Below are positions 1 to 64,000 of a DNA stretch of 64,000 bases, one piece after another. The position numbers were made by a program, and so were the translations under genes. The notes under the pieces are model-generated. The model saw only the letters and a list, made by a program, of their open reading frames with translations, had not been told where the DNA came from and ran no database searches. Numbering within the stretch: the first letter of the stretch is position 1; each line of letters starts with the position of its first letter. The stretch spans positions 620,001-684,000 of the forward strand of contig NZ_CP160453.1 in assembly GCF_040744945.1 (NCBI RefSeq), given 5' to 3'. The stretch is from Saccharothrix sp. HUAS TT1 (lineage in GTDB: Bacteria > Actinomycetota > Actinomycetes > Mycobacteriales > Pseudonocardiaceae).

Positions 1-193
1 ACCCGATCAGGTCCCAGGTGTCGGCGCGGGCCAGGACCGGCAGCACGCCGCCCTCGCCGAGGCCGAGCCCGACGATCGCCGCCACCGGCCAGGCGAAGAA
101 CACGCCCAGGAACGCCAGGGGCAGCAGCGCGGCCAGCGACCAGGCGAGCCTCGGACCCGGTCCCGACCTCAGCCCTGGACCAGCGTGCGCCAC
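1..193 (-). CDS. thiP: Thiamine ABC transporter permease (ThiP-like), N-terminal fragment
   Basis: Only the first ~64 codons are in the window; the gene runs off the left edge. The readable N-terminus has a hydrophobic segment ending near LAFLGVFFAWPVAAIVG, as expected for the first membrane helix of a binding-protein-dependent permease. The likeliest start is a GTG at 193 overlapping the end of thiB, so the two are translationally coupled. The ThiP assignment rests mostly on position: it follows a periplasmic-type binding protein under a TPP riboswitch. Another ABC permease family cannot be excluded from this fragment. Confidence 0.7.
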   Translation of the reverse strand, partial: MAHAGPGLRSGPGPRLAWSLAALLPLAFLGVFFAWPVAAIVGLGLGEGGVLPVLARADTWDLIG

Positions 194-1203
194 TGCCGCA
201 CCCACTGCTCGCGGTTCGCGTCGACCTCGGCGGCGGGCAGCGACCGCGCGGTGGCGGGCAGCGGCGCGGCCTTCGCCCACGCCTCGGGCAGCGCGACGCC
301 CTCGCGGGACGGGTAGACGTACATCTGGCCCGGCACGTCAGCCTGCACTTTCTCGCCGAGCAGGAAGTCGAGGACCTTGCGCGCGTCCTCGGGGTTCTTC
401 GCGCCCTTCAGCACGCCCGCGTACTCGACCTGGCGGTAGCAGGTGTCCAGCAGCGCCTTGGTGCGCGGCGCGCCGTCGTCGCCGATCTCCGCCGACGGCG
501 AGGACGCGTAGGACACCACGATCGGCCGCGGCCCCTTGCCGCTGGAGCCGGAGAAGTCCTGGGTGTACGCCTCCTCCCAGCCGCTGACGACCTTCACGCC
601 GTTGGCCTTGAGCTGACCCCAGTAGTTCGTCCAGTTGTCGCCGAACTGGTCGATCGTGCCGAGCAGGAACGCCAGGCCGGGCGAGGAGGTGGCCGGGTCC
701 TCGACCACCAGCATGTCCCGGTACTTGGGGTCGGCCAGGTCGGCGTACTGCTCGGGCTCGCCGATGTCCTTGAAGGCGGCGACGTCGATGTTCAGGCACA
801 CGTCGCCGACGTCCACCGCGTGCAGCCGGTTCGGCGGGTCGAGCTGGTAGCGCTGCGCGCCCTTCTGCGCCTCGGGGCTCGCGTACTCCTCGAACACGTC
901 CTCCGCCAACGCGCGCGAGGCGAACGTGGAGTCCACGCCGAAGGCGACGTCGCCGATCGGGGCGTCCTTGGTGAGCACCAGCTTGTTGGTGACCTCGCCG
1001 GCGTCACCACTGGCCAGCGGCTTGATCGTGATGCCGGTCCCGGTCTTGAACTCCTCCAGCAGCTCGGGCGTGAGGGCGAACGAGTCGTGCGTCACCAGCG
1101 TGACGACCCGCTCCCCCGGCGCCGGCGCGTCCGAGGTGGTCACCGAACAGGCGGTGAGCAGCGCGAACGCGGTCACTGCGGGCAGCACTCGTCGGAACAT
1201 CAT
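169..1203 (-). CDS. thiB: Thiamine ABC transporter substrate-binding lipoprotein (ThiB-like)
   Basis: 344 residues. The N-terminus has a lipoprotein signal with lipobox LLTAC (Cys19), so the mature protein should be anchored outside the membrane. The rest resembles an iron/thiamine-type extracellular binding protein, with VTLVTHDSFALTPELL at the mature N-terminus and a later PGLAFLLGTI stretch typical of the ThiB (TbpA) family. It would capture thiamine or its phosphates and deliver them to the permease encoded next. A TPP riboswitch lies immediately upstream and overlaps the leader, which strongly supports thiamine as substrate. The gene overlaps the proposed thiP start, so the two form one operon. 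Confidence 0.9.
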   Translation of the reverse strand: MMFRRVLPAVTAFALLTACSVTTSDAPAPGERVVTLVTHDSFALTPELLEEFKTGTGITIKPLASGDAGEVTNKLVLTKDAPIGDVAFGVDSTFASRALAEDVFEEYASPEAQKGAQRYQLDPPNRLHAVDVGDVCLNIDVAAFKDIGEPEQYADLADPKYRDMLVVEDPATSSPGLAFLLGTIDQFGDNWTNYWGQLKANGVKVVSGWEEAYTQDFSGSSGKGPRPIVVSYASSPSAEIGDDGAPRTKALLDTCYRQVEYAGVLKGAKNPEDARKVLDFLLGEKVQADVPGQMYVYPSREGVALPEAWAKAAPLPATARSLPAAEVDANREQWVRQWRTLVQG

Positions 1204-1204
1204 C

Positions 1205-1293
1205 TCTCCCTACACCGGCATGACCCGGATCAGGTGTGGACGGTCGAAGGCTCGCGCGCCTTCCTCTCAGCCCGGCGCAACACCGGACTCCCG
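1205..1293 (-). promoter_or_regulatory. TPP riboswitch (THI box)
   Basis: Read on the minus strand, the leader of thiB has the two invariant THI-box blocks: GGGCTGAGAGG (around 1262-1272) and CCTGATCCGGGTCATGCCGG (around 1213-1232), followed by the closing TGTAGGGAGA strand that pairs with the 5' GGGAGTCCGG block near 1282-1293. The closing strand runs into the thiB ribosome-binding site (GGAGAGATG). This suggests control of translation initiation: TPP binding would hide the site and switch off uptake. I saw no T-rich terminator. Confidence 0.93.
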
Positions 1294-1337
1294 TGGTGAA
1301 CGCGCAGCCTACCCCGCGCGGTGGCACGATCGGTCCC

Positions 1338-1631
1338 ATGGCCGAACTGCTGACCGACGACCAGGTGACCGCCGCGCTGGGGTCGCTGCCCTCGTGGCGC
1401 GCGCAGGACGCCGCGCTGGTGCGCACGGTGGAGCTGGACAGCTTCGCGCGGGCGTTGCAGGTGGTGAACCGGGTAGCGGAGATCGCCGAGAACGACGACC
1501 ACCACCCGGACATCGACATCCGCTGGCGCACGCTGACGTTCCGCTGCAGCACGCACTCGACCGGCGGGATCACCGCGCTGGACGTGTCCCTAGCGGAGGA
1601 GATCGACGGAGTGCTCGACGTCCTCGGTTGA
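1338..1631 (+). CDS. phhB: Pterin-4a-carbinolamine dehydratase
   Basis: 97 residues, full length for the family. It dehydrates 4a-hydroxytetrahydrobiopterin during pterin recycling, although in actinomycetes the physiological role is often unclear. The family signature is present as ENDDHHPDIDIRW, with His55, His56 and Pro57 in the catalytic position. I chose the ATG at 1338 because it gives the standard family N-terminus (AELLTDDQVTAAL). The gene is convergent with the next one and the two coding regions overlap by 42 bp at their 3' ends, leaving no room for a separate terminator. Confidence 0.93.
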   Translation: MAELLTDDQVTAALGSLPSWRAQDAALVRTVELDSFARALQVVNRVAEIAENDDHHPDIDIRWRTLTFRCSTHSTGGITALDVSLAEEIDGVLDVLG

Positions 1632-2789
1632 CCGCTGCCGCAGGACCACGGCGATCGTGACGAGGGTGAGCACGCCCACCGCCGGGTAGACCCAGCCCAG
1701 CGCCGCGTAGTACCAGGGGCGCGGGATGACCCAGATCGACGGCTGCGCGTTGAGCAGGAACGAGATCAGGTAGCTGCCGATCGCCAGGAGCCACGCCACC
1801 GCCGTGACGGCCGCCAGCCGGTGCTTGGCCGCGTACAGCAGCCACATCAGGGCGGGCGCCGCCCAGACCCAGTGGTGGCTCCAGGAGATCGGCGAGACCA
1901 GCAGGCCGAGGAACTGCACGGCCACGATCATCGCCAGCACGTCCTGGGCCTTGACGGCCGCGTGCAGCGCGAACCCGGCGAGCACCGCCGCGACCACCAC
2001 GGCGGCCACGAAGACCGGCCCGGTGCCGATGTCGTGGCCGACCGTGCGGGACAGGGCGCCGCGCAGCGACTGGTTGATCGCCGAGCCGACCGGCCCGACC
2101 CGCGAGGCGTCGCCGAGCAGGTGGAACCAGTACTCGTTCGACAGCCTCGGCGAGACCGCGTACGCCGCCGCGACCGTGCCGAAGAACGCCACGACCGACC
2201 ACACCGCCGCCTTGTACTGGCGGTTGACCAGGAAGTAGAGGCCGGAGATGGCGGGCGTGAGCTTCAACCCGGCCGCGATCCCGACGCCCGCGCCCTGCTT
2301 CCAGCGGCGGGCGCTGACCATCGCGCCGAGCAGGAGGGCCGCCAGCACCAGGTTGATCTGGCCGTAGTTCAGCGTCGTGCGGACCGGCTCGACCCAGATG
2401 AACAGGCCGGTCCACAGCATCGCGCGGCGCGGGTCGGCGCGGCCGGCGAGCTGGAGCGACTTGCGGGTGATGAACCACAGGCAGGCGAGGCTGACCAGCT
2501 GCCAGGACCACCGGGCCACGCCCCACGGCACCCAGGAGAGCGGCACGAAGACGATGGCGGAGAACGGCGGGTAGGTGAACGGGAGGGCGAACTGGTCGGA
2601 GAACTCCTCCAGCCGCCACTCGTAGAGCAGGCCGGTGAACAGCTCGGGCGAGGCGTTCCGGTAGACCATCAGGTCGACCATGGTCATCTTCGTCTGGAAG
2701 GCCACCATGGCCAGGTGCCCGAGCAGGGAGGCGCCCAGGATCCACGGCGCGAAGGCGAGCACCCGCCCCTCAAGTGCGCGCAACGTCAC
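1590..2789 (-). CDS. GT87-family polyprenol-phosphate-dependent mannosyltransferase (DUF2029)
   Basis: 399 residues, multi-pass membrane protein with about ten hydrophobic segments. GT87 landmarks are visible: an early acidic position in MTMVDLMVYRNASP, the FTYPPFSAIVFVPLS block, NYGQINLVLAALLL, and AAGLKLTPAISGLYFLV. Mycobacterial relatives (PimE, Rv2181) add alpha-1,2-mannose to phosphatidylinositol mannosides or lipoarabinomannan using polyprenol-phosphate mannose on the outer face of the membrane. The exact acceptor here is unknown. The start is a GTG at 2789 preceded by GGAGGTAGAGCA. The 3' end overlaps phhB on the other strand. Confidence 0.87.
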   Translation of the reverse strand: MTLRALEGRVLAFAPWILGASLLGHLAMVAFQTKMTMVDLMVYRNASPELFTGLLYEWRLEEFSDQFALPFTYPPFSAIVFVPLSWVPWGVARWSWQLVSLACLWFITRKSLQLAGRADPRRAMLWTGLFIWVEPVRTTLNYGQINLVLAALLLGAMVSARRWKQGAGVGIAAGLKLTPAISGLYFLVNRQYKAAVWSVVAFFGTVAAAYAVSPRLSNEYWFHLLGDASRVGPVGSAINQSLRGALSRTVGHDIGTGPVFVAAVVVAAVLAGFALHAAVKAQDVLAMIVAVQFLGLLVSPISWSHHWVWAAPALMWLLYAAKHRLAAVTAVAWLLAIGSYLISFLLNAQPSIWVIPRPWYYAALGWVYPAVGVLTLVTIAVVLRQRSTEDVEHSVDLLR

Positions 2790-2891
2790 TGCTCTACCTC
2801 CACGAAGGTGTGAATTACACGACTGCCGGGCCACGAAACCGGGTACCCGAGCGTCAAGACGAGTGGGAGATCAACGCAAGGGGTAAACCGC

Positions 2892-2996
2892 ATGACCACC
2901 GACATCGTCGTGTTCACCGTCTCCGCACTGGGGATGCTCGCCACCGCGGGGGGCGTCTTCGCCCTCGCCCGCCACAGTCGCAAGCAGGTGCGCTGA
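2892..2996 (+). CDS. Small single-pass membrane protein (34 residues)
   Basis: A short frame beginning MTTDIVVFTVSALGMLA and ending ARHSRKQVR. It has one hydrophobic helix (about residues 5-25) followed by a basic tail, the usual pattern for a small membrane peptide with its C-terminus in the cytoplasm. The ATG is preceded by AAGGGG at good spacing, and a strong hairpin begins 18 bp after the stop. An RBS, a frame and a terminator together argue that this is a real transcription unit. I do not recognise a family and assign no function. Confidence 0.55.
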   Translation: MTTDIVVFTVSALGMLATAGGVFALARHSRKQVR

Positions 2997-3014
2997 CGCA
3001 CGTGCACAGTACCT

Positions 3015-3043
3015 CGGGGCGGTGCGTCGAACGCACCGCCCCG
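3015..3043 (+). terminator. Intrinsic terminator-like hairpin
   Basis: A perfect 12-bp inverted repeat (CGGGGCGGTGCG / CGCACCGCCCCG) with a 5-nt loop, placed directly after the 34-residue membrane peptide. There is no T-tract, as is common in high-GC actinobacteria. Confidence 0.75.
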
Positions 3044-3124
3044 ACTGCTGCCCGGGGTCGGTCGGGGACCGGCGGTCCCGGCTCAGGCGCAGCTCAGGTC
3101 ACCGAACCGCACTACGGTGAGGAC

Positions 3125-3558
3125 ATGGCCGACTTGCCCGACTGGATGCGTCCGCCGCGCTCTAGGGCCAAGCGCCTCACGGTGCCGAGGTCGACCGCGA
3201 GATGACGATCCGGCTCGACGCCCGCAACCGCCCGGAAGCGGATGTCCTCGTGTCGTCGGCTCCCTACGACCCGGATCGGACGTGGTTCGAGCCGGGCGAC
3301 GTGCTGCTGGTGGTCGAGGTCGTCTCACCCGAGTCCGCCTTCCGGGACCGCACGGTGAAGCTGCCCAAGTACGCCGCGGCAGGCATCCGGCACCACTGGC
3401 TGGTCGAGGACGAGGCCACCGGCCCGGTCGTGCACGTCTACGAACTGGACGAGCCGACCAGGGCCTACACGTCGACCGGCGTCTTCCGCGACTCCCTCCA
3501 CGTCCCGGTGCCGTTCGAGATCGACATCGACCTGGCGAAGCTCGTGCCCGACCGCTGA
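3125..3558 (+). pseudogene. Uma2-family (DUF820, PD-(D/E)XK-like) gene, internally deleted and frameshifted
   Basis: The N-terminus MADLPDWMRPPR starting at 3125 is the usual opening of actinobacterial Uma2 proteins. The C-terminal two-thirds resumes at AEVDREMTIRLDARNRPE just before 3202, in a different frame. About 70 residues in between, normally containing the HELIDG part, are missing. The remaining part keeps RPEADVLV, LVVEVVSPES and KLPKYAAAG, which hold the usual Asp/Glu/Lys residues. An ATG at 3202 leaves an open 118-codon frame, so a truncated product could still be made. Uma2 proteins are abundant putative nucleases of unknown role. I read this copy as decayed. Confidence 0.7.
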
Positions 3559-3779
3559 CCATCGCGGTCACCCGCTCCTCCGTGCCACCCCACTGTCACA
3601 GTGGCAAGAGCGGCCGACGTGAGGAACGCCCCGGTCGTTTCCGACTGGTGCGCGGACGAGCCGAAAGCGCTGCCGGAATAGCGGCCGTGCCCCGGGACCG
3701 CCCCCCTGCTCAGACCGGACGGCTCATCGTGCGTGGTCGAACTCCTCGACGCGGCCCAACGATCTCTCGCGCCGATCGG

Positions 3780-3799
3780 ACGTTGAACCGGAACTCCAC
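3780..3799. repeat. Left copy of ychF-3'-end direct repeat
   Basis: This 20-bp stretch matches positions 4352-4371, the last codons of ychF (encoding VEFRFNV), in 19 of 20 positions. The single mismatch is synonymous in the ychF frame. The two copies bracket the Doc/antitoxin pair exactly, which suggests insertion or recombination at the ychF 3' end. Confidence 0.7.
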
Positions 3800-3801
3800 G
3801 T

Positions 3802-4137
3802 TCAGGGGACCGACCGACGAGTCCAGGAGCCGAGGTGCCGCGCCGCCTCGACGTGGTCCACCGCACCGGTGGCGAGACCGATGACCAAGTCGTAGGCGTC
3901 GTCCTCGGGTGCGTCCAAGTCGATTCCGTTGAGGCCGTGGAAGACGAACGCCGCCAGCCACCCCAGCCGCTTGTTGCCGTCGATCAACGGGTGGTTGCGT
4001 ACGATCGGCTCCAGCAGCACGGCGGCCTTCTCGTCCACCCCGCCGTAGGCGTCCCGCCCCGTCAGCGACGACCGCGACGGTGGGCGGCCGAGGTCGTGGG
4101 CCGGCAGGTCTTCCAGGGGCGGGTACTCGAAGTTCAC
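3802..4137 (-). CDS. doc: Doc-type Fic-family toxin
   Basis: 111 residues. The Doc active-site motif is present as HPLIDGNKRLGW (His49, Asp53, Asn55, Lys56, Arg57), followed by the typical FHGLNGIDLDAPEDDAYDLV region. Doc proteins inactivate EF-Tu by phosphorylation. The N-terminal helical part is about 20 residues shorter than in typical 125-residue Doc proteins: the segment between YPPLEDL and LGRPPSRSS is missing. Activity is therefore uncertain. The GTG start at 4137 overlaps the stop of the upstream small gene as GTGA, so toxin and antitoxin are coupled. Both are flanked by a repeat of the ychF 3' end. Confidence 0.85.
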   Translation of the reverse strand: MNFEYPPLEDLPAHDLGRPPSRSSLTGRDAYGGVDEKAAVLLEPIVRNHPLIDGNKRLGWLAAFVFHGLNGIDLDAPEDDAYDLVIGLATGAVDHVEAARHLGSWTRRSVP

Positions 4138-4268
4138 TGCGAGAGCCGGTCGAGCAACCCCGCGTACCGCTCGCGGCCCTCACCGGAGAGTGCCCGGACA
4201 CGGTCCTGGCGGACCCGGCGCGCGGCGGCGTCCGCGCGTTCCTGCTCCTCGGTCGGCCTTGACGTCAT
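4134..4268 (-). CDS. Putative antitoxin of the Doc module (44 residues)
   Basis: A small charged frame beginning MTSRPTEEQERADAAARRVR and ending GLLDRLSQ. It is helix-prone with alternating acidic and basic residues and no hydrophobic segment. Its stop overlaps the Doc GTG start by 4 bp (GTGA), the classic arrangement for an antitoxin translated first. I do not recognise the sequence as Phd, and 44 residues is short for a DNA-binding antitoxin. It may only supply a neutralising helix, or may itself have been shortened. The antitoxin role is inferred from gene order and coupling. Confidence 0.6.
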   Translation of the reverse strand: MTSRPTEEQERADAAARRVRQDRVRALSGEGRERYAGLLDRLSQ

Positions 4269-4346
4269 CGCCACACCACCGATCTTTCGCCGGACGCCGT
4301 CGAGGGGTGGCGCGCTGACTCCTGCGCGGGAGGTGTCGGGCCGCGA

Positions 4347-5426
<1,080 letters not shown>

Positions 5427-5506
5427 GGGAGGTGAGTCTACGCGCCCCCGCCGCCGTGTCCGATTCCCGCGAGACCGGACCTCTTCGCGCTGGCAGAGTG
5501 AGGTGC

Positions 5507-6775
5507 ATGCTCCTCGACGACGAACGCGCCTACCGGGCCGTCGCCGCCCGCGACGCCCGGTTCGACGGGTGCTTCATCCTCGCCGTGCGCACGACCCGCA
5601 TCTACTGCCGGCCGTCCTGCCCCGCCATCACGCCGAAGCGCCGCAACGCCGAGTTCTACCCGACCGCGGCCGCCGCCCAGTCCGCCGGCTACCGGGCGTG
5701 CCGCCGGTGCCTGCCCGACGCCGTGCCCGGCTCGCCGGAGTGGAACCTGCGGGCCGACCTGGCCGCCCGCGCCATGCGCCTGATCTCCGACGGCGTGGTG
5801 GAGCGCGAGGGCGTGCCGGGGCTCGCGGCGCGCCTGGGCTACTCGGAACGCCACCTGACCCGCGTGCTGACCGCCGAGCTGGGCGCCGGACCGCTCGCGC
5901 TGGCCCGCGCGCACCGCGCCCACTCGGCGAGGCTGCTGATCGAGACGACGGACCTGGCGTTCGCCGACGTCGCGTTCGCGGCCGGTTTCGCCAGCGTCCG
6001 GCAGTTCAACGAGACGATCCGGGCGGTGTTCGCCGCCACCCCGTCGGCGATGCGCTCGGCCCGGGCCGCGTCGACCTCGGCGGGCCGCATCACGCTGCGC
6101 CTGCCGTACCGGCCGCCGTTCGACGCGGCGGGCCTGCTCGCGCACTTCCGGGCGACCGCGATCCCGGGCGTGGAGCACGTCACGGACCGCTGCTACGCGC
6201 GGTCGCTGCGCCTGCCGCACGGCCAGGCGACCGTGCGGCTGGAACCGGCGGCCGGGCACGTGTCGTGCTCGCTGCGGCTGACCGACCTGCGCGACCTGGG
6301 CAGCGCGGTGAGCCGGGTGCGGCGGCTGCTCGACCTCGACGCCGACCCGGTGGCCGTGGACGACTTCCTGGCCGCCGACCCGGCGCTGCGCCCGTCGGTG
6401 CTCGCCCGGCCCGGCGTGCGGCTGCCGGGCAGCGTCGACGGCGCGGAAACCCTGCTCAGGGCGCTCGGGCACGACGTGCGCGGTGAGGCGTTGGAGCAGC
6501 CGGACGGGCCGGTGACGCACCTGTACCCGGCGCCGGCGGCGATCGACTCGCCGGTGGCTCGGGCGTTGGCGGACGGCACGTTGAAGGTCGACGTGGGCCG
6601 GGACGCGGACGAGCTGCACGCCGAGCTGACCGCGTTCCCCGGCGTCGGCCCGGAGGTCGCCTCGTACGTGGTGATGCGCGTGCTCGGCGCCCCTGACATC
6701 CCTTTGACCAGCGACAACGTCGCGTGGCGCCCCTGGCGCTCCTACGCCGCGATGCACCTCGGGAGGACCGCATGA
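5507..6775 (+). CDS. Ada methylphosphotriester-sensing AraC regulator fused to a degenerate AlkA domain
   Basis: 422 residues. The N-terminal Ada zinc domain has all four cysteines (Cys34, Cys38, Cys65, Cys68) in RIYCRPSCP and CRRCLP. An AraC-type helix-turn-helix region follows (about residues 75-180; GFASVRQFNETIRAVF), then an AlkA N-terminal domain. The C-terminal glycosylase half is shorter than in the usual ~490-residue fusions. The GQQVSVAAAR-type helix, the stretch before RALADGTL, and the helix between the catalytic-Asp position (LTSD) and WRPWRSYAAMHL all appear absent. FPGVGPEVASYVVMRVLG keeps a hairpin-helix-hairpin-like motif. Regulation looks intact; base excision is doubtful. 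The stop overlaps the ogt ATG. Confidence 0.85.
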   Translation: MLLDDERAYRAVAARDARFDGCFILAVRTTRIYCRPSCPAITPKRRNAEFYPTAAAAQSAGYRACRRCLPDAVPGSPEWNLRADLAARAMRLISDGVVEREGVPGLAARLGYSERHLTRVLTAELGAGPLALARAHRAHSARLLIETTDLAFADVAFAAGFASVRQFNETIRAVFAATPSAMRSARAASTSAGRITLRLPYRPPFDAAGLLAHFRATAIPGVEHVTDRCYARSLRLPHGQATVRLEPAAGHVSCSLRLTDLRDLGSAVSRVRRLLDLDADPVAVDDFLAADPALRPSVLARPGVRLPGSVDGAETLLRALGHDVRGEALEQPDGPVTHLYPAPAAIDSPVARALADGTLKVDVGRDADELHAELTAFPGVGPEVASYVVMRVLGAPDIPLTSDNVAWRPWRSYAAMHLGRTA

Positions 6776-7269
6776 GCACTGGACACGTGTCCACGACCGA
6801 AACCCCGATCGGCCCCTTCACCGCCGTCGTCGCCATGGACGGCGTGGTCCTGGCCAGCGGCTGGACCTCGGACGTGGACGACCTGCTGCCGCAGGTGTCG
6901 CCGTCCCTGCGGCCGACGTCGCTGACGCCCCGCCGCGACCTGGGCGCGGTGACCAGGGCGGTGCGGGCCTACCACGCCGGGGAGCTGTCGGCGATCGACG
7001 ACGTCCCGGTCCGCCAGCGCGCGGGCGAGTTCATGCGGCAGGCGTGGGACGCGCTGCGGACGGTGCCGGCGGGCAAGCCGATCAGCTACGCCGACTTCGC
7101 CCTGCTGGCGGGCCGGCCGGCGGCGGTGCGAGCCGCGGCGACGTCGTGCGCGCGCAACGCGGTGACGCTGTTCGTGCCGTGCCACCGGGTGATCCGCACG
7201 GGCGGCGCGCCGGGCGACTTCCGCTGGGGGCCGGACGTGAAGCGCTGGCTGCTGGGCCACGAGTCCTGA
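6772..7269 (+). CDS. ogt: Methylated-DNA--[protein]-cysteine S-methyltransferase
   Basis: 165 residues. The acceptor-cysteine motif PCHRVIR is present (FVPCHRVIRTGGAPGDFRWG), preceded by the helix-turn-helix ISYADFALLAGRPAAVRAA. The enzyme removes alkyl groups from O6-alkylguanine onto its own cysteine in one irreversible step. Its ATG overlaps the stop of the Ada-AlkA gene (ATGA), so the two form an adaptive-response operon. Expression is probably driven by methylated Ada. Confidence 0.95.
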   Translation: MSTGHVSTTETPIGPFTAVVAMDGVVLASGWTSDVDDLLPQVSPSLRPTSLTPRRDLGAVTRAVRAYHAGELSAIDDVPVRQRAGEFMRQAWDALRTVPAGKPISYADFALLAGRPAAVRAAATSCARNAVTLFVPCHRVIRTGGAPGDFRWGPDVKRWLLGHES

Positions 7270-7270
7270 C

Positions 7271-7288
7271 CGGGCGGCGGGCCGCCCG
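7271..7288. terminator. Bidirectional hairpin between convergent genes
   Basis: A 7-bp GC stem (CGGGCGG / CCGCCCG) with a 4-nt loop lies between the ends of ogt and the convergent DUF6542 gene. Confidence 0.55.
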
Positions 7289-7293
7289 CGCGG

Positions 7294-8136
7294 TCACTCG
7301 TCGTCGCGGGGGCGGGGGCGGCGGGGACGACCGCCTTCGCGGGGCGGGGCGGGACGGCGGGGGCGGTCCGGGTTGCCGGTGGCGTTGGCCGGGCGGGGGC
7401 GCTTGGGGCGGCTCTCGTCACCGTCCGCGGCGGCGGGGCGGCGGCGTTCGGCGGGAGCGTCGGCCCGGTCGGCGCGATCGGCCCGGTCGGCTCGGGGGCG
7501 CTTCTTGGGGCGGTCCTCCGACGGCTGCGGCTTCTCGGCGGCGGCCCGGTCAGCGCGGTCAGCCCGTTCGGCGCGGTCGGACCGGTCTGCGCGGTCGGCC
7601 TTGTCGGCGCGACGCGACTTCTCCGGCTTGCGCTTGGCCTCGCGGATCTCGTCCTTGGTCAGCCGGTTCGGGTCCTTCTGCCTCATCACCCGCAGGATGC
7701 CCAGCACCACCGTGCACGCCGTGGTGATCGCCATCGCCGGGAAGCCGTCGATCAGCGGCTTGCCCAGCTTCAGCCCCGCCGACGCGAGCCCGCCCTCGGG
7801 CAGCCCCTGGGTGAACACCACCAGCAGCGGCACCACGATGGCCAGCACGAGCGGCGGCTGGACGACCGGGCCGAACATCGAGCGGCGCTCGACGAACACG
7901 ACCGCGCCGACGCAGCCGACGAAGAACGTGATCCCGAACACCCAGCCCACGGTCTGAGCGGCCGAGCCTACGTCGACGTAGGTGCCGACGATGGCCACCA
8001 CGAACGCGATGAGCACAGCCGCCCACCAGGGCAAACCCCTAAAGCTGCCGAACATGGCGCGGTCGTTCCAGCGGACGGCGGAAAGCTCGTCGTCCTCCGG
8101 TTCGCTGCGCGAGTCGTCACGCATAGCAGCGGTCAC
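7294..8136 (-). CDS. DUF6542-like membrane protein with Ala-Asp-Arg repeat tail
   Basis: About 280 residues. The N-terminal half has four hydrophobic helices (LPWWAAVLIAFVVAIVG, VGWVFGITFFVGCVGAVVFV, LVLAIVVPLLVVF, AMAITTACTVVLGI). The C-terminal half is very basic and acidic by turns, with imperfect tandem ADR/RAD tripeptides (ADKADRADRSDRAERADRAD and a second run) and an RP-rich end. I recognise the membrane part as the actinobacterial family around Rv1111c, function unknown; it sits between ychF and ispH in mycobacteria too. The GTG at 8136 has GAGGAG upstream; a GTG two codons earlier is possible. Confidence 0.75.
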   Translation of the reverse strand: MTAAMRDDSRSEPEDDELSAVRWNDRAMFGSFRGLPWWAAVLIAFVVAIVGTYVDVGSAAQTVGWVFGITFFVGCVGAVVFVERRSMFGPVVQPPLVLAIVVPLLVVFTQGLPEGGLASAGLKLGKPLIDGFPAMAITTACTVVLGILRVMRQKDPNRLTKDEIREAKRKPEKSRRADKADRADRSDRAERADRADRAAAEKPQPSEDRPKKRPRADRADRADRADAPAERRRPAAADGDESRPKRPRPANATGNPDRPRRPAPPREGGRPRRPRPRDDE

Positions 8137-8173
8137 GCACACTCCTCGTTCGGCTCAGTCCCGACACACTCTA

Positions 8174-9112
8174 TTACGCCTCCCGGGCGTCCAAGGGTGC
8201 ACCGAGACCGGCCTCGTCCGTCCGCCTCACCAGTGGCAGGGGCGTGACGTCGGCCGACGCGTTGCTCAGCGGCTCCACCGCCGCCCGGAAACCCTCCAGC
8301 GCGTCCAGCTCGCGCCGCCGCGCCGACAGGAACCGCTGGAGGTGCGTGCTGGACAGGTTGACGGCGTCGATCGCGCCGTCGGCGGCCCGGTGCGCGCGCC
8401 CGGCCGCCGCCCTGACCTGCTCGACGTCGTCGGCCAGCGCCCGGTCGGTGACCGCGAACATCGCCGCCGACGCGATCACCGCGAACCCGGTCGGCCCGCA
8501 CAGGAACACCCGCCGGTCGAGCAGCCAGCGCAGCAGCTCGGGGTCGGTGTCCAGGGCCGCGACCACCGCGCCGTCGTTCGGCACGAACATGATCGTCCCG
8601 TAGATGGCGTCGGCCCACCGCTGGTAGCCCTTGCCCGCCAGCTCCGCGGCCCGCGCGCGGATGTTGCGCACGTGCACCCGCAGCGCGTCGACCCGCTCGG
8701 ACGCGTCGTCGGTCTCCACCGCCTCCGCCCACGTGGCCATGCTCATCTTCGCGTCCACCGGCACCCGCCGCCCGCCGCCGACGTTGAGCACCAGGTCCGG
8801 CCGCACGGAACCGCCGCCCGCGACGTCCACCTGGAGGTCGAAGTGGACGCCCTCGCGCAGGCCGAGCGCCCGCGCCGTCTCCACCAGCACCTTCTCGCCC
8901 AGCTCACCGCGACCGCTGACCGACGAGAACGCCACTTCGTACCGCTGCAACGCCGCCCACTGGGCGTCACCGCGGGCGCGTTCGGCCTGCACGGCGGCCA
9001 GCGCGGCATCCGTGCGCCGCACCCCGTCCTGGTAGAGCCGCCACAGGAACACCAGGGCGCCGGCGAGCAGGAGCGCCACGACCACTGCCGCCGTGCTGAG
9101 GACCGCTGTCAT
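8174..9112 (-). CDS. rmuC: DNA recombination protein RmuC
   Basis: 312 residues. An N-terminal membrane helix (AAVVVALLLAGALVFLW) is followed by a short helical stretch and the RmuC domain, with recognisable blocks RPDLVLNVGGGRRVPVDAKM, YQRWADAIYGTIMFVPND and VFLCGPTGFAVI. E. coli RmuC is ~475 residues because of a longer coiled coil; the shorter form is common in actinobacteria. RmuC limits inversions at short inverted repeats and is predicted to be a restriction-endonuclease-fold nuclease. The ATG at 9112 gives a normal start. It is divergent from sbcDC, another hairpin-processing system. Confidence 0.9.
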   Translation of the reverse strand: MTAVLSTAAVVVALLLAGALVFLWRLYQDGVRRTDAALAAVQAERARGDAQWAALQRYEVAFSSVSGRGELGEKVLVETARALGLREGVHFDLQVDVAGGGSVRPDLVLNVGGGRRVPVDAKMSMATWAEAVETDDASERVDALRVHVRNIRARAAELAGKGYQRWADAIYGTIMFVPNDGAVVAALDTDPELLRWLLDRRVFLCGPTGFAVIASAAMFAVTDRALADDVEQVRAAAGRAHRAADGAIDAVNLSSTHLQRFLSARRRELDALEGFRAAVEPLSNASADVTPLPLVRRTDEAGLGAPLDAREA

Positions 9113-9207
9113 CCCCCGATCATCCCAACCCGCGTCCGACCACACGTTCGAGCGACACGCCGGGCGGGGTTCCACGGTTGGGGGCCGGCCGGCCTACGGT
9201 GGCCGGC

Positions 9208-10701
9208 GTGAAGATCCTGCACACGTCCGACTGGCACGTGGGCCGCACCTTCCACGGTCGTGACCTGCTGCAAGAGCAGGAAGCAGTGCTCAGCGGCCTG
9301 GCGGACACGATTTCGGACGAGCGGGTCGACGTGGTCGTGGTCGCGGGTGACCTGTTCGACCGGGCGGTGCCGAACGCGGAGGCGGTCGCGGTGTGCTCGC
9401 GGGTGCTCAAGCGGTTGCGCGCGGCGGGCGCGAAGATCGTGATCACGCCGGGCAACCACGACTCGGCGGCCAGGCTCGGCTTCCTGGGCGCGTTCGCCGA
9501 GGCCGGCGGCCTGCACTTGCGGACGCGGGTGGCCGAGCTGCACCAGCCGGTCCTGTTCGCCGACGCCCACGGCCCGGTGGCGGTGTACGGAATCCCGTTC
9601 CTTGAGCCGGAGACAGCCCGCCACGCCCTCGGCATCGAAACAAGCGCAGCTACTAAATCTAGCGCCGCTAGCAAAAAGAGCAGCGCCAGCAAAGCGGCCG
9701 GAGCTAGCGGAGCGATCGAGACTGCCAGGGCTAGCAAATCTAGCGGCGCTAGCAGTACGAGCGAAGCTAGCGAATCAGGCCGGGCCAGCAGCGCTAGCAA
9801 GACAAGCGACAACAGCAGCGCTAGCACGGCAGGCGGCGACAGCGGGACAGGTAGGACGAGTGGATCTAGCAGTGCTAGCGCTGCGAGCGGTGACAGCGAG
9901 GCTAGTGGGCTGGACGGAGCTAGCGGTGCTAGTGAAGCGAGCGGTGGTAGCAGGGTTGGTGGGGCGGACAGCGGTGGTGGGGTGGGTGAGGTCAGGGGGC
10001 ACGCCGGGGTGCTGACCGAGGCGATGCGGCGCGTCCGGCAGGATCTGGCCGGTCGGCCGGGCGCTCGGTCGGTGGTGCTGGCGCACGCGTTCGTGACCGG
10101 CGGCGAGCCGTGCGAGTCCGAGCGCACGATCGCGGTCGGTGGGGTGCAGGACGTGCCGGGCTCGGTGTTCTCCGGGGTCGACTACGTGGCCCTCGGCCAC
10201 CTGCACGGGCAGCAGACACTCGCCGACCACTTGCGGTACTCGGGCAGTCCGGTGGCGTACTCGTTCTCCGAAGCACGACACCACAAGTCGGTCTGGCTGG
10301 TGGAACTGGACGCGGGTGGGCTGGCCGGGGTGGAACGGCGATCCCTGCCGGTGCCCCGCTCGCTGTCGACGTTGAACGGCACGCTGGAAGACCTGCTGCT
10401 GGACCCCGGGCACGAGCCGGTGCACGACCACTTCCTCTCCGTGACCCTGACCGACCAGGTCCGACCGCTGGACGCGTTGCGGCGCCTGCAGAAGCGCTTC
10501 CCGCACGCCGTGCACGTCGAATGGCGCCCGGAGGGCGGGCGGACCGGTGAACTGCGCTTCGCCGAACGGGTGCGCGGCCGCACCGACGAGGAGATCGCCT
10601 GCTGCTTCATCGAGGACGTGCGCGGCGACCAGCCGGGACGGCGTGAGCTGGACCTGCTGCGCGAGGCGTTCGCCGCCGCCGCCCGGGAGGAGGACGCGTG
10701 A
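9208..10701 (+). CDS. sbcD: Exonuclease SbcD with a large (Ala-Ser-Xaa)n insertion
   Basis: 497 residues, about 105 more than a typical actinobacterial SbcD. The phosphodiesterase motifs are intact: HTSDWHVGR near the N-terminus, VVAGDLFDRA, TPGNHDSAARLG, LAHAFV and ALGHLHGQQ. With SbcC it forms the Mre11-Rad50-type nuclease that cleaves DNA hairpins. Between GIPFLEPETARHALGI (ending near residue 144) and LTEAMRRVRQDL is a low-complexity stretch of Ser, Ala, Gly and charged residues with three-residue periodicity, probably a disordered loop. The catalytic residues flank it, so the enzyme may still work. The start is a GTG at 9208; the stop overlaps sbcC. Confidence 0.95.
   Translation: MKILHTSDWHVGRTFHGRDLLQEQEAVLSGLADTISDERVDVVVVAGDLFDRAVPNAEAVAVCSRVLKRLRAAGAKIVITPGNHDSAARLGFLGAFAEAGGLHLRTRVAELHQPVLFADAHGPVAVYGIPFLEPETARHALGIETSAATKSSAASKKSSASKAAGASGAIETARASKSSGASSTSEASESGRASSASKTSDNSSASTAGGDSGTGRTSGSSSASAASGDSEASGLDGASGASEASGGSRVGGADSGGGVGEVRGHAGVLTEAMRRVRQDLAGRPGARSVVLAHAFVTGGEPCESERTIAVGGVQDVPGSVFSGVDYVALGHLHGQQTLADHLRYSGSPVAYSFSEARHHKSVWLVELDAGGLAGVERRSLPVPRSLSTLNGTLEDLLLDPGHEPVHDHFLSVTLTDQVRPLDALRRLQKRFPHAVHVEWRPEGGRTGELRFAERVRGRTDEEIACCFIEDVRGDQPGRRELDLLREAFAAAAREEDA
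9640..9950 (+). repeat. 9-bp tandem repeat, GCT AGC NNN, inside sbcD
   Basis: Fourteen CTAG tetranucleotides occur between 9659 and 9932 (first bases 9659, 9668, 9704, 9731, 9740, 9749, 9767, 9794, 9821, 9866, 9875, 9902, 9920, 9929). Every spacing is a multiple of 9 bp and in phase with the reading frame. The unit encodes Ala-Ser-Xaa, degenerating to Thr-Ser, Asp-Ser or Gly at some copies; about 34 units are recognisable. Codons such as GCT, TCT, ACT and AAA, rare in the flanking genes, are frequent here, so base composition differs sharply from the rest of sbcD. Confidence 0.95.
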
Positions 10702-13577
10702 AGCTGCACCGGTTGGCGGTCAGCGGGTTCGGCCCGTACGCGCGGCACGAGGAGGTCGACTTCGACCTGCTCGGCGCCGACGGCCTGTTCCTGCTGCACG
10801 GCGACACGGGCGCGGGCAAGACGACGCTGCTCGACGCGGTGGCGTTCGCGCTGTTCGGCAAGGTCCCCGGCGCGCGCGGCGACGTGAAGAGGTTGCGCTG
10901 CGACTACGCCGACCGGGACACGCCGACCTACGTCGAGCTGGAGCTGACCGTGCGCGGCAGGCGGTTCCGGCTCAAGCGCAGCCCGGAGTACGAACGGCCG
11001 AAGAAGCGCGGTGACGGCGCGACCAGGCAGCAGGCGCAGGTGTCGCTGACGTGGGTCAGCGGGTGGACCGGTGAGGGGCACACCCGGATCGACGACGTGG
11101 CCCGCGAGGTCGAGGGCCTGCTCGGGATGACCGCCGAGCAGTTCTTCCAGGTGGTGCTGCTGCCGCAGGGCGAGTTCGCCCGGTTCCTGCGCGCCGAGAC
11201 CGCCGAGCGGGAGAAGCTGCTGGAGAAGCTGTTCGGCACCGAGCGCTTCCTGGACGTCGAGCGGTGGTTCCGCGACCGCAGGCGGGAGCGCAAGCGCGAG
11301 GTCGAACAGCTCGGCCTGGTGCACCGCGGCCTGGTGCAGCGGGTCGCCGAGGTGGCGCTGGAGGAGCCGCCGGAGGGCGGTGGCGACGCGGAATGGCTCA
11401 GCTCGCTGCTCAAGCGGCTGGACGAGGTCGAGCGGGACGCCGAGCAGGTCGCGGCGCGGGCGACCGCCGGGCGGGCCGAGGCGGAGCTGGTGTGGCAGGA
11501 GGCGCGGGCCGGGCACGAGCGGGTGCGCCGGGTGCGGGAGGCGCGGCGCAACCTCGACCGGTTCGCCGAGGTGGAGCCGAGCCTGCGGGCGTGGGTCGCC
11601 GAACGCGACGCGGCCAGGCAGGCCGCGGTCGTCGTGCCCGCGCACGAGCGCGCGGTGAAGCTGGAGCGCGAGCTGGCCGCCGCCGTCGCCCGGGAGCGGG
11701 CCGCGGCCGACGCGGTGGCCGCCCTCGGCTACCAGGGGTCGGACCTGCGCGGTGACGGCGAGCGCCTGCGCGAGGAGGCGGGCGGCCTGACCGGCCTGGC
11801 CGCCGACGCCGAGCGGCAGCGCGCCGACCAGCGGCGGATCGCGCAGCTGGACCGCGACGTCGCGACCACGTCCCAGCGGTTGGCCGCGCTGGTCACCCAG
11901 CTGGACGAGGTGCCGCCCCGGCTGGCCGCCGCGAAGACCGCGGTCGAGGAGTCGGCGGAGGCCGCCGCCCGCCTGCCGCAGACCTCCGGCCTGGCCGCCG
12001 CCGCGGGTGAGCTGCCCGGTGTCGAGCGGGCGTTCCGGGAGGCCGACGAGGCGCGCCGGGACGCGGTGGACGCGCAGCAGAAGGCCCGCGAGCGGCTGCT
12101 GCGCATCCGGCAGGAGCGGCTGGACGGCATGGCGGTCGAGCTGGCCGGGCAGCTGCACGCGGGTCGGGGCTGCCCGGTGTGCGGTTCGGCCGAGCACCCG
12201 TCGCCCGCGCAGCCGGTGCTGGACATGGTGACGGCGGCCGACGAGGACCGGGCGGCCGAGGACGACCAGCGCGCGCTCGAACGGCGTCAGGCGGCCGAGG
12301 CGGAGTCGCAGAAGCTGGGGGCGCGGCTGACGTTGCTGCGCGAGCAGCTGGGCGACCGCCCGCCGGCCGAGCTGGAGCGCGAGCACCGGTCCGTGGCCGC
12401 GCAGGCCGAGCAGCTGGAGGTCCGGCAGAACGAGCTGGCCGAGCTGGAGGACAAGGTGCGGCGCGCGCTCGAACAGCGTGGCGCGCTGGAACGCCAACTG
12501 GCCGAGGCCGGCGCGCAGCGCAAGGAGCTGGCGGACGCGGTCGAGGAGCGGGGCGCGCGGCTGGAGGAGGCGCGCGGCGACTTCCCGGACGTGGTGACGC
12601 GCCGGGCGCACCTCGGCGACCTGGCCGACGCGCTGACCGGGCTGGCCGCGTGCCGCACGACCGTGGTCGAGCACGAGGAGCGGCTGGCCGACGACCGGCT
12701 GGAGGTGGCGCGGCTGGCGGCGGAGGCCGGGTTCGCCGACGTGGCGGAGGCCCTGGCCGCGGTCCGGCCGGCCGCCGCGATCGCCGAGCTGGAGAACCGC
12801 GTCCGCGACGTCGAGAAGACCCGGACGGCGGCCGAGAGCACGCTGGCCGAGCTGCCCGACGTCGACCCGGCCGACGAGGTCGACGTGACCGGCGCGGAGG
12901 AGGCGTTCCGCCGGGCGGGCGACGTCGCGACCGACGCCACCACGGCGTGGACCGACGCCCGCACGAGGGCCGCCCGCGCCGCCACCCTGGCCGGGCAGCT
13001 GCGGGCCGCGTGGCTGCGGCTGGAGCCGGTGGAGGCCGAGTTCGCCGAGCTGGACGCGTTGACCGACGTGATCAACGGCATGGGCCAGAACGCCCGGAGC
13101 ATGACCCTGCGCACCTACGTGCTGGCCGCCCGGCTGGAGGAGGTCGCGGTCGCCGCCGGCGCCCGGCTGGAGCGGATGAGCCAGGGCCGCTACCGGTTCG
13201 TGCACTCGATCGAGGCCGGTCCGCGCGGCACCAGGGGCGGGCTGGGCCTGGACGTGATGGACGACTACTCGGGGCAGCAGCGGCCGGCGAAGACGCTGTC
13301 CGGCGGCGAGTCGTTCCTGGCGTCGCTGGCGCTGGCGCTCGGGCTGGCCGACGTGGTGGCCGCGGGCGCGGTGCTGGACACGCTGTTCATCGACGAGGGC
13401 TTCGGCACGCTCGACGCGGAGACCCTGGAGCTGGTGATGACCACGCTGGACGAGCTGCGGGCCGGTGGCCGGGTGGTCGGGCTGGTGTCGCACGTCGAGG
13501 AGCTGCGGCAGCGCATCCCGACCCGGCTGCGGGTGCGCAAGGCGCGGGAGGGCTCCTCGCTGGAGCTGACGGCCTAG
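10698..13577 (+). CDS. sbcC: Exonuclease subunit SbcC (Rad50-like SMC ATPase)
   Basis: 959 residues. Walker A GDTGAGKTTLLDAV is near residue 35, long coiled coils flank a zinc hook CPVCGSAEHPSP near residue 492, the ABC signature LSGGESFLASLALALG is near 868, and Walker B with D-loop LDTLFIDEGFGTLD is near 895. It provides the DNA-binding ATPase of the SbcCD nuclease. The GTG start overlaps the sbcD stop (GTGA), so the subunits are co-translated. The last codons (LTA and stop) form the first unit of a tandem repeat continuing downstream. Confidence 0.96.
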   Translation: MKLHRLAVSGFGPYARHEEVDFDLLGADGLFLLHGDTGAGKTTLLDAVAFALFGKVPGARGDVKRLRCDYADRDTPTYVELELTVRGRRFRLKRSPEYERPKKRGDGATRQQAQVSLTWVSGWTGEGHTRIDDVAREVEGLLGMTAEQFFQVVLLPQGEFARFLRAETAEREKLLEKLFGTERFLDVERWFRDRRRERKREVEQLGLVHRGLVQRVAEVALEEPPEGGGDAEWLSSLLKRLDEVERDAEQVAARATAGRAEAELVWQEARAGHERVRRVREARRNLDRFAEVEPSLRAWVAERDAARQAAVVVPAHERAVKLERELAAAVARERAAADAVAALGYQGSDLRGDGERLREEAGGLTGLAADAERQRADQRRIAQLDRDVATTSQRLAALVTQLDEVPPRLAAAKTAVEESAEAAARLPQTSGLAAAAGELPGVERAFREADEARRDAVDAQQKARERLLRIRQERLDGMAVELAGQLHAGRGCPVCGSAEHPSPAQPVLDMVTAADEDRAAEDDQRALERRQAAEAESQKLGARLTLLREQLGDRPPAELEREHRSVAAQAEQLEVRQNELAELEDKVRRALEQRGALERQLAEAGAQRKELADAVEERGARLEEARGDFPDVVTRRAHLGDLADALTGLAACRTTVVEHEERLADDRLEVARLAAEAGFADVAEALAAVRPAAAIAELENRVRDVEKTRTAAESTLAELPDVDPADEVDVTGAEEAFRRAGDVATDATTAWTDARTRAARAATLAGQLRAAWLRLEPVEAEFAELDALTDVINGMGQNARSMTLRTYVLAARLEEVAVAAGARLERMSQGRYRFVHSIEAGPRGTRGGLGLDVMDDYSGQQRPAKTLSGGESFLASLALALGLADVVAAGAVLDTLFIDEGFGTLDAETLELVMTTLDELRAGGRVVGLVSHVEELRQRIPTRLRVRKAREGSSLELTA

Positions 13578-13664
13578 CCCGCCTGACGGCCCAGCCGCTC
13601 ACCAGACGGCCCAGCCGCTCACCAGACGGCCAGCCGCCCGCCTGACGGCCTAGCCCGCCTGACG
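13566..13664. repeat. ~20-bp tandem repeat at the sbcC 3' end
   Basis: About five degenerate units starting CTGACGGC or CAGACGGC are strung together. A 23-bp stretch at 13566-13588 recurs perfectly at 13642-13664, and two identical units with CCAGCCGCTCACCAG lie between. The first unit contains the sbcC stop codon; the last overlaps the stop of the convergent SARP gene. It looks like slippage duplication of the sbcC terminus, though a termination role is possible. Confidence 0.85.
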
Positions 13665-16499
13665 AGCCCCCGGCGCGCACCGGGTCGCCAGCGAGCGGTG
13701 CCGGCGGGCGTCCTCCGGGCGGTCCCAGGCGTCGTAGGCGCCGGCGAGGCCCGCGTGCGCCCGAGCCTCCTCGTGCCGGTCCCCCGTGTGCCGGGTGAGC
13801 GCCAGCGCCCGGTGGTGGTGGTCGACCGCCCGCCGCGGGTCGCCCTCGGCGGTGGCGAGTTCGCCCAGGCTGTCGTGCACCTCGCACTCCAGGTCGCGGT
13901 TGCCGGTGGCCCGCGCGCCCGCGAGCGCTTCGCACAGGTGCCCGCGGGCGACGTCGAACCGGCCGAGCCGGAGGTGCGCCAGGCCCAGGTTCGCCTGGAG
14001 GTGGTCGACCAGCGCGTGGTCGTTGCCGGCGTCCGGCACGGCCGCCATCGCCTCCCGCGCGGCCCGGACCGCCTCCTCGTGCCGACCCGCCGCCACGTGC
14101 AGCAGCGCCAGGCTGCCCAGCACACCCGACTCGCCGCGGCGGTTCCCGATCGCCCGGGCGATGGCCAGCGCCTCACCGAAGGTCCGCTCCGCCTCTTCGA
14201 ACCGGCCGAGCCGGCGCAGCACGACGCCGAGGTTCTTCAACGCCCGACCGGTGCAGCTCGCGTCACCGGTCTCCCGCCCGAGCGCGACGGCCCGCTCGTG
14301 GTGCCCCAGCGCCTCCTCGTACCGCCCCAACCGCTCGCAGCCGATGCCGAGGCCGGTCAGCGCGACGCCCTCGGCGACGCGGTCCGCCCGCCGGCGGGCG
14401 GCTGCCAGCGCGTGCGCGTGCAGCGCCAGCGACTCGTCGTGGTGGCCGCGGACGTGGAAGTAGGGCCACAGCGCGGTGGTCAGCCCCTCGACGTGCGCCG
14501 CGTCGCCGTGCCCGGCCACGTGCTCGGCGACCGCGAGGAGGTTCGCCCGCTCCGCCTCCAGCCACGCCATCGCGTCGTCCCGGGTCGCCAGGCCGGCCGT
14601 CGGCGCGGTCGGCTCGCCGTGCTGCGCGGGGTCGTAGAGCCGCATCGCGGCCCCGACCTTGGTCACGTAGTGGTCCGCCAGCGCGGTCAGCGCCTCTCGG
14701 CGGCCCGCCTCGCCGTCGACCTCGGCGGCGAGTTCCCGGGCGTAGCTGCGCAGCAGGTCGTGCATCTGGAACCGGTCGTCGGCCGTCTGCTCCACGAGGT
14801 GCGCCCGCACCAGCACGTCGACGTGCCGCCGCGCCGGTCCGCCGGTCAGCGCGGTGATCGCGGCTACGCCCAGTTCGTGGCACGGGTGCGCGCCCAGCAG
14901 CCGGAACACCCTGGCGGCGGCGGGTCCGAGCTGCCGGTAGGACCACGAGAACGCCGACCGCAGCGCCGCGTGCGGGTCGCCGTCGTCGTCCAGCAGGTCC
15001 AGCGGGTCCAGCCGGTCCTGCTCCCCGGTCAGCTCGCCGCCGAGGTCGGCGAGCGACGCGGACGGGCGGCCGGTGGCGAGTTCGGCGGCCAGCCGCAGCG
15101 CCAGCGGCAGCCGGGCGCACGACGCCGCCAGCGCGTCCACCGCGGCCGGGTCCGCCGCCGCCCGGTCGCCGATCAGCGCCACCAGCAGGTCACGGGCCTC
15201 GTCGGCGGGCAGCAGGTCGAGCCGGCAGCGGTGGGCGCCCTCGGTGGCGATCAGGCCGCGCAGCGAGTCGCGGCTGGTCACCACGGCCAGGCAGCCGGGC
15301 GAGCCGGGCAGCAGCGGCCGGACCTGGGCGGCCGTGCGGGCGTTGTCGAGCACCACGAGCACCCGCCTGCCCGACAGCAGGGACCGGAAGCGGGCGGCGC
15401 GCTCGGCCACGTCCTGGGGGATGTCCCGGGAGTCGACGCCCAGCGCGCGCAGGAAGCCGGACAGCGCGTCGCCCGGCCCGACCGGCAGCTCGGGGTCGTA
15501 GCCGCGCAGGTTGACGTAGAGCTGCCCGTCCGGGAACCGGTCGCGGACCCGGTGCGCCCAGAACAGCACCAGCGCCGTCTTCCCCACCCCGCCGGTGCCG
15601 GTGACGACCGCGATCGGCGGCGGCTGCCGGTCGTCCGCGCGGTCCAGCAGCGCGTCCAGCTCGGCGAGGTGCCCGGCGCGCCCGGTGAACCCGACGACGG
15701 CGGCGGGGACCTGCGCGGGCTTCGGCCGCGGCGGGGCGCCCGGGTCCCGGTCGACCGCCAGGTTCTGGTTGAGGATGTCCAGGTGCAGCCCGCGCAGCTC
15801 CGCTCCGGGCCGCAGGCCGAGTTCCCGGTCCAGCAGCACCCGTCCCTCGTCGTACACGTCCAGCGCGTCGGCCTGGCGGCCCGCCCGGTACAGCGCGGTC
15901 ATCAGCGAACCGCGCAGCCGTTCCCGGAACGGGTGACGCCCGACCAGGTCGGTCAGCGCGACCACGGCCTCCTCGTGCGCGCCCATCGCCGACAACGCCG
16001 CCGCGTGCCCCTCCCGGGCGGCCAGCAGGCGCTCGCCCAGCCCGGTCCGCACGCTCTCGACGTCCGGCCCGACCAGGTCGCCGAACGGCTCGCCGCGCCA
16101 CAGCCCCACCGCCTCCGCCAGCGCCGCCGCGGCCTCCCGGTGCAGGCCCTCCTCGCCGTGCCGCCGGCCCGTCCGGACCAGGTCCTCGAACCGGCGCGCG
16201 TCGAGCTCGTGGTCCGCGACCCGCAGGCGGTAACCGGCCCGGCCACCCGAGATCCGGTCGTCGGACGGGTCCTCGGCCAGCAGCCGGCGCAGCTTCCAGA
16301 CGTAGGTCTTGACGTTCTGCTCCGCCGACGGCGGCGGGCCGCCCGGCCACAGGGCGTCGACCAGCCGCTCCACGCTCACCCACTCGTCGACGTGCAGCAG
16401 CAGCGTGGACAGCAGCACCCTGGGCTTGCGCGCCTCGACGGGGACGCGCGCGCCGTCGGACCGCAACAGGTCGACCACGCCCAGGACCCGGAACAGCAC
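13650..16499 (-). CDS. AfsR/SARP-type transcriptional regulator with BTAD, NB-ARC and TPR domains
   Basis: 949 residues. The N-terminus holds an OmpR-like winged helix (about residues 1-90; VSVERLVDALWPGGPP, VKTYVWKLRRLL). A BTAD domain follows to about 245 (ALYRAGRQADALDVYDEGR). An NB-ARC ATPase has P-loop GTGGVGKTALVLF near residue 300, RRVLVVLDNARTAAQV, and CARLPLALRLAAEL in the GxPLA position. C-terminal TPRs run from about 650 (RYEEALGHHERAVALGRETG and repeats). Such proteins activate secondary-metabolism or developmental genes. The GTG at 16499 has GGGGGAG at 8 nt. Three TGTACC-like repeats lie 105-131 bp upstream. The ABC exporter gene precedes it on the same strand. Confidence 0.92.
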   Translation of the reverse strand: MLFRVLGVVDLLRSDGARVPVEARKPRVLLSTLLLHVDEWVSVERLVDALWPGGPPPSAEQNVKTYVWKLRRLLAEDPSDDRISGGRAGYRLRVADHELDARRFEDLVRTGRRHGEEGLHREAAAALAEAVGLWRGEPFGDLVGPDVESVRTGLGERLLAAREGHAAALSAMGAHEEAVVALTDLVGRHPFRERLRGSLMTALYRAGRQADALDVYDEGRVLLDRELGLRPGAELRGLHLDILNQNLAVDRDPGAPPRPKPAQVPAAVVGFTGRAGHLAELDALLDRADDRQPPPIAVVTGTGGVGKTALVLFWAHRVRDRFPDGQLYVNLRGYDPELPVGPGDALSGFLRALGVDSRDIPQDVAERAARFRSLLSGRRVLVVLDNARTAAQVRPLLPGSPGCLAVVTSRDSLRGLIATEGAHRCRLDLLPADEARDLLVALIGDRAAADPAAVDALAASCARLPLALRLAAELATGRPSASLADLGGELTGEQDRLDPLDLLDDDGDPHAALRSAFSWSYRQLGPAAARVFRLLGAHPCHELGVAAITALTGGPARRHVDVLVRAHLVEQTADDRFQMHDLLRSYARELAAEVDGEAGRREALTALADHYVTKVGAAMRLYDPAQHGEPTAPTAGLATRDDAMAWLEAERANLLAVAEHVAGHGDAAHVEGLTTALWPYFHVRGHHDESLALHAHALAAARRRADRVAEGVALTGLGIGCERLGRYEEALGHHERAVALGRETGDASCTGRALKNLGVVLRRLGRFEEAERTFGEALAIARAIGNRRGESGVLGSLALLHVAAGRHEEAVRAAREAMAAVPDAGNDHALVDHLQANLGLAHLRLGRFDVARGHLCEALAGARATGNRDLECEVHDSLGELATAEGDPRRAVDHHHRALALTRHTGDRHEEARAHAGLAGAYDAWDRPEDARRHRSLATRCAPGARQAG

Positions 16500-16603
16500 T
16501 CGGCACACTCCCCCGCGCCCGGCTCGACCGTCCCCACGGCCGCGGGCGGTCCCGAAGGTAGCGCAGGACCACCCGCGCCGACACCCGATCGGCGGATCGG
16601 GGA

Positions 16604-16630
16604 TGTACCGGCGGTGTACCGGCGTGCACC
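16604..16630 (-). promoter_or_regulatory. Candidate SARP-binding direct repeats
   Basis: TGTACCGGCG occurs at 16604-16613 and again at 16615-16624, an 11-bp period, with a weaker TGCACC at 16625. SARPs bind direct repeats spaced by one helical turn near the -35 region. The site lies upstream of the SARP gene itself, so autoregulation is plausible. This is pattern-based only. Confidence 0.45.
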
Positions 16631-16783
16631 ACGCTGGTCGCGCGGATCGGTGCGCGTGACCTCTCACTGGGGGTAGGCCACGACGCCGATCGCTCGGCGG
16701 ACCCCCACGACCGCCGGCACGCGGACGCCACGCCCGGGCGCCACGCAGCTCCCCCTGCAGGCGCCCGGTCGTGGGCCCGGCCG

Positions 16784-18676
16784 CTAGTCGCTCGCCGACG
16801 CCAGCAGCCCGCCCCGGTAGGCGGAGGCCTGCAGCTCGAACAGCTCGAAGTAGTGCCCGCGCGACGCCATCAGCTGCTCGTGCGTGCCCTGCTCGATGAT
16901 CCGGCCCTGGTCGAGCACGACGATCCGGTCGGCGTTGCGGATGTTCGCCAGCCGGTGCGTCACCAGGATCGTGGTGCGCCGCGCGGTCGCCTCGCGCAGG
17001 CCCTCGAACACCCGCGCCTCGGCCTTGGCGTCCAGCGCGGCCGTCGGCTCGTCCGCCACCAGCACCGCCGCGTCCCGGTACATGCCGCGCGCGATGCCCA
17101 TCCGCTGCCACTGCCCGCCGGACAGGTCCTGCCCGTCGTTGAACTGCCGCGACAGCACGGTGTCCGGCCCGGCGGGCAGGGTGGCCAGCACCTCGTCCGC
17201 GCCGGACTTCGCCACCGCCTCCTGCCACGCCCGCTCGTCCTCGCGCTCCAGCCGGCCCACGGTCACGTTGTGCCGCGCGGTCATCGGCCACTGCGCCGGG
17301 TCCTGCGCGATCACCGCGATGGCCGAGTGCACCGACGTCGGGTCCGCCGCCGCCAGGTCCACGTCGTCCCACGCGACGGTGCCCGACGACGCCGGGTACA
17401 GGCCGGTCAGCACCTTGCCGAGGGTCGTCTTGCCCGACCCGTTCTCGCCGACCAGGGCGACGACCTCGCCCTTCGCCACGGTCAGGTTCACCTCCCGCAG
17501 CGCGGGCCGCGGCGCGCCGGGGTAGGTGAACGACACGTCGGTCAGCGTGATCCGCTCCGGGTCGGCCGGCGCGACGACCGGCGAGCTGCCCTGCGCCCGT
17601 TCCGCGCCCTCGACCAGCAGCTTGCGGTAGAAGTCGATGTAGAACGAGTCCTCGTACAGCGAGTTGACCGCGCGGGTGGTGCTCGCCAGCGACGAGAAGC
17701 CGGTGCGCATGGCCAGCACCGCCGTGCCCGCCAGCGCCAGCTCCATGTCGCCGGTGTGCAGCAGCACGCCCAGCACGACGTAGGCGATGGCCGTGCCGAC
17801 GCCCGCCAGCGCGCGACCGGTCAGCCGCACCAGGTTCGTCCGGTGCGCCATCCGGATCTCGTCCACGACCAGGCTGTCGGAGATGCGCCGGTGCTCGGCG
17901 AGCAGGCGTTCCTGCAGCGTGAGGGCGTGCCGTTCGAGGGCGAAGTCCCGGTCCGTGGCGACCTCCTCCACGACGCCCTTGCGGGTGTTGCGGGTCACCG
18001 AGTCCAGGAAGTGCTCGTAGCGCAGCTTGGACGCGCGGGCCGACGCCCAGGCGTTCGCGACGGCGGCCAGCAGCAGCGCGGGCGCCAGCCACGGGTTGAG
18101 CCAGCCGACCGTGACCACCGCGGCGACCAGCGAGATGCCGCCCGACACCAGGTCGGCCAGGTAGCGCAGGCTGCTCTCCAGCGACCGCACGCCGCGCCGG
18201 CCGCCCTGGCGGGCCAGCTCGCGGAAGTCGGCGTCCTCGAACGAGAGCAGCGAGGCCCGCACGAGCACCGCCGTCACCTCGTCGTTGGCCGCCCGGGTGA
18301 CCCGCGGCCGCAGCAAGCTCTCGACCGCGGCGACCGCCGTGTCGAGCAGGGCGCGGACCACGAACGACCCGACCACCACCGCCAGCGCGGGCAGCGCCTC
18401 GACCACCCGCTGCGGCGTCGGGCCGTCCCGGAGCAGGGCGGCGAACACGTCGGCGGTGGCGAGCAGCCCGAACGCCGTGACGCAGCCGGACAGCACGTGC
18501 ACCAGCCCGGCCAGCAGGGTGAGCCGGGGCGAGGTGCGCCAGGCGAGCCGGACCACCATCGACACCGCCGAGGGCAGGCTCTTGAGGGCCTTGCCCAGGC
18601 TCACCGACGTCTCACCGCGACGACGGGCCCACTTGGGGGTGGCGACGTTCTCCACCCCGATCAGCACGGTGCTCAT
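16784..18676 (-). CDS. ABC exporter, fused membrane and ATPase domains
   Basis: 630 residues. The N-terminal half has about six membrane helices (LTLLAGLVHVLSGCVTAFGLL, LAVVVGSFVVRALLDTAVAA and others). The ATPase half has Walker A GENGSGKTTLGK, Q-loop AQDP, signature LSGGQWQRMGIAR, Walker B AAVLVADEPTAALD and H-loop VTHRLANIRNADR. There is no C39 peptidase domain. Half-transporters like this often export RiPPs, lipids or siderophores; the substrate is unknown and I found no convincing precursor peptide nearby. The ATG at 18676 is preceded by GGGACG. The same-strand SARP gene follows after a 284-bp gap that carries the SARP promoter; a secreted protease is encoded divergently. Confidence 0.88.
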   Translation of the reverse strand: MSTVLIGVENVATPKWARRRGETSVSLGKALKSLPSAVSMVVRLAWRTSPRLTLLAGLVHVLSGCVTAFGLLATADVFAALLRDGPTPQRVVEALPALAVVVGSFVVRALLDTAVAAVESLLRPRVTRAANDEVTAVLVRASLLSFEDADFRELARQGGRRGVRSLESSLRYLADLVSGGISLVAAVVTVGWLNPWLAPALLLAAVANAWASARASKLRYEHFLDSVTRNTRKGVVEEVATDRDFALERHALTLQERLLAEHRRISDSLVVDEIRMAHRTNLVRLTGRALAGVGTAIAYVVLGVLLHTGDMELALAGTAVLAMRTGFSSLASTTRAVNSLYEDSFYIDFYRKLLVEGAERAQGSSPVVAPADPERITLTDVSFTYPGAPRPALREVNLTVAKGEVVALVGENGSGKTTLGKVLTGLYPASSGTVAWDDVDLAAADPTSVHSAIAVIAQDPAQWPMTARHNVTVGRLEREDERAWQEAVAKSGADEVLATLPAGPDTVLSRQFNDGQDLSGGQWQRMGIARGMYRDAAVLVADEPTAALDAKAEARVFEGLREATARRTTILVTHRLANIRNADRIVVLDQGRIIEQGTHEQLMASRGHYFELFELQASAYRGGLLASASD

Positions 18677-18971
18677 CGTCCCAGGAAACGCGATTCCCAC
18701 CCCGCCGCCAACCGCGTTCACGATCAGCGCAGCTCAGTGCTTCGGGGTCGCCGGACTGTCGTACCGCCGTGCGATCATCGCCGCGGACACTTCCGGCGCG
18801 CCCCGGTGAAATGGAATAAGAACAATTCCCGCCGGGCGGCTAACGCCCGGTGGACCTCCCCCGACAGGCGGGAAGACCCGGGCGGAAACGCCGCCCCCGC
18901 ACCCCCGGGCGATCTCCTCCCTGCTTCCGCGCGCATTGTCGGTGCGCGCGAATCGTGAACGGAGAAAGGTC

Positions 18972-19895
18972 ATGCGCACATTTCCCGCTCTGGCCCGCCT
19001 CGGCGTCGCCACCTTCGCCGCGGTGCTGGCGTCGGCGGTGCTGACCGTGCCCGCCTCGGCCGCCGAACCACCGTTCGACCCCGGCCTCGGGCGCACGCCG
19101 TACCAGCCGGACAAGATGCTGGTCGACCCGTACCAGGGCGACGCGCGGGACCAGCGGAACTCCTACGGGTTCAACCTGTCCCAGTACCGCGGCCTGGCCA
19201 ACCCCGCCTACTACGAGCTGGTGGACCACTACACGGTCAAGCTCTACCGCAACCGCCGCGGCCTGCCCGAGAGCGACCCGCGGCTGGCGCAGCAGGAGCG
19301 GTGGCTGAGGGGCATCGACGACGTGCTCTCCACCATGGTCCTGGAGACCAACAAGTGGGTCGGCGGGCGCTTGGAACACCTCGACTACGAGGGCGAGTCC
19401 TACCTGACCACGCCGCGCCCGGCCAACCAGATCAGCATCACCTTCGACCCGCAGCTGACCGGCTCGGTCGGGATCGCCTACCCCGGCTCCACCCTCGACC
19501 GGCGGGGGGTGGCGCTCACCGGCGGCAACATCAGCTTCGCGCACCTGCCGCAGTGGGAGGACCTGGCCGAGGGCGCGCTGGACGGCGACCGCGAGGCCCG
19601 CTACCAGATCGCGCTGAAGGTCATGCACGAGCTGGCCCACCACATGGGGCTCAACCACTACTTCTCGGAGTTCCACGGCGACTACGCGCTCATGGGCGGC
19701 CGGACCGTGGACGACATCACCAGCTGGAACCAGGTGCTGTCGCGCGGCGACAAGGCGGGGCTGCTGGCGATGGCCGGGTGGCGGGACCGGGCGAAGAAGT
19801 GCGGCGAGACGGGCGTCTGCGAGCCGATCTGGTACAAGGACCCGGGGGTGGCGTGGCCGCCGAGCCCGCCCGACCACCGCTACGACCGGGGTTGA
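18972..19895 (+). CDS. Secreted metzincin-type zinc metalloprotease
   Basis: 307 residues with a Sec signal peptide (hydrophobic ATFAAVLASAVLTVPASA, cleavage likely at ASA-AE). The zinc motif HELAHHMGLNH fits HExxHxxGxxH, and a Met-turn-like YALMGG follows ~20 residues later, which defines metzincins. Four cysteines near the C-terminus may form disulfides. I do not recognise the specific subfamily. The 295 bp upstream, shared with the divergent ABC gene, contains a short dyad (GGAAT, 7 bp, ATTCC at 18813-18829) in an A/T-richer patch but no gene I can support. The ATG at 18972 follows GGAGAAAGG. Confidence 0.82.
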   Translation: MRTFPALARLGVATFAAVLASAVLTVPASAAEPPFDPGLGRTPYQPDKMLVDPYQGDARDQRNSYGFNLSQYRGLANPAYYELVDHYTVKLYRNRRGLPESDPRLAQQERWLRGIDDVLSTMVLETNKWVGGRLEHLDYEGESYLTTPRPANQISITFDPQLTGSVGIAYPGSTLDRRGVALTGGNISFAHLPQWEDLAEGALDGDREARYQIALKVMHELAHHMGLNHYFSEFHGDYALMGGRTVDDITSWNQVLSRGDKAGLLAMAGWRDRAKKCGETGVCEPIWYKDPGVAWPPSPPDHRYDRG

Positions 19896-19904
19896 GCCCC
19901 CGCG

Positions 19905-19935
19905 GCGAAGCGCCCCCACCGCCGGGGCGCTTCGC
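19905..19935. terminator. Bidirectional terminator hairpin
   Basis: A perfect 12-bp stem (GCGAAGCGCCCC / GGGGCGCTTCGC) with a 7-nt loop lies between the convergent protease and ispH genes. Confidence 0.8.
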
Positions 19936-19951
19936 TTCGGCGTGAGGGGTC

Positions 19952-20896
19952 CTAGCGGACCATGTCCTTGCGCAGCTCGCGCGGCAGGGCGAAGGCGATC
20001 TTCTCGTTCGCCGTGGTGATCTCCTCGACCTCGCCGTAGCCGTGCCCGGCCAGGAACTCCAGCAGCTCCATCACCAGGATGTCCGGCACCGACGCGCCCG
20101 ACGTGACGCCCACCGTCGTCACGCCCTCCAGCCACGCCGGGTCGACCTCGCGGGCGTAGTCGACCAGGTACGACGCCCGCGCGCCCGCCTGCAGCGCCAC
20201 CTCGACCAGCCGCACCGAGTTGGACGAGTTCTTCGACCCGACCACCAGCACCAGGTCGCACTCCGGCGCCATGGTCTTCACCGCGGTCTGCCGGTTGGAC
20301 GTGGCGTAGCAGATGTCGTCCGACGGCGGCTCCTGGAGGTCCGGGAACCGGTCCTGCAGCTGCCGCACCCGCACCATCGTCTCGTCCACCGACAGCGTGG
20401 TCTGCGACAGCCAGACCACCTTGGACGGATCGCGCACCACGACCTTGTCGACGTCCTCGGCGGTGTCCACGAGCTGGATGTGCGAGGGCGCCTCGCCGTA
20501 CGTGCCCTCGACCTCCTCGTGTCCTTCGTGGCCGATCAGCAGGATGTCGTAGTCCTCGCGGGCGAACCTCTTGGCCTCGTTGTGGACCTTGGTCACCAGC
20601 GGGCAGGTGGCGTCGATGGTGCGCAGGCCGCGGTCGGCCGCCTCCGCGTGCACCGCGGGCGACACGCCGTGCGCCGAGAACACCACCAGCGCGCCCTCGG
20701 GCACCTCGTCGGTCTCGTCGACGAAGATCGCGCCGCGCCGGGACAGCGTCTCCACGACGTGCTTGTTGTGGACGATCTCCTTGCGCACGTAGACCGGCGC
20801 GCCGTACTGCTCCAGCGCCTTCTCCACGGTCACGACGGCACGGTCCACGCCGGCGCAGTAGCCACGCGGCTTGGCCAGGAGCACTCGCTTGTCCAT
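19952..20896 (-). CDS. ispH: 4-hydroxy-3-methylbut-2-enyl diphosphate reductase
   Basis: 314 residues. The three iron-sulfur ligands are visible as Cys14 ([12 protein letters not shown]), Cys98 ([11 protein letters not shown]) and Cys196 ([11 protein letters not shown]), with the conserved SAHGV and [11 protein letters not shown] blocks between. It makes IPP and DMAPP at the last step of the MEP isoprenoid pathway. The ATG at 20896 gives the normal start [14 protein letters not shown]. It is divergent from the Rv1109c-like/xseAB operon, the same layout as lytB2 in M. tuberculosis. Confidence 0.97.
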
Positions 20897-20960
20897 GACC
20901 TCTAGGGTACGGCGTGCCGGATGTGGGCATACGACGGCCGACTGCGGCAGGCTGTAGGGC

Positions 20961-21446
20961 ATGAAGCCACTGCCCCTGACCGTCCGCCTCGCCGCGGGAC
21001 TGGCGGTCACCGCCGTCGAGCAGGCCAGGAAGCTCCCGAAGCAGCTCGTGGGCCTCCCGGTCACCGTGGTCAGCGAGGCGCTGCAGCTGTCCATGCGGGT
21101 GCAGCAGCGGGTGACGGAACTCGCAATCAAGGGTGACGACGCGCTGTCCGTGCTGCGGCCCGTCGAGCGGGAACCCGAGTGGGCGACGTTCGACGAGGAC
21201 GAGCCGGAGGTCGCGGACCTGCCCGCCGACGACCCGTGGGCGGAGGAGGAGCAGGCGCTGGCCGCCGAGCCGCCCGCCGTGCTGCCCAACTACGACGAGC
21301 TGACGTTGGCGCAGCTCAGGGCGCGCCTGAAGGGGTTGGCGGCGGAGGACCTGGAGGAGCTGCTGGCGCACGAGCGCACGCACGCGGCCCGCCCGGAGTT
21401 CACCGGCATGCTCACCCGTCGCATCGCGAACCTCAAGACGCGGTGA
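20961..21446 (+). CDS. Lipid-droplet-associated-type protein (Rv1109c-like)
   Basis: 161 residues. An N-terminal amphipathic region ([19 protein letters not shown] and [20 protein letters not shown]) is followed by an acidic linker and a C-terminal helical domain ([20 protein letters not shown], ending in RRIANLKTR). Actinobacterial homologues carry the annotation lipid droplet-associated protein, and the gene always sits between ispH and xseA. Molecular function is not established. The stop overlaps the xseA start (GTGA). Confidence 0.8.
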
Positions 21447-22747
21447 CGCCCGAGAAGACCGGTCCGGAGAAGTCCAGTCCCGAGAACCCGTGGCCGGTGC
21501 GGACGGTCGCGCGCAAGATCTTCGACTGGATCAACCGGCTCGGCGACGTCTGGGTGGAGGGCCAGGTCACCCAGCTGAGCGCGCGGCCCGGCACGGCGAC
21601 GGCGTTCCTCACGCTGCGCGACCCCTCGGTGGACATGTCGATGCAGCTGACCGCGCCGGTGGGGATGGTGCGCGAGCTGCAGCTGGCCGAGGGCAGCCGG
21701 GTGGTGGTGCACGGCAAGCCGAACTTCTTCCCCAACCGCGGCACGCTGAGCCTGCGCGTGGACGAGATCCGCCAGGTCGGCGTCGGCGAGCTGCTGGCCC
21801 GCGTCGAGCGGCTGCGCAAGCTGCTGAACGCCGAGGGCCTGTTCGACCCGAGGCGCAAGCGCAAGCCGCCGTTCCTGCCGAACAAGATCGGCCTGATCAC
21901 GGGTCGCGCGTCGGCCGCCGAGCGGGACGTGCTGACCAACGCGCGGGCGCGCTGGCCGGGCGCGCGGTTCCGGGTCGTCAACGTCGCGGTGCAGGGCGCG
22001 CTGGCGGTGCCGCAGATCCTCACCGCACTGTCGACTCTGGACCGCGACTCCGAAGTGGACGTGATCGTGCTGGCCCGCGGCGGTGGCAGCGTGGAGGACC
22101 TGCTGCCGTTCTCCGACGAGGCGCTGTGCCGCGCGGTGTCGCAGTGCCGCACGCCGGTGCTGTCCGCGATCGGGCACGAGCCGGACACCCCGCTGGTGGA
22201 CCACGTGGCCGACCTGCGCTGCTCGACGCCGACCGACGCGGGCAAACGGGTGGTTCCGGACGTCGCCGAGGAGGGCGAGCGCATCCGGCAGCTGCGCGAC
22301 CGCAGCAGGCGCGCCCTGCACGGCTGGGTGGACCGCGAGCGCAAGCTGCTCGCGGCGCTGCGGACCAGACCAGCGCTTTCCGATCCCCACGGCCCGCTGG
22401 ACCGGCGGGCGGAGGACGTGGACCGGCTGCGGGAGCGGGCCAGGCGGGCGGTGCGCAACCGGCTCGACTCGGAGACCGCCGGTCTCACCGCCACCGCGGC
22501 GCGCTTGACGACCCTCGGGCCTGCCGCCACGCTGGCGCGGGGTTACGCCGTGGTGCAGCTCGTCACCCCCGACGGGGTGGACGGCGTGCTCCGGTCGACC
22601 TCCCAGGCCCCCGCCGGCACGCGGTTGCGGGTGCGCGTGGCCGACGGCGCCGTGCACGCGGTCGTGAGCGGCGGTCACCAGACCACCGCCGCCGGAGGCG
22701 GCGACGAGGCAGAGGAAGGAGGCCGTGGTGCCGAACCCGGCACGTGA
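21443..22747 (+). CDS. xseA: Exodeoxyribonuclease VII large subunit
   Basis: 434 residues. An N-terminal OB fold ([24 protein letters not shown]) is followed by the catalytic domain with [34 protein letters not shown] and [26 protein letters not shown] (kept here only as landmarks), then a long helical C-terminus. With XseB it degrades single-stranded DNA to oligonucleotides. The GTG at 21443 overlaps the previous stop. Its 3' end overlaps the start of the next small gene by about 23 bp. Confidence 0.95.
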
Positions 22748-23135
22748 GCCCACGTTCCTGCCGTTGACGATGGCCGCCGCGGGTGACTGCGCGGACGAGG
22801 GTTCCGCCACCGTGCGCGACCGCGCCGAGTCGGCCGACCGGGCCGCCGCCGACTGCTGGCTGTCCCTGGTGGCCGGCTGCACGTCCGGCGGGCAGGCGTT
22901 GATCAACCGGCTGCACGACCTGTCCGAGGCGACCTCCGGCTACGCCGGGCTGCCCTGGTGGCTGGGCCACGGCTCGGTGCACCGCAGGCGGGTCGTGGCC
23001 GCCGAGCACCGCATCGACGACGCGGTGCGCGAGGGCGACGGCGCGGAGTTCGCCGAGGCGTTCATCGGCTACGACCAGGCGGTGGCGACCGTCGTGGTGC
23101 ACGTCCAGAACCGATTGGGGAAGTTGTCCACGTGA
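22725..23135 (+). CDS. Conserved actinobacterial hypothetical between xseA and xseB
   Basis: 136 residues, soluble and mostly helical, with [19 protein letters not shown], a middle block [19 protein letters not shown] and a C-terminal helix [20 protein letters not shown]. It starts at GTG 22725 (or 22728) after AGGAAGGAGG inside the xseA 3' end and overlaps the xseB start (GTGA). It is therefore embedded in the exonuclease VII operon. I do not recognise a family; a role tied to exonuclease VII is only suggested by position. Confidence 0.75.
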
Positions 23136-23341
23136 GCGAGCCGGGCTACGAGCAGGCCAGGGACGAGCTGGTGGAGGTGGTCCGCAAGCTGGAGGCGGGC
23201 GGCCTGTCGCTGGAGGACTCGCTGGCGCTGTGGGAACGCGGCGAGGCCCTGGCGAAGACGTGCGAGCGGCAGCTCGCGGGCGCCCGGGAGCGGATCGATC
23301 AAGCACTCAGTGTGACCGAGGAGGACGTGGCCGAGGCGTGA
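23132..23341 (+). CDS. xseB: Exodeoxyribonuclease VII small subunit
   Basis: 69 residues. The family signature [20 protein letters not shown] and [20 protein letters not shown] is clear. It forms coiled-coil arms that hold the XseA subunits together. The GTG at 23132 overlaps the previous stop. The length is normal for the family. Confidence 0.95.
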
Positions 23342-23360
23342 CGACGTGCGAGGATTGCCT

Positions 23361-23374
23361 TTACCGGTCGGTAA
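23361..23374 (+). promoter_or_regulatory. TetR-like operator upstream of glpX
   Basis: TTACCG-GT-CGGTAA is a perfect 6-bp dyad with a 2-bp spacer in the 52-bp gap between xseB and glpX, ending 8 bp before the AGGAGG of glpX. The A/T edges with a CCG core are typical of TetR-family operators. No TetR gene lies in this window. Confidence 0.5.
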
Positions 23375-23393
23375 TCTTCGCAGGAGGAACGTC

Positions 23394-24449
23394 ATGGTCA
23401 CAGGCAGCAGCCCGTCCGAGCGCCGTCGCGAGGCACCAGACCGGAACCTCGCGCTGGAGCTCGTCCGGGTGACCGAGGCCGCCGCGATGGCGGCCGGGCG
23501 CTGGGTGGGCCGCGGCGACAAGAACGGCGGCGACGGCGCGGCCGTGGACGCCATGCGCAAGCTGATCGGCACCGTGTCCATGCGCGGCGTCGTGGTGATC
23601 GGCGAGGGCGAGAAGGACGAGGCGCCCATGCTGTTCAACGGCGAGGAGGTCGGCGACGGCAACGGCCCCGAGTGCGACGTGGCGGTCGACCCGATCGACG
23701 GCACCACGTTGATGGCCAAGGGGATGCCGAACGCGCTGGCGGTGCTCGCGGTGGCCGAGCGGGGCGCGATGTTCGACCCGTCCGCCGTGTTCTACATGGA
23801 GAAGCTGGCGACCGGGCCGGAGGCGGCCGACGTCATCGACATCACCGCGCCGATCGCGGAGAACGTCCGCCGGGTGGCGCGGGCCAAGCACAGCGACGTC
23901 TCCGACGTGACGGTGTGCGTGCTGGACCGGCCGCGGCACGAGTCGCTGGTGCGCGACGTGCGCGCGGCGGGCGCCCGGATCCACTTCATCTCCGACGGCG
24001 ACGTGGCGGGCGCGATCTCGGCGGCCCGGCCCAACACCGGCATCGACCTGCTGGTCGGCATCGGCGGCACGCCGGAGGGCATCATCGCGGCGGCGGCGTT
24101 GAAGTGCATGGGCGGCGCGATCCAGGCCAAGCTGTGGCCCAAGGACGACGAGGAGCGGCAGAAGGCGCTGGACGCGGGCCACGACCTGGACCGGGTGCTG
24201 CTGACCGACGACCTGGTGCGCGGCGACAACGTGTTCTTCTGCGCGACCGGCGTCACCGACGGCGACCTGGTGCGCGGCGTGCACTACCGGGCGGGCGGCT
24301 GCACGACGCAGTCGATCGTGATGCGGTCCAAGTCCGGCACGGTGCGGATGATCGACGGCTTCCACCGGCTCACCAAGCTGCGCGAGTACTCGTCGGTCGA
24401 CTTCGACCTCCCGACGGCCGGCGAGGACGCCCTGCCGCCGCTGCCGTAG
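23394..24449 (+). CDS. glpX: Class II fructose-1,6-bisphosphatase
   Basis: 351 residues. The lithium-sensitive phosphatase metal site is visible as [12 protein letters not shown] and [15 protein letters not shown], with [20 protein letters not shown] downstream. It hydrolyses fructose-1,6-bisphosphate in gluconeogenesis and is the main FBPase in actinobacteria. The ATG at 23394 follows a strong AGGAGG. Downstream at 24450-24575 I see only a promoter-like gap. Confidence 0.96.
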
Positions 24450-24575
24450 CCCTACCGAGCGCTGTCAACTGTGAACCCACCGTTACCGGCCGATCGGCTG
24501 TGGTGATCACGTCGCGTTCATCCCTAGTTTCCGATCCGTCCCCGAGCACCCTGCGCCGGGGACGGAGAGGAAGCG

Positions 24576-25343
24576 ATGAAGGTTCGTACCCTGTTCACCG
24601 CCTTCGCGGTGGCGGTCGGCGCGGCTCTCGCCTCGGCGGCCGGGGCGGCGGCGGCCCCGGCGACCGACGGCGGCGTCACCCCGTTCATCGTGGGCGGCGG
24701 CAACGCCACGCAGACCTACTCGTTCATGGTGTCCCTGCAGAGCACCTCGGGTAGCCACTTCTGCGGCGGTTCGCTGATCAAGGCCAACTGGGTCGTCACG
24801 GCCAAGCACTGCGTCCAGGGCCGGTCGGCGTCCTCGATCCGGGCCCGCATCGGCACGACCAACCGCACCAGCGGCGGCACGGTCGCGTCCGGCGCCCAGG
24901 TGATCACGCACTCGTCGTACGACATCGCGCTGGTGCGCCTGGCCACCTCGGTGGGCCAGACGCCGATCGCGGTGGCGTCCACGTCGGGCGCGACGGGCAC
25001 GGCCACCCGCATCATCGGCTGGGGCCAGACCTGCGCCCCGGCCGGCGGCTGCGGCGCGCCGGTCACCCTGCAGGAGCTGAACACGTCGATCGTGTCGGAC
25101 GGCAGCTGCCTGGGCATCTACGGCTCGGTCGAGATCTGCACGAACAACCCCGGTGGTCGCGCGGGCGCCTGCTACGGCGACTCGGGCGGCCCGCAGATCA
25201 AGTCCGTGAACGGCACGTGGCAGCTGATCGGCGCCACCAGCCGCGCGGGCAACAACAGCTCCACCTGCGCCACCGGCCCGTCGATCTACATGGACGTGCC
25301 GGCGTTCCGCTCGTGGATCAGCCAGTACGCGGGCGCGGTGTAA
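24576..25343 (+). CDS. Secreted trypsin-like serine protease (S1A)
   Basis: 255 residues. A signal peptide (about residues 1-28) is followed by a short pro-region and the activation-type N-terminus IVGGGNATQ. The triad is His78 (VVTAKHC), Asp116 (YDIALVRL) and Ser203 (GDSGGP). Six or more cysteines match the trypsin disulfide pattern. It resembles Streptomyces secreted trypsins. The residue six before the catalytic serine ([11 protein letters not shown]) is Gly/Ala rather than a clear Asp189, so trypsin-like specificity for Arg/Lys is not certain. Confidence 0.92.
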
Positions 25344-25363
25344 GCCTCGCCCCGGTGTTCGAA

Positions 25364-25393
25364 GGGCCGTCCCACCTCCGGGTGGGGCGGCCC
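25364..25393 (+). terminator. Terminator hairpin after the serine protease
   Basis: GGGCCGTCCCACC pairs with GGTGGGGCGGCCC (one G-T wobble) around a short loop, 20 bp after the stop codon. Confidence 0.75.
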
Positions 25394-25419
25394 TGTTCCA
25401 TATCCTTGGGGGGCGCGCG

Positions 25420-25989
25420 ATGCGCGGTGCGGTTCTGCTGGTGGCGATCGCTTTCACGGCAACGGCTTGCGGGACGTCCGGGGCTTCGGGGGCGGCCGGT
25501 CCGCCGCCGTCTTCTTCCTCATCCCCGGCCGCCGTGGCTCCGGACACCACGGCGGCTCCCGAGACCACGGCAGCCGCCGAGGCCACGACGACGCCGGACC
25601 CGCAGCCCGCGCCGCCGCCCCCGCCGGTGACCGTGCCCGGCACGCCGTGCGACATCACCGAGGGCGCGTGCGTGCGGCTGTCGACGAACGAGTCGTGGCT
25701 GATCAGCGAGGGGCGGATCAGCTACGGCCCGGTGCCCACGACGTCCGGCCGACCCGGCTACGAGACGCCCGTGGGCCACTTCCCGGTGCTGTGGAAGGTC
25801 GAGAACGACTGGAGCGTGCCCTACCGGGCGTGGATGCCGTTCTCCACCTACTTCGTCAGCACCGGCATCGCGTTCCACGAGGGCAGCCTCACCGACCCGT
25901 CGCACGGCTGCATCCACCTGTCGCGCGAAGCGGCGGCGAAGTACTTCGAAACCCTCCAGGTGGGTGACCAGGTCCAGGTAACTGCGTAA
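25420..25989 (+). CDS. L,D-transpeptidase (YkuD) lipoprotein
   Basis: 189 residues. The lipobox TATAC gives Cys17 as lipid anchor, followed by a Ser/Pro/Thr-rich wall-spanning linker to about residue 70. The catalytic motif is HEGSLTDPSHGCIHL with Cys164. Such enzymes make 3-3 cross-links in peptidoglycan or attach proteins to it. This catalytic domain is shorter than that of mycobacterial LdtA-type enzymes and lacks their Ig-like domains. The next gene encodes a paralogue with the same core but a cleavable signal peptide. Confidence 0.9.
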   Translation: MRGAVLLVAIAFTATACGTSGASGAAGPPPSSSSSPAAVAPDTTAAPETTAAAEATTTPDPQPAPPPPPVTVPGTPCDITEGACVRLSTNESWLISEGRISYGPVPTTSGRPGYETPVGHFPVLWKVENDWSVPYRAWMPFSTYFVSTGIAFHEGSLTDPSHGCIHLSREAAAKYFETLQVGDQVQVTA

Positions 25990-26002
25990 CGGGGTGTGTC
26001 GG

Positions 26003-26040
26003 ATCACTCCTCGGTGGGTAATCCTTCACCGAGGAGTGAT
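26003..26040 (+). promoter_or_regulatory. Perfect 14-bp hairpin covering the RBS of the second L,D-transpeptidase
   Basis: ATCACTCCTCGGTG (26003-26016) and CACCGAGGAGTGAT (26027-26040) are exact reverse complements around a 10-nt loop. The GAGGAG in the 3' arm is the ribosome-binding site for the ATG at 26045, so folding would hide it. It could act as a translational switch, as a terminator for the gene before, or as a dyad operator. Confidence 0.8.
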
Positions 26041-26044
26041 AGCG

Positions 26045-26476
26045 ATGAGGAAGATGATCGGCACGACGGCGATCGCCGCGGCGGCCCTCTCCTTCGGCCT
26101 CGCGACCCCCGCCTCCGCTTCGACCGGCACGCCGTGCACCGTGCAGAACGGCGCTTGCCTGCAGCTGTCGACCAACCAGGCGTGGCTGATCTACAACGGG
26201 AACGCGAGCTACGGTCCCGTCCCGGTGTCCCACGGGATGCCCGGCTACGAGACGCCGGTGGGCACGTTCCCGGTGCTGCGCAAGGTGAAGGACGACTGGA
26301 GCGTCCCGTACAACGCCCCGATGCCGAACTCGGTGTACTTCACCGCGGACGGCATCGCGTTCCACCAGGGCGACCCGAACGTCCAGTCGCACGGCTGCGT
26401 CCACCTGGGACCGCAGGAGTCGTCGGTGTTCTACGACAACCTGTTCCCCGGTGAGCAGGTCCAGGTAGTGCCTTAA
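26045..26476 (+). CDS. Small secreted L,D-transpeptidase
   Basis: 143 residues. A Sec signal peptide (MIGTTAIAAAALSFGLATPASA) leads directly into a compact YkuD domain with HQGDPNVQSHGCVHL and catalytic Cys118. It is about half identical to the preceding lipoprotein paralogue across the domain (TPC, GACLQLSTN, GPVP, GYETPVG, SVPY motifs shared). The product is likely released or loosely wall-bound, unlike its anchored neighbour. Translation may be controlled by the hairpin over its RBS. Confidence 0.9.
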   Translation: MRKMIGTTAIAAAALSFGLATPASASTGTPCTVQNGACLQLSTNQAWLIYNGNASYGPVPVSHGMPGYETPVGTFPVLRKVKDDWSVPYNAPMPNSVYFTADGIAFHQGDPNVQSHGCVHLGPQESSVFYDNLFPGEQVQVVP

Positions 26477-26488
26477 GGGGCCGGCGCC

Positions 26489-27460
26489 TCAAGTGGCGTT
26501 GCTGGAGTGGCCCGGGAACAGGTGGGCGTCCGGGTTGAGCAGCACGGCGATGTTGTTCACCGCGGTGGCGGCCTCGCCGAACCCGGTGGCGATCAGCTTG
26601 ACCTTGCCCGGGTACTGCGCGACGTCGCCCGCCGCGTAGACCCGGGGCCGGGCGGTGCGCATGGTGGTGTCCACCAGCACCGCCCGGTGGTCCAGCTCCA
26701 GGCCCCACGACTCGATCGGCCCGAGGTCGGCGGTGAAGCCGAGGGCCGCGACCACGGCCTGCGCGGGCAGCACCTTGCGGTCGCCGCCCTTGACCGCCAC
26801 CTCGACCTCGGCCAGGTCCGGCTCGCCGCGCAGCTCCAGCACCTCGGCGTCGGTGATGAGCTCCACGCCCAGGTCGCGGACCTGCCGCACGGTCGGCGGG
26901 TGCGCCCGGAACGTCGCGCGGCGGTGCACGAGGGTGACGCTGGCCGCGATCGGGTGCAGCGCGAGCGCCCAGTCGAACGCCGAGTCGCCGCCGCCGACCA
27001 CCACCACGTCCTGGCCCAGGTGCACGTCGAGCTTCGGCACGAAGTGCACCATGCCGCGGTCCAGCCAGCCGTCGCCCGCGGGCAGCGGGCGCGGCCGGAA
27101 CTCGCCGATGCCCGCCGTGATCAGCACGGCGCCCGCGCGCACCACGCCGCCGTCGGCCAGCCCGACCTCCAGTCGACCGTCCACTTCGGACAGCGTGCGG
27201 GCCTGGCGGCCGAGCAGGTAGGTCGGGCTCCACTGGTCGGCCTGCCGCACGAGCGCCGACACCAGGTCGCGACCGCGCACCGCCGGGAACCCGGCCACGT
27301 CGAAGATCATCTTCTCCGGGTACATCGCGGTGACCTGGCCGCCCGCCTCGGGCAGCGCGTCGACCAGCGCGACCGACAGGTCCCGGAACCCCGCGTAGTA
27401 CGCCGCGAACAGCCCGGTGGGGCCCGCACCGACGATCAGCAGGTCGACCTCAAGCTCCAT
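26489..27460 (-). CDS. TrxR-like ferredoxin--NADP+ reductase
   Basis: 323 residues. Two Rossmann folds are visible: an FAD site GAGPTGLFAAYYAGFR near the N-terminus and an NADPH site VVVGGGDSAFDWA near residue 155, plus the second FAD motif VYAAGDVAQYPGKVKLIATG. There is no CxxC redox motif, which separates it from thioredoxin reductase and points to the ferredoxin-NADP reductase type. It would supply electrons to ferredoxins. The ATG at 27460 gives a normal start. It is divergent from fumC. Confidence 0.88.
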   Translation of the reverse strand: MELEVDLLIVGAGPTGLFAAYYAGFRDLSVALVDALPEAGGQVTAMYPEKMIFDVAGFPAVRGRDLVSALVRQADQWSPTYLLGRQARTLSEVDGRLEVGLADGGVVRAGAVLITAGIGEFRPRPLPAGDGWLDRGMVHFVPKLDVHLGQDVVVVGGGDSAFDWALALHPIAASVTLVHRRATFRAHPPTVRQVRDLGVELITDAEVLELRGEPDLAEVEVAVKGGDRKVLPAQAVVAALGFTADLGPIESWGLELDHRAVLVDTTMRTARPRVYAAGDVAQYPGKVKLIATGFGEAATAVNNIAVLLNPDAHLFPGHSSNAT

Positions 27461-27539
27461 CCCTCGACCATAGGTGTTCAGCGCCACTGTTCCTACTCCT
27501 ATCGGGCCGTGCCCCGACGGGCGGTCCAAACTCGGTGGT

Positions 27540-28934
27540 ATGGCTGAACAGGAGTACCGCGTCGAGCACGACACGATGGGCGAGGTCCGGGTGCCGGCAG
27601 ACGCGTTGTGGCGTGCGCAGACGCAGCGCGCGGTGGAGAACTTCCCGATCTCCGGACGTGGTCTGGAACGCGCTCAGATCCGCGCGCTCGGCTTGCTCAA
27701 GGCCGCCGCGGCGCGGGTGAACGAGCGGTTGGAGGTGCTGGAACCCGAAGTCGCCGCGGCGATCGCCGAAGCCGCCGACTCGGTCGCGGCGGGCGAGCAC
27801 GACGCCCACTTCCCGGTCGACGTGTTCCAGACCGGGTCCGGCACGTCGTCGAACATGAACGCGAACGAGGTCATCGCCACCCTGGCGACCCGCGCCCTCG
27901 GCCGCGAGGTGCACCCGAACGACCACGTCAACGCGTCGCAGTCGTCCAACGACACGTTCCCGACCACGCTGCGGGTCGCGGCGACGGAGGCGGTCGCGCG
28001 GGACGTGATCCCGGCGCTGGAGCACCTGGCCTCGGTGCTGGAGGCGCGGGCCGCCGACTGGACGTCGCTGGTGAAGTCCGGTCGGACGCACCTGATGGAC
28101 GCCGTGCCGATCACGCTGGGCCAGGAGGCGGGCGCGTGGGCGACCCAGGTCCGGTACGGGGTCGAGCGGCTGACGTCGTCGCTGCCCCGGCTGGCCGAGC
28201 TGCCGATCGGCGGCACGGCCGTGGGCAGCGGGCTGAACGCGCCGGCGGGCTTCGGCGCGGCGGTGTCCGCGGAGCTGGCCGCCGTCACCGGCCTGCCGCT
28301 GACCGAGGCGCGCGACCACTTCGAGGCGCAGGCCACGCAGGACGGCGTGGTGGAGGTGTCCGGGCAGCTCCGCGCCACCGCCGTCGGGCTCTACAAGATC
28401 GCCAACGACCTGCGCTGGCTGGGTTCCGGCCCGCGCACCGGCCTGGGCGAGCTGGCGCTGCCGGACCTCCAGCCGGGCTCGTCGATCATGCCGGGCAAGG
28501 TCAACCCGGTGATCCCCGAGGCGACGATGATGGTGGTCGCGCAGGTGATCGGCAACGACGCGGCGGTCGCGTTCGCCGGGTCGCAGGGCAACTTCCAGCT
28601 GAACGTGATGCTGCCCGTGATCGCCCGCAACGTCCTGGAGTCGTCCCGCCTGCTGGCCGCCGTCGCCCGCCTGCTGGCCGACAAGGTCCTGACGGGCGTC
28701 GAACCGCAGGTCGAGCGGATGCGCGAGCACGCCGAGTCGTCGCCGTCCATCGTCACCCCCCTGAACCGCTACCTCGGCTACGAGGAGGCCGCCTCCATCG
28801 CCAAGCAGTCCCTGCGCGAGCGCAAGACCATCCGCGAGGTCGTCCTGGAACGCGGCCACGTCCCCGCCAAGCTCTCCGAAGCCGACCTCGACGCCGCCCT
28901 CGACGTCCTCCGCATGGCCACCGGCAACTCCTGA
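27540..28934 (+). CDS. fumC: Class II fumarate hydratase
   Basis: 464 residues. The superfamily signature [12 protein letters not shown] is present, together with [16 protein letters not shown] and [17 protein letters not shown]. It interconverts fumarate and malate without an iron-sulfur cluster. The ATG at 27540 gives [19 protein letters not shown], the standard start. It follows glpX in the conserved order. Confidence 0.97.
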
Positions 28935-28936
28935 CC

Positions 28937-29025
28937 CCCCGCGAGTCGTACCTCCACGCCCCGCGTGTCCTACGTTCGCGACCACCGTGTCCTACGTCCA
29001 GGACCCCTGAGTTCAACGCTCAGAA
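28937..29025. repeat. Intergenic repeat array of ~22-bp GAGTCGTAC / GTGTCCTAC units
   Basis: Four degenerate units begin at 28937, 28959, 28982 and 29004. Each has the pattern C(C)CCGCG(A/T)GTC(C/G)TAC or its GAGTTCAAC variant followed by 7-9 bp. The first unit plus the start of the second matches the reverse complement of 57542-57588 in about 26 of 28 positions. The last unit overlaps the 3' end of the EamA gene. It probably belongs to a dispersed intergenic repeat family. Confidence 0.65.
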
Positions 29026-29915
29026 CGCGCGAGCTGGGCTTTCCGGGCCGATCCGGGGTCGGTCGACGTCGACCGGCCCCGGAGCCCGACCACGCACCCC
29101 AGCGCCACCGAGGCCGCGCCCGCCACCGCCACCGCCGTCAACGCCTGCGCGCCCAGCGCCACCGACGCCGCCAGCCCGGCCACCGGCATCAACCCGATCA
29201 GCACACCGGCCCGGTCCGCGCCCAACCGCGCCACCGCGAAGTACCAGAGCCCGAACGCCACCGCCGTCACCAGCACCCCCAGCACCACCAGCGCCACGCC
29301 CTCCCGCGCGGTCGGCGCCTGCCACCCACCGAACGCCGTCCCCAGCGCCCCGCCGGCCACCGCCGCGAGCAGGCAGCACCACGTCGCCACCGCCACCCCG
29401 CCCAGCCGCCGCACCACACCCACCGCGAACAGCGTGAACGACACCTCACCCGCCATCGTCAGCAGCGCCAGCAGCAGCCCCGGCCCGTGCCACGACCCAC
29501 CGCCGGACAGCAGCACCACCCCGCCGACCACGGCCACCGCGCCCACCACTGCCGCACCGGCCGGCCTGCGCCCCGCCACCAGCGGCGCGACCAGCGCCAG
29601 CACCAGCGGGCTCCCGCCGAGCACGGCCGCGACGAACCCCGGTTCGGCGTACCGCTGCGCGTGCAGCACGCACGCGTTGAACCCGAGCATCCCGGTCGTG
29701 ACCAGCCCGAGCAGCGCCGGCCAGTCCCGCCGACCCGGCAGCGGCAGCCGCCCGCCCCGCAGGTGGGTCCACGCGAGCAGCACCACCGCGCCCAACGCGT
29801 ACCGCATCGCCTGACCCGTGAGCAGCGGGTACTCCTGGAGCAACCCCGTCACCGGCACGGACGCCCCCACGATCACCGACGACAGCACGCCCGACCCGAC
29901 CGCGATCCTTGTCAT
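29013..29915 (-). CDS. EamA/DMT-family transporter
   Basis: About 300 residues with ten hydrophobic segments arranged as two EamA repeats (MLGFNACVLHAQRYAEPGFV in the first, VTAVAFGLWYFAVARLGADR in the second). DMT transporters export amino acids or other small metabolites. It is divergently transcribed from a MocR regulator across a 47-bp gap with a dyad, so it is a likely target of that regulator. I chose the ATG at 29915; a GTG at 29930 in frame is the alternative. Confidence 0.88.
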   Translation of the reverse strand: MTRIAVGSGVLSSVIVGASVPVTGLLQEYPLLTGQAMRYALGAVVLLAWTHLRGGRLPLPGRRDWPALLGLVTTGMLGFNACVLHAQRYAEPGFVAAVLGGSPLVLALVAPLVAGRRPAGAAVVGAVAVVGGVVLLSGGGSWHGPGLLLALLTMAGEVSFTLFAVGVVRRLGGVAVATWCCLLAAVAGGALGTAFGGWQAPTAREGVALVVLGVLVTAVAFGLWYFAVARLGADRAGVLIGLMPVAGLAASVALGAQALTAVAVAGAASVALGCVVGLRGRSTSTDPGSARKAQLARSER

Positions 29916-29936
29916 GGCCAGGACTCTCACCGACCG

Positions 29937-29958
29937 GTGGTCCAGGCTTAAGCTCCAC
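29937..29958. promoter_or_regulatory. Candidate MocR operator between the EamA and MocR genes
   Basis: A 22-bp imperfect palindrome with GTGG/CCAC ends and a GCTTAAGC core sits in the 47-bp divergent gap, 4 bp before the MocR ATG. MocR proteins usually bind in their own divergent promoter. No binding-site consensus was checked. Confidence 0.45.
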
Positions 29959-29962
29959 TTCG

Positions 29963-31336
29963 ATGCCCGCCGACTGGACCACTTATCGCGAACTCCTCCT
30001 CCCCGCCCTCGACGGCAGGCGCGCGGTGGAGTCGGAGCTGCGCCGCGCCGTGCGGGACGGGCGGCTCGCGCCCGGCACCCGGCTGCCGTCCAGCCGCGAC
30101 CTCGCGGCCCAGCTCGGCGTCGCCCGCGGCACGGTCACGTCGGCCTACGCGCAGCTCGTCGGCGAGGGCTACCTGTCCGCACGGCGCGGCTCCGGCACCA
30201 CCGTGACGGCCGCCTTCTCGTGGCCGGGCGCGGCCCCCGAACCGGCGCCTGCGCCTGCGCCGAAGTTCCGCCACGACCTGCGGCCGGGTGTGCCCGCGTT
30301 GAGCGCGTTCCCGCGCGACGAGTGGCTGCGGGCGCAGCGGACGGCGCTGGCCGACCTGTCCACCGACGACCTCGGCTACCCCGACCCGGCCGGGTTCGGG
30401 CCGTTGCGCCACGAGCTGGCGGACTACCTCGGCCGGGTGCGCGCGGTGGCCGCCCGACCGTCCGAAGTGGTCGTCACGAACGGCGCGGCGGAGGGGATCT
30501 CGTTGCTGGGCCGGGTGTTGCAGGCCGCCGGGCACCGCAGCGTCGCGGTGGAGGAGCCGAGCCACTTCGGCGCCGCCGAGATGCTGGCCTCGCACGGCCT
30601 GGCGATCCGACCCGTCCCCGTCGACGACGACGGGCTTCGCGTCGACCTGCTGTCCACAACGGACTGCCGCGCGGTGTTCGTCACGGCGGCGCACCAGTTC
30701 CCCTTGGGTGTCGTGCTGCACCCGGAACGTCGGCGCGCGCTGCTGGAGTGGGCGCGCGCGTGCGACGGGGTGGTGGTGGAGGACGACTACGACGCCGAGC
30801 ACCGCTACGACCGGCCGGCCCTGGGCGCGATGCAGGCGCTCGACCCGACGCGCGTGGTGTACCAGGGCAGCGCCAGCAAGGTCCTCGCGCCCGCGTTGCG
30901 GCTGGGGTGGCTGCTGCTGCCGCCCGCGCTGCGCGACGTCGTGGTCGACCGCAAGCGGTTGGACGACCTCGGCACCGGCACGCTGCACCAGGCCGCGTTC
31001 GCCCGGCTGCTGAGCACCGGCGGGTACGACCGGCACCTGCGCCGGACCCGGCAGCTGTACCGGGCGCGGCGGGACGCGCTGCTGGCCGAGCTGCGGGCCG
31101 TGCTGCCGGACTGGGAGCCGATCGGGGTGGCGGCCGGGCTGCACGTGGTCGTGCGGTTGCCCGCCGGCACGGACGACGTGGCGCTGCAGGAGCGGCTGGC
31201 GCGGCGTGGCGTCAACGCGCCGGCGCTGGCGAACTACGCCCGCACGCCGACGTTCCCCGGGCTGGTACTCGGGTACGCGGCGCTGACGCCGGACCGGCTC
31301 CGGGAGGCCGTCCGGGCGCTGCGCGCCGCGGCCTGA
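29963..31336 (+). CDS. MocR-type regulator (GntR wHTH fused to PLP aminotransferase fold)
   Basis: 457 residues. The N-terminal GntR winged helix is clear (RLPSSRDLAAQLGVARGTVT, then YAQLVGEGYL). A linker follows, then a fold-type-I aminotransferase domain with FVTAAHQFPLGVVL, VVEDDYDAEHRYDR and the PLP-lysine motif YQGSASKVLAPALRLGW. MocR proteins sense PLP or amino-acid-derived ligands and commonly regulate a divergent transporter, here the EamA gene. The ATG at 29963 gives MPADWTTYRELLLPALDG. Confidence 0.92.
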   Translation: MPADWTTYRELLLPALDGRRAVESELRRAVRDGRLAPGTRLPSSRDLAAQLGVARGTVTSAYAQLVGEGYLSARRGSGTTVTAAFSWPGAAPEPAPAPAPKFRHDLRPGVPALSAFPRDEWLRAQRTALADLSTDDLGYPDPAGFGPLRHELADYLGRVRAVAARPSEVVVTNGAAEGISLLGRVLQAAGHRSVAVEEPSHFGAAEMLASHGLAIRPVPVDDDGLRVDLLSTTDCRAVFVTAAHQFPLGVVLHPERRRALLEWARACDGVVVEDDYDAEHRYDRPALGAMQALDPTRVVYQGSASKVLAPALRLGWLLLPPALRDVVVDRKRLDDLGTGTLHQAAFARLLSTGGYDRHLRRTRQLYRARRDALLAELRAVLPDWEPIGVAAGLHVVVRLPAGTDDVALQERLARRGVNAPALANYARTPTFPGLVLGYAALTPDRLREAVRALRAAA

Positions 31337-31364
31337 CCTGTTTTTGTCGGTGTCCGGGTGCACC

Positions 31365-34482
<3,118 letters not shown>

Positions 34483-34488
34483 CCGCAG

Positions 34489-34605
34489 ACCAACACCGCA
34501 CAGCCCGCACCGCAGACCCAGCACCGCACGGCCCGCCCCGCACAGTCAGCACTGCACGGTCGGCACCGCACGATCGGCGCAGGCCCTGCGGTGCGGGCCG
34601 TGCGG
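34489..34605. repeat. Iterated ACCGCAC-rich region with long-range hairpin after guaB1
   Basis: ACCGCA recurs at short intervals after the guaB1 stop. A 19-bp block at 34524-34542 is complementary to 34587-34605 with one mismatch, leaving a 44-nt loop. It probably acts as a terminator region for guaB1. No coding frame is supported in 34483-34648. Confidence 0.55.
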
Positions 34606-34648
34606 CGCTCGGCCGGCGGGGCCGCTGAACCGGTCCGATGATCTGGCG

Positions 34649-35389
34649 ATGAGCACCGCGACCGCACACCGCTCCACCGCCTGGCACACCGGCTCACGCG
34701 TGTGGCACGGCGTGCTGGCCGCGGTGATCGCCGCGTCGCTGATCACCCAGTTGGCGCTGATCTCCACCGGCGGGGCGGACGTCAACGCCGGGCACGCCGA
34801 AGCGCAGGTGGCGGTCGGCGTCCGGTTCGTCCGCCTGTTCAGCTACTTCACCATCCAGAGCAACCTGTTCGTCCTGGTCGTGGCGATCACCCTGGCGCTG
34901 GACCCCGCCCGCGACGGCCGCGCCTGGCGGGTGGCGCGGCTGGACGCCCTGCTCGGCATCACCATCACCGGCCTGGTGTTCGCGCTCCTGCTCGCACCGC
35001 TGGTCCACCCGGTCGGCCCGGCCTGGTGGGTGAACCTCGGCTTCCACCGCCTGGCCCCGGTGCTGACCGTGCTCGGCTGGCTGCTGTTCGGCCCCCGGCC
35101 GCGCGTCGACCGGTCGACCGCCGCCTGGGCGCTGCTCGGCTGGCCCGTGCTGTGGATCGCCTACACGTTCATCCACGGCGCGATCACCGACTGGTACCCC
35201 TACCCCTTCCTGGACGTCACCGAACTGGGCTTCAGCACGGCCCTGCGCAACACGCTGTTCGTGGTGCTGGCCGCCGCCGTCATCGCCTGGCTGGTGGCGA
35301 TCGCGGACGCGAAGCTCCGCCCGAAGCCGGGCGCCTCCCCCACCGAGGCGGGGGAGGCGCCCAGGCGGTCGAACGATCAGGAGGCGTAG
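34649..35389 (+). CDS. Pr6Pr-family integral membrane protein
   Basis: 246 residues with six hydrophobic helices ([98 protein letters not shown]). The [12 protein letters not shown] block and [17 protein letters not shown] are characteristic of Pr6Pr/FAR-17a-like membrane proteins, whose function in bacteria is unknown. It is convergent with phoH2 and overlaps its 3' end by 13 bp. Confidence 0.82.
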
Positions 35390-36753
35390 TCCTCCAGCAT
35401 CTCGGTGACCAGCGCGGCGATCGGCGAGCGCTCCGACCGCGTCAGCGTGACGTGCGCGAACAGCGGGTGGCCCTTCAGCTTCTCGATCACCGCCGCCACC
35501 CCGTCGTGCCGCCCGACCCGCAGGTTGTCGCGCTGCGCGACGTCGTGCGTCAGCACCACCCGCGAGTTGGAGCCCAACCGGGACAGCACGGTCAGCAGCA
35601 CGTTGCGCTCCAACGACTGCGCCTCGTCCACGATCACGAACGAGTCGTGCAGCGACCGGCCGCGGATGTGGGTCAGCGGCATGACCTCCAGCATGCCGCG
35701 GTCCATGACCTCCTCGACCACGTCCTGGCTGACCAGCGCGCCGAGCGTGTCGAACACCGCCTGCGCCCACGGCTGCATCTTCTCGCTCTCGGAACCGGGC
35801 AGGTAGCCCAGCTCCTGGCCGCCCACCGCGTACAGCGGGCGGAAGACCACCACCTTGCGGTGCTGGCGGCGTTCCATGACCGCTTCCAGACCCGCGCACA
35901 GCGCGAGCGCCGACTTCCCGGTGCCGGCCCGTCCGCCCAGCGAGACGATGCCGACCTCGGTGTCCAGCAGCAGGTCCAGCGCCACCCGCTGCTCGGCCGA
36001 CCGGCCGTGCAGCCCGAACGCCTCCCGGTCACCGCGCACCAACCGCAGCCGCTTGTCCGGCGTGACCCGGCCCAGCGCGCTCGACGTGCCCGCCAGCAGC
36101 CGCAACCCGCTGTGGCAGGGCAGCTCGGCGACGTGCGCCAGGTCGAACAGCGCCGGGTCGATCACGCTCTCCCGGTACAGGGCGTCCACCACGGACTGGT
36201 CGACGTCCAGGTCGGACATCCCCGAGTACCCGGACAGCGTGACGTCGTGCGCCCGGTACTCCTCGGCGGCGAGCCCGACCGCGCCCGCCTTGACGCGCAG
36301 CGGCATGTCCTTCGTGACCAGCGTGACGGTGTCGCCCTCGGCCGCGAGGTTCAGCGCGCAGGCCAGTATCCGGGCGTCGTTGGAGTCCGTGCGGAAACCC
36401 GCGGGCAGCACCTCCGGGTCGGAGTGGTTGAGCTCGACGCGCAACGTGCCGCCGTGCTCCCCGATCGGCACCGGGCGGTCCAACCGGCCGTGGCGCGATC
36501 GCAGGTCGTCGAGCAGGCGCAACGCCTCCCGGGCGAACCAACCCAGCTCGGGGTGGTGCCGCTTGCCCTCCAGCTCGCTGATCACCACGAGCGGCAGCAC
36601 GACCTCGTGCTCGGCGAACCGCGTGGTGGCCAGTGGGTCGGAGAGCAGCACGGACGTGTCCACCACGTACGTGTTGGTCGTCGGCGCGTCAGAGCGCCCG
36701 GAAGTGCTGCGCGATGAGCCTGAGGAACGGCTCGCGGGTCGTCGTGCGTTCAC
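35377..36753 (-). CDS. phoH2: PhoH2: PIN-domain RNase fused to PhoH ATPase/helicase
   Basis: 458 residues. The N-terminal PIN domain begins [18 protein letters not shown] and has acidic residues in [20 protein letters not shown] and [11 protein letters not shown]. The C-terminal PhoH domain has Walker [34 protein letters not shown] and DEAQSLERN. Mycobacterial PhoH2 is a sequence-specific RNA helicase and RNase in a toxin-antitoxin context. I saw no convincing small antitoxin gene directly upstream here. The GTG at 36753 follows GAGGGAG. Confidence 0.94.
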
Positions 36754-37118
36754 GGCAACTCCCTCACGAACGCGGCACCCGCGTCCGCTCCTCGCTGGGC
36801 CAGGCACCACCCCGATCGACCGGCACGCCGTCTAGCTCAGGCGCACCGACCACGAGGGCCGGGTGCCGGCCCCCTCGCGCACACCGCCACGATCAGGGCC
36901 TCCCTGCGCGGTCCGCAGTGGACGCGTCCCGCCAACCGGAAGTTACCTCCGCCGGTCCCTCTTATGCAGGCAGCCACACAGGTGATTCGTCAATTCGTCA
37001 CCTGGCCGCAAAATTGGCGAAATCCGCCCAGTGGGGGTCTCCACGGCCGATCCGGGGGCATCACAACGGCCCAACGGGGCATCGTCCGTGCAGCTCAGAG
37101 GTGGTGCGGCGAGGTAGA
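36754..37118 (-). promoter_or_regulatory. Long phoH2 leader with a 7-bp dyad and TTCGTCA direct repeats
   Basis: This 365-bp gap holds no supported gene. At 36979-37004, CAGGTGA and TCACCTG form a perfect dyad 12 bp apart, and ATTCGTCA is repeated between the arms. The surrounding stretch (36950-37020) is clearly A/T-richer than its neighbours, as expected for a promoter-operator. The rest of the gap shows nothing I can name. Confidence 0.4.
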
Positions 37119-38396
37119 TCACCCGGGGTCGCGGGACAGCCAGGGCACCCCCGCCGCGACCTCTTCCGCCAACACCGCCGGCACCAGCGGTTCGTCGAGC
37201 AACCGCAGGTAGCGGTCACTCATGGTGTCGGTGTGCGCACGCAGGTCGAGCCACGCGCGGACCAGTCGCACACCCTCCACGTACGTCGTCGTGTACGCCC
37301 GCCACAGAGGGTCACCGAGGAAACGCAGCATGTGACGGGCGCGGCGTTCGGGGACCAGCAGCCAGCGGCACAGGAAGTCCACCACGTCATCCGGGTGGGC
37401 ACGCCGGTCGTGCAGCATCAAGGCGGCGTCCTGACGCACGGTGAGCAGCCCGGACAGCGCGGCCTCGACGCGCTCGGACAGCTCGCCGTCCATCCGCAGG
37501 CCGAGGTCGGCCACCACCTCCTCCGCCCAGCGGCCCCAACCCGCGCCGACCACGGCGTGCAGGCCCAGCTCGGCCATGCCCTCGGCCATCAGGCACTGCG
37601 GCGTGTTGATCAGGAACAGCGCCTGCTCGGCATGCCCGCGCTTGCCGACCAGGCCCACCTCCTTGCGGCAGTGCTCGGTGTGGTGGCCGGGGTAGGACTC
37701 GTGCGCGACCAGGTGCGGCAGGTTCGACATCCGGTGGCCGAGGTCGGCGTTGACCGCCACCCGCGACCGGAAGCCGCCCAGGTAGTAGTTGAAGCCGCTC
37801 CACGGCTTGTCGGTGACGACCTCGTACTCCACCACCTCCTCGGCGGGCAGCTCGAACCGCTGCCGGACGCGGTCGCGCAGCGCGCTGGACAGGGCGTGCA
37901 CGGTGCCCTTGAGGCGGCGCGGCGGCACCTCGTCCAGCGCGCGGTGGTCGGCGAGCCGTTCGCGCAGCGTGCCGGGGCCGGGCAGCAGCTCGTCCAGGCG
38001 GGCGTGCGCGCGGCGGTAGGTGTCGGGGTGGCCGGGGGCGATGTCGACCTGGAAGTAGGCCCGGACCTCGTCCACGAAGCCGACGCGCACGCCGGCGAGC
38101 TTGCGCGCGGTCGTCTCGACGGCGACCAGGTGGGCCTCCAGGAACCGCTCGCGCTCCGGCGCCAGGCCGGCGCCCGGCAGCTCGCGGCGCAGCAGCGACG
38201 CCTGGCGGGCCAGCGCGGTCGGGTGCGGCCTCGGTTCGCGGTCCACGGCGCGGCGCAGCGCGGGGTCGCCGGTGAACGAGTCGACCAGGCCCGGGGACAG
38301 CTTGTCCAGCCGCAGCCCGAGCAACAGGTACTCCCGCACGATCCGGTCGCCGTCCACGGACTGAAGACCATACGAGATGACCGCCCGGTTTACCAC
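37119..38396 (-). CDS. DUF885-family zinc peptidase-like protein
   Basis: 425 residues. The probable metal site is HESYPGHHTEH near residue 225, preceded by the family blocks KPWSGFNYYLGGFRSRVAVN and NLPHLVAHESYPGHH, and followed by CLMAEGMAELGLHAVVG. DUF885 proteins are related to M32/M3-like metallopeptidases, some of them cytosolic dipeptidases; no signal peptide is seen here. The GTG at 38396 has GGAGCG at proper spacing. Its upstream region is shared with the first chaplin/rodlin-like gene. Confidence 0.82.
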   Translation of the reverse strand: MVNRAVISYGLQSVDGDRIVREYLLLGLRLDKLSPGLVDSFTGDPALRRAVDREPRPHPTALARQASLLRRELPGAGLAPERERFLEAHLVAVETTARKLAGVRVGFVDEVRAYFQVDIAPGHPDTYRRAHARLDELLPGPGTLRERLADHRALDEVPPRRLKGTVHALSSALRDRVRQRFELPAEEVVEYEVVTDKPWSGFNYYLGGFRSRVAVNADLGHRMSNLPHLVAHESYPGHHTEHCRKEVGLVGKRGHAEQALFLINTPQCLMAEGMAELGLHAVVGAGWGRWAEEVVADLGLRMDGELSERVEAALSGLLTVRQDAALMLHDRRAHPDDVVDFLCRWLLVPERRARHMLRFLGDPLWRAYTTTYVEGVRLVRAWLDLRAHTDTMSDRYLRLLDEPLVPAVLAEEVAAGVPWLSRDPG

Positions 38397-38464
38397 AGGC
38401 GCTCCGCACGGACTAATTGCGACGGGAAAAGACACCGTAACGAGGGATAGCCACCTTCGGTGGA

Positions 38465-38480
38465 TCACACAATGGTGTCA
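38465..38480. promoter_or_regulatory. Shared dyad upstream of the first chaplin/rodlin-like gene
   Basis: TCACACAATGGTGTCA is a near-palindrome that recurs with one change at 39093-39108, upstream of the second paralogue. The two copies lie 127 and 157 bp before the start codons. A common regulator is inferred. Confidence 0.5.
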
Positions 38481-38591
38481 CAGAGATCCAGATGGGGGCG
38501 GCGGTTCGGTAGTTTGCGCACAGACAACCGACATCCGGGCTTCCGAGCAGCGCTGGATCGACCGGGGGAACCCCCAAAGAGGAGTGTTGAA

Positions 38592-38921
38592 GTGCTGAAG
38601 AAGGCAAGCACCGTCGCCGCGGTCGTGACCGGAATGATGCTGTTGGGCGCTCCCGCATTCGCCTTCGCCGGCGAGCCCCACGAGCACGGGCACGGCCACG
38701 ACGGCCACAGCTACGGCTCGTGGAACCTCTCCGTGGACGAGGGTGAAGAAGGGGACGTGGCCGACCAGTTCGGTCTGCTCAACTTCGGCAACGACTCGGA
38801 CGTCGCGAGCAACCTCAACGTCTGCGAGACCGAGGTCAACGTCATCGGCATCCCGGTGCTGTCGCAGAACGACGAGAGCGTCTGCATCGCGACCGACAAC
38901 GACGACAACGACGGCAACTGA
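38592..38921 (+). CDS. Small secreted chaplin/rodlin-like acidic protein, copy 1
   Basis: 109 residues. A Sec signal peptide (MLKKASTVAAVVTGMM to about AFAFA) is followed by a His/Gly-rich stretch (HEHGHGHDGH), then a conserved core with two cysteines in LNVCETEVNVIG and QNDESVC, and an Asp/Asn tail ending NDDNDGN. The Cys-x-x-x-VNVIG block and the second Cys 19 residues later resemble the chaplin domain (NVCGNTVNVIG, Cys 18 later), while the MLKKA signal and GD-Q-L run resemble rodlins. The spacing is not identical to either family. It probably coats hyphae or spores, but this is inference. The GTG at 38592 follows GAGGAG. Confidence 0.6.
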   Translation: MLKKASTVAAVVTGMMLLGAPAFAFAGEPHEHGHGHDGHSYGSWNLSVDEGEEGDVADQFGLLNFGNDSDVASNLNVCETEVNVIGIPVLSQNDESVCIATDNDDNDGN

Positions 38922-38951
38922 GCAGGCCGCGGCCTGTTCACGGGCCGTCCG

Positions 38952-38989
38952 GGCGCACCACGCCGCCGCACGGCCGGGCGTGGTGCGCC
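38952..38989 (+). terminator. Terminator hairpin after copy 1
   Basis: A perfect 13-bp stem (GGCGCACCACGCC / GGCGTGGTGCGCC) with a 12-nt loop, preceded by a separate 14-bp palindrome (CAGGCCGCGGCCTG) right after the stop codon. The remaining gap to 39249 carries only promoter elements of copy 2. Confidence 0.75.
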
Positions 38990-39092
38990 GGCCACCGGGA
39001 AAGCGGTAGCGCGCAATACCGCTGAATCGGTGGCGCAAGAACGTGGCGCAATGTCGGAACAAGCCCGAGAACCAAACTCAAAAACATTGCGT

Positions 39093-39108
39093 TCACACGA
39101 TGGTGTCA
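39093..39108. promoter_or_regulatory. Shared dyad upstream of the second chaplin/rodlin-like gene
   Basis: TCACACGATGGTGTCA matches the copy at 38465-38480 in 15 of 16 positions. A second shared stretch (CGAGGGCATACC here, CGAGGGATAGCC at 38439) also recurs but in a different order relative to the dyad. Confidence 0.5.
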
Positions 39109-39249
39109 GCCGGGTGCAATCCACAACGCAGACCGGTAAATTATCGAAGCGAGGGCATACCGCCTGAGCCGCCAGACTCCCCGAATGCTCGCCAATGACG
39201 AGCGCGGTTGGGCGTCACACAAATCCCCCACTAGAGGAGTGTGTTCTAC

Positions 39250-39609
39250 ATGTTGAAGAAGGCAGGCGCCGTCGCCATCGCCGCGGCTGGTCTCATGATG
39301 CTGGGCTCTCCCGCGTTCGCGTCGCCGCACATGGACGACGACTCGTACTACGCCGTGGGCTACATCGACGAGGTCGAGTACACGAACGTCGACTACGACG
39401 AGGGCGAAGAGGGCGACGTCGCCGACCAGTTCGGCCTCATCAACTTCGGCAACGACTCCGACCTCCTCAGCAACATCAACATCTGCGAGACCGAGGTCAA
39501 CGTCATCGCGATCCCGATCCTGGCGCAGAACGACGAGAGCACCTGCATCACGACGGACAACGACGACAACGACGGCAACGACGCGGGCAACTCGCACGAC
39601 AACGACTGA
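39250..39609 (+). CDS. Small secreted chaplin/rodlin-like acidic protein, copy 2
   Basis: 119 residues. The signal peptide MLKKAGAVAIAAAGLMMLG to AFA is nearly the same as in copy 1. The mature part opens with DDDSYYAVGYIDEVEYTNVDYD instead of the His-rich stretch, then shares the core EGEEGDVADQFGL, NFGNDSDLLSNINICETEVN and the second Cys, and ends with NDDNDGNDAGNSHDND. The two mature cores are roughly 75% identical by eye, while the N-terminal extensions differ. This suggests a tandem duplication with diverged surface-facing parts. The ATG follows AGAGGAGTG. Confidence 0.6.
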   Translation: MLKKAGAVAIAAAGLMMLGSPAFASPHMDDDSYYAVGYIDEVEYTNVDYDEGEEGDVADQFGLINFGNDSDLLSNINICETEVNVIAIPILAQNDESTCITTDNDDNDGNDAGNSHDND

Positions 39610-39627
39610 TCCAGTCGCAGTCCGTCA

Positions 39628-39662
39628 AGGGCGGCGCTCCCCGGTCCGGGGTGCGCCGCCCT
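39628..39662 (+). terminator. Terminator hairpin after copy 2
   Basis: AGGGCGGCGC pairs with GCGCCGCCCT, extended by CCCC/GGGG after a single mismatch, with a short loop. Confidence 0.75.
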
Positions 39663-39728
39663 CGGCGTTGTGGGGCTCGCGGCGTCAGGCTCGCCGTGTC
39701 GGGGCTCGCCGTGTCGGGGCTCGCGGCG

Positions 39729-40511
39729 TCAGGAGCCGAAGCGGCGGTGCCGGATGGCGTAGTCGCGCAGGGCGCGCAGGAAGTCGGTGCGGCGGAACTC
39801 GGGCCAGTACGCCTCGCAGAACCAGAACTCGGAGTGCGCGGACTGCCACAGCATGAACCCGGACAGCCGCTGCTCCCCCGACGTGCGGATGAGCAGGTCC
39901 GGGTCGGGCTGGCCGGACGTGTAGAGGTGTTCGGCGATGTGGTCGACGTCCAGGACCTCGGCCAGCTCCTCGATCGTGCCCCCGGCCTCGGCGTGCTTCT
40001 GCAGCAGCTTGCGCACCGCGTCCGCGATCTCCTGCCGGCCGCCGTAGCCGACCGCGACGTTGACCTCCAGGCCGGTGCGGCCCTTGGTGCGCAGCGCCGC
40101 CGCGGACAACCGGGCGGCGGTCTCGGTGGGCAGCAGGTCGAGCGCGCCGACGTGCCGGACGCGCCACGGGTTACCGGGTTCGGCCAGCTCGTCCACGATG
40201 TCGGCGATGATGTCGAGCAGCGGACCCAGCTCCTCGGCCGGCCGGTCCAGGTTGTCGGTGGACAGCAGCCACAGCGTGACGACCTCGACCTCGGCCTCGC
40301 GGCACCAGGTCAGCAGTTCGAGGATCTTGCGCGCGCCGGCGCGGTGACCGTGCGCGACGTCCGCGAAGCCCGCCTCCTTGGCCCACCGGCGGTTGCCGTC
40401 CAGCACCACGCCGACGTGGCGTGGTCGTTGCCTGCCGTCGAGCCACCGGTTCAGCCGGTACTCGTAGACCGGCAGGAGGAGCTTGTCCTTGATGCGCTCG
40501 CGAAGACCCAC
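39729..40511 (-). CDS. Short-chain cis-prenyltransferase (Z-FPP synthase-like, Rv1086 type)
   Basis: 260 residues. The cis-prenyltransferase landmarks are [55 protein letters not shown] and [18 protein letters not shown]. In mycobacteria the paralogue next to trhA (Rv1086) makes Z,E-farnesyl diphosphate, whereas the longer-chain UppS lies elsewhere. The leucine-rich FSTENW-equivalent block reads LSTDNL as in Rv1086. I infer a short-chain product, but chain length cannot be read with certainty. It is divergent from trhA. Confidence 0.9.
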
Positions 40512-40593
40512 GCTGGAAGAGCGTACGCCGGGTGGGGGCGGTCACGCTGACACGTGCTGCCCCGGCCACCTACGCTCCCGTAACCTCAGCGGG

Positions 40594-41271
40594 GTGACCA
40601 CGTCGACTCATCCCCAGCCGCCCGAGCCCGCCCTGCGGCCTCGCCTGCGGGGTTGGCTGCACCTCTGGTCGTTCGTCGTGTCGGTCGGGACCGGCGCGGT
40701 GCTGATCGCCCTGGCCGCCGCCACCGTGTCCGCGAAGGCCGCGCTGGCCACGTCCGTGTACGGGGCGACGGTGCTCGGCCTGTTCGGCGTGAGCGCGCTG
40801 TACCACCGGGTGAACTGGGTCAGCGTGCGGGCGCGGACGTGGATGAAGCGCCTCGACCACTCGATGATCTTCGTCTTCATCGCCGGCACCTACACCCCGT
40901 TCGCCCTGCTGGCCATGCCGCCGAACACCGGCAACGTCGTGCTGCTGGTGGTCTGGCTCGGCGCCCTGGGCGGCGTCACGCTGAAACTGGCCTGGCCGCA
41001 CGCCCCGCGCTGGCTCGGCGTGCCGATCTACATCGCCCTGGGCTGGGTCGCCGTCTTCGTCCTGCCGGACCTGCTGAACCACGTCGGCGTCGCCGCGCTC
41101 GTCCTCCTCCTCGTCGGCGGCCTCCTCTACACCGCCGGCGCCATCTTCTACGCCTCCCGCTGGCCCAACCCCTGGCCACAGGTCTTCGGCTACCACGAGT
41201 TCTTCCACGCGGCCACGGTGCTGGCGGCGCTGTGCCACTACATCGCCATCTGGTTCGCCATCTACTCCTGA
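40594..41271 (+). CDS. trhA: Hemolysin III family (PAQR-like) membrane protein, carrying the AICE attachment site
   Basis: 225 residues with seven hydrophobic segments. The family motifs are [30 protein letters not shown] and, near the C-terminus, [19 protein letters not shown]. TrhA influences membrane fluidity; the hemolysin name is historical. The final codons (IAIWFAIYS and stop, 41241-41273) are the left attachment site of the integrated element, and the same 33 bp recur at 49163-49195. Insertion therefore leaves the protein intact. The GTG at 40594 gives [12 protein letters not shown]. Confidence 0.93.
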
Positions 41272-41273
41272 CC
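41241..41273. repeat. attL core (3' end of trhA)
   Basis: 33 bp identical to 49163-49195, spanning the last nine trhA codons, the stop and two further bases. Confidence 0.92.
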
Positions 41274-41311
41274 AGCGGTTTTACTGTCTTCCCACCCCTG
41301 ATTCCCATGAT

Positions 41312-41331
41312 CAGGCCGTCTCCAGGCCGTC
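41312..41331. promoter_or_regulatory. Candidate integrase arm sites near attL
   Basis: CAGGCCGTC occurs at 41312-41320 and 41323-41331, an 11-bp period. The same pair with the same period occurs at 49034-49053 near attR. A further copy is at 41718-41726 in the int 3' end. Confidence 0.5.
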
Positions 41332-41383
41332 ACTTCGAGAAACGCGATGGCTGCCTGGGCCACGGCCCTCGATACTCGGCCGC

Positions 41384-41704
41384 ATGACATCAGTGGCAGG
41401 ACGGGCCGTGCGCTGGGTGAGCGATGAGCCGTTCCCCGGATGCGTCGAAGTCCAGCTCACAGACGTGCACGGAGTTGTGTGGAGCCTGTTCGACAAGCCG
41501 CCCATCTTCGACGGAGCTGATCCCCTCACACCTGACGCGGCGTACCCGGTGGATGTGCAGGTGAGCTGCGAAGTCATCGGACGAGAAGGGCTGCCGGACG
41601 GCGCAGAGGTGCTCACGATCTCGACCCGACGACCCTGGGGCATCGAGACGCCCGATGGTCGGACTGAGTTCCAGGTGAACGCCAACCAGGTGACCACGTC
41701 GTAG
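41384..41704 (+). CDS. Hypothetical protein, AICE cargo next to attL
   Basis: 106 residues, soluble, beta-rich: GRAVRWVSDEPFPGCVEVQL, VVWSLFDKPPIFDGADPL, VDVQVSCEVIGREGL and VLTISTRRPWGIETPDG. It ends 1 bp before the convergent int gene. I do not recognise a family. Its position between attL and int, on the strand opposite to all other element genes, suggests cargo or a host-interaction function. The ATG at 41384 has only a weak RBS. Confidence 0.65.
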   Translation: MTSVAGRAVRWVSDEPFPGCVEVQLTDVHGVVWSLFDKPPIFDGADPLTPDAAYPVDVQVSCEVIGREGLPDGAEVLTISTRRPWGIETPDGRTEFQVNANQVTTS

Positions 41705-41705
41705 G

Positions 41706-42929
41706 TCACGCCGTCTCCAGGCCGTCACGTCGCTTCTTGGGCTTGAAGAGGCGGTTGGCGGCCTTGCGGCTCTTGTCGTGGCTGGTCGGCATCAGGTGCG
41801 TGTAGGTCCGCAGCGTGAAGCCCGGATCGTGGTGGCCGAGGTGGGCGGACAGAGCCTTGATGGATACGCCGTTCTCCAACTGGCTGGACGCGTAGAGGTG
41901 CCGGAGCCCGTGCATCCCGTCCTCCCGCTCCCGGTATTCCAGCCCTGCTGCTTCGAAGGCCGGACGCCAGATGCCCATGTTGAACACCTGACGCCTGACC
42001 GCGCCGCCGTCCATCGTGAGCACCAGGCGCACGGTCACCGGATCACCTCCCGGCCGGTCCCATGGAAGCGTGACGTCGACCGGCGGGTGCGCTGTCATGT
42101 GATCGTCCAGCGCGTCCAGGACGCCGTCACCGAGCGGCACCGTTCGCGCCTTCTTGCTCTTGGGCAGGGCATAGACGAGCTGGTTGGCGACGATCCTGAC
42201 TTGACGGACGACGTGCAGCTCACGGGCGTCCCGGTCGATCTCGTCCACGCCCAGGCCGAAGATCTCGCCCTGGCGCAGGCCGGTACCCGCAGCGAGCACC
42301 AAGGCGATCTTGTACTCGACCGGCAGCGCGAGCTGGACCGCCCGCATCCGCGTCTCCGGCCAGGGCCTGACGCGCCGCTCCGGCGGTGACGGCCGCTGCA
42401 CGCTCCGCGCCTTGCACGGGTTGCCGGTGATGATCTTCTCCTCCACCGCCGCATTCAGGATCGAAGACAGCCGGTCGAACAGAAGTTGCTGGTAGCGGAG
42501 GCTCAGACCCGCGTCACCCATCGAGCCCAGCCACTCCCGGACCCTCGGGATGCTGATCGACTTCATGGCCATCCCGCCGAAGAACGGGACTAGGCGCTTG
42601 TTCACCTGGTTGTGCAGGTTCTCCTGGGTGGCGGCGTCCTGGGACTGACCGCCGAACCAGGTCTCCACGTACTTGGAGAACTTGATCTCCCCGGCTTTGG
42701 GGTCGACGTACTTGCCCTCCCGCTTGTCCGACTCCATCTCTAGGAGGAAGTCGTCCGCCCGCTTCTTCTGGCGGTCCGGGAAGCTCTTGCTCTTCTCCTT
42801 GTTCTGCGGGTCGAGGTAGCGGACCTTGTAGCGCAGGCCCTTGCCGTACAAGGAGGTCTTGACTCTGGTGACTTTCTCCGTCACGGGGTCGCGCTCCTCC
42901 TTCCACCAACGATCTTGGACGTGCCCCAC
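41706..42929 (-). CDS. int: Tyrosine recombinase (AICE integrase)
   Basis: 407 residues. The catalytic residues are Arg219 (GTGLRQGE), His340 and Arg343 (MHGLRH), His366 (LGHHD) and Tyr376 (RTYTHLM). An N-terminal arm-binding region (RYKVRYLDPQNKEKSKSF) and an SAM-like core-binding domain precede them. It would integrate and excise the element at the 33-bp site in trhA. The GTG at 42929 has AGGAGGAG upstream. Downstream of xis in the same transcriptional direction. Confidence 0.95.
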   Translation of the reverse strand: MGHVQDRWWKEERDPVTEKVTRVKTSLYGKGLRYKVRYLDPQNKEKSKSFPDRQKKRADDFLLEMESDKREGKYVDPKAGEIKFSKYVETWFGGQSQDAATQENLHNQVNKRLVPFFGGMAMKSISIPRVREWLGSMGDAGLSLRYQQLLFDRLSSILNAAVEEKIITGNPCKARSVQRPSPPERRVRPWPETRMRAVQLALPVEYKIALVLAAGTGLRQGEIFGLGVDEIDRDARELHVVRQVRIVANQLVYALPKSKKARTVPLGDGVLDALDDHMTAHPPVDVTLPWDRPGGDPVTVRLVLTMDGGAVRRQVFNMGIWRPAFEAAGLEYREREDGMHGLRHLYASSQLENGVSIKALSAHLGHHDPGFTLRTYTHLMPTSHDKSRKAANRLFKPKKRRDGLETA

Positions 42930-42965
42930 GGCAGACTCCTCCTATCGGTTGAACTGCTGAAACAG

Positions 42966-43154
42966 CTACGCGTCCAGGTCTTCGACCCACCGACGCACCT
43001 GGGCGGGCACGTAGCGGAGGTACTTGCCGACCTTCCGCACCGGCGGCCCGTATCGACGCCACTTCCACTGGTAGAGCGTCTTCACCGGCACACCGAGGTA
43101 GGTGGACACGTCTTCGACGGTCCAGAGCCGGTCAGCCCCTTGCCTGTCATTCAT
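42966..43154 (-). CDS. xis: Helix-turn-helix excisionase
   Basis: 62 residues from the ATG at 43154, which has AGGGGG at good spacing. LWTVEDVSTYLGVPVKTLYQ and WRRYGPPVRKVGKYLRYVP form a MerR-like winged HTH typical of AICE Xis proteins. It would direct the integrase toward excision. It lies between repSA and int with 14- and 36-bp gaps. Confidence 0.9.
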   Translation of the reverse strand: MNDRQGADRLWTVEDVSTYLGVPVKTLYQWKWRRYGPPVRKVGKYLRYVPAQVRRWVEDLDA

Positions 43155-43168
43155 GGCGTTCCCCCTGG

Positions 43169-44818
43169 TCAAGCCGCTACCTGCGGCGTTGCTGAAACAT
43201 CGCGCGCCGATGGCGTTAGGCGCGCGAGCGTGGCTTGAGCCTGCTGGTACTCCGTCTGCCAGGTGAGCCGCTGGGCGATCATGTGCATGAGGAGTTCGGT
43301 CCGGGATGGGGCGTGCGGGTCACCTGGTCGGACCGGTCCCCACTGGAGGCGCGACCGGTCGTCTTTCGGCTTGGCGATGCCAGCGGCTTTGAGGGCTTCG
43401 CGGACGAACGTGGCGCGGTCCGCCTTGTGCTCGGCGAGCGTCTTGCCCGACCAGCGGCGCGAGACCAGGACGCGGCGACCGGGCAGGCCGAGGGTGTCTC
43501 GGCGGTGCGCCTTGCCCTTGCAGTGGCCAGGGGTGGTCTTGGACGTCACGCCCTTGGGCTGGACGCCGTAGAGCAGCCAGATCGCGCATCGCTCCGAGCA
43601 CGGCGTGACGGCCAGTTCCGCTGCCAGGCGGTCCGCGTGGTCTGCGAGCCGGGGCGAGGTGTCGACGTCGACCACTTCGGTGATGGACTTGGTGAGGTAC
43701 TTGGTCAGGTAGCCGATGTGCCGCCCGGACTCCTCCGTGCCGCCGAGGATGCCTTTCGAGTGAACTTGACGGCCGAACTCAGCCACGTGCGCCGGAGCGT
43801 CCAGCTCGGCCACGGCGTCGGCCCAGGTGGTCAAGGGCTGCTCGGTGCCGGGGTCCACGAACGCCTTGGTGCGCATGTCCCAGACCGGCAGCCGGTCACC
43901 GCCGTACTTGAGGTGGTCATGGTCAGGCCACCAGACCTGGAGGTAGGTGGCAGCGGTGACCTGGCGGATGACCTTGTGCGGGATCGAGCCGCGCACGGCG
44001 AAGTGCGCGTGCGGGGTGATGCGGCGTTGCGGCTCGACCGTGCCGAAGTACTGGGCATCGAAGCCGACGACCCGCCGGAGGTTCTGCCACCACCGGTCGA
44101 CCAGGGAGGCGAAGTGCACGGCGTCCCTGGCCGCCCGCCGGTAGTCGTAGGAGTCCGGGTCGACCGGGGCACCGTCCGGTCCGACCTTGCCGTACGAATC
44201 GAGCGTCAGCGTGATGAACGTCGATGGCCGGTACTTGCCCGCGAACTCACGCCCGACCGTGCGCTTGGCGACCTTCCGGCGGGGAAGGTTCGGCGTGTCC
44301 TGCCTGCGCCGGGTGGACCTGACCGGCGCCGTTCTTCCGGGCCGTTCCACGGCGGGGAGGTTCCCGCGGACTCCCTCCCGCTTCAGATCGGTGTCCGCCT
44401 CCCGGATGCCTTCGCGGAGGTCTTCCACCTGATCGAGCGCGCCCTCCGCCACGGCCTGGCGGTACTCGGCGGTCAGGTCCGAGCGGTAGGTCACCAGCTC
44501 GACCTGGTCGCGGGTCGGCGCGTGCCGTTCGGCGATGGGTTCATGGTCGAGGTGCCAACCCTCACGACACTGAGCCATGCGAGAGCGGCGGTTGCGGTCG
44601 GCGCAGGCCGGGCACTTGGACGCCTGGGTGGAGTTGCAGCGGACACCGACGATCCGCACCTCTCCGGTGTCCAGGTCCACGACCTCCCGCAGCACGGGCC
44701 GGGTGCACACGCCGTGCTGTTCGGCCGCCGCCTTGACCACGTCGAGGGACAACGGCATCCGGGCACGTTCGGCCGACGTCATGCCCGCCACGTCCAGTGG
44801 CACAGCCGGGGTCGTCAC
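43169..44818 (-). CDS. repSA: RepSA-type rolling-circle replication initiator
   Basis: 549 residues. An N-terminal cysteine cluster (Cys61, Cys69, Cys72, in STQASKCPACADRNRRSR) looks zinc-binding. The HUH nuclease motif is PHAHFAVRG (His270, His272), preceded by FITLTLDSYGKV, and the likely nicking tyrosine lies in IGYLTKYLTKS. It would nick the double-strand origin and start rolling-circle replication of the excised circle. The GTG start overlaps the traSA stop by 4 bp (GTGA), so transfer and replication are co-translated. Confidence 0.93.
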   Translation of the reverse strand: MTTPAVPLDVAGMTSAERARMPLSLDVVKAAAEQHGVCTRPVLREVVDLDTGEVRIVGVRCNSTQASKCPACADRNRRSRMAQCREGWHLDHEPIAERHAPTRDQVELVTYRSDLTAEYRQAVAEGALDQVEDLREGIREADTDLKREGVRGNLPAVERPGRTAPVRSTRRRQDTPNLPRRKVAKRTVGREFAGKYRPSTFITLTLDSYGKVGPDGAPVDPDSYDYRRAARDAVHFASLVDRWWQNLRRVVGFDAQYFGTVEPQRRITPHAHFAVRGSIPHKVIRQVTAATYLQVWWPDHDHLKYGGDRLPVWDMRTKAFVDPGTEQPLTTWADAVAELDAPAHVAEFGRQVHSKGILGGTEESGRHIGYLTKYLTKSITEVVDVDTSPRLADHADRLAAELAVTPCSERCAIWLLYGVQPKGVTSKTTPGHCKGKAHRRDTLGLPGRRVLVSRRWSGKTLAEHKADRATFVREALKAAGIAKPKDDRSRLQWGPVRPGDPHAPSRTELLMHMIAQRLTWQTEYQQAQATLARLTPSARDVSATPQVAA

Positions 44819-46281
44819 GCCGCCACCTCCCCCGTGCCATCCGGTCGAGTGGGGAACTCGTGCACGGCCGCGTCAGCCAGGAACACGCCCAGCTCGACCA
44901 AGTCCGCGTCGGTGACGTGGAAGGCCCGAGCCCGCTCCGGCTCTCCCCTGCCGTCCGTCTTCACCCAAGCCACGCCGGGTGTCTGCTCGCTGATCTCGTG
45001 AGCCGCCGCACCACGAGCACGGGCACCGTCGCCAAGGACCATGTCCACCTGCGCCGACTCGTCCAAGCGCAGCGCCACGCGGGTGCCGAACAGGTGCCGG
45101 AATCCCACAACCTCCTTGCGCGGGTCCTGCACCAAGCCCAGGACGCAGAAGCCCGGAGCACGGCCCTGTGAGGTGATGGTCTGGATGGCGCGGGTGGCGC
45201 GCTCCCGAAGGCCCTTGTCCGGCTGGTAGGCGATCAGGTCCGCCAGCTCATCCACCACGAGCACCGTGAACGGCTCACCGTTCGAGCGCGCCCACAGCCG
45301 CCTCACACCCCGGTACCGCGCGGCCCGTTCCTTGACTTCCGCCGCCAGCTCCTCCAGCAGCTCGACCGCCTCACGGCCGTTGTCGAACACCAGCCGGGCG
45401 AACGCGTCCGGGCACTGCCCCAGCTCCATACCGCCCTTGGGGTCGATGCCCACCAGGCGCACGAGTCCGGCCCGCACCGCCGGAGCAAGGTGCCAGATGA
45501 TCGACCACAAGACCGAGCCCTTGCCCGCACCCTGCACACCGACACCAAGAACTTGGTTGCCCTGCAAGCGAATCCGCCACGGCTTACCGGTCTCCGTGCG
45601 CCCGACCACCACTCGCTTGAGGTCGACCGCGTCTGCATCGTCGGACAGGAACGGCACCGGCAGCGACCGTGCCAACGGGTCATGGTGGACGAAGTCGAGT
45701 TCGATCACCTTCGGCCGCACCACTCGCACCCGGCACGACTGCGCCCCGAACGAGTGCGCCAACCCGTCACGGCGCAATTCCCACGCCTCCGGTGCCTGCG
45801 CCGGGATCAGCCGCACCCGAACCCGGTCGCGCCATCCCTCGGATCGCACCCGCCGCAGTTTGGGCCGATACTCACGTCCCCGGTCGTCCTTGGCCAGCTC
45901 GGCCAGGCGCATCGTGGTGCGCCAACGCGGCACGTACACCGTCGCCCGCCGGTACTCGGTGACCAGCCGGAACCACACGTGCCGCAGGAACGACGCCCGG
46001 TCCAGGCCAGCCCAGACAGTGAGCCCCGCCGTCAGGCTCAGCAAGGCCAGGACCAGCGGCGACAGCCCGAACCGCGTCCAGCACCAGGCCGCCGTCAGCG
46101 GCACCAGCGTGACCACCGGGTACCGGACCACGACGAGCACCAGGCGCACGACACCGACCAGCAGCAGCCACACCAGCGCCACGATGAACGCCAACCACTT
46201 CAGCTTGCCCGGCATCAACGCCCACCACGGCACCCGAGGCCGAGCGCCCTCGAACGGAGCCGGATCAACCCACCGCGCCAT
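44815..46281 (-). CDS. traSA: TraSA/TraB-type FtsK-SpoIIIE DNA translocase
   Basis: 488 residues. Two or three membrane helices near the N-terminus (KLKWLAFIVALVWLLLVGVV; LVLALLSLTAGLTVW) precede the motor domain with Walker A GVGVQGAGKGSVLW, VRLVGIDPKGGMELGQ, Walker B FTVLVVDELADLIAY and SQGRAPGFCVLGLVQDP. AICE Tra proteins move double-stranded DNA between mycelia as hexamers and are sufficient for transfer. The ATG at 46281 overlaps the stop of the preceding small gene (TGATG). Confidence 0.94.
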   Translation of the reverse strand: MARWVDPAPFEGARPRVPWWALMPGKLKWLAFIVALVWLLLVGVVRLVLVVVRYPVVTLVPLTAAWCWTRFGLSPLVLALLSLTAGLTVWAGLDRASFLRHVWFRLVTEYRRATVYVPRWRTTMRLAELAKDDRGREYRPKLRRVRSEGWRDRVRVRLIPAQAPEAWELRRDGLAHSFGAQSCRVRVVRPKVIELDFVHHDPLARSLPVPFLSDDADAVDLKRVVVGRTETGKPWRIRLQGNQVLGVGVQGAGKGSVLWSIIWHLAPAVRAGLVRLVGIDPKGGMELGQCPDAFARLVFDNGREAVELLEELAAEVKERAARYRGVRRLWARSNGEPFTVLVVDELADLIAYQPDKGLRERATRAIQTITSQGRAPGFCVLGLVQDPRKEVVGFRHLFGTRVALRLDESAQVDMVLGDGARARGAAAHEISEQTPGVAWVKTDGRGEPERARAFHVTDADLVELGVFLADAAVHEFPTRPDGTGEVAA

Positions 46282-46472
46282 CACGCCACACCCCTGGCCG
46301 AGGTAAAGATCAGCGCGAGCCACCCCAAGCACGCGCAGCAGTCGAGCTGTCCGGGTGCGAACACGCCGAACCGCTTGCACCGCCGGCACCTGGTGCCGTT
46401 GGACGGCTTCCACCCTGACGGGGCGACGGCCCGATTTGACGCACGTCCCCCGCGACGAGATACCCTTGTCAT
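46281..46472 (-). CDS. Small Cys-rich AICE protein
   Basis: 63 residues starting MTRVSRRGGRASNRAVAPSG. It has CRRC and, 14 residues later, CCAC, a probable zinc ribbon, ending in a short hydrophobic stretch LGWLALIFTSA. It is the first gene of the transfer-replication operon, and its stop overlaps the traSA start. AAGGGATTCC precedes the ATG. Function unknown; similar short Cys proteins precede tra in other AICEs as far as I recall. Confidence 0.65.
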   Translation of the reverse strand: MTRVSRRGGRASNRAVAPSGWKPSNGTRCRRCKRFGVFAPGQLDCCACLGWLALIFTSARGVA

Positions 46473-46525
46473 GACTGGAATCCCTTGTGTGTCAACAAAA
46501 GTGCATGGCGAAGCCAGTCAGGTGA

Positions 46526-46577
46526 GTCGCGGGGAGACAGCCGGAGCCCGCCAAGACTTGGACTGCCTCCCCGCGAC
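46526..46577. terminator. Long-loop hairpin between the AICE operons
   Basis: GTCGCGGGGAG (46526-46536) pairs with CTCCCCGCGAC (46567-46577) around a 30-nt loop. It lies between the pra-HTH operon and the traSA operon. It may be a terminator or a replication-origin structure. Confidence 0.5.
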
Positions 46578-46626
46578 CACACCGACCAGCCGCGATCTGT
46601 TCAGTTGTCACGCACCTGCGGCGCGG

Positions 46627-46881
46627 TCACTCCTCGTTGTCGTCGACCTCGAACAGGTCCTCGAACACCATCGGCGCGAGCGCCTTCAACGCACCGGCGA
46701 TGAACCCCGGACCCGGCATCGACTCGCCGGTCCGGACCCGCTTCACCGACGCCCGGTTCAGCCCCATCGCCTTGGCCAACGCGTACTCCGACCGGAACCC
46801 CGCCAACGCCATCGCACGCCCGAACGAGTCCGCCCGCAGGAATACCGCGAACTTCGGCTTGACCCCGGCGACACCGGTCAT
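46627..46881 (-). CDS. Small HTH regulator of the AICE
   Basis: 84 residues. SEYALAKAMGLNRASVKRVR is a Cro/CI-type helix-turn-helix, and an acidic tail EDLFEVDDNEE follows. The ATG at 46881 overlaps the stop of the upstream gene by 4 bp. As the last gene of the pra operon it may regulate the adjacent transfer promoter. Confidence 0.75.
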   Translation of the reverse strand: MTGVAGVKPKFAVFLRADSFGRAMALAGFRSEYALAKAMGLNRASVKRVRTGESMPGPGFIAGALKALAPMVFEDLFEVDDNEE

Positions 46882-47195
46882 CGCGGACGGCTCCCCGGCC
46901 CCGACTCCCCGTAGATCGAGGCATCCGACCACACCGTGCCACCGGACGAGCCGTAACCCGGCTGGAAAACGTGGTTCGGCGACGGGTCCAGCACTCCCGT
47001 CAGGAAGTGGGCACACCTGGTCAGTTCGGTCAGGAAGGCCGCCAACCTCTCCCGCCCGTCCTCACCCTCCGGCATCCCCAGCACGACTTCGCCCGGGTCC
47101 AGCGTCAACCGCAGCCCGTACCAGTCCGTACCCGGATAGTTGACCACCTCAGCCTTGGACTCCGGACCCGGCGTGAACAACCCTTGCAACTCCAC
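46878..47195 (-). CDS. Hypothetical AICE protein
   Basis: 105 residues, soluble: VNYPGTDWYGLRLTLDPGEV, ERLAAFLTELTRCAHFLTGV, and a Gly/Ser-rich C-terminus. The GTG at 47195 follows GGGGGGA, and the stop overlaps the HTH gene (ATGA). No family recognised; it sits in the pra operon. Confidence 0.65.
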   Translation of the reverse strand: MELQGLFTPGPESKAEVVNYPGTDWYGLRLTLDPGEVVLGMPEGEDGRERLAAFLTELTRCAHFLTGVLDPSPNHVFQPGYGSSGGTVWSDASIYGESGPGSRPR

Positions 47196-47204
47196 GATCC
47201 CCCC

Positions 47205-47630
47205 TCAGGCCGCAACCGACGGAGCGCCCGCCGACGTGTCCGACTTGCCCCGACGCCCCTTGGCCGCCTCCTGCGGCGACACCATCTCCTCCGCCCAGAC
47301 CGTCCAGTTCACCCAGCCGTCCCGCACGTACGGCGACACCCTCAACCCCACGAACACCGCCGGACGGAACGGCGTACCGGGCAGCACCTCCGGCGGAACC
47401 GGCTGGTACTCCGACGCGATCTTCACCACCGCCCCGGTGTTCTTCCCGCGCGCTGACGGGTCGGTCCCCTGGACCGTCCACACCGGCAACCCCGACACCT
47501 TGTCGACCGCCGGACGCGGTGCCTTGCCCTCGCTGAACTCCTGCGCCCGCTCCACCTTCAACACGAAGAACCCTTGCGGGAACAGCTCATCGAACGTGAT
47601 CGAAAACCTGTGACCAGCAGGAATCGCCAT
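47205..47630 (-). CDS. pra: Pra-type plasmid replication, integration and excision activator
   Basis: 141 residues. The family pattern is present: FDELFPQGFFVLKVERAQEF, VSGLPVWTVQGTDPSARGK, VVKIASEYQPVPPEVLPGTP and FRPAVFVGLRVSPYV. In pSAM2, Pra switches on rep, xis and int and is itself repressed by KorSA. The ATG at 47630 has GAGGTGG upstream. A palindrome in its promoter region is a candidate KorSA site. Confidence 0.85.
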   Translation of the reverse strand: MAIPAGHRFSITFDELFPQGFFVLKVERAQEFSEGKAPRPAVDKVSGLPVWTVQGTDPSARGKNTGAVVKIASEYQPVPPEVLPGTPFRPAVFVGLRVSPYVRDGWVNWTVWAEEMVSPQEAAKGRRGKSDTSAGAPSVAA

Positions 47631-47676
47631 AGTTCCACCTCTCGTGGCGCGCCGCGCGCCTCTTGTTCACTCGACT

Positions 47677-47692
47677 ACTAGTGTACACAAGT
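47677..47692 (-). promoter_or_regulatory. Candidate KorSA operator in the pra promoter
   Basis: ACTAGTGTACACAAGT is a near-palindrome around a GTGTACAC core, 47 bp before the pra ATG, in an A/T-richer stretch. KorSA repression of pra is established in pSAM2; the site here is inferred. Confidence 0.5.
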
Positions 47693-47743
47693 ATGCAAGC
47701 AGTAAGAGCAGTCCGCTGACCAGCGCAAACTGGTCAGTCGGGG

Positions 47744-48514
47744 CTACTCGGGTGCGTCGAACTCGTATGTGAACTGGTACTTGTCGGCAGCAACCACGCT
47801 GTCGAAGACCTCCACCGCCCGGCCGTCCTGGTCGTAGGCGATCCTCCGGAGCTGAACCACCGGCACGCCCGTACCAAGCTGCAGGGCTCGTGCCTCCTCG
47901 GGAGTGGGCATGCGCGCGGTCAGATCCTCACGAAACCGCGCCAGTGTGTGCCCCTCCTCCTCCACCCTGGCATACGAGCCGCCCGGTCCGGAGTCCTCAT
48001 CGAGCAGCTTGGTTCCAGCGGCCAAAGAGCTCGCGAAGTAGCTGTCCGCCAACTGGAGCGGTAGGTCGTCGGCGAACATCACCCGCCGCCTGACCACCAC
48101 TTTTTCACCACTGCTCAAGTTCAGAGCATCAGCCACAAAATCCGGTGGGTCGATCTCACCGACTTCGGTCAACCGCTGGCGTGGCACCATTCCAAGCCGC
48201 TTCACCTCTGCCGCGAAAGCACCGTCGCCCTCTTGCCGCCGCTTGCGCGAGAACCGGGCCAAGCTTGCTCGAACGATCACCGGAGTCGAGCGCACGAAAA
48301 CGCCACGGCCATGTTGCGAGACGGTCAGCCCTTCGGCGGCCAGCTCTCCGAGCGCTCGACGGACCGTCACCCTGGTGACGTCGTATCGCTTCGCGAGTTC
48401 GTTCTCCGAAGGCAGTCGAGAGCCAGGACCATAGGTACCGTCCTTGATGGACGACCTCAACTCGTCCGCGATCTGCCGGAAGACGGCTCGATCACTAGAC
48501 GGATCAACGGGCAC
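47744..48514 (-). CDS. korSA: KorSA-like GntR/HutC-family repressor
   Basis: 256 residues. An N-terminal GntR winged helix (RLPSENELAKRYDVTRVTVRR within residues ~30-70) is followed by a UTRA ligand domain (VVVRRRVMFADDLPLQLADSYF to VVQLRRIAYDQDGRAVE). In pSAM2, KorSA represses pra and its own gene and so keeps the element integrated. The GTG at 48514 follows GAGGGGAAG. A perfect dyad overlaps its likely promoter. Confidence 0.9.
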   Translation of the reverse strand: MPVDPSSDRAVFRQIADELRSSIKDGTYGPGSRLPSENELAKRYDVTRVTVRRALGELAAEGLTVSQHGRGVFVRSTPVIVRASLARFSRKRRQEGDGAFAAEVKRLGMVPRQRLTEVGEIDPPDFVADALNLSSGEKVVVRRRVMFADDLPLQLADSYFASSLAAGTKLLDEDSGPGGSYARVEEEGHTLARFREDLTARMPTPEEARALQLGTGVPVVQLRRIAYDQDGRAVEVFDSVVAADKYQFTYEFDAPE

Positions 48515-48534
48515 CGCACACTTCCCCTCAAGTT

Positions 48535-48550
48535 GTCTACTTGGGTAGAC
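48535..48550 (-). promoter_or_regulatory. Candidate KorSA autoregulatory operator
   Basis: GTCTAC-TTGG-GTAGAC is a perfect 6-bp dyad about 21 bp upstream of the korSA GTG. GTCTA half-sites are typical of HutC-family GntR repressors. Confidence 0.55.
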
Positions 48551-49162
48551 GAGTTTACTGCACCCTGCAGTGCCTTGAGACCTCGGGCCACGATGAATGC
48601 ATCCCGAATGGATGGACACCCCGGCCCGGTACTGAGCGTTGACGAATTGCGCTGTATGAGATCAAGGCGCGCCGCCTGCGGCGGCGCTCGACGCAGTCCG
48701 GCGCACGTTGGCACCGACTCCCCGCATCACGGCACGCCGGGCTCCCGCTCCGCTCCGCCCGTCGGCCGTGCGCGGAGCCGGTGCACGTGGCCGGGTGGCG
48801 GCGCGCCGGGCGACAACGGCCGCCAGAACCATGAGCCTGCCAGCGGCACCGGTCGGGACGATCGCGCGGTCACGTGGTTCGGGCGGGCCGGGCACGGCGA
48901 TCGACTGCCGCGACGGCTTCGCCGCCTTGCCACCGGGAGGGGTGTCCGAGTGAGGAAGTGCCCGACACGCGAACGGGCACCACCTCGACCGGTTGGCGGC
49001 GAGGTGGTGCCCGTGGCGCGGACAGACCAGGACCAGGCCGTCCTCAGGCCGTCGAACGTCCGAAGACGGCGAGACCGAGCGAGAAATCACGAACGACGTA
49101 TGCCCAGCTAGAACGCTGTTTCAGACGTCTTCAGGCACAAGGCGTCCGACCGGCGGTCAGAT
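48551..49162. other. Non-coding right end of the AICE with a strong hairpin
   Basis: No frame here has both an RBS and convincing codon use; the long open frames look like GC-driven artefacts. At 48974-49013 there is a perfect 14-bp inverted repeat (CGGGCACCACCTCG / CGAGGTGGTGCCCG) with a 12-nt loop, which may be a terminator or a replication-origin hairpin. Paired candidate integrase sites follow at 49034-49053, 110 bp before attR. Confidence 0.6.
49034..49053. promoter_or_regulatory. Candidate integrase arm sites near attR
   Basis: CAGGCCGTC at 49034-49042 and 49045-49053, with the same 11-bp period as the pair near attL. Confidence 0.5.
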
Positions 49163-49195
49163 CATCGCCATCTGGTTCGCCATCTACTCCTGACC
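49163..49195. repeat. attR core
   Basis: 33 bp identical to attL at 41241-41273. It carries a displaced copy of the trhA C-terminal codons (IAIWFAIYS and stop). Chromosomal sequence resumes with CCGGCGCC. Confidence 0.92.
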
Positions 49196-49261
49196 GGCGC
49201 CGGTCTGGTGGGTGGGTAGGTCGGCGCGGGGGCTCGGGCCGACGAAGTGGGTGGTGGTTGG

Positions 49262-49819
49262 TCAGCCCAGGTCGGGGCCTTGGGCGCGCAGGTCGTCCAC
49301 CCTGGTCATCGCCTCGCGCAACTCGGTCAGCCACGTGTCCGCGTGCTCGCCGACCAGCCGCACCGCCCACGCCAGCGCCTCCGACCGCGACCGCGCCACC
49401 CCGGCCGCGACCAGGGTGTCCAGCACCACCCGCTCCGGCTGCCGCAGCCGCGTCATCACCGGCACGGACAGCGTGGTGAACAGCTCCTCCGTGCCACCGA
49501 GCCGCGCGCCCCAGGCGACCTTGCGCCGGTACCGGTGCTCGGCTTGGCGGGCGATCTCGATCCGCTCGTCCCTGGTCTGCTCGCGGAACCGGCTGATTCG
49601 GCCCGACTCGGCCGCCGCGCGCTCGGCGTCGTCGGAGAACCCGCCGTCCAGTGGGGGCAGCGCGCCGACGACCAGGATCTCCTCCCGGTCCACCGTGACG
49701 TCCGGCGTCCCGGTGAACCAGCCGTCGGGCAGCCGGCCGCTGAACCAGGCCGCCGCGTCGTCCGCCGGCGGGTGGTCAGCCTGCTGCCAGCCGCCCCGTC
49801 CTCCCCAAGCACGTCGCAT
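49262..49819 (-). CDS. Conserved hypothetical protein with RHH-like C-terminus
   Basis: 185 residues. The N-terminal half has AAWFSGRLPDGWFTGTPDVT and DREEILVVGALPP. A charged helical middle follows. The C-terminus MTRLRQPERVVLDTLVAAGV and ARSRSEALAWAVRLVGEH resembles a ribbon-helix-helix DNA-binding fold. An 8-bp direct repeat (TGATTAC twice, 49832-49846) lies just upstream and could be its operator. No established function. It is the first chromosomal gene after the element. Confidence 0.7.
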   Translation of the reverse strand: MRRAWGGRGGWQQADHPPADDAAAWFSGRLPDGWFTGTPDVTVDREEILVVGALPPLDGGFSDDAERAAAESGRISRFREQTRDERIEIARQAEHRYRRKVAWGARLGGTEELFTTLSVPVMTRLRQPERVVLDTLVAAGVARSRSEALAWAVRLVGEHADTWLTELREAMTRVDDLRAQGPDLG

Positions 49820-49831
49820 CTCGCACCACCT

Positions 49832-49846
49832 TGATTACATGATTAC
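49832..49846 (-). promoter_or_regulatory. TGATTAC direct repeat upstream of the RHH-like gene
   Basis: TGATTAC occurs at 49832-49838 and 49840-49846, 13-27 bp before the ATG. It is unusually A/T-rich for this genome. It could be an RHH-protein site or part of the promoter. Confidence 0.4.
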
Positions 49847-49894
49847 GTCGATGCAGACGCTACGCCCGCAGCCCACGCCGCGGACCCGGGTTCG

Positions 49895-51862
49895 CTACCG
49901 GTGGACGGTCAGCGCCTCCGCCAGCTCGCCCACCGTCGTCACGGGCCGGTCGCACACGTACCCCCGGCACACGTAGACCGCCGGGCCGCCGTCCACCAGC
50001 GGTCGGTCGGCCAGCAGCGGTGCGGAGTCGGGGGCGCCCGCGACGACCACGCCGCCGCCGTGCACGCCGGTCCGCGCGGCGGCGACCAGGTCCGGCGCGT
50101 CGCCGACCACGGCCACCTGCACCGGGCCCAGCGCCAGCGCCTCGGCCACGCTCAGCCAGTGCCCGGCGAACCGGGGCTCCCTGGCGGCCAGCAGCCCGGC
50201 TCGCGCGACGGCGGCCTCGGCGGCCTCCCGGTAGCTCGACGGCCCGCCCAGCACGGACGCCGTGACCAGCGCGGACGCCAGCGACGACGCGCCGGACGGC
50301 GTCGCGTTGTCCGACGGGTCCGACGGCCGCTGCACCAGTGCCTCGGCGTCGTCGGCGGTGTCGAAGTAGACGCCGGGCTCGTCGCCCGCGAACCGCGCCA
50401 GCGCGGTGTCCAGCAGCGCGCACGCGGCGGTGAACCACCGGACGTCGCCGGTGGCCTGGTGCAGCGCCAGCAGGCCGTCGGCGAAGCAGCCGTAGTCCTC
50501 CAGCACCCCCGCCGCCGGGCCCGCGACGCCGTTGCGCGACGTGCGCAGCAGCCGCCCGTCGACCAGGTGCACGTCCAGCACCAGCGACGCCGCCGCGACG
50601 GCCGCCTCGACCCAGCGCGGCTCGCCGAACACCGCGCCCGCCTCGGCCAGCGCGCCGATCGCCATCCCGTTCCACGCCGTCACGACCTTGTCGTCACGCC
50701 CCGGCTGCGGCCGGCGGTCGCGCACCTCCAGCAGCTTCGCGGCGATCTCCGGGTCGGGTTCGCCGAGCATCCGCAACGTCGACGTGCCGTGCTCGAACGT
50801 GCCCTCGTCCGTCACGCCGTAGAGCGCCGCAGCGCGCGCTCCGGTCGCCAACCCCAGCGCCTGGACCAACTGCGCGGGCGTCCACACGTAGGTCGCGCCC
50901 TCCACACCCTGGGTGTCCGCGTCCAACGACGCCGCGAACCCGCCCTCCGGCGTGCCGAGGTCGCGGATCAGGAAGTCGGCGGTCTCCCGCACCACCGCCC
51001 GGTACCGCGGGTTGTCGTCACGGCGGCTCAGGTGCGTGTAGGCACGCAGCAGCAAGGCGTTGTCGTACAACATCTTCTCGAAGTGCGGCACCACCCACGC
51101 CGCGTCCACGCTGTAGCGCGCGAACCCGCCGGCCAGCTGGTCGTACAGCCCGCCGTTCGCCATCGCGTCGCACGTCGCCCGCGCCATCGACAGCGCCTGG
51201 ACCGACCCGGTCCGCTCGTGGTGGCGCAGCAGGAACTCCAGCACCGTCGACGGCGGGAACTTCGGCGCGCCGCCGAACCCGGCGTTGACCCGGTCGAAGT
51301 GGCCGAGCAGCGACACCACCGCGCCCGCCAGCACCTCCTCGTCCACAGTGGACTGCGGCAGCGGCTGGAACGCCAGCTGCGCCACGATCCCCGCCGCCGA
51401 CTCGCGCACCTGGTCGCCCTGCTCGCGCCACGCGTGCTCGATGGCCTCCAGCACCTGCCGGAACGACGGCAGGCCGGGGTGCGGCGTCGGCGGGTAGTAC
51501 GTGCCCGCGTAGAACGGCTCGCCGCCGGGGGTGAGGAAGCACGTCATCGGCCACCCGCCCTGGCCGCTGAGCGCCTGCGTCACCGCCATGTAGACCGCGT
51601 CCACGTCCGGCCGCTCCTCGCGGTCCACCTTGACGTTGACGAAGTGCTCGTTCATGTACGCCGCGGTGCCCTCGTCCTCGAACGACTCGTGCGCCATCAC
51701 GTGGCACCAGTGGCACGCCGCGTACCCGACCGACAGCAGCACCGGCACGTTCCGCGAGCGCGCCTCCGCGAACGCCTCCGGCGACCACGGCCACCAGTGC
51801 ACCGGGTTCTCGGCGTGCTGGAGCAGGTACGGGCTGGTCGAGGACGCGAGCCGGTTCGTCAT
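49895..51862 (-). CDS. YyaL/DUF255 thioredoxin-domain protein (spermatogenesis-associated 20 family)
   Basis: 655 residues. The N-terminal thioredoxin-like domain has [14 protein letters not shown] in place of the redox CxxC and opens with [22 protein letters not shown] six-hairpin (alpha/alpha)6 barrel follows ([53 protein letters not shown]). The family is widespread but its substrate is not known; the barrel resembles N-acylglucosamine epimerases. M. tuberculosis Rv1084 is in the same position beside trhA and mca. The ATG at 51862 is preceded by a short gap to a divergent phosphatase. Confidence 0.92.
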
Positions 51863-51915
51863 GGCTCCACAGTAATTCCCGGACAACCGCCGGACCGGTC
51901 GACCAGACTGGGCCC

Positions 51916-52662
51916 GTGGAACCCCCCGACGAGCCGTTACCCCACGACCTGCGCCACGAGACCGGACCGTTCGACGTGGTCGGCGACGTGCACGGGTGCC
52001 TGGTGGAACTCCTGGACCTGCTGAGCGAGCTGGGCTACTCCGCCGAGGGCGTGCACCCGGACGGCCGCAAGGTGGCGTTCCTGGGCGACCTGGTCGACCG
52101 GGGGCCCGACACGCCGGGCGTGCTGCGGCTGGCGATGGCGATGGCGGCGGCGGGCAACGCGATCTCCGTGCGGGGCAACCACGAGGAGAAGCTGGTGCGG
52201 GCGTTGCGCGGGCACGACGTCCAGGTCAACCACGGCCTGGAGCACTCGCTGGCCCAGCTGGCGCGCGAGACGCCCGAGTTCCGCGCCGAGGCGCTGGCGT
52301 TCTGCGACTCCCTGGTGCCGCACTACGTGCTGGACGGCGGCAAGCTGGTCATCGCGCACGCCGGGTTGCCCGAGCGCTACCACGGCCGCGAGTCGGCGCG
52401 GATGCGGTCGCTGGCGCTGTGGGGCGTCGGCACGGGCGAGTTCGACGCCCGCGGCTTCCCCGTCCGCCACCCGTGGGCGCGGGACTACCGCGGCGCCGCG
52501 ATGGTCCTGTACGGGCACACGCCGGTCGAGGAACCGGAGTGGGTGAACGGGACCCTGTGCCTGGACACGGGCTGCGTGTTCGGCGGCCGGCTGACCGCGC
52601 TGCGCTACCCGGAGCGGGAGGTGGTCTCGGTGCCGGCCCGCCGGACCTGGTACGAGCAGTAG
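51916..52662 (+). CDS. Calcineurin-like metallophosphoesterase (PrpE/Pnkp-phosphatase type)
   Basis: 248 residues. The metal motifs are [50 protein letters not shown] and [12 protein letters not shown]. This set is typical of PrpE/ApaH-like and Pnkp phosphatase domains, which act on protein phosphates, diadenosine tetraphosphate or 2',3'-cyclic phosphates. The substrate cannot be chosen here. The GTG at 51916 is divergent from yyaL. It is convergent with the next small gene. Confidence 0.9.
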
Positions 52663-52668
52663 GCCCGG

Positions 52669-52950
52669 CTAGTCCTTCTTGACCGCCTCGTCAACCGCCT
52701 CGTCGGCCGCCTTCCCGCCCGCCTTCTCCCCCGGCTCGTCGAACGAGGCGGGCAGCTTGCGCAGGTGCTTGTTCATCGACTTCACCAGGAACACCACCGC
52801 GATGAAGAACAGCACCAGCATCAGCAGGCCCAGCGGGGAGGACTTGCCGAAGTCCTCCTGCTGGCCGCCCGGGTCCTTGTCCGTGGACGGCTGCCCGGCC
52901 AGGACGACCGCCGTGGTCCGCTCCCACGGGATCGGGTCGAACGAGGTCAC
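52669..52950 (-). CDS. Small single-pass membrane protein (Rv1083-like)
   Basis: 93 residues. One membrane helix ([17 protein letters not shown]) is followed by a basic-then-acidic cytoplasmic tail ending in VDEAVKKD. The GTG start overlaps the mca stop (GTGA). The orthologous position in M. tuberculosis, next to mca, holds Rv1083. Function unknown, but coupling with mca suggests a link to mycothiol conjugate turnover. Confidence 0.8.
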
Positions 52951-53828
52951 GCTGTCACCCTCTCCTGGACGCCCGCGAACAAGTCGTCCTCGGGCACGGT
53001 GCTGTCGACCAGCGACCGGGCCAGCTCGTACTCCTCCGTCGGCCACACCGAGCGCTGCATCTCCAGCGGCACGGCGAACCAGCGGCTCTCCGGGTCGATC
53101 TGGGTGGCGTGGGCCTTCAGCGCCTCGTCGCGCACCGGGAAGAAGTCGGCGCACTCGACCCGGGTGGTCACCCGCTCGATCACGTCCGGCTTGTCGGCGT
53201 CCCAGCCCGCCAGCCACTCGGCGTACGGGGACTCCAGGCCCTCCGCGAGCAGGGCGTCGTGGAACGCCACGAGCTTCGCGCGGGAGAACCCGTGCGAGTA
53301 GTACAGCTTCAGCGGCTGCCACGGCTCACCCAGCTCGGGGTAGCGCTCCGGGTCGCCCGCCGCGTCGAACGCGGCCACCGACACCTCGTGGCAGCGGATG
53401 TGGTCGGGGTGCGGGTAGCCGCCGTTCTCGTCGTAGGTGACGATCACGTGCGGGCGGAACTCGCGGATCACCTCGACCAGCGGGGGCGTCGACTCCTCCA
53501 GCGGGACGAGGGCGAAGCAGCCCTCGGGCAGCGGCGGCAGCGGGTCGCCCTCGGGCAGGCCCGAGTCGACGAAACCCAGCCAGCGGTGCCGCACACCCAG
53601 GATCTCGGCGGCGCGGGCCATCTCGGCGCGCCGCACGTCGGCGATGTTCTCCAGCACGTCGGGGCGGTCCATGGCGGGGTTCAGGATGCTGCCCGCCTCA
53701 CCGCCCGTGCAGGTCACGACCATGACCTCGTGGCCCTCGGCGACGTAGCGGGCCATCGTGGCGGCGCCCTTGCTGGACTCGTCGTCGGGGTGCGCGTGCA
53801 CCGCCATCAGGCGCAGCTTCTCAAGCAT
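52947..53828 (-). CDS. mca: Mycothiol S-conjugate amidase
   Basis: 293 residues. The LmbE/PIG-L zinc motif [11 protein letters not shown] (His13, Asp16) and [12 protein letters not shown] are present, together with [10 protein letters not shown]. It cleaves mycothiol S-conjugates to a mercapturate and GlcN-Ins during detoxification. The alternative paralogue MshB lacks the longer C-terminal part seen here ([19 protein letters not shown]). It shows that the host uses mycothiol. The ATG at 53828 is divergent from DUF4307. Confidence 0.96.
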
Positions 53829-53939
53829 GGCGGTGGTGCTCCTCCTCGGCCCCTGCCGAACCCGTCCGGTCCGGCCCCTGCGACACTCAACGCAGTGGTC
53901 GAGGGACATTGTTCCCCACGGGCGGGAAGGGATCGGACA

Positions 53940-54350
53940 GTGGCACTGCCGGAGGGCCGGTACGGCGCGCCGCGCAGGACCCTGCCCCGGTGGGCGCGCT
54001 GGTCACTGCCCGTGATCGCGGTGCTGGTGGGCGGGTTGGTCGCGTGGGTCGGCTACCGCAACCTCGGCACCATGCCCGTCGAGGCCAAGCAGACGGCGTT
54101 CGAGGTGGTGGGCGACAGCTCCGTCGAGATCACGTTCGAGGTGGTCAGGGAGACGCCGGAGCGGCCGGTGGTGTGCATCGTGCGCGCCCGGGCGCAGGAC
54201 GGCGACGAGGCGGGGCGGCGCGAGGTGCTGGTCGAGCCCGGCGCCGACACCGTGCGCGCCACGACCGTGCTCCGGACGTCCAAGGTCCCGGTCACCGGCG
54301 AGGTGTTCGGCTGCTCCTACCAGGTTCCGGCGTACCTGTCCACGAGGTAG
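53940..54350 (+). CDS. DUF4307 membrane-anchored protein
   Basis: 136 residues. One N-terminal membrane helix ([20 protein letters not shown]) carries a short cytoplasmic head [10 protein letters not shown] and an extracellular beta-rich domain ([20 protein letters not shown] to VFGCSYQVP) with two cysteines. The same family (Rv1081c) lies between mca and greA in mycobacteria. Function unknown. The GTG at 53940 with AAGGGA upstream is preferred over an upstream GTG at 53895. Confidence 0.82.
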
Positions 54351-54441
54351 CGGCCAAGCGGGTGATCTGCGCGTTTAGGGGCGGATCCGGGAACAAAACG
54401 CCGTCGCCGATCGTTGTGCACGTGTTACTCTGACGTTCCAG

Positions 54442-54468
54442 CACGGCCCCGACGCGGGCCGTGTTTTT
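54442..54468 (+). terminator. T-tailed hairpin in the greA leader
   Basis: CACGGCCC / GGGCCGTG is a perfect 8-bp stem with a 6-nt loop followed directly by TTTTT, the most canonical Rho-independent terminator in this window. It lies 74 bp before the greA start and 91 bp after DUF4307. It may end DUF4307 transcripts or attenuate greA. Confidence 0.85.
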
Positions 54469-54541
54469 CCGTTCCGGGCTGGTGCGCCCGGGAACTGCCA
54501 GCCCACGCCGTGGGCCGGAGCAAGACGAGGAGTTGGTGACC

Positions 54542-55030
54542 GTGAGCGACACTGAGGTGACCTGGCTGACCCAGGAGGCCTACGACCGGCTCAAGGGGGA
54601 GCTGGACGAGATGATCGAGAATCGCCCGGTCATTGCTGCGGAGATCAACGCGCGTCGTGAAGAGGGTGACCTCCGCGAGAACGGCGGGTACCACGCGGCC
54701 CGTGAGGAGCAGGGCAAGCAGGAGGCCCGCATCCGCCAGCTGCAGGAGCTGCTGAGGGTCGCCAAGGTCGGCGAGGCGCCCACGGTGTCGGGGGTCGCGG
54801 CTCCCGGCATGGTGCTGACCGTCCGCTACGACGGGGACGACGAGACCGAGGAGTTCCTGCTCGCCACCCGTGAGGAGGGCGCGCACGGCGCCCTGGAGGT
54901 CTACTCGCCGTCGTCACCGCTGGGCAAGGCGTTGCTCGGCGCGAAGGAGGGCGAGGCGCGGGAGTACGAGCTGCCCAACGGCAGCACGATGAAGGTCACC
55001 CTGATCAAGGCCGTGCCGTACGCCGGCTGA
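54542..55030 (+). CDS. greA: Transcription elongation factor GreA
   Basis: 162 residues. The N-terminal coiled coil has [20 protein letters not shown] with the acidic tip residues used for transcript cleavage, and the C-terminal domain has [17 protein letters not shown]. It rescues backtracked RNA polymerase. The GTG at 54542 follows GAGGAG at 9 nt. A leader hairpin upstream could provide regulation. Confidence 0.96.
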
Positions 55031-55046
55031 TCACCCGGACACCGGG

Positions 55047-55076
55047 AGGGCGGCCACCGCGCGGGGTGGCCGCCCT
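55047..55076. terminator. Terminator after greA
   Basis: A perfect 12-bp stem (AGGGCGGCCACC / GGTGGCCGCCCT) with a 6-nt loop, between greA and the convergent Lrp gene. Confidence 0.8.
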
Positions 55077-55105
55077 TCTGCTGTCACGTCACCGGCTCGC
55101 CCCGG

Positions 55106-55618
55106 TCACTTGGCGCGCTCCGGTCGCGTGGTGCGCTCCAGCAGGGGGCGGACCCGGGGGGCGACCGGGGTCGACAGGGCGATCGACGTGGACAGCCGCT
55201 GCACGCCCGGCACGTCCACGATCGAGTCGATCACCCGCTGCAGGTCGGCGTTGGACCGGGCCACGACCCGCGCGAACAGGTCGCCCGGCCCGGTCGTCGC
55301 GTGCACCTCGCACACCTCGTTGATCGCGGCCAGGCCCTCGGACACCTCGTGCCGCCGCCCCTGGGCGATCTCCAGCACGGCGAACGCGGTCAGCCCGTAG
55401 CCCATCGCGGCCAGGTCGAGCGCCGGCGGGAAGCCGGTCAGCACGCCGCGCGCCACCAGCCGGTCCAGCCTCGCCTGCACCGTGCCGCGGGCCACGCCCA
55501 GCCGTCGCGAGCACTCCAGCACGCCCAACCTCGGCTCGTCCGTGAGCAGCAGCAACAGCCGCGCGTCCAGGGCGTCGACGGCCTGGTCAGAGTGTTCAGC
55601 TTGCGAATCGGAAGCCAT
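55106..55618 (-). CDS. Lrp/AsnC-family regulator
   Basis: 170 residues. An N-terminal HTH (ALDARLLLLLTDEPRLGVLE; SRRLGVARGTVQARLDRL) precedes the RAM/ACT ligand domain (LTAFAVLEIAQGRRHEVSEG and ATTGPGDLFARVVARSNADL). It is divergent from hpd across a 74-bp A/T-rich gap, so it probably senses an aromatic amino acid and controls hpd and itself. Confidence 0.92.
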   Translation of the reverse strand: MASDSQAEHSDQAVDALDARLLLLLTDEPRLGVLECSRRLGVARGTVQARLDRLVARGVLTGFPPALDLAAMGYGLTAFAVLEIAQGRRHEVSEGLAAINEVCEVHATTGPGDLFARVVARSNADLQRVIDSIVDVPGVQRLSTSIALSTPVAPRVRPLLERTTRPERAK

Positions 55619-55644
55619 GTACCACTGTACAAGGTGACCAGTAA

Positions 55645-56874
<1,230 letters not shown>

Positions 56875-56885
56875 CGGTCGTGCGT

Positions 56886-56923
56886 CGACGGGCCGGTCCG
56901 GGCGCCTCCGGGCCGGCCCGTCG
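56886..56923 (+). terminator. Terminator after hpd
   Basis: CGACGGGCCGG pairs with CCGGCCCGTCG around a 16-nt loop, 11 bp after the hpd stop. Confidence 0.7.
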
Positions 56924-57015
56924 TCGTCGGAACGCCGACGACGCCCTACCAGGTGCTCCGGGACCGGTACGCTCGGTTCCGGGTCGGCTCACACAGCATT
57001 CACCTGGAGGGTGGC

Positions 57016-57246
57016 ATGGCGCTCGCGGCACGGGTCACCGCGGTGCTCCCGCTCGTCGGCGCGGTGGTCACGGCCGTGGCGCTGACCGGCGCGGCCTTCT
57101 TCACCGTGGCCCACGCGGGGTGCGCGGAGACCGGCCGGTTCGTGGAGCGCGACGGCGTGGTGGAGTTCGTCGGCGGGTGCGTGGACGGGCACGAGCTGCC
57201 CGCCGTGCCGCGGGTGGAGAACGCGCGGTACGACGTCAAGCCCTGA
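57016..57246 (+). CDS. Small exported or membrane-anchored protein
   Basis: 76 residues. An N-terminal hydrophobic segment (ARVTAVLPLVGAVVTAVAL to GAAFFTVAHA) is either a signal peptide or an anchor. Two cysteines follow in the short mature part (AGCAETGRFVE; VGGCVDGHELP). The ATG at 57016 has GGAGGG upstream. No family recognised. Confidence 0.65.
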   Translation: MALAARVTAVLPLVGAVVTAVALTGAAFFTVAHAGCAETGRFVERDGVVEFVGGCVDGHELPAVPRVENARYDVKP

Positions 57247-57268
57247 GCCGATGGGCGATAGTGGAGCC

Positions 57269-57541
57269 ATGTGTCGCAACATCAGGGTGCTCCACAACTT
57301 CGAGCCGCCGGCGGATGAGGACGAGATCCGCGCGGCGGCGGTCCAGTACGTGCGCAAGGTGAGCGGGTCGACCCGCCCGTCGGCGGCGAACCAGGAGGCG
57401 TTCGACGCCGCCGTCGAGGCGGTGGCCGAGGCCACCCGGACCCTGCTGGCCTCGCTGGTCACCAACGCCCCACCGCGCGACCGCGACGTCGAAGCCGCCA
57501 AGGCCCGCGAACGCAACGCCGTCCGCTTCGGCCCCCGCTGA
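57269..57541 (+). CDS. DUF2277 family protein
   Basis: 90 residues. MCRNIRVLHNFEPPADEDEI and YVRKVSGSTRPSAANQEAFD are the family hallmarks; the C-terminal TNAPPRDRDVEAAKARERNA is also typical. It is a small, soluble, widespread actinobacterial protein of unknown function. The ATG at 57269 gives the conserved MCRNIR start. Confidence 0.9.
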   Translation: MCRNIRVLHNFEPPADEDEIRAAAVQYVRKVSGSTRPSAANQEAFDAAVEAVAEATRTLLASLVTNAPPRDRDVEAAKARERNAVRFGPR

Positions 57542-57588
57542 CCCCGCGAGTCGAACACTCGCGGGACGTGGAGGTTCGACTCGCGGGG
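57542..57588. repeat. 15-bp inverted repeat, copy of the intergenic GAGTCGAAC repeat family
   Basis: CCCCGCGAGTCGAAC and GTTCGACTCGCGGGG are exact reverse complements around a 17-nt loop that itself holds a partial third unit (ACTCGCGGGACGTGGAG). It sits between the convergent DUF2277 and metB genes and can act as a bidirectional terminator. Its reverse complement matches 28937-28964 closely. Confidence 0.75.
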
Positions 57589-57589
57589 G

Positions 57590-58747
57590 TTAGCGGGGGG
57601 TGAGGGCGGTGGTCAGGTCGGCGATCAGGTCGTCGGCCGATTCGATGCCCACGGAGAGGCGGACCAGGTCGGCGGGGACTTCGAGCAGGGAGCCGGCGGT
57701 GCTGGCGTGGGTCATCCGGCCCGGGTGCTCGATCAGCGACTCGACGCCGCCCAGCGACTCCGCCAGGGTGAACAGGCGGGTGCGGGAGCAGACGTCCAGC
57801 GCGGCCTGCTCGCCGCCCTCGACGGTGAACGAGATCATGCCGCCGAACCGGCGCATCTGCTTCGCCGCGACCTCGTGGCCGGGGTGGTCGGGCAGGCCCG
57901 GGTAGTAGACCCCGGTGACCCGCGGGTGCCGCAGCAGCGCTTCGGTGATCTTCTCCGCGTTGTCCGAGTGCTTCTCCATGCGCACTTCGAGCGTCTTGAT
58001 CCCGCGCAGCGTCAGCCACGCGTCGAACGGCCCCGGCACCGCGCCCGCGCCGTTCTGCAGGAACCCGAACTGCGCGTCCAGCTCGTCGTCCGACGTGACC
58101 AGCGCGCCACCGATGACGTCCGAGTGCCCGCCGACGTACTTGGTGGTCGAGTGCAGCACCACGTCGGCGCCCAGCTCCAGCGGGCTCTGCAGGTACGGCG
58201 ACGCGAACGTGTTGTCCACCACCAGCTTCGCCCCCGCCGAGTGCGCCACCTGCGCGAGCGCGGCGATGTCGGCGATGTTCAGCAGCGGGTTGGTCGGCGT
58301 CTCGATCCAGACCACCTTGGTGTTCGGCCGGATGGCCGCGCGCACCGCGTCGACGTCGGACACCTGCGCCGGCGTGTGCTCGACGCCCCAGTGCGACAGC
58401 ACCTTGTCGATCAGCCGGAACGTGCCGCCGTACGCGTCGTTCGGGATGACGACGTGGTCGCCGGGACGGCACATCGCGCGCAGGGCGGTGTCGGTCGCGC
58501 CCATGCCGGACGCGAACGCGCGACCGTGCCTGCCGCCTTCGAGCGCCGCCAGGCACTCCTCCAGCGCGGCCCGGGTGGGGTTGCCGGTGCGCGAGTACTC
58601 GAACCCGCCGCGCAGCCCGCCGACGCCGTCCTGGGCGTAGGTCGAGGTGGCGTGGATCGGCACGATGACCGAGCCCGTCGTGGGGTCGGGCTCCTGCCCG
58701 GCGTGGATGGCCCTGGTCGCGAAACCGTACTGGCCGGTGTCCGTCAT
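57590..58747 (-). CDS. metB: Cystathionine gamma-synthase (or gamma-lyase)
   Basis: 385 residues. The PLP lysine is Lys203 in LHSTTKYVGGHSD, with FEYSRTGNPTRAALEE and VVWIETPTNPLLNIADIA upstream. The enzyme either condenses an activated homoserine with cysteine or splits cystathionine. Synteny with mycobacterial metB and the nearby cbs suggest a role in reverse or forward transsulfuration. The ATG at 58747 gives MTDTGQYGFATRAIHAG. Confidence 0.94.
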   Translation of the reverse strand: MTDTGQYGFATRAIHAGQEPDPTTGSVIVPIHATSTYAQDGVGGLRGGFEYSRTGNPTRAALEECLAALEGGRHGRAFASGMGATDTALRAMCRPGDHVVIPNDAYGGTFRLIDKVLSHWGVEHTPAQVSDVDAVRAAIRPNTKVVWIETPTNPLLNIADIAALAQVAHSAGAKLVVDNTFASPYLQSPLELGADVVLHSTTKYVGGHSDVIGGALVTSDDELDAQFGFLQNGAGAVPGPFDAWLTLRGIKTLEVRMEKHSDNAEKITEALLRHPRVTGVYYPGLPDHPGHEVAAKQMRRFGGMISFTVEGGEQAALDVCSRTRLFTLAESLGGVESLIEHPGRMTHASTAGSLLEVPADLVRLSVGIESADDLIADLTTALTPR

Positions 58748-58776
58748 GCCCCTAGAGTACGGCGGCCGAAAAGGCA

Positions 58777-58807
58777 ACCGCCCGTCGGCTGGATGCCGAC
58801 GGGCGGT
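58777..58807 (-). terminator. Terminator hairpin after the RDD gene
   Basis: A perfect 13-bp stem (ACCGCCCGTCGGC / GCCGACGGGCGGT) with a 5-nt loop, between the RDD gene and metB on the same strand. Confidence 0.8.
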
Positions 58808-58829
58808 CGGGTGACCCCGGGTAACGCGC

Positions 58830-59930
58830 TCACCACTGCTGCGGCGGCTGCTGGCCGTAGGGGTTCTGCTGCTGCGGCTGGCCGTACGGGTTCGACGCGG
58901 GCGGCTGGCCGTACGGGTTCGACGCGGGCGCCTGACCGTACGGGTTCGGCTGGCCGTAACCGCCACCGGCGCCGGGGTAGCCGCCGGGGGCCGCGCCGGC
59001 GGGCGCGTTCACCACGACCGTGCCCATGATCTTGTCGGCCCACGTCTGCTTCTTGGCCTCCCACAGCGGCGCGAACCAGCCCGCGTAGCAGGGCAGCGAG
59101 TCGACGAAGTGGCACAGGTGCCGGACGAAGGCGTTGCCGAAGCCGATCGGCTGCCCCGTCTCCTCGCTGATGAGCTTGACCTTGGCGACCTTCTTGCCCA
59201 TCGACTGGCCGGTGGTGCCCGCCAGGTACCACGAGTTGTAGATCATGAAGCCGAGCATGCCCAGCGCGCCGACGCCGGCGAGGATGAAGTAGATCGTCAT
59301 GTCGCCGGTGGCCGCGCCGATGCCCGCGAGGACGCCGAAGATGGCGCCCGGCGCGGCGTAGTCGATCAGGAAGCCGACCGCGCGGCTGCCCCACTCCGCG
59401 TAACCGCCCGTGGGCGCGCCGTAAGCGGGCTGGCCGTAGGACGGCTGCGCGCCCCACGCCTGCTGCTGCGGCTGCCCGTACGGGTTGCTCAGCTGCGGCT
59501 GGCCGTACGGGTTGGACGGCTGCTGGCCGTACGGGTTCGCCTGCGGCTGGCCGTACGGGTTGGACGGCGGCTGCTGGCCGTAGGGCTGCTGGCCGTACTG
59601 CGCGGGCGGCTGCTGGCCGTAGGGGTTCTGCTGGGCCGGGAACGCGCCCGAGCCGGGCTGCTGCGCGGGCTGGCCGTACGGGTTCGACGGCGGCTGCTGG
59701 GTCATGCCGGGTGCGACGACCTGGGTCGCGTCCGGGTTCGACGGCGGCTGCTGGGGTTGCTGGCCGGAGGGCACCACCTGGGTCGCCTCCGGCGGCGGGA
59801 AGGCAGGGGGCTGGCCGCCGCTCGGCACGACCTGGGTCGCGTCGGCGTTCGAGGGCTGGGCACCCTGCCCCTGCTCCTGCTGGTCGTGACCGCCGAACTG
59901 CTGGTTCCCTGGCGGCTGCGGAGCGTTCAT
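58830..59930 (-). CDS. RDD-family membrane protein with NPYGQ repeats (proline-rich antigen-like)
   Basis: 366 residues. The N-terminal ~180 residues are low-complexity, with repeated ATQVVPSG and SNPYGQPQ units. The RDD domain follows, with GSRAVGFLIDYAAPGAIFGV, a second helix IYFILAGVGALGMLGFMIY and GTTGQSMGKKVAKVKLISEE. A shorter run of NPYGQ repeats closes the protein. M. tuberculosis Rv1078 (Pra antigen) has the same place and layout. The cytoplasmic Pro/Gln tails may be disordered or self-associating. The ATG at 59930 gives MNAPQPPGNQQFGG. Confidence 0.9.
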   Translation of the reverse strand: MNAPQPPGNQQFGGHDQQEQGQGAQPSNADATQVVPSGGQPPAFPPPEATQVVPSGQQPQQPPSNPDATQVVAPGMTQQPPSNPYGQPAQQPGSGAFPAQQNPYGQQPPAQYGQQPYGQQPPSNPYGQPQANPYGQQPSNPYGQPQLSNPYGQPQQQAWGAQPSYGQPAYGAPTGGYAEWGSRAVGFLIDYAAPGAIFGVLAGIGAATGDMTIYFILAGVGALGMLGFMIYNSWYLAGTTGQSMGKKVAKVKLISEETGQPIGFGNAFVRHLCHFVDSLPCYAGWFAPLWEAKKQTWADKIMGTVVVNAPAGAAPGGYPGAGGGYGQPNPYGQAPASNPYGQPPASNPYGQPQQQNPYGQQPPQQW

Positions 59931-60074
59931 CGGAGTTTCCAACCCCCTTGGCACGGGCCGTAGGTGTATGAGTCGGTGGCCAACGCTAGCGGATGGCACC
60001 GCCCTGGCCACGGGCAACCGGAGAACCCGCCGGAGATCCGCGACACGGGTCACCGGCGGGTGGGGGCGCTCCGA

Positions 60075-61445
60075 TCAGCGGCCGGCCAGGAAGCCCAGGA
60101 TGTCCTGACGGGTGACCACGCCCGCGGGCTTGCCGTCGTCCAGCACCAGTGCCCCGTCCGCTGAGGACAGTGCGGACATCGCGGAGCTGATCGACTCGCC
60201 CGCGCCGATCGTGGGCAGCTTCAACGACATGTGCCGGTCCAACCGGTCGGTCAGCTGCGCCTTGCCGGTGAACAGCGCGTCGAGCAGGTCCCGCTCGTTG
60301 ACCGCGCCGGCGACCTCGGCGGCCATCACCGGCGGCTCGGCGTTGACGACCGGCATCTGCGAGACGCCGTACTCGCGCATGATCGCGACCGCCTCGGCGA
60401 CCGTCTCGTTGGGATGGCCGTGCACGAGGTCGGGCACGGTGCCGTCCTTGCGCCGCAACACGTCGCCGACGGTCGCGCCGGACGTGTCGGGCGACAGGAA
60501 GCCGTACTGCGCCATCCACTTGTCGTTGAACACGCTCGACAGGTAGCCGCGGCCGCCGTCGGGCAGCAGCACCACGATCACGTCGTCCGGGCCGGCGTCC
60601 TCGGCCACCCGCAGCGCCGCCGCGACCGCCATGCCGCACGAGCCGCCGACGAGCAGGCCCTCCTCGCGGGCCAGCCGCCGGGTGATCTCGAACGAGTCGG
60701 CGTCCGACACCGCCACGATCTCGTCGCACACCGTGCGGTCGTAGGCGTCCGGCCAGAAGTCCTCGCCGACGCCCTCCACCAGGTACGGCCGGCCGGAGCC
60801 GCCGGAGTACACCGAGCCCTCCGGGTCCGCGCCGATGATCTTCACCCGGCCCTCGGAGACCTCCTTGAGGTAGCGGCCGGTGCCCGAGATCGTGCCGCCC
60901 GTGCCGACGCCCGCGACGAAGTGCGTGACCCGGCCCCCGGTCTGCCGCCACACCTCGGGACCGGTGCCGTGGTAGTGGCTGGCCGGGTTCTCCGGGTTGG
61001 CGTACTGGTTGGGCTTCCACGCGCCGGGGATCTCGGCGACCAGCCGGTCGGAGACGTTGTAGTAGGAGTCGGGGTGCTCCGGCGCGACCGCGGTCGGGCA
61101 CACCACGACCTCGGCGCCGTACGCCTTGAGCACGTTGCGCTTGTCCACGCTGACCTTGTCCGGGCAGACGAACACGCACTTGTAGCCCTTGCGCTGGGCC
61201 ACCAGCGCCAGGCCCACACCGGTGTTGCCCGACGTCGGCTCGACGATGGTGCCGCCGGGCTTGAGCTCGCCGGAGCGCTCGGCCGCCTCGACCATGCGCA
61301 GCGCGATGCGGTCCTTCACGCTGCCGCCCGGGTTGAGGTACTCGACCTTCGCCAGGATGAGCGGCCGGAGGCCGTCTGCCACACCGTTCAGCTTCACCAG
61401 CGGCGTGTTGCCGACCAGGTCTACGACGCTCTCGACGTACTCCAC
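60075..61445 (-). CDS. cbs: Cystathionine beta-synthase
   Basis: 456 residues. The PLP lysine is Lys44 in NPGGSVKDRIALRM, with VEPTSGNTGVGLALVA and GVGTGGTISGTGRYLKE completing the fold-type-II core. Two CBS domains close the protein (GDVLRRKDGTVPDLVHGHPN; GAVNERDLLDALFTGKAQ). It condenses serine with homocysteine. The GTG at 61445 has GGAAGG upstream and gives VEYVESVVDLVGNTPLVKL. It lies close to metB, completing a transsulfuration pair. Confidence 0.95.
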   Translation of the reverse strand: MEYVESVVDLVGNTPLVKLNGVADGLRPLILAKVEYLNPGGSVKDRIALRMVEAAERSGELKPGGTIVEPTSGNTGVGLALVAQRKGYKCVFVCPDKVSVDKRNVLKAYGAEVVVCPTAVAPEHPDSYYNVSDRLVAEIPGAWKPNQYANPENPASHYHGTGPEVWRQTGGRVTHFVAGVGTGGTISGTGRYLKEVSEGRVKIIGADPEGSVYSGGSGRPYLVEGVGEDFWPDAYDRTVCDEIVAVSDADSFEITRRLAREEGLLVGGSCGMAVAAALRVAEDAGPDDVIVVLLPDGGRGYLSSVFNDKWMAQYGFLSPDTSGATVGDVLRRKDGTVPDLVHGHPNETVAEAVAIMREYGVSQMPVVNAEPPVMAAEVAGAVNERDLLDALFTGKAQLTDRLDRHMSLKLPTIGAGESISSAMSALSSADGALVLDDGKPAGVVTRQDILGFLAGR

Positions 61446-61681
61446 GACGGACCTTCCACTTCTTGAGATGACCCGCTGAGCGTATATCGGTGACCCGGCG
61501 CGCGGCCGGGTGGACGATCGGGCTTGGGACGGGGAGGCTTCGGTGCGGTGGTTGCGGTGGCCGCGAGGGCGTTGGGCGGGTCGACGCTGCTCAGCGTCCT
61601 TCGTCACGAGTGCTGGCCGCGCTGAACGGGCGTTAACTAGGCTGCACGTCACACGTTGCGGCGAAACGAAGGAGTTCCGCA

Positions 61682-62905
61682 ATGCCTGAGGCCGTGATCG
61701 TCTCCGCCGCCCGGTCGCCCATCGGGCGCGCGGGCAAGGGCTCTCTCAAGGATGTGCGCGCCGACGACCTGACCGTGCAGGTCCTCCAGGCCGCGCTGGC
61801 GCAGGTCCCGCAGCTCGACCCCGACAAGGACATCGACGACCTGATGCTCGGCTGCGGCCTGCCCGGCGGCGAGCAGGGCTTCAACCTGGGCCGCGTGGTG
61901 TCCGTGCTGGCGGGGTACGACAACCTGCCCGGCACCACGGTCACCCGCTACTGCGCGTCCAGCGTGCAGACGACCCGGATGGCGCTGCACGCCATCAAGG
62001 CCGGCGAGGGCGACGTGTTCATCAGCGCCGGCGTGGAGACGGTGTCCAGCTTCGCGCGCGGGTCGTCCGACTCGTGGCCGGGCACGCACAACCCCGCGTT
62101 CGCCGACGCCGAGGCCCGCACCGCGGCCGTCGCCCAGTCGGGCGCCTCCGAGTGGGTCGACCCGCGGCGGAACGGGCAGGTGCCCGACATCTACGTCGCC
62201 ATGGGCCAGACGGCGGAGAACCTGGCGCTGACCAAGGGCGTCACGCGGCAGGAGATGGACGAGTTCGGCGTGCGGTCGCAGAACCTCGCCGAGAAGGCCA
62301 TCGCCAACGGCTTCTGGGCGCGCGAGATCACGCCGATCACCCTGCCGGACGGCACGGTCGTGTCGACCGACGACGGCCCGCGGCCGGGCGTGACGATCGA
62401 GGGCGTGTCCGGGCTCAAGCCGGTGTTCCGGCCGGACGGCCGGGTCACCGCGGCCAACTGCTGCCCGTTGAACGACGGCGCGGCGGCGTTGGTGATCATG
62501 AGCGACGTCAGGGCGAAGGAGCTCGGCATCACGCCGCTGGCGCGGATCGTGTCGACCGGCGTGTCCGGGCTGTCGCCGGAGATCATGGGCCTCGGGCCGG
62601 TCGAGGCGTCGCGGCGGGCGCTGGCGCTGGCCGGGATGTCGATCTCGGACATCGACCTGGTGGAGATCAACGAGGCGTTCGCGGCGCAGGTCATCCCGTC
62701 CTACCGGGACCTGGGCGTCGACCTGGACCGGCTGAACGTCAACGGCGGCGCGATCGCCGTGGGTCACCCGTTCGGGATGACCGGGGCGCGGATCACCACG
62801 ACGCTGATCAACTCGCTGCGGTTCCACGACAAGCAGTTCGGCCTGGAGACCATGTGCGTCGGCGGCGGCCAGGGCATGGCGATGGTGCTGGAGCGGCTGA
62901 GCTGA
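61682..62905 (+). CDS. fadA: Acetyl-CoA C-acetyltransferase (thiolase)
   Basis: 407 residues. The nucleophile Cys91 (TRYCASSVQTT), His362 (GHPFGMTGAR) and Cys392 (MCVGGGQGMAM) form the thiolase active site, with EINEAFAAQ between. It catalyses thiolytic cleavage or Claisen condensation of acyl-CoA. The syntenic mycobacterial gene is fadA3. The ATG at 61682 follows AAGGAG. Confidence 0.95.
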   Translation: MPEAVIVSAARSPIGRAGKGSLKDVRADDLTVQVLQAALAQVPQLDPDKDIDDLMLGCGLPGGEQGFNLGRVVSVLAGYDNLPGTTVTRYCASSVQTTRMALHAIKAGEGDVFISAGVETVSSFARGSSDSWPGTHNPAFADAEARTAAVAQSGASEWVDPRRNGQVPDIYVAMGQTAENLALTKGVTRQEMDEFGVRSQNLAEKAIANGFWAREITPITLPDGTVVSTDDGPRPGVTIEGVSGLKPVFRPDGRVTAANCCPLNDGAAALVIMSDVRAKELGITPLARIVSTGVSGLSPEIMGLGPVEASRRALALAGMSISDIDLVEINEAFAAQVIPSYRDLGVDLDRLNVNGGAIAVGHPFGMTGARITTTLINSLRFHDKQFGLETMCVGGGQGMAMVLERLS

Positions 62906-62961
62906 ACCGCGTCACGCCGAACGCCGGTCCGCGTCCTACCCTGTGAGCAAGGGGAGGGACG

Positions 62962-63168
62962 ATGCCGTACGCGTGGTGGCACAGCGGTTACGACCGGCAG
63001 TGCCACGCCTTCGCCGCCGAGCAGTCCTCGACGGCCTACTTCGAGGCGGCGTGCGCCCACTCGGTGCCGCCGGACCTCGTGGTCCGGTCGCCGAGCGGGG
63101 CGCTGTGCGTGCCGTGCCTGGTCGAGGTGGGCACGACCGCCGAGGACGACCACCGCTGGCGCGACTGA
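62962..63168 (+). CDS. Small Cys/His protein, possible zinc binder
   Basis: 68 residues starting MPYAWWHSGYDRQCHAF. CxH, CAH and CVPC (QCHAFAAEQ; AACAHSVPPD; LCVPCLVEV) could bind a metal. AGGGGAGGGA lies upstream of the ATG. Similar short proteins occur in Pseudonocardiales next to thiolase genes as far as I recall, but I do not know a family name. Confidence 0.65.
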   Translation: MPYAWWHSGYDRQCHAFAAEQSSTAYFEAACAHSVPPDLVVRSPSGALCVPCLVEVGTTAEDDHRWRD

Positions 63169-63180
63169 CCCGGAACGCGC

Positions 63181-63216
63181 CGAAGGGCGTCCCGGCCGAG
63201 GCCGGGACGCCCTTCG
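63181..63216. terminator. Bidirectional terminator
   Basis: A perfect 16-bp stem (CGAAGGGCGTCCCGGC / GCCGGGACGCCCTTCG) with a 4-nt loop between convergent genes. Confidence 0.85.
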
Positions 63217-63235
63217 GGGGACAGCAGCGGCGCCG

Positions 63236-64000
63236 CTAGTCGTTCTGGAAGTACGACAGCAGGCGCAGGATCTCCAGGTACAGCCAGACGAGCGTGGTCA
63301 TCAGGCCGAACGCCGCCAGCCAGGCGTACTTCGCCGGCAGCGCGCCGCGGATCATCTCGTTGGCCGCCTCGAAGTCCAGCAGGAAGCTGAACGCCGCGAT
63401 GCCGATCACGACGAGGCTGAACACGATCGCCAGCGTGCCGCCGTCGCGCAGGCCCATGTTCACGCCGAACAGGCCCATGACCAGGTTGCCCAGCATGAGG
63501 ATGACCACGCCGACGGTGGCGCCGATGATCCACTTGGTCAGGCGCGGGGTGACCCGGATCGCACCCGTCTTGTAGACCACGAGCATCGCGGCGAACACGC
63601 CGAACGTGCCGAGGATCGCCTGCCAGGCGATACCGGGGAAGATCGCCTCGAACACGCCGGTGATGGCGCCGAGGAACACGCCCTCAGCCGCCGAGTAGGC
63701 GAGCACCATCGGACCGCTGGGCGTGCGCTTGAAGATGATGATGAGCGCCAGGACCAGGCCGACGAGCATGCCGGGGACCGCGAGCGCGAACGGCGCGACC
63801 TGGCCGGAGAGCACCAGCCACGCCGAGATGAAACCGGTGACCAGGGCGACGCCGAGCGTGGTGGCGGTCTTGGTCACCACGTCGTCGATCGTGATCGGGC
63901 GCTCGCCGGTGGCGGGCGGCGGGCCCTGGTAGCCGCCGTGCTGCTGCGCCTCGTAGGGCTGGCCGAAGCCTGCGTAGTTACCGCTACCGCCGCTGGTCGG
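63236..64000 (-). CDS. Bax inhibitor-1/YccA family membrane protein, N-terminus beyond the window
   Basis: 255 codons are readable; the frame stays open to the window edge, so the start lies beyond 64,000. The N-terminal part is Gly/Gln/Tyr-rich (GNYAGFGQPYEAQQHGGYQG) and cytoplasmic, followed by TGERPITIDDVVTKTATTL and seven membrane helices ending LYLEILRLLSYFQND. Actinobacterial members are ~280-300 residues. The Bax inhibitor family includes calcium-leak channels; the function here is unknown. Confidence 0.9.
   Translation of the reverse strand, partial: PTSGGSGNYAGFGQPYEAQQHGGYQGPPPATGERPITIDDVVTKTATTLGVALVTGFISAWLVLSGQVAPFALAVPGMLVGLVLALIIIFKRTPSGPMVLAYSAAEGVFLGAITGVFEAIFPGIAWQAILGTFGVFAAMLVVYKTGAIRVTPRLTKWIIGATVGVVILMLGNLVMGLFGVNMGLRDGGTLAIVFSLVVIGIAAFSFLLDFEAANEMIRGALPAKYAWLAAFGLMTTLVWLYLEILRLLSYFQND

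Follow-up and report, generated by a model that had tools for sequence, protein, structure and literature searches.

The sbcD gene of an actinomycete genome carries an in-frame insert that is probably a translated array of putative TetR_C_33 operators, lodged in a permissive loop of SbcD; this reading was reached by sequence comparison and is held with moderate confidence. The window, i.e., the whole 64-kb stretch of DNA that was analysed, corresponds to 620-684 kb of its 8.5-Mb contig, and the genome is Saccharothrix-like as judged by its sbcD relatives. The features of the locus are as follows.

9208..10701, + strand: sbcD, 497 amino acids from the GTG at 9208 (alternative upstream starts TTG 9178 and GTG 9199), identified by profile matches
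about 9637..9987, + strand: in-frame insert of 117 codons (351 bp, or 39 x 9 bp), built of RRN-GCT-AGC units and delimited by nine alignments, a unit table and AlphaFold2
9659..9671: perfect word CTAGCRNYGCTAG, core GCC
9740..9752: perfect word CTAGCRNYGCTAG, core GGC
9785..9797: word with one mismatch
9866..9878: perfect word CTAGCRNYGCTAG, core AGT
9875..9887: word with one mismatch, overlapping the third perfect word
9920..9932: perfect word CTAGCRNYGCTAG, core GGT
10698..13577, + strand: sbcC, overlapping the end of sbcD; open reading frame with PF13476 and SbcC_Walker_B PF13558 above cut-off

As sbcC overlaps the end of sbcD, the two probably form an operon in which the array precedes sbcC. 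The array had been recognised in an earlier note on this DNA, the interpretation of which was partly supported.

SbcD and the composition of its insert

Judged by profile, C-terminal domain and motifs, the protein is a member of the SbcD exonucleases. It matched TIGR00619 with 161.9 bits (cut-off 77.65) and PF12320 with 32.3 (cut-off 24.4), and PF00149 was also above cut-off. The match to SbcD in the PDB was broken into two parts flanking the insert, and the two halves of the profile likewise lay on either side of it. It had been claimed that the nuclease motifs around the insert are intact, and the eight residues D8, H10, D48, N83, H84, H293, H331 and H333, which we take to be conserved metal/nuclease motif residues of SbcD, were indeed invariant in 50 aligned sequences, our own included.

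When sbcD was aligned pairwise with nine relatives, six of the alignments showed a gap of exactly 351 bp, its position varying from 9633-9983 to 9640-9990; in the remaining three, the aligner split it. The array is in-frame and rich in Ser, as had been described; however, it comprises 117 codons and not about 105, and Ser takes the third-codon place in 27 of 38 units (9643 to 9984) and not in every one. The search of related genomes that the earlier note had proposed found the insert absent from 80 sbcD loci of other species (80 of at least 504 confirmed), in which the sbcD match spans 1086-1182 bp as against 1494 bp here. The loop has 15-21 residues in the 33 of these 80 loci that were readable by a simple motif pair and 132 residues in our protein. 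The insert was also absent from the 119 nearest homologous proteins, 368-424 residues long (the best 120 of 7923, one being the protein itself). Among named genomes, the closest sbcD loci were those of Saccharothrix, followed by Lentzea. The protein database lists the SbcD protein itself on two contigs, which are not necessarily independent assemblies.

In the AlphaFold2 model, residues 146-261 had a pLDDT below 50, together with two short segments elsewhere (mean pLDDT 66), and a structure search with the model still ranked SbcD structures first. The insert is hydrophilic and predicted to be a disordered loop, at a site tolerating one, in agreement with the disordered linker suggested earlier.

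Fourteen CTAG tetranucleotides lie within 9659-9932 (274 bp; 275 bp had been claimed), with spacings that are all multiples of 9 and always in the phase xCT-AGx. The rarity of CTAG was confirmed as well, the whole window having 34 against a mean of 63 in shuffles. The repeat had been written as (GCT AGC NNN)n; the GCT-AGC core stands and GCTAGC occurs in nine exact copies in the array, but GCTAGC-NNN-GCTAGC is found nowhere in the genome, and the true unit is the degenerate RRN-GCT-AGC. The unit that had been missed is the 13-bp palindrome CTAGCRNYGCTAG, which is identical to sites beside a TetR gene; four registers of the array match it perfectly and the majority have 2-7 mismatches. The unusual codon use of the array was borne out: AGC or AGT was used for 33 of its 37 Ser codons compared with 2 of 18 in the rest of sbcD (P 2e-8), GCT for 13 of 25 Ala codons compared with 1 of 44 (P 1.5e-6), and GC3 was 0.56 compared with 0.92.

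The 13-bp word and the TetR_C_33 regulator

CTAGN5CTAG occurs 32 times in our genome and 3-13 times in 16 same-genus genomes (249 family genomes were scanned), with higher counts in some other genera, up to 83 (G030); such counts are misleading alone, those of G202 and G176 being high from other words. The arms CTAGC-N3-GCTAG are intact in 21 of the 32, which lie at 13 places of the genome, and all 21 have the RNY core of CTAGCRNYGCTAG. An RNY core was found in 120 of 121 intact-arm sites from fetched stretches of eight genomes; because many of these stretches were chosen for holding such sites, a fair comparison is possible for the core alone. When arm spacings up to 6 were considered in the same stretches, no site fell outside spacing 3, a result that is not taken as proof because many stretches were picked by the word. 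A 100-kb stretch of G057, from another genus, had 20 exact words and six with one mismatch, beyond which the numbers were background. Six control palindromes gave no exact copy in this stretch, and one of the controls gave 1-2 exact copies in three other sets; GATC words were unsuitable as a control because GATC is common. In a phylum sample of 396 genomes, our genome had 21 words, 37 others had 1-4 and the remainder had none. In the stretches fetched from three same-genus genomes, the operator pair or a single site was all that was present.

In our genome, a word pair adjoins a TetR gene at 4.207 Mb (4206883-4207449), the partner of which is a small divergent DUF4267 gene; an MFS transporter, considered as the partner, proved wrong. 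TetR_N and TetR_C_33 (PF13305) were above cut-off here and in G057. The word lies between the TetR_C_33 gene and a small gene that encodes DUF4267 at three loci (L120, L182 and our own L024) and Anthrone_oxy at another (L129). No literature on DUF4267 together with TetR was found. When one such TetR was searched against 15 chosen genomes, 18 hits in 13 genomes were obtained, and the word was located 11-81 bp from the TetR match in all 13 close homologues and in none of the five distant ones. The sites of the close homologues were arranged as ten pairs 50-51 bp apart, two arrays (18-15-18 and 33-18 bp) and one single site. By its position, CTAGCRNYGCTAG is therefore a candidate operator of an autoregulated TetR_C_33 regulator. 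A TetR was found within 400 bp of the word in five of six fetched loci of the family sample and in eight of 29 of the phylum sample; as the latter proportion is small, single words elsewhere may be due to chance or other uses.

The words away from the TetR gene resemble these promoter sites in their surroundings. The base preferences 1-10 bp outside the word were compared between the 19 own words that do not belong to the TetR gene, tested together with the four of sbcD included, and 33 TetR sites; they correlated with r 0.83, and with r 0.82 when sbcD was left out. The 33 sites came from loci taken as array-free, although G109 among them has intragenic words. Other palindromes reached at most 0.41 in 500 draws, and the intragenic words of G057 gave r 0.46. 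One 9-bp step outside the word, a near-CTAG was present in 17 of 66 flanks of TetR sites, 19 of 38 own flanks, 19 of 524 control flanks and 3 of 54 flanks of intragenic G057 words. Given this excess at both TetR and own words, the array with its 9-bp rhythm resembles an operator that has been extended.

Apart from the pair beside the TetR gene, our genome has 19 words: six are outside called ORFs and 13 inside them, the reading being Ala-Ser in 12 and Leu-Ala in the remaining one. They occur, for example, in sbcD, in polyketide synthases and in ORFs that carry an epimerase, a class-V aminotransferase or an O-antigen-ligase domain, and they are grouped along the genome (0.55-0.88, 4.72-4.78 and 7.63 Mb). 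In the polyketide synthase of L026, the words lie between ACP (residues 933-999) and KS (from 1161), and in that of L027 between the dehydratase and enoylreductase parts. The ACP-to-KS linker of L026 (about 4112-4590) is enlarged to about 160 low-complexity residues with two words.

Non-operator words were concentrated within 75 kb of the TetR gene in G158 (12/17), G126 (11/15, leaving out its second 51-bp pair), G109 (5/6) and G142 (7/9), and 3 of 19 were so placed in our genome (P 0.004). In G057, 18 words were found from -40 to +65 kb of the gene, whereas the stretch 5.060-5.100 Mb was free of them and 5.215-5.272 Mb had one; at least 22 further words lie outside this halo, ten of those listed being at 8.72-8.93 Mb. 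These five genomes belong to one other genus and share common ancestry, so they are not independent. Most halo words are in called ORFs (18/19 in G057, 9/12 in G158 and 10/11 in G126) and read mainly as Leu-Ala-x-Leu with the rare codon CTA. The hosts in the G057 cluster include MiaA, CbtA-type and ADP-ribosylglycohydrolase-type genes, and the words of MiaA lie where the protein aligns gap-free to solved MiaA.

Several word positions are common to two or three species while the RNY core differs. In five comparisons, operators included, both arms were kept in 11/18, 10/18, 10/13, 11/13 and 9/13 cases, as against 33/75, 29/97, 33/79, 34/82 and 30/102 for control palindromes in the same comparisons. 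With operators excluded, the arms were clearly more identical than the flanks in four of six comparisons (e.g., 0.964 vs 0.833, with controls at 0.896 vs 0.880), and the difference was small in two comparisons from G057 (0.856 vs 0.820 and 0.800 vs 0.780). G019, of the same genus as G057, has its two operators and no other word genome-wide, and its TetR stretch (-67 to +53 kb) gave no alignment over the G057 word positions except at the operators.

Some further arrangements of the word were noted. In G030, twin six-word arrays spaced 18-15-18-15-18 bp lie 297 bp apart (L179, 6202-6298 and 6499-6595; G030:C1:190000-202000), and the TetR promoter of this genome has an 18-15-18 array as well. A 51-bp word pair is present in G483 (L198, 1501 and 1552), at a 3-kb locus from which a TetR hit is absent. 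The second cluster of G057 (G057:C1:8724606-8926587) has ten listed words, some of them in very long synthase-like ORFs.

Alternative readings of the array

It is possible, though unlikely, that the insert is a low-complexity (Ala-Ser-X)n linker that grew at the protein level, with GCT-AGC as a codon habit and no role for the DNA. The loop is hydrophilic and predicted to be disordered, 12 of the 13 own intragenic words read Ala-Ser, and words occur in the ACP-to-KS linker of one polyketide synthase. However, synonymous codon shuffling inside the array gave a mean of 0.45 perfect words against the four observed, and four of 20,000 trials reached four. Recoding the same protein 5000 times with codons drawn by sbcD and sbcC usage never yielded more than two CTAG, nor any 13-bp word. 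Such a linker also leaves aside the six own words outside called ORFs, the one reading Leu-Ala, the prevailing Leu-Ala-x-Leu of other genomes and the identity of the word with the TetR promoter sites.

A short repeat, selfish or spread by mutation, that entered coding sequence in frame is quite improbable. The Rickettsia palindromic elements are in-frame DNA inserts in coding sequence, and the array is alike in this respect. A repeat family on coding sequence had been among the earlier suggestions, and the scatter of the word over 13 places of the genome, most of them in genes, with loops, linkers and intergenic DNA among the locations, agrees with it, as does its near-absence from same-genus genomes by CTAGN5CTAG. 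On the other hand, what the places have in common is the word with its near flanks, no longer shared body being seen on comparison by eye; the word is moreover identical to a putative regulator site, the MiaA words of G057 arose gap-free, and the nearest promoter sites occur in other genera too.

The words might belong to another architectural protein instead of TetR, which is very doubtful. MatP binds matS, a 13-bp palindrome of 5-RNY-5 geometry located in genes; CTAGCRNYGCTAG has the same geometry and is also found in genes, but its arms are different. The sharpness of the word and its clustered intragenic sites are in line with such a protein. Against it, four genomes have most of their words around the TetR gene, and the confinement to the terminus known for MatP was not observed in our genome or G057. 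The dnaA gene is at 1.49 Mb in our genome and at 7.40 Mb in G057, and the main clusters coincide neither with this gene nor with the point facing it across the chromosome. A terminus or origin macrodomain was therefore rejected; a few words of G057, at 1.7-2.4 Mb, do come close to the facing point.

A contingency repeat varying in length by slippage, as proposed in the earlier note, is highly improbable: the period of 9 bp is in frame and the array is known from a single species in the data, but recent slippage is unlikely because tandem-repeat calling found none at the array, 36 of 39 units are distinct and no unit is identical to an adjacent one, whereas a minisatellite needs near-identical neighbours.

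Three other candidates were rejected. An irony had been seen in a palindromic array inside the gene of a palindrome-cleaving nuclease; a role as hairpin or SbcCD substrate was not supported, since the single strand of the array folds just mildly better than shuffles (z -2.0; 2 of 100 were equally good) and the word is also present outside sbcD, with similar arrays in polyketide synthase, epimerase-type and aminotransferase-type genes and in intergenic DNA. A marker of biosynthetic clusters is partly true for the polyketide synthase ORFs of L026 and L027, yet the G057 cluster is in MiaA and other such genes. As for a phage origin, the two-word array had no hits in viral contigs.

Possible function and related systems

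In the favoured reading of the insert as putative TetR_C_33 operators, the array would prolong the 9-bp half-site rhythm already present in the operator flanks, and the GCT-AGC (Ala-Ser) codons would permit a DNA site and at the same time encode a hydrophilic disordered loop. We infer that TetR dimers may bind the array, whereby the regulator would be held or titrated; the occupied array may also act as a roadblock that hinders transcription into sbcC and so affects SbcCD, and a TetR ligand would release the protein and lift the hindrance. Several observations speak against an operator: the TetR gene is 3.6 Mb away from the array, many registers of which are degenerate, 3 of 19 words are near TetR, and a TetR was present at 8 of 29 phylum loci. 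The flank match of the intragenic G057 words is weaker than that of the own words, and arm conservation is small in the comparisons from this genome. A second close TetR beside sbcD was also considered and rejected, since the region 460-944 kb has no close paralogue, the best of five hits there being at 4e-12.

In TetR_C_33 systems with a divergent partner, a palindromic word lies between the regulator and the partner gene, as it does here; the present case differs in having words in unrelated genes as well, up to 65 kb away elsewhere and megabases away in our genome. The lac O2 operator is an auxiliary operator inside a gene, close to the main operator. The array would likewise be an intragenic operator, but it is located tens of kb to megabases away and it lengthens the protein.

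The nearest published behaviour met so far appears to be that of SegB of Sulfolobales. SegB has a 13-bp palindromic motif, and its sites, the majority of them within genes, are clustered close to the segB locus, others being scattered (PMC12284271). The 13-bp palindrome and the intragenic location are common to both; most words are likewise near the gene of the putative binding protein in G158, G126, G109 and G142, in G057 18 are in the halo and at least 22 elsewhere, and in our genome 3 of 19 are near it. The proteins are unrelated, ours having a TetR fold, and the comparison here is one of sequence, with ChIP, a partition gene and bridging on the side of SegB. Among the literature retrieved under several spellings, the 13-bp word itself was met only in work on an archaeal helicase, as far as the accessible text shows.

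A broader proposal is that TetR_C_33 is a gene-centred organiser of chromosome domains in Pseudonocardiaceae, which would bridge intragenic operator words in a SegB-like manner, perhaps tethered by DUF4267; the remote outposts in Saccharothrix would then be arrays grown in loops and linkers, with SbcD gaining 117 residues. This proposal is speculative and rather unlikely.

If binding is true, a regulator site would have reshaped a core repair protein from within, with 117 codons imposed by what the DNA requires as a binding site. A seemingly local TetR could then own tens of intragenic sites over about 130 kb, several of them kept in place between related species while their RNY cores change. 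The reasons for having regulator sites inside coding sequence (titration, roadblock or bridging) would become testable, and operator arrays would explain some of the low-complexity insertions found in proteins of actinobacteria.

Other repeats are present in the window. At 7459-7611, 9- and 18-bp repeats encoding RAD-type residues lie in the tail of a DUF6542 gene, with no CTAG word there, and at 58846-59755, separate and longer tandem repeats of 24-27 bp with Gly-rich coding lie in and beside an RDD-family gene. In the segment 41709-46413 (- strand), the genes for an integrase of phage type, a RepSA initiator of pSAM2 type and a protein with an FtsK/SpoIIIE domain adjoin one another; this is probably an actinomycete integrative conjugative element of the AICE type.
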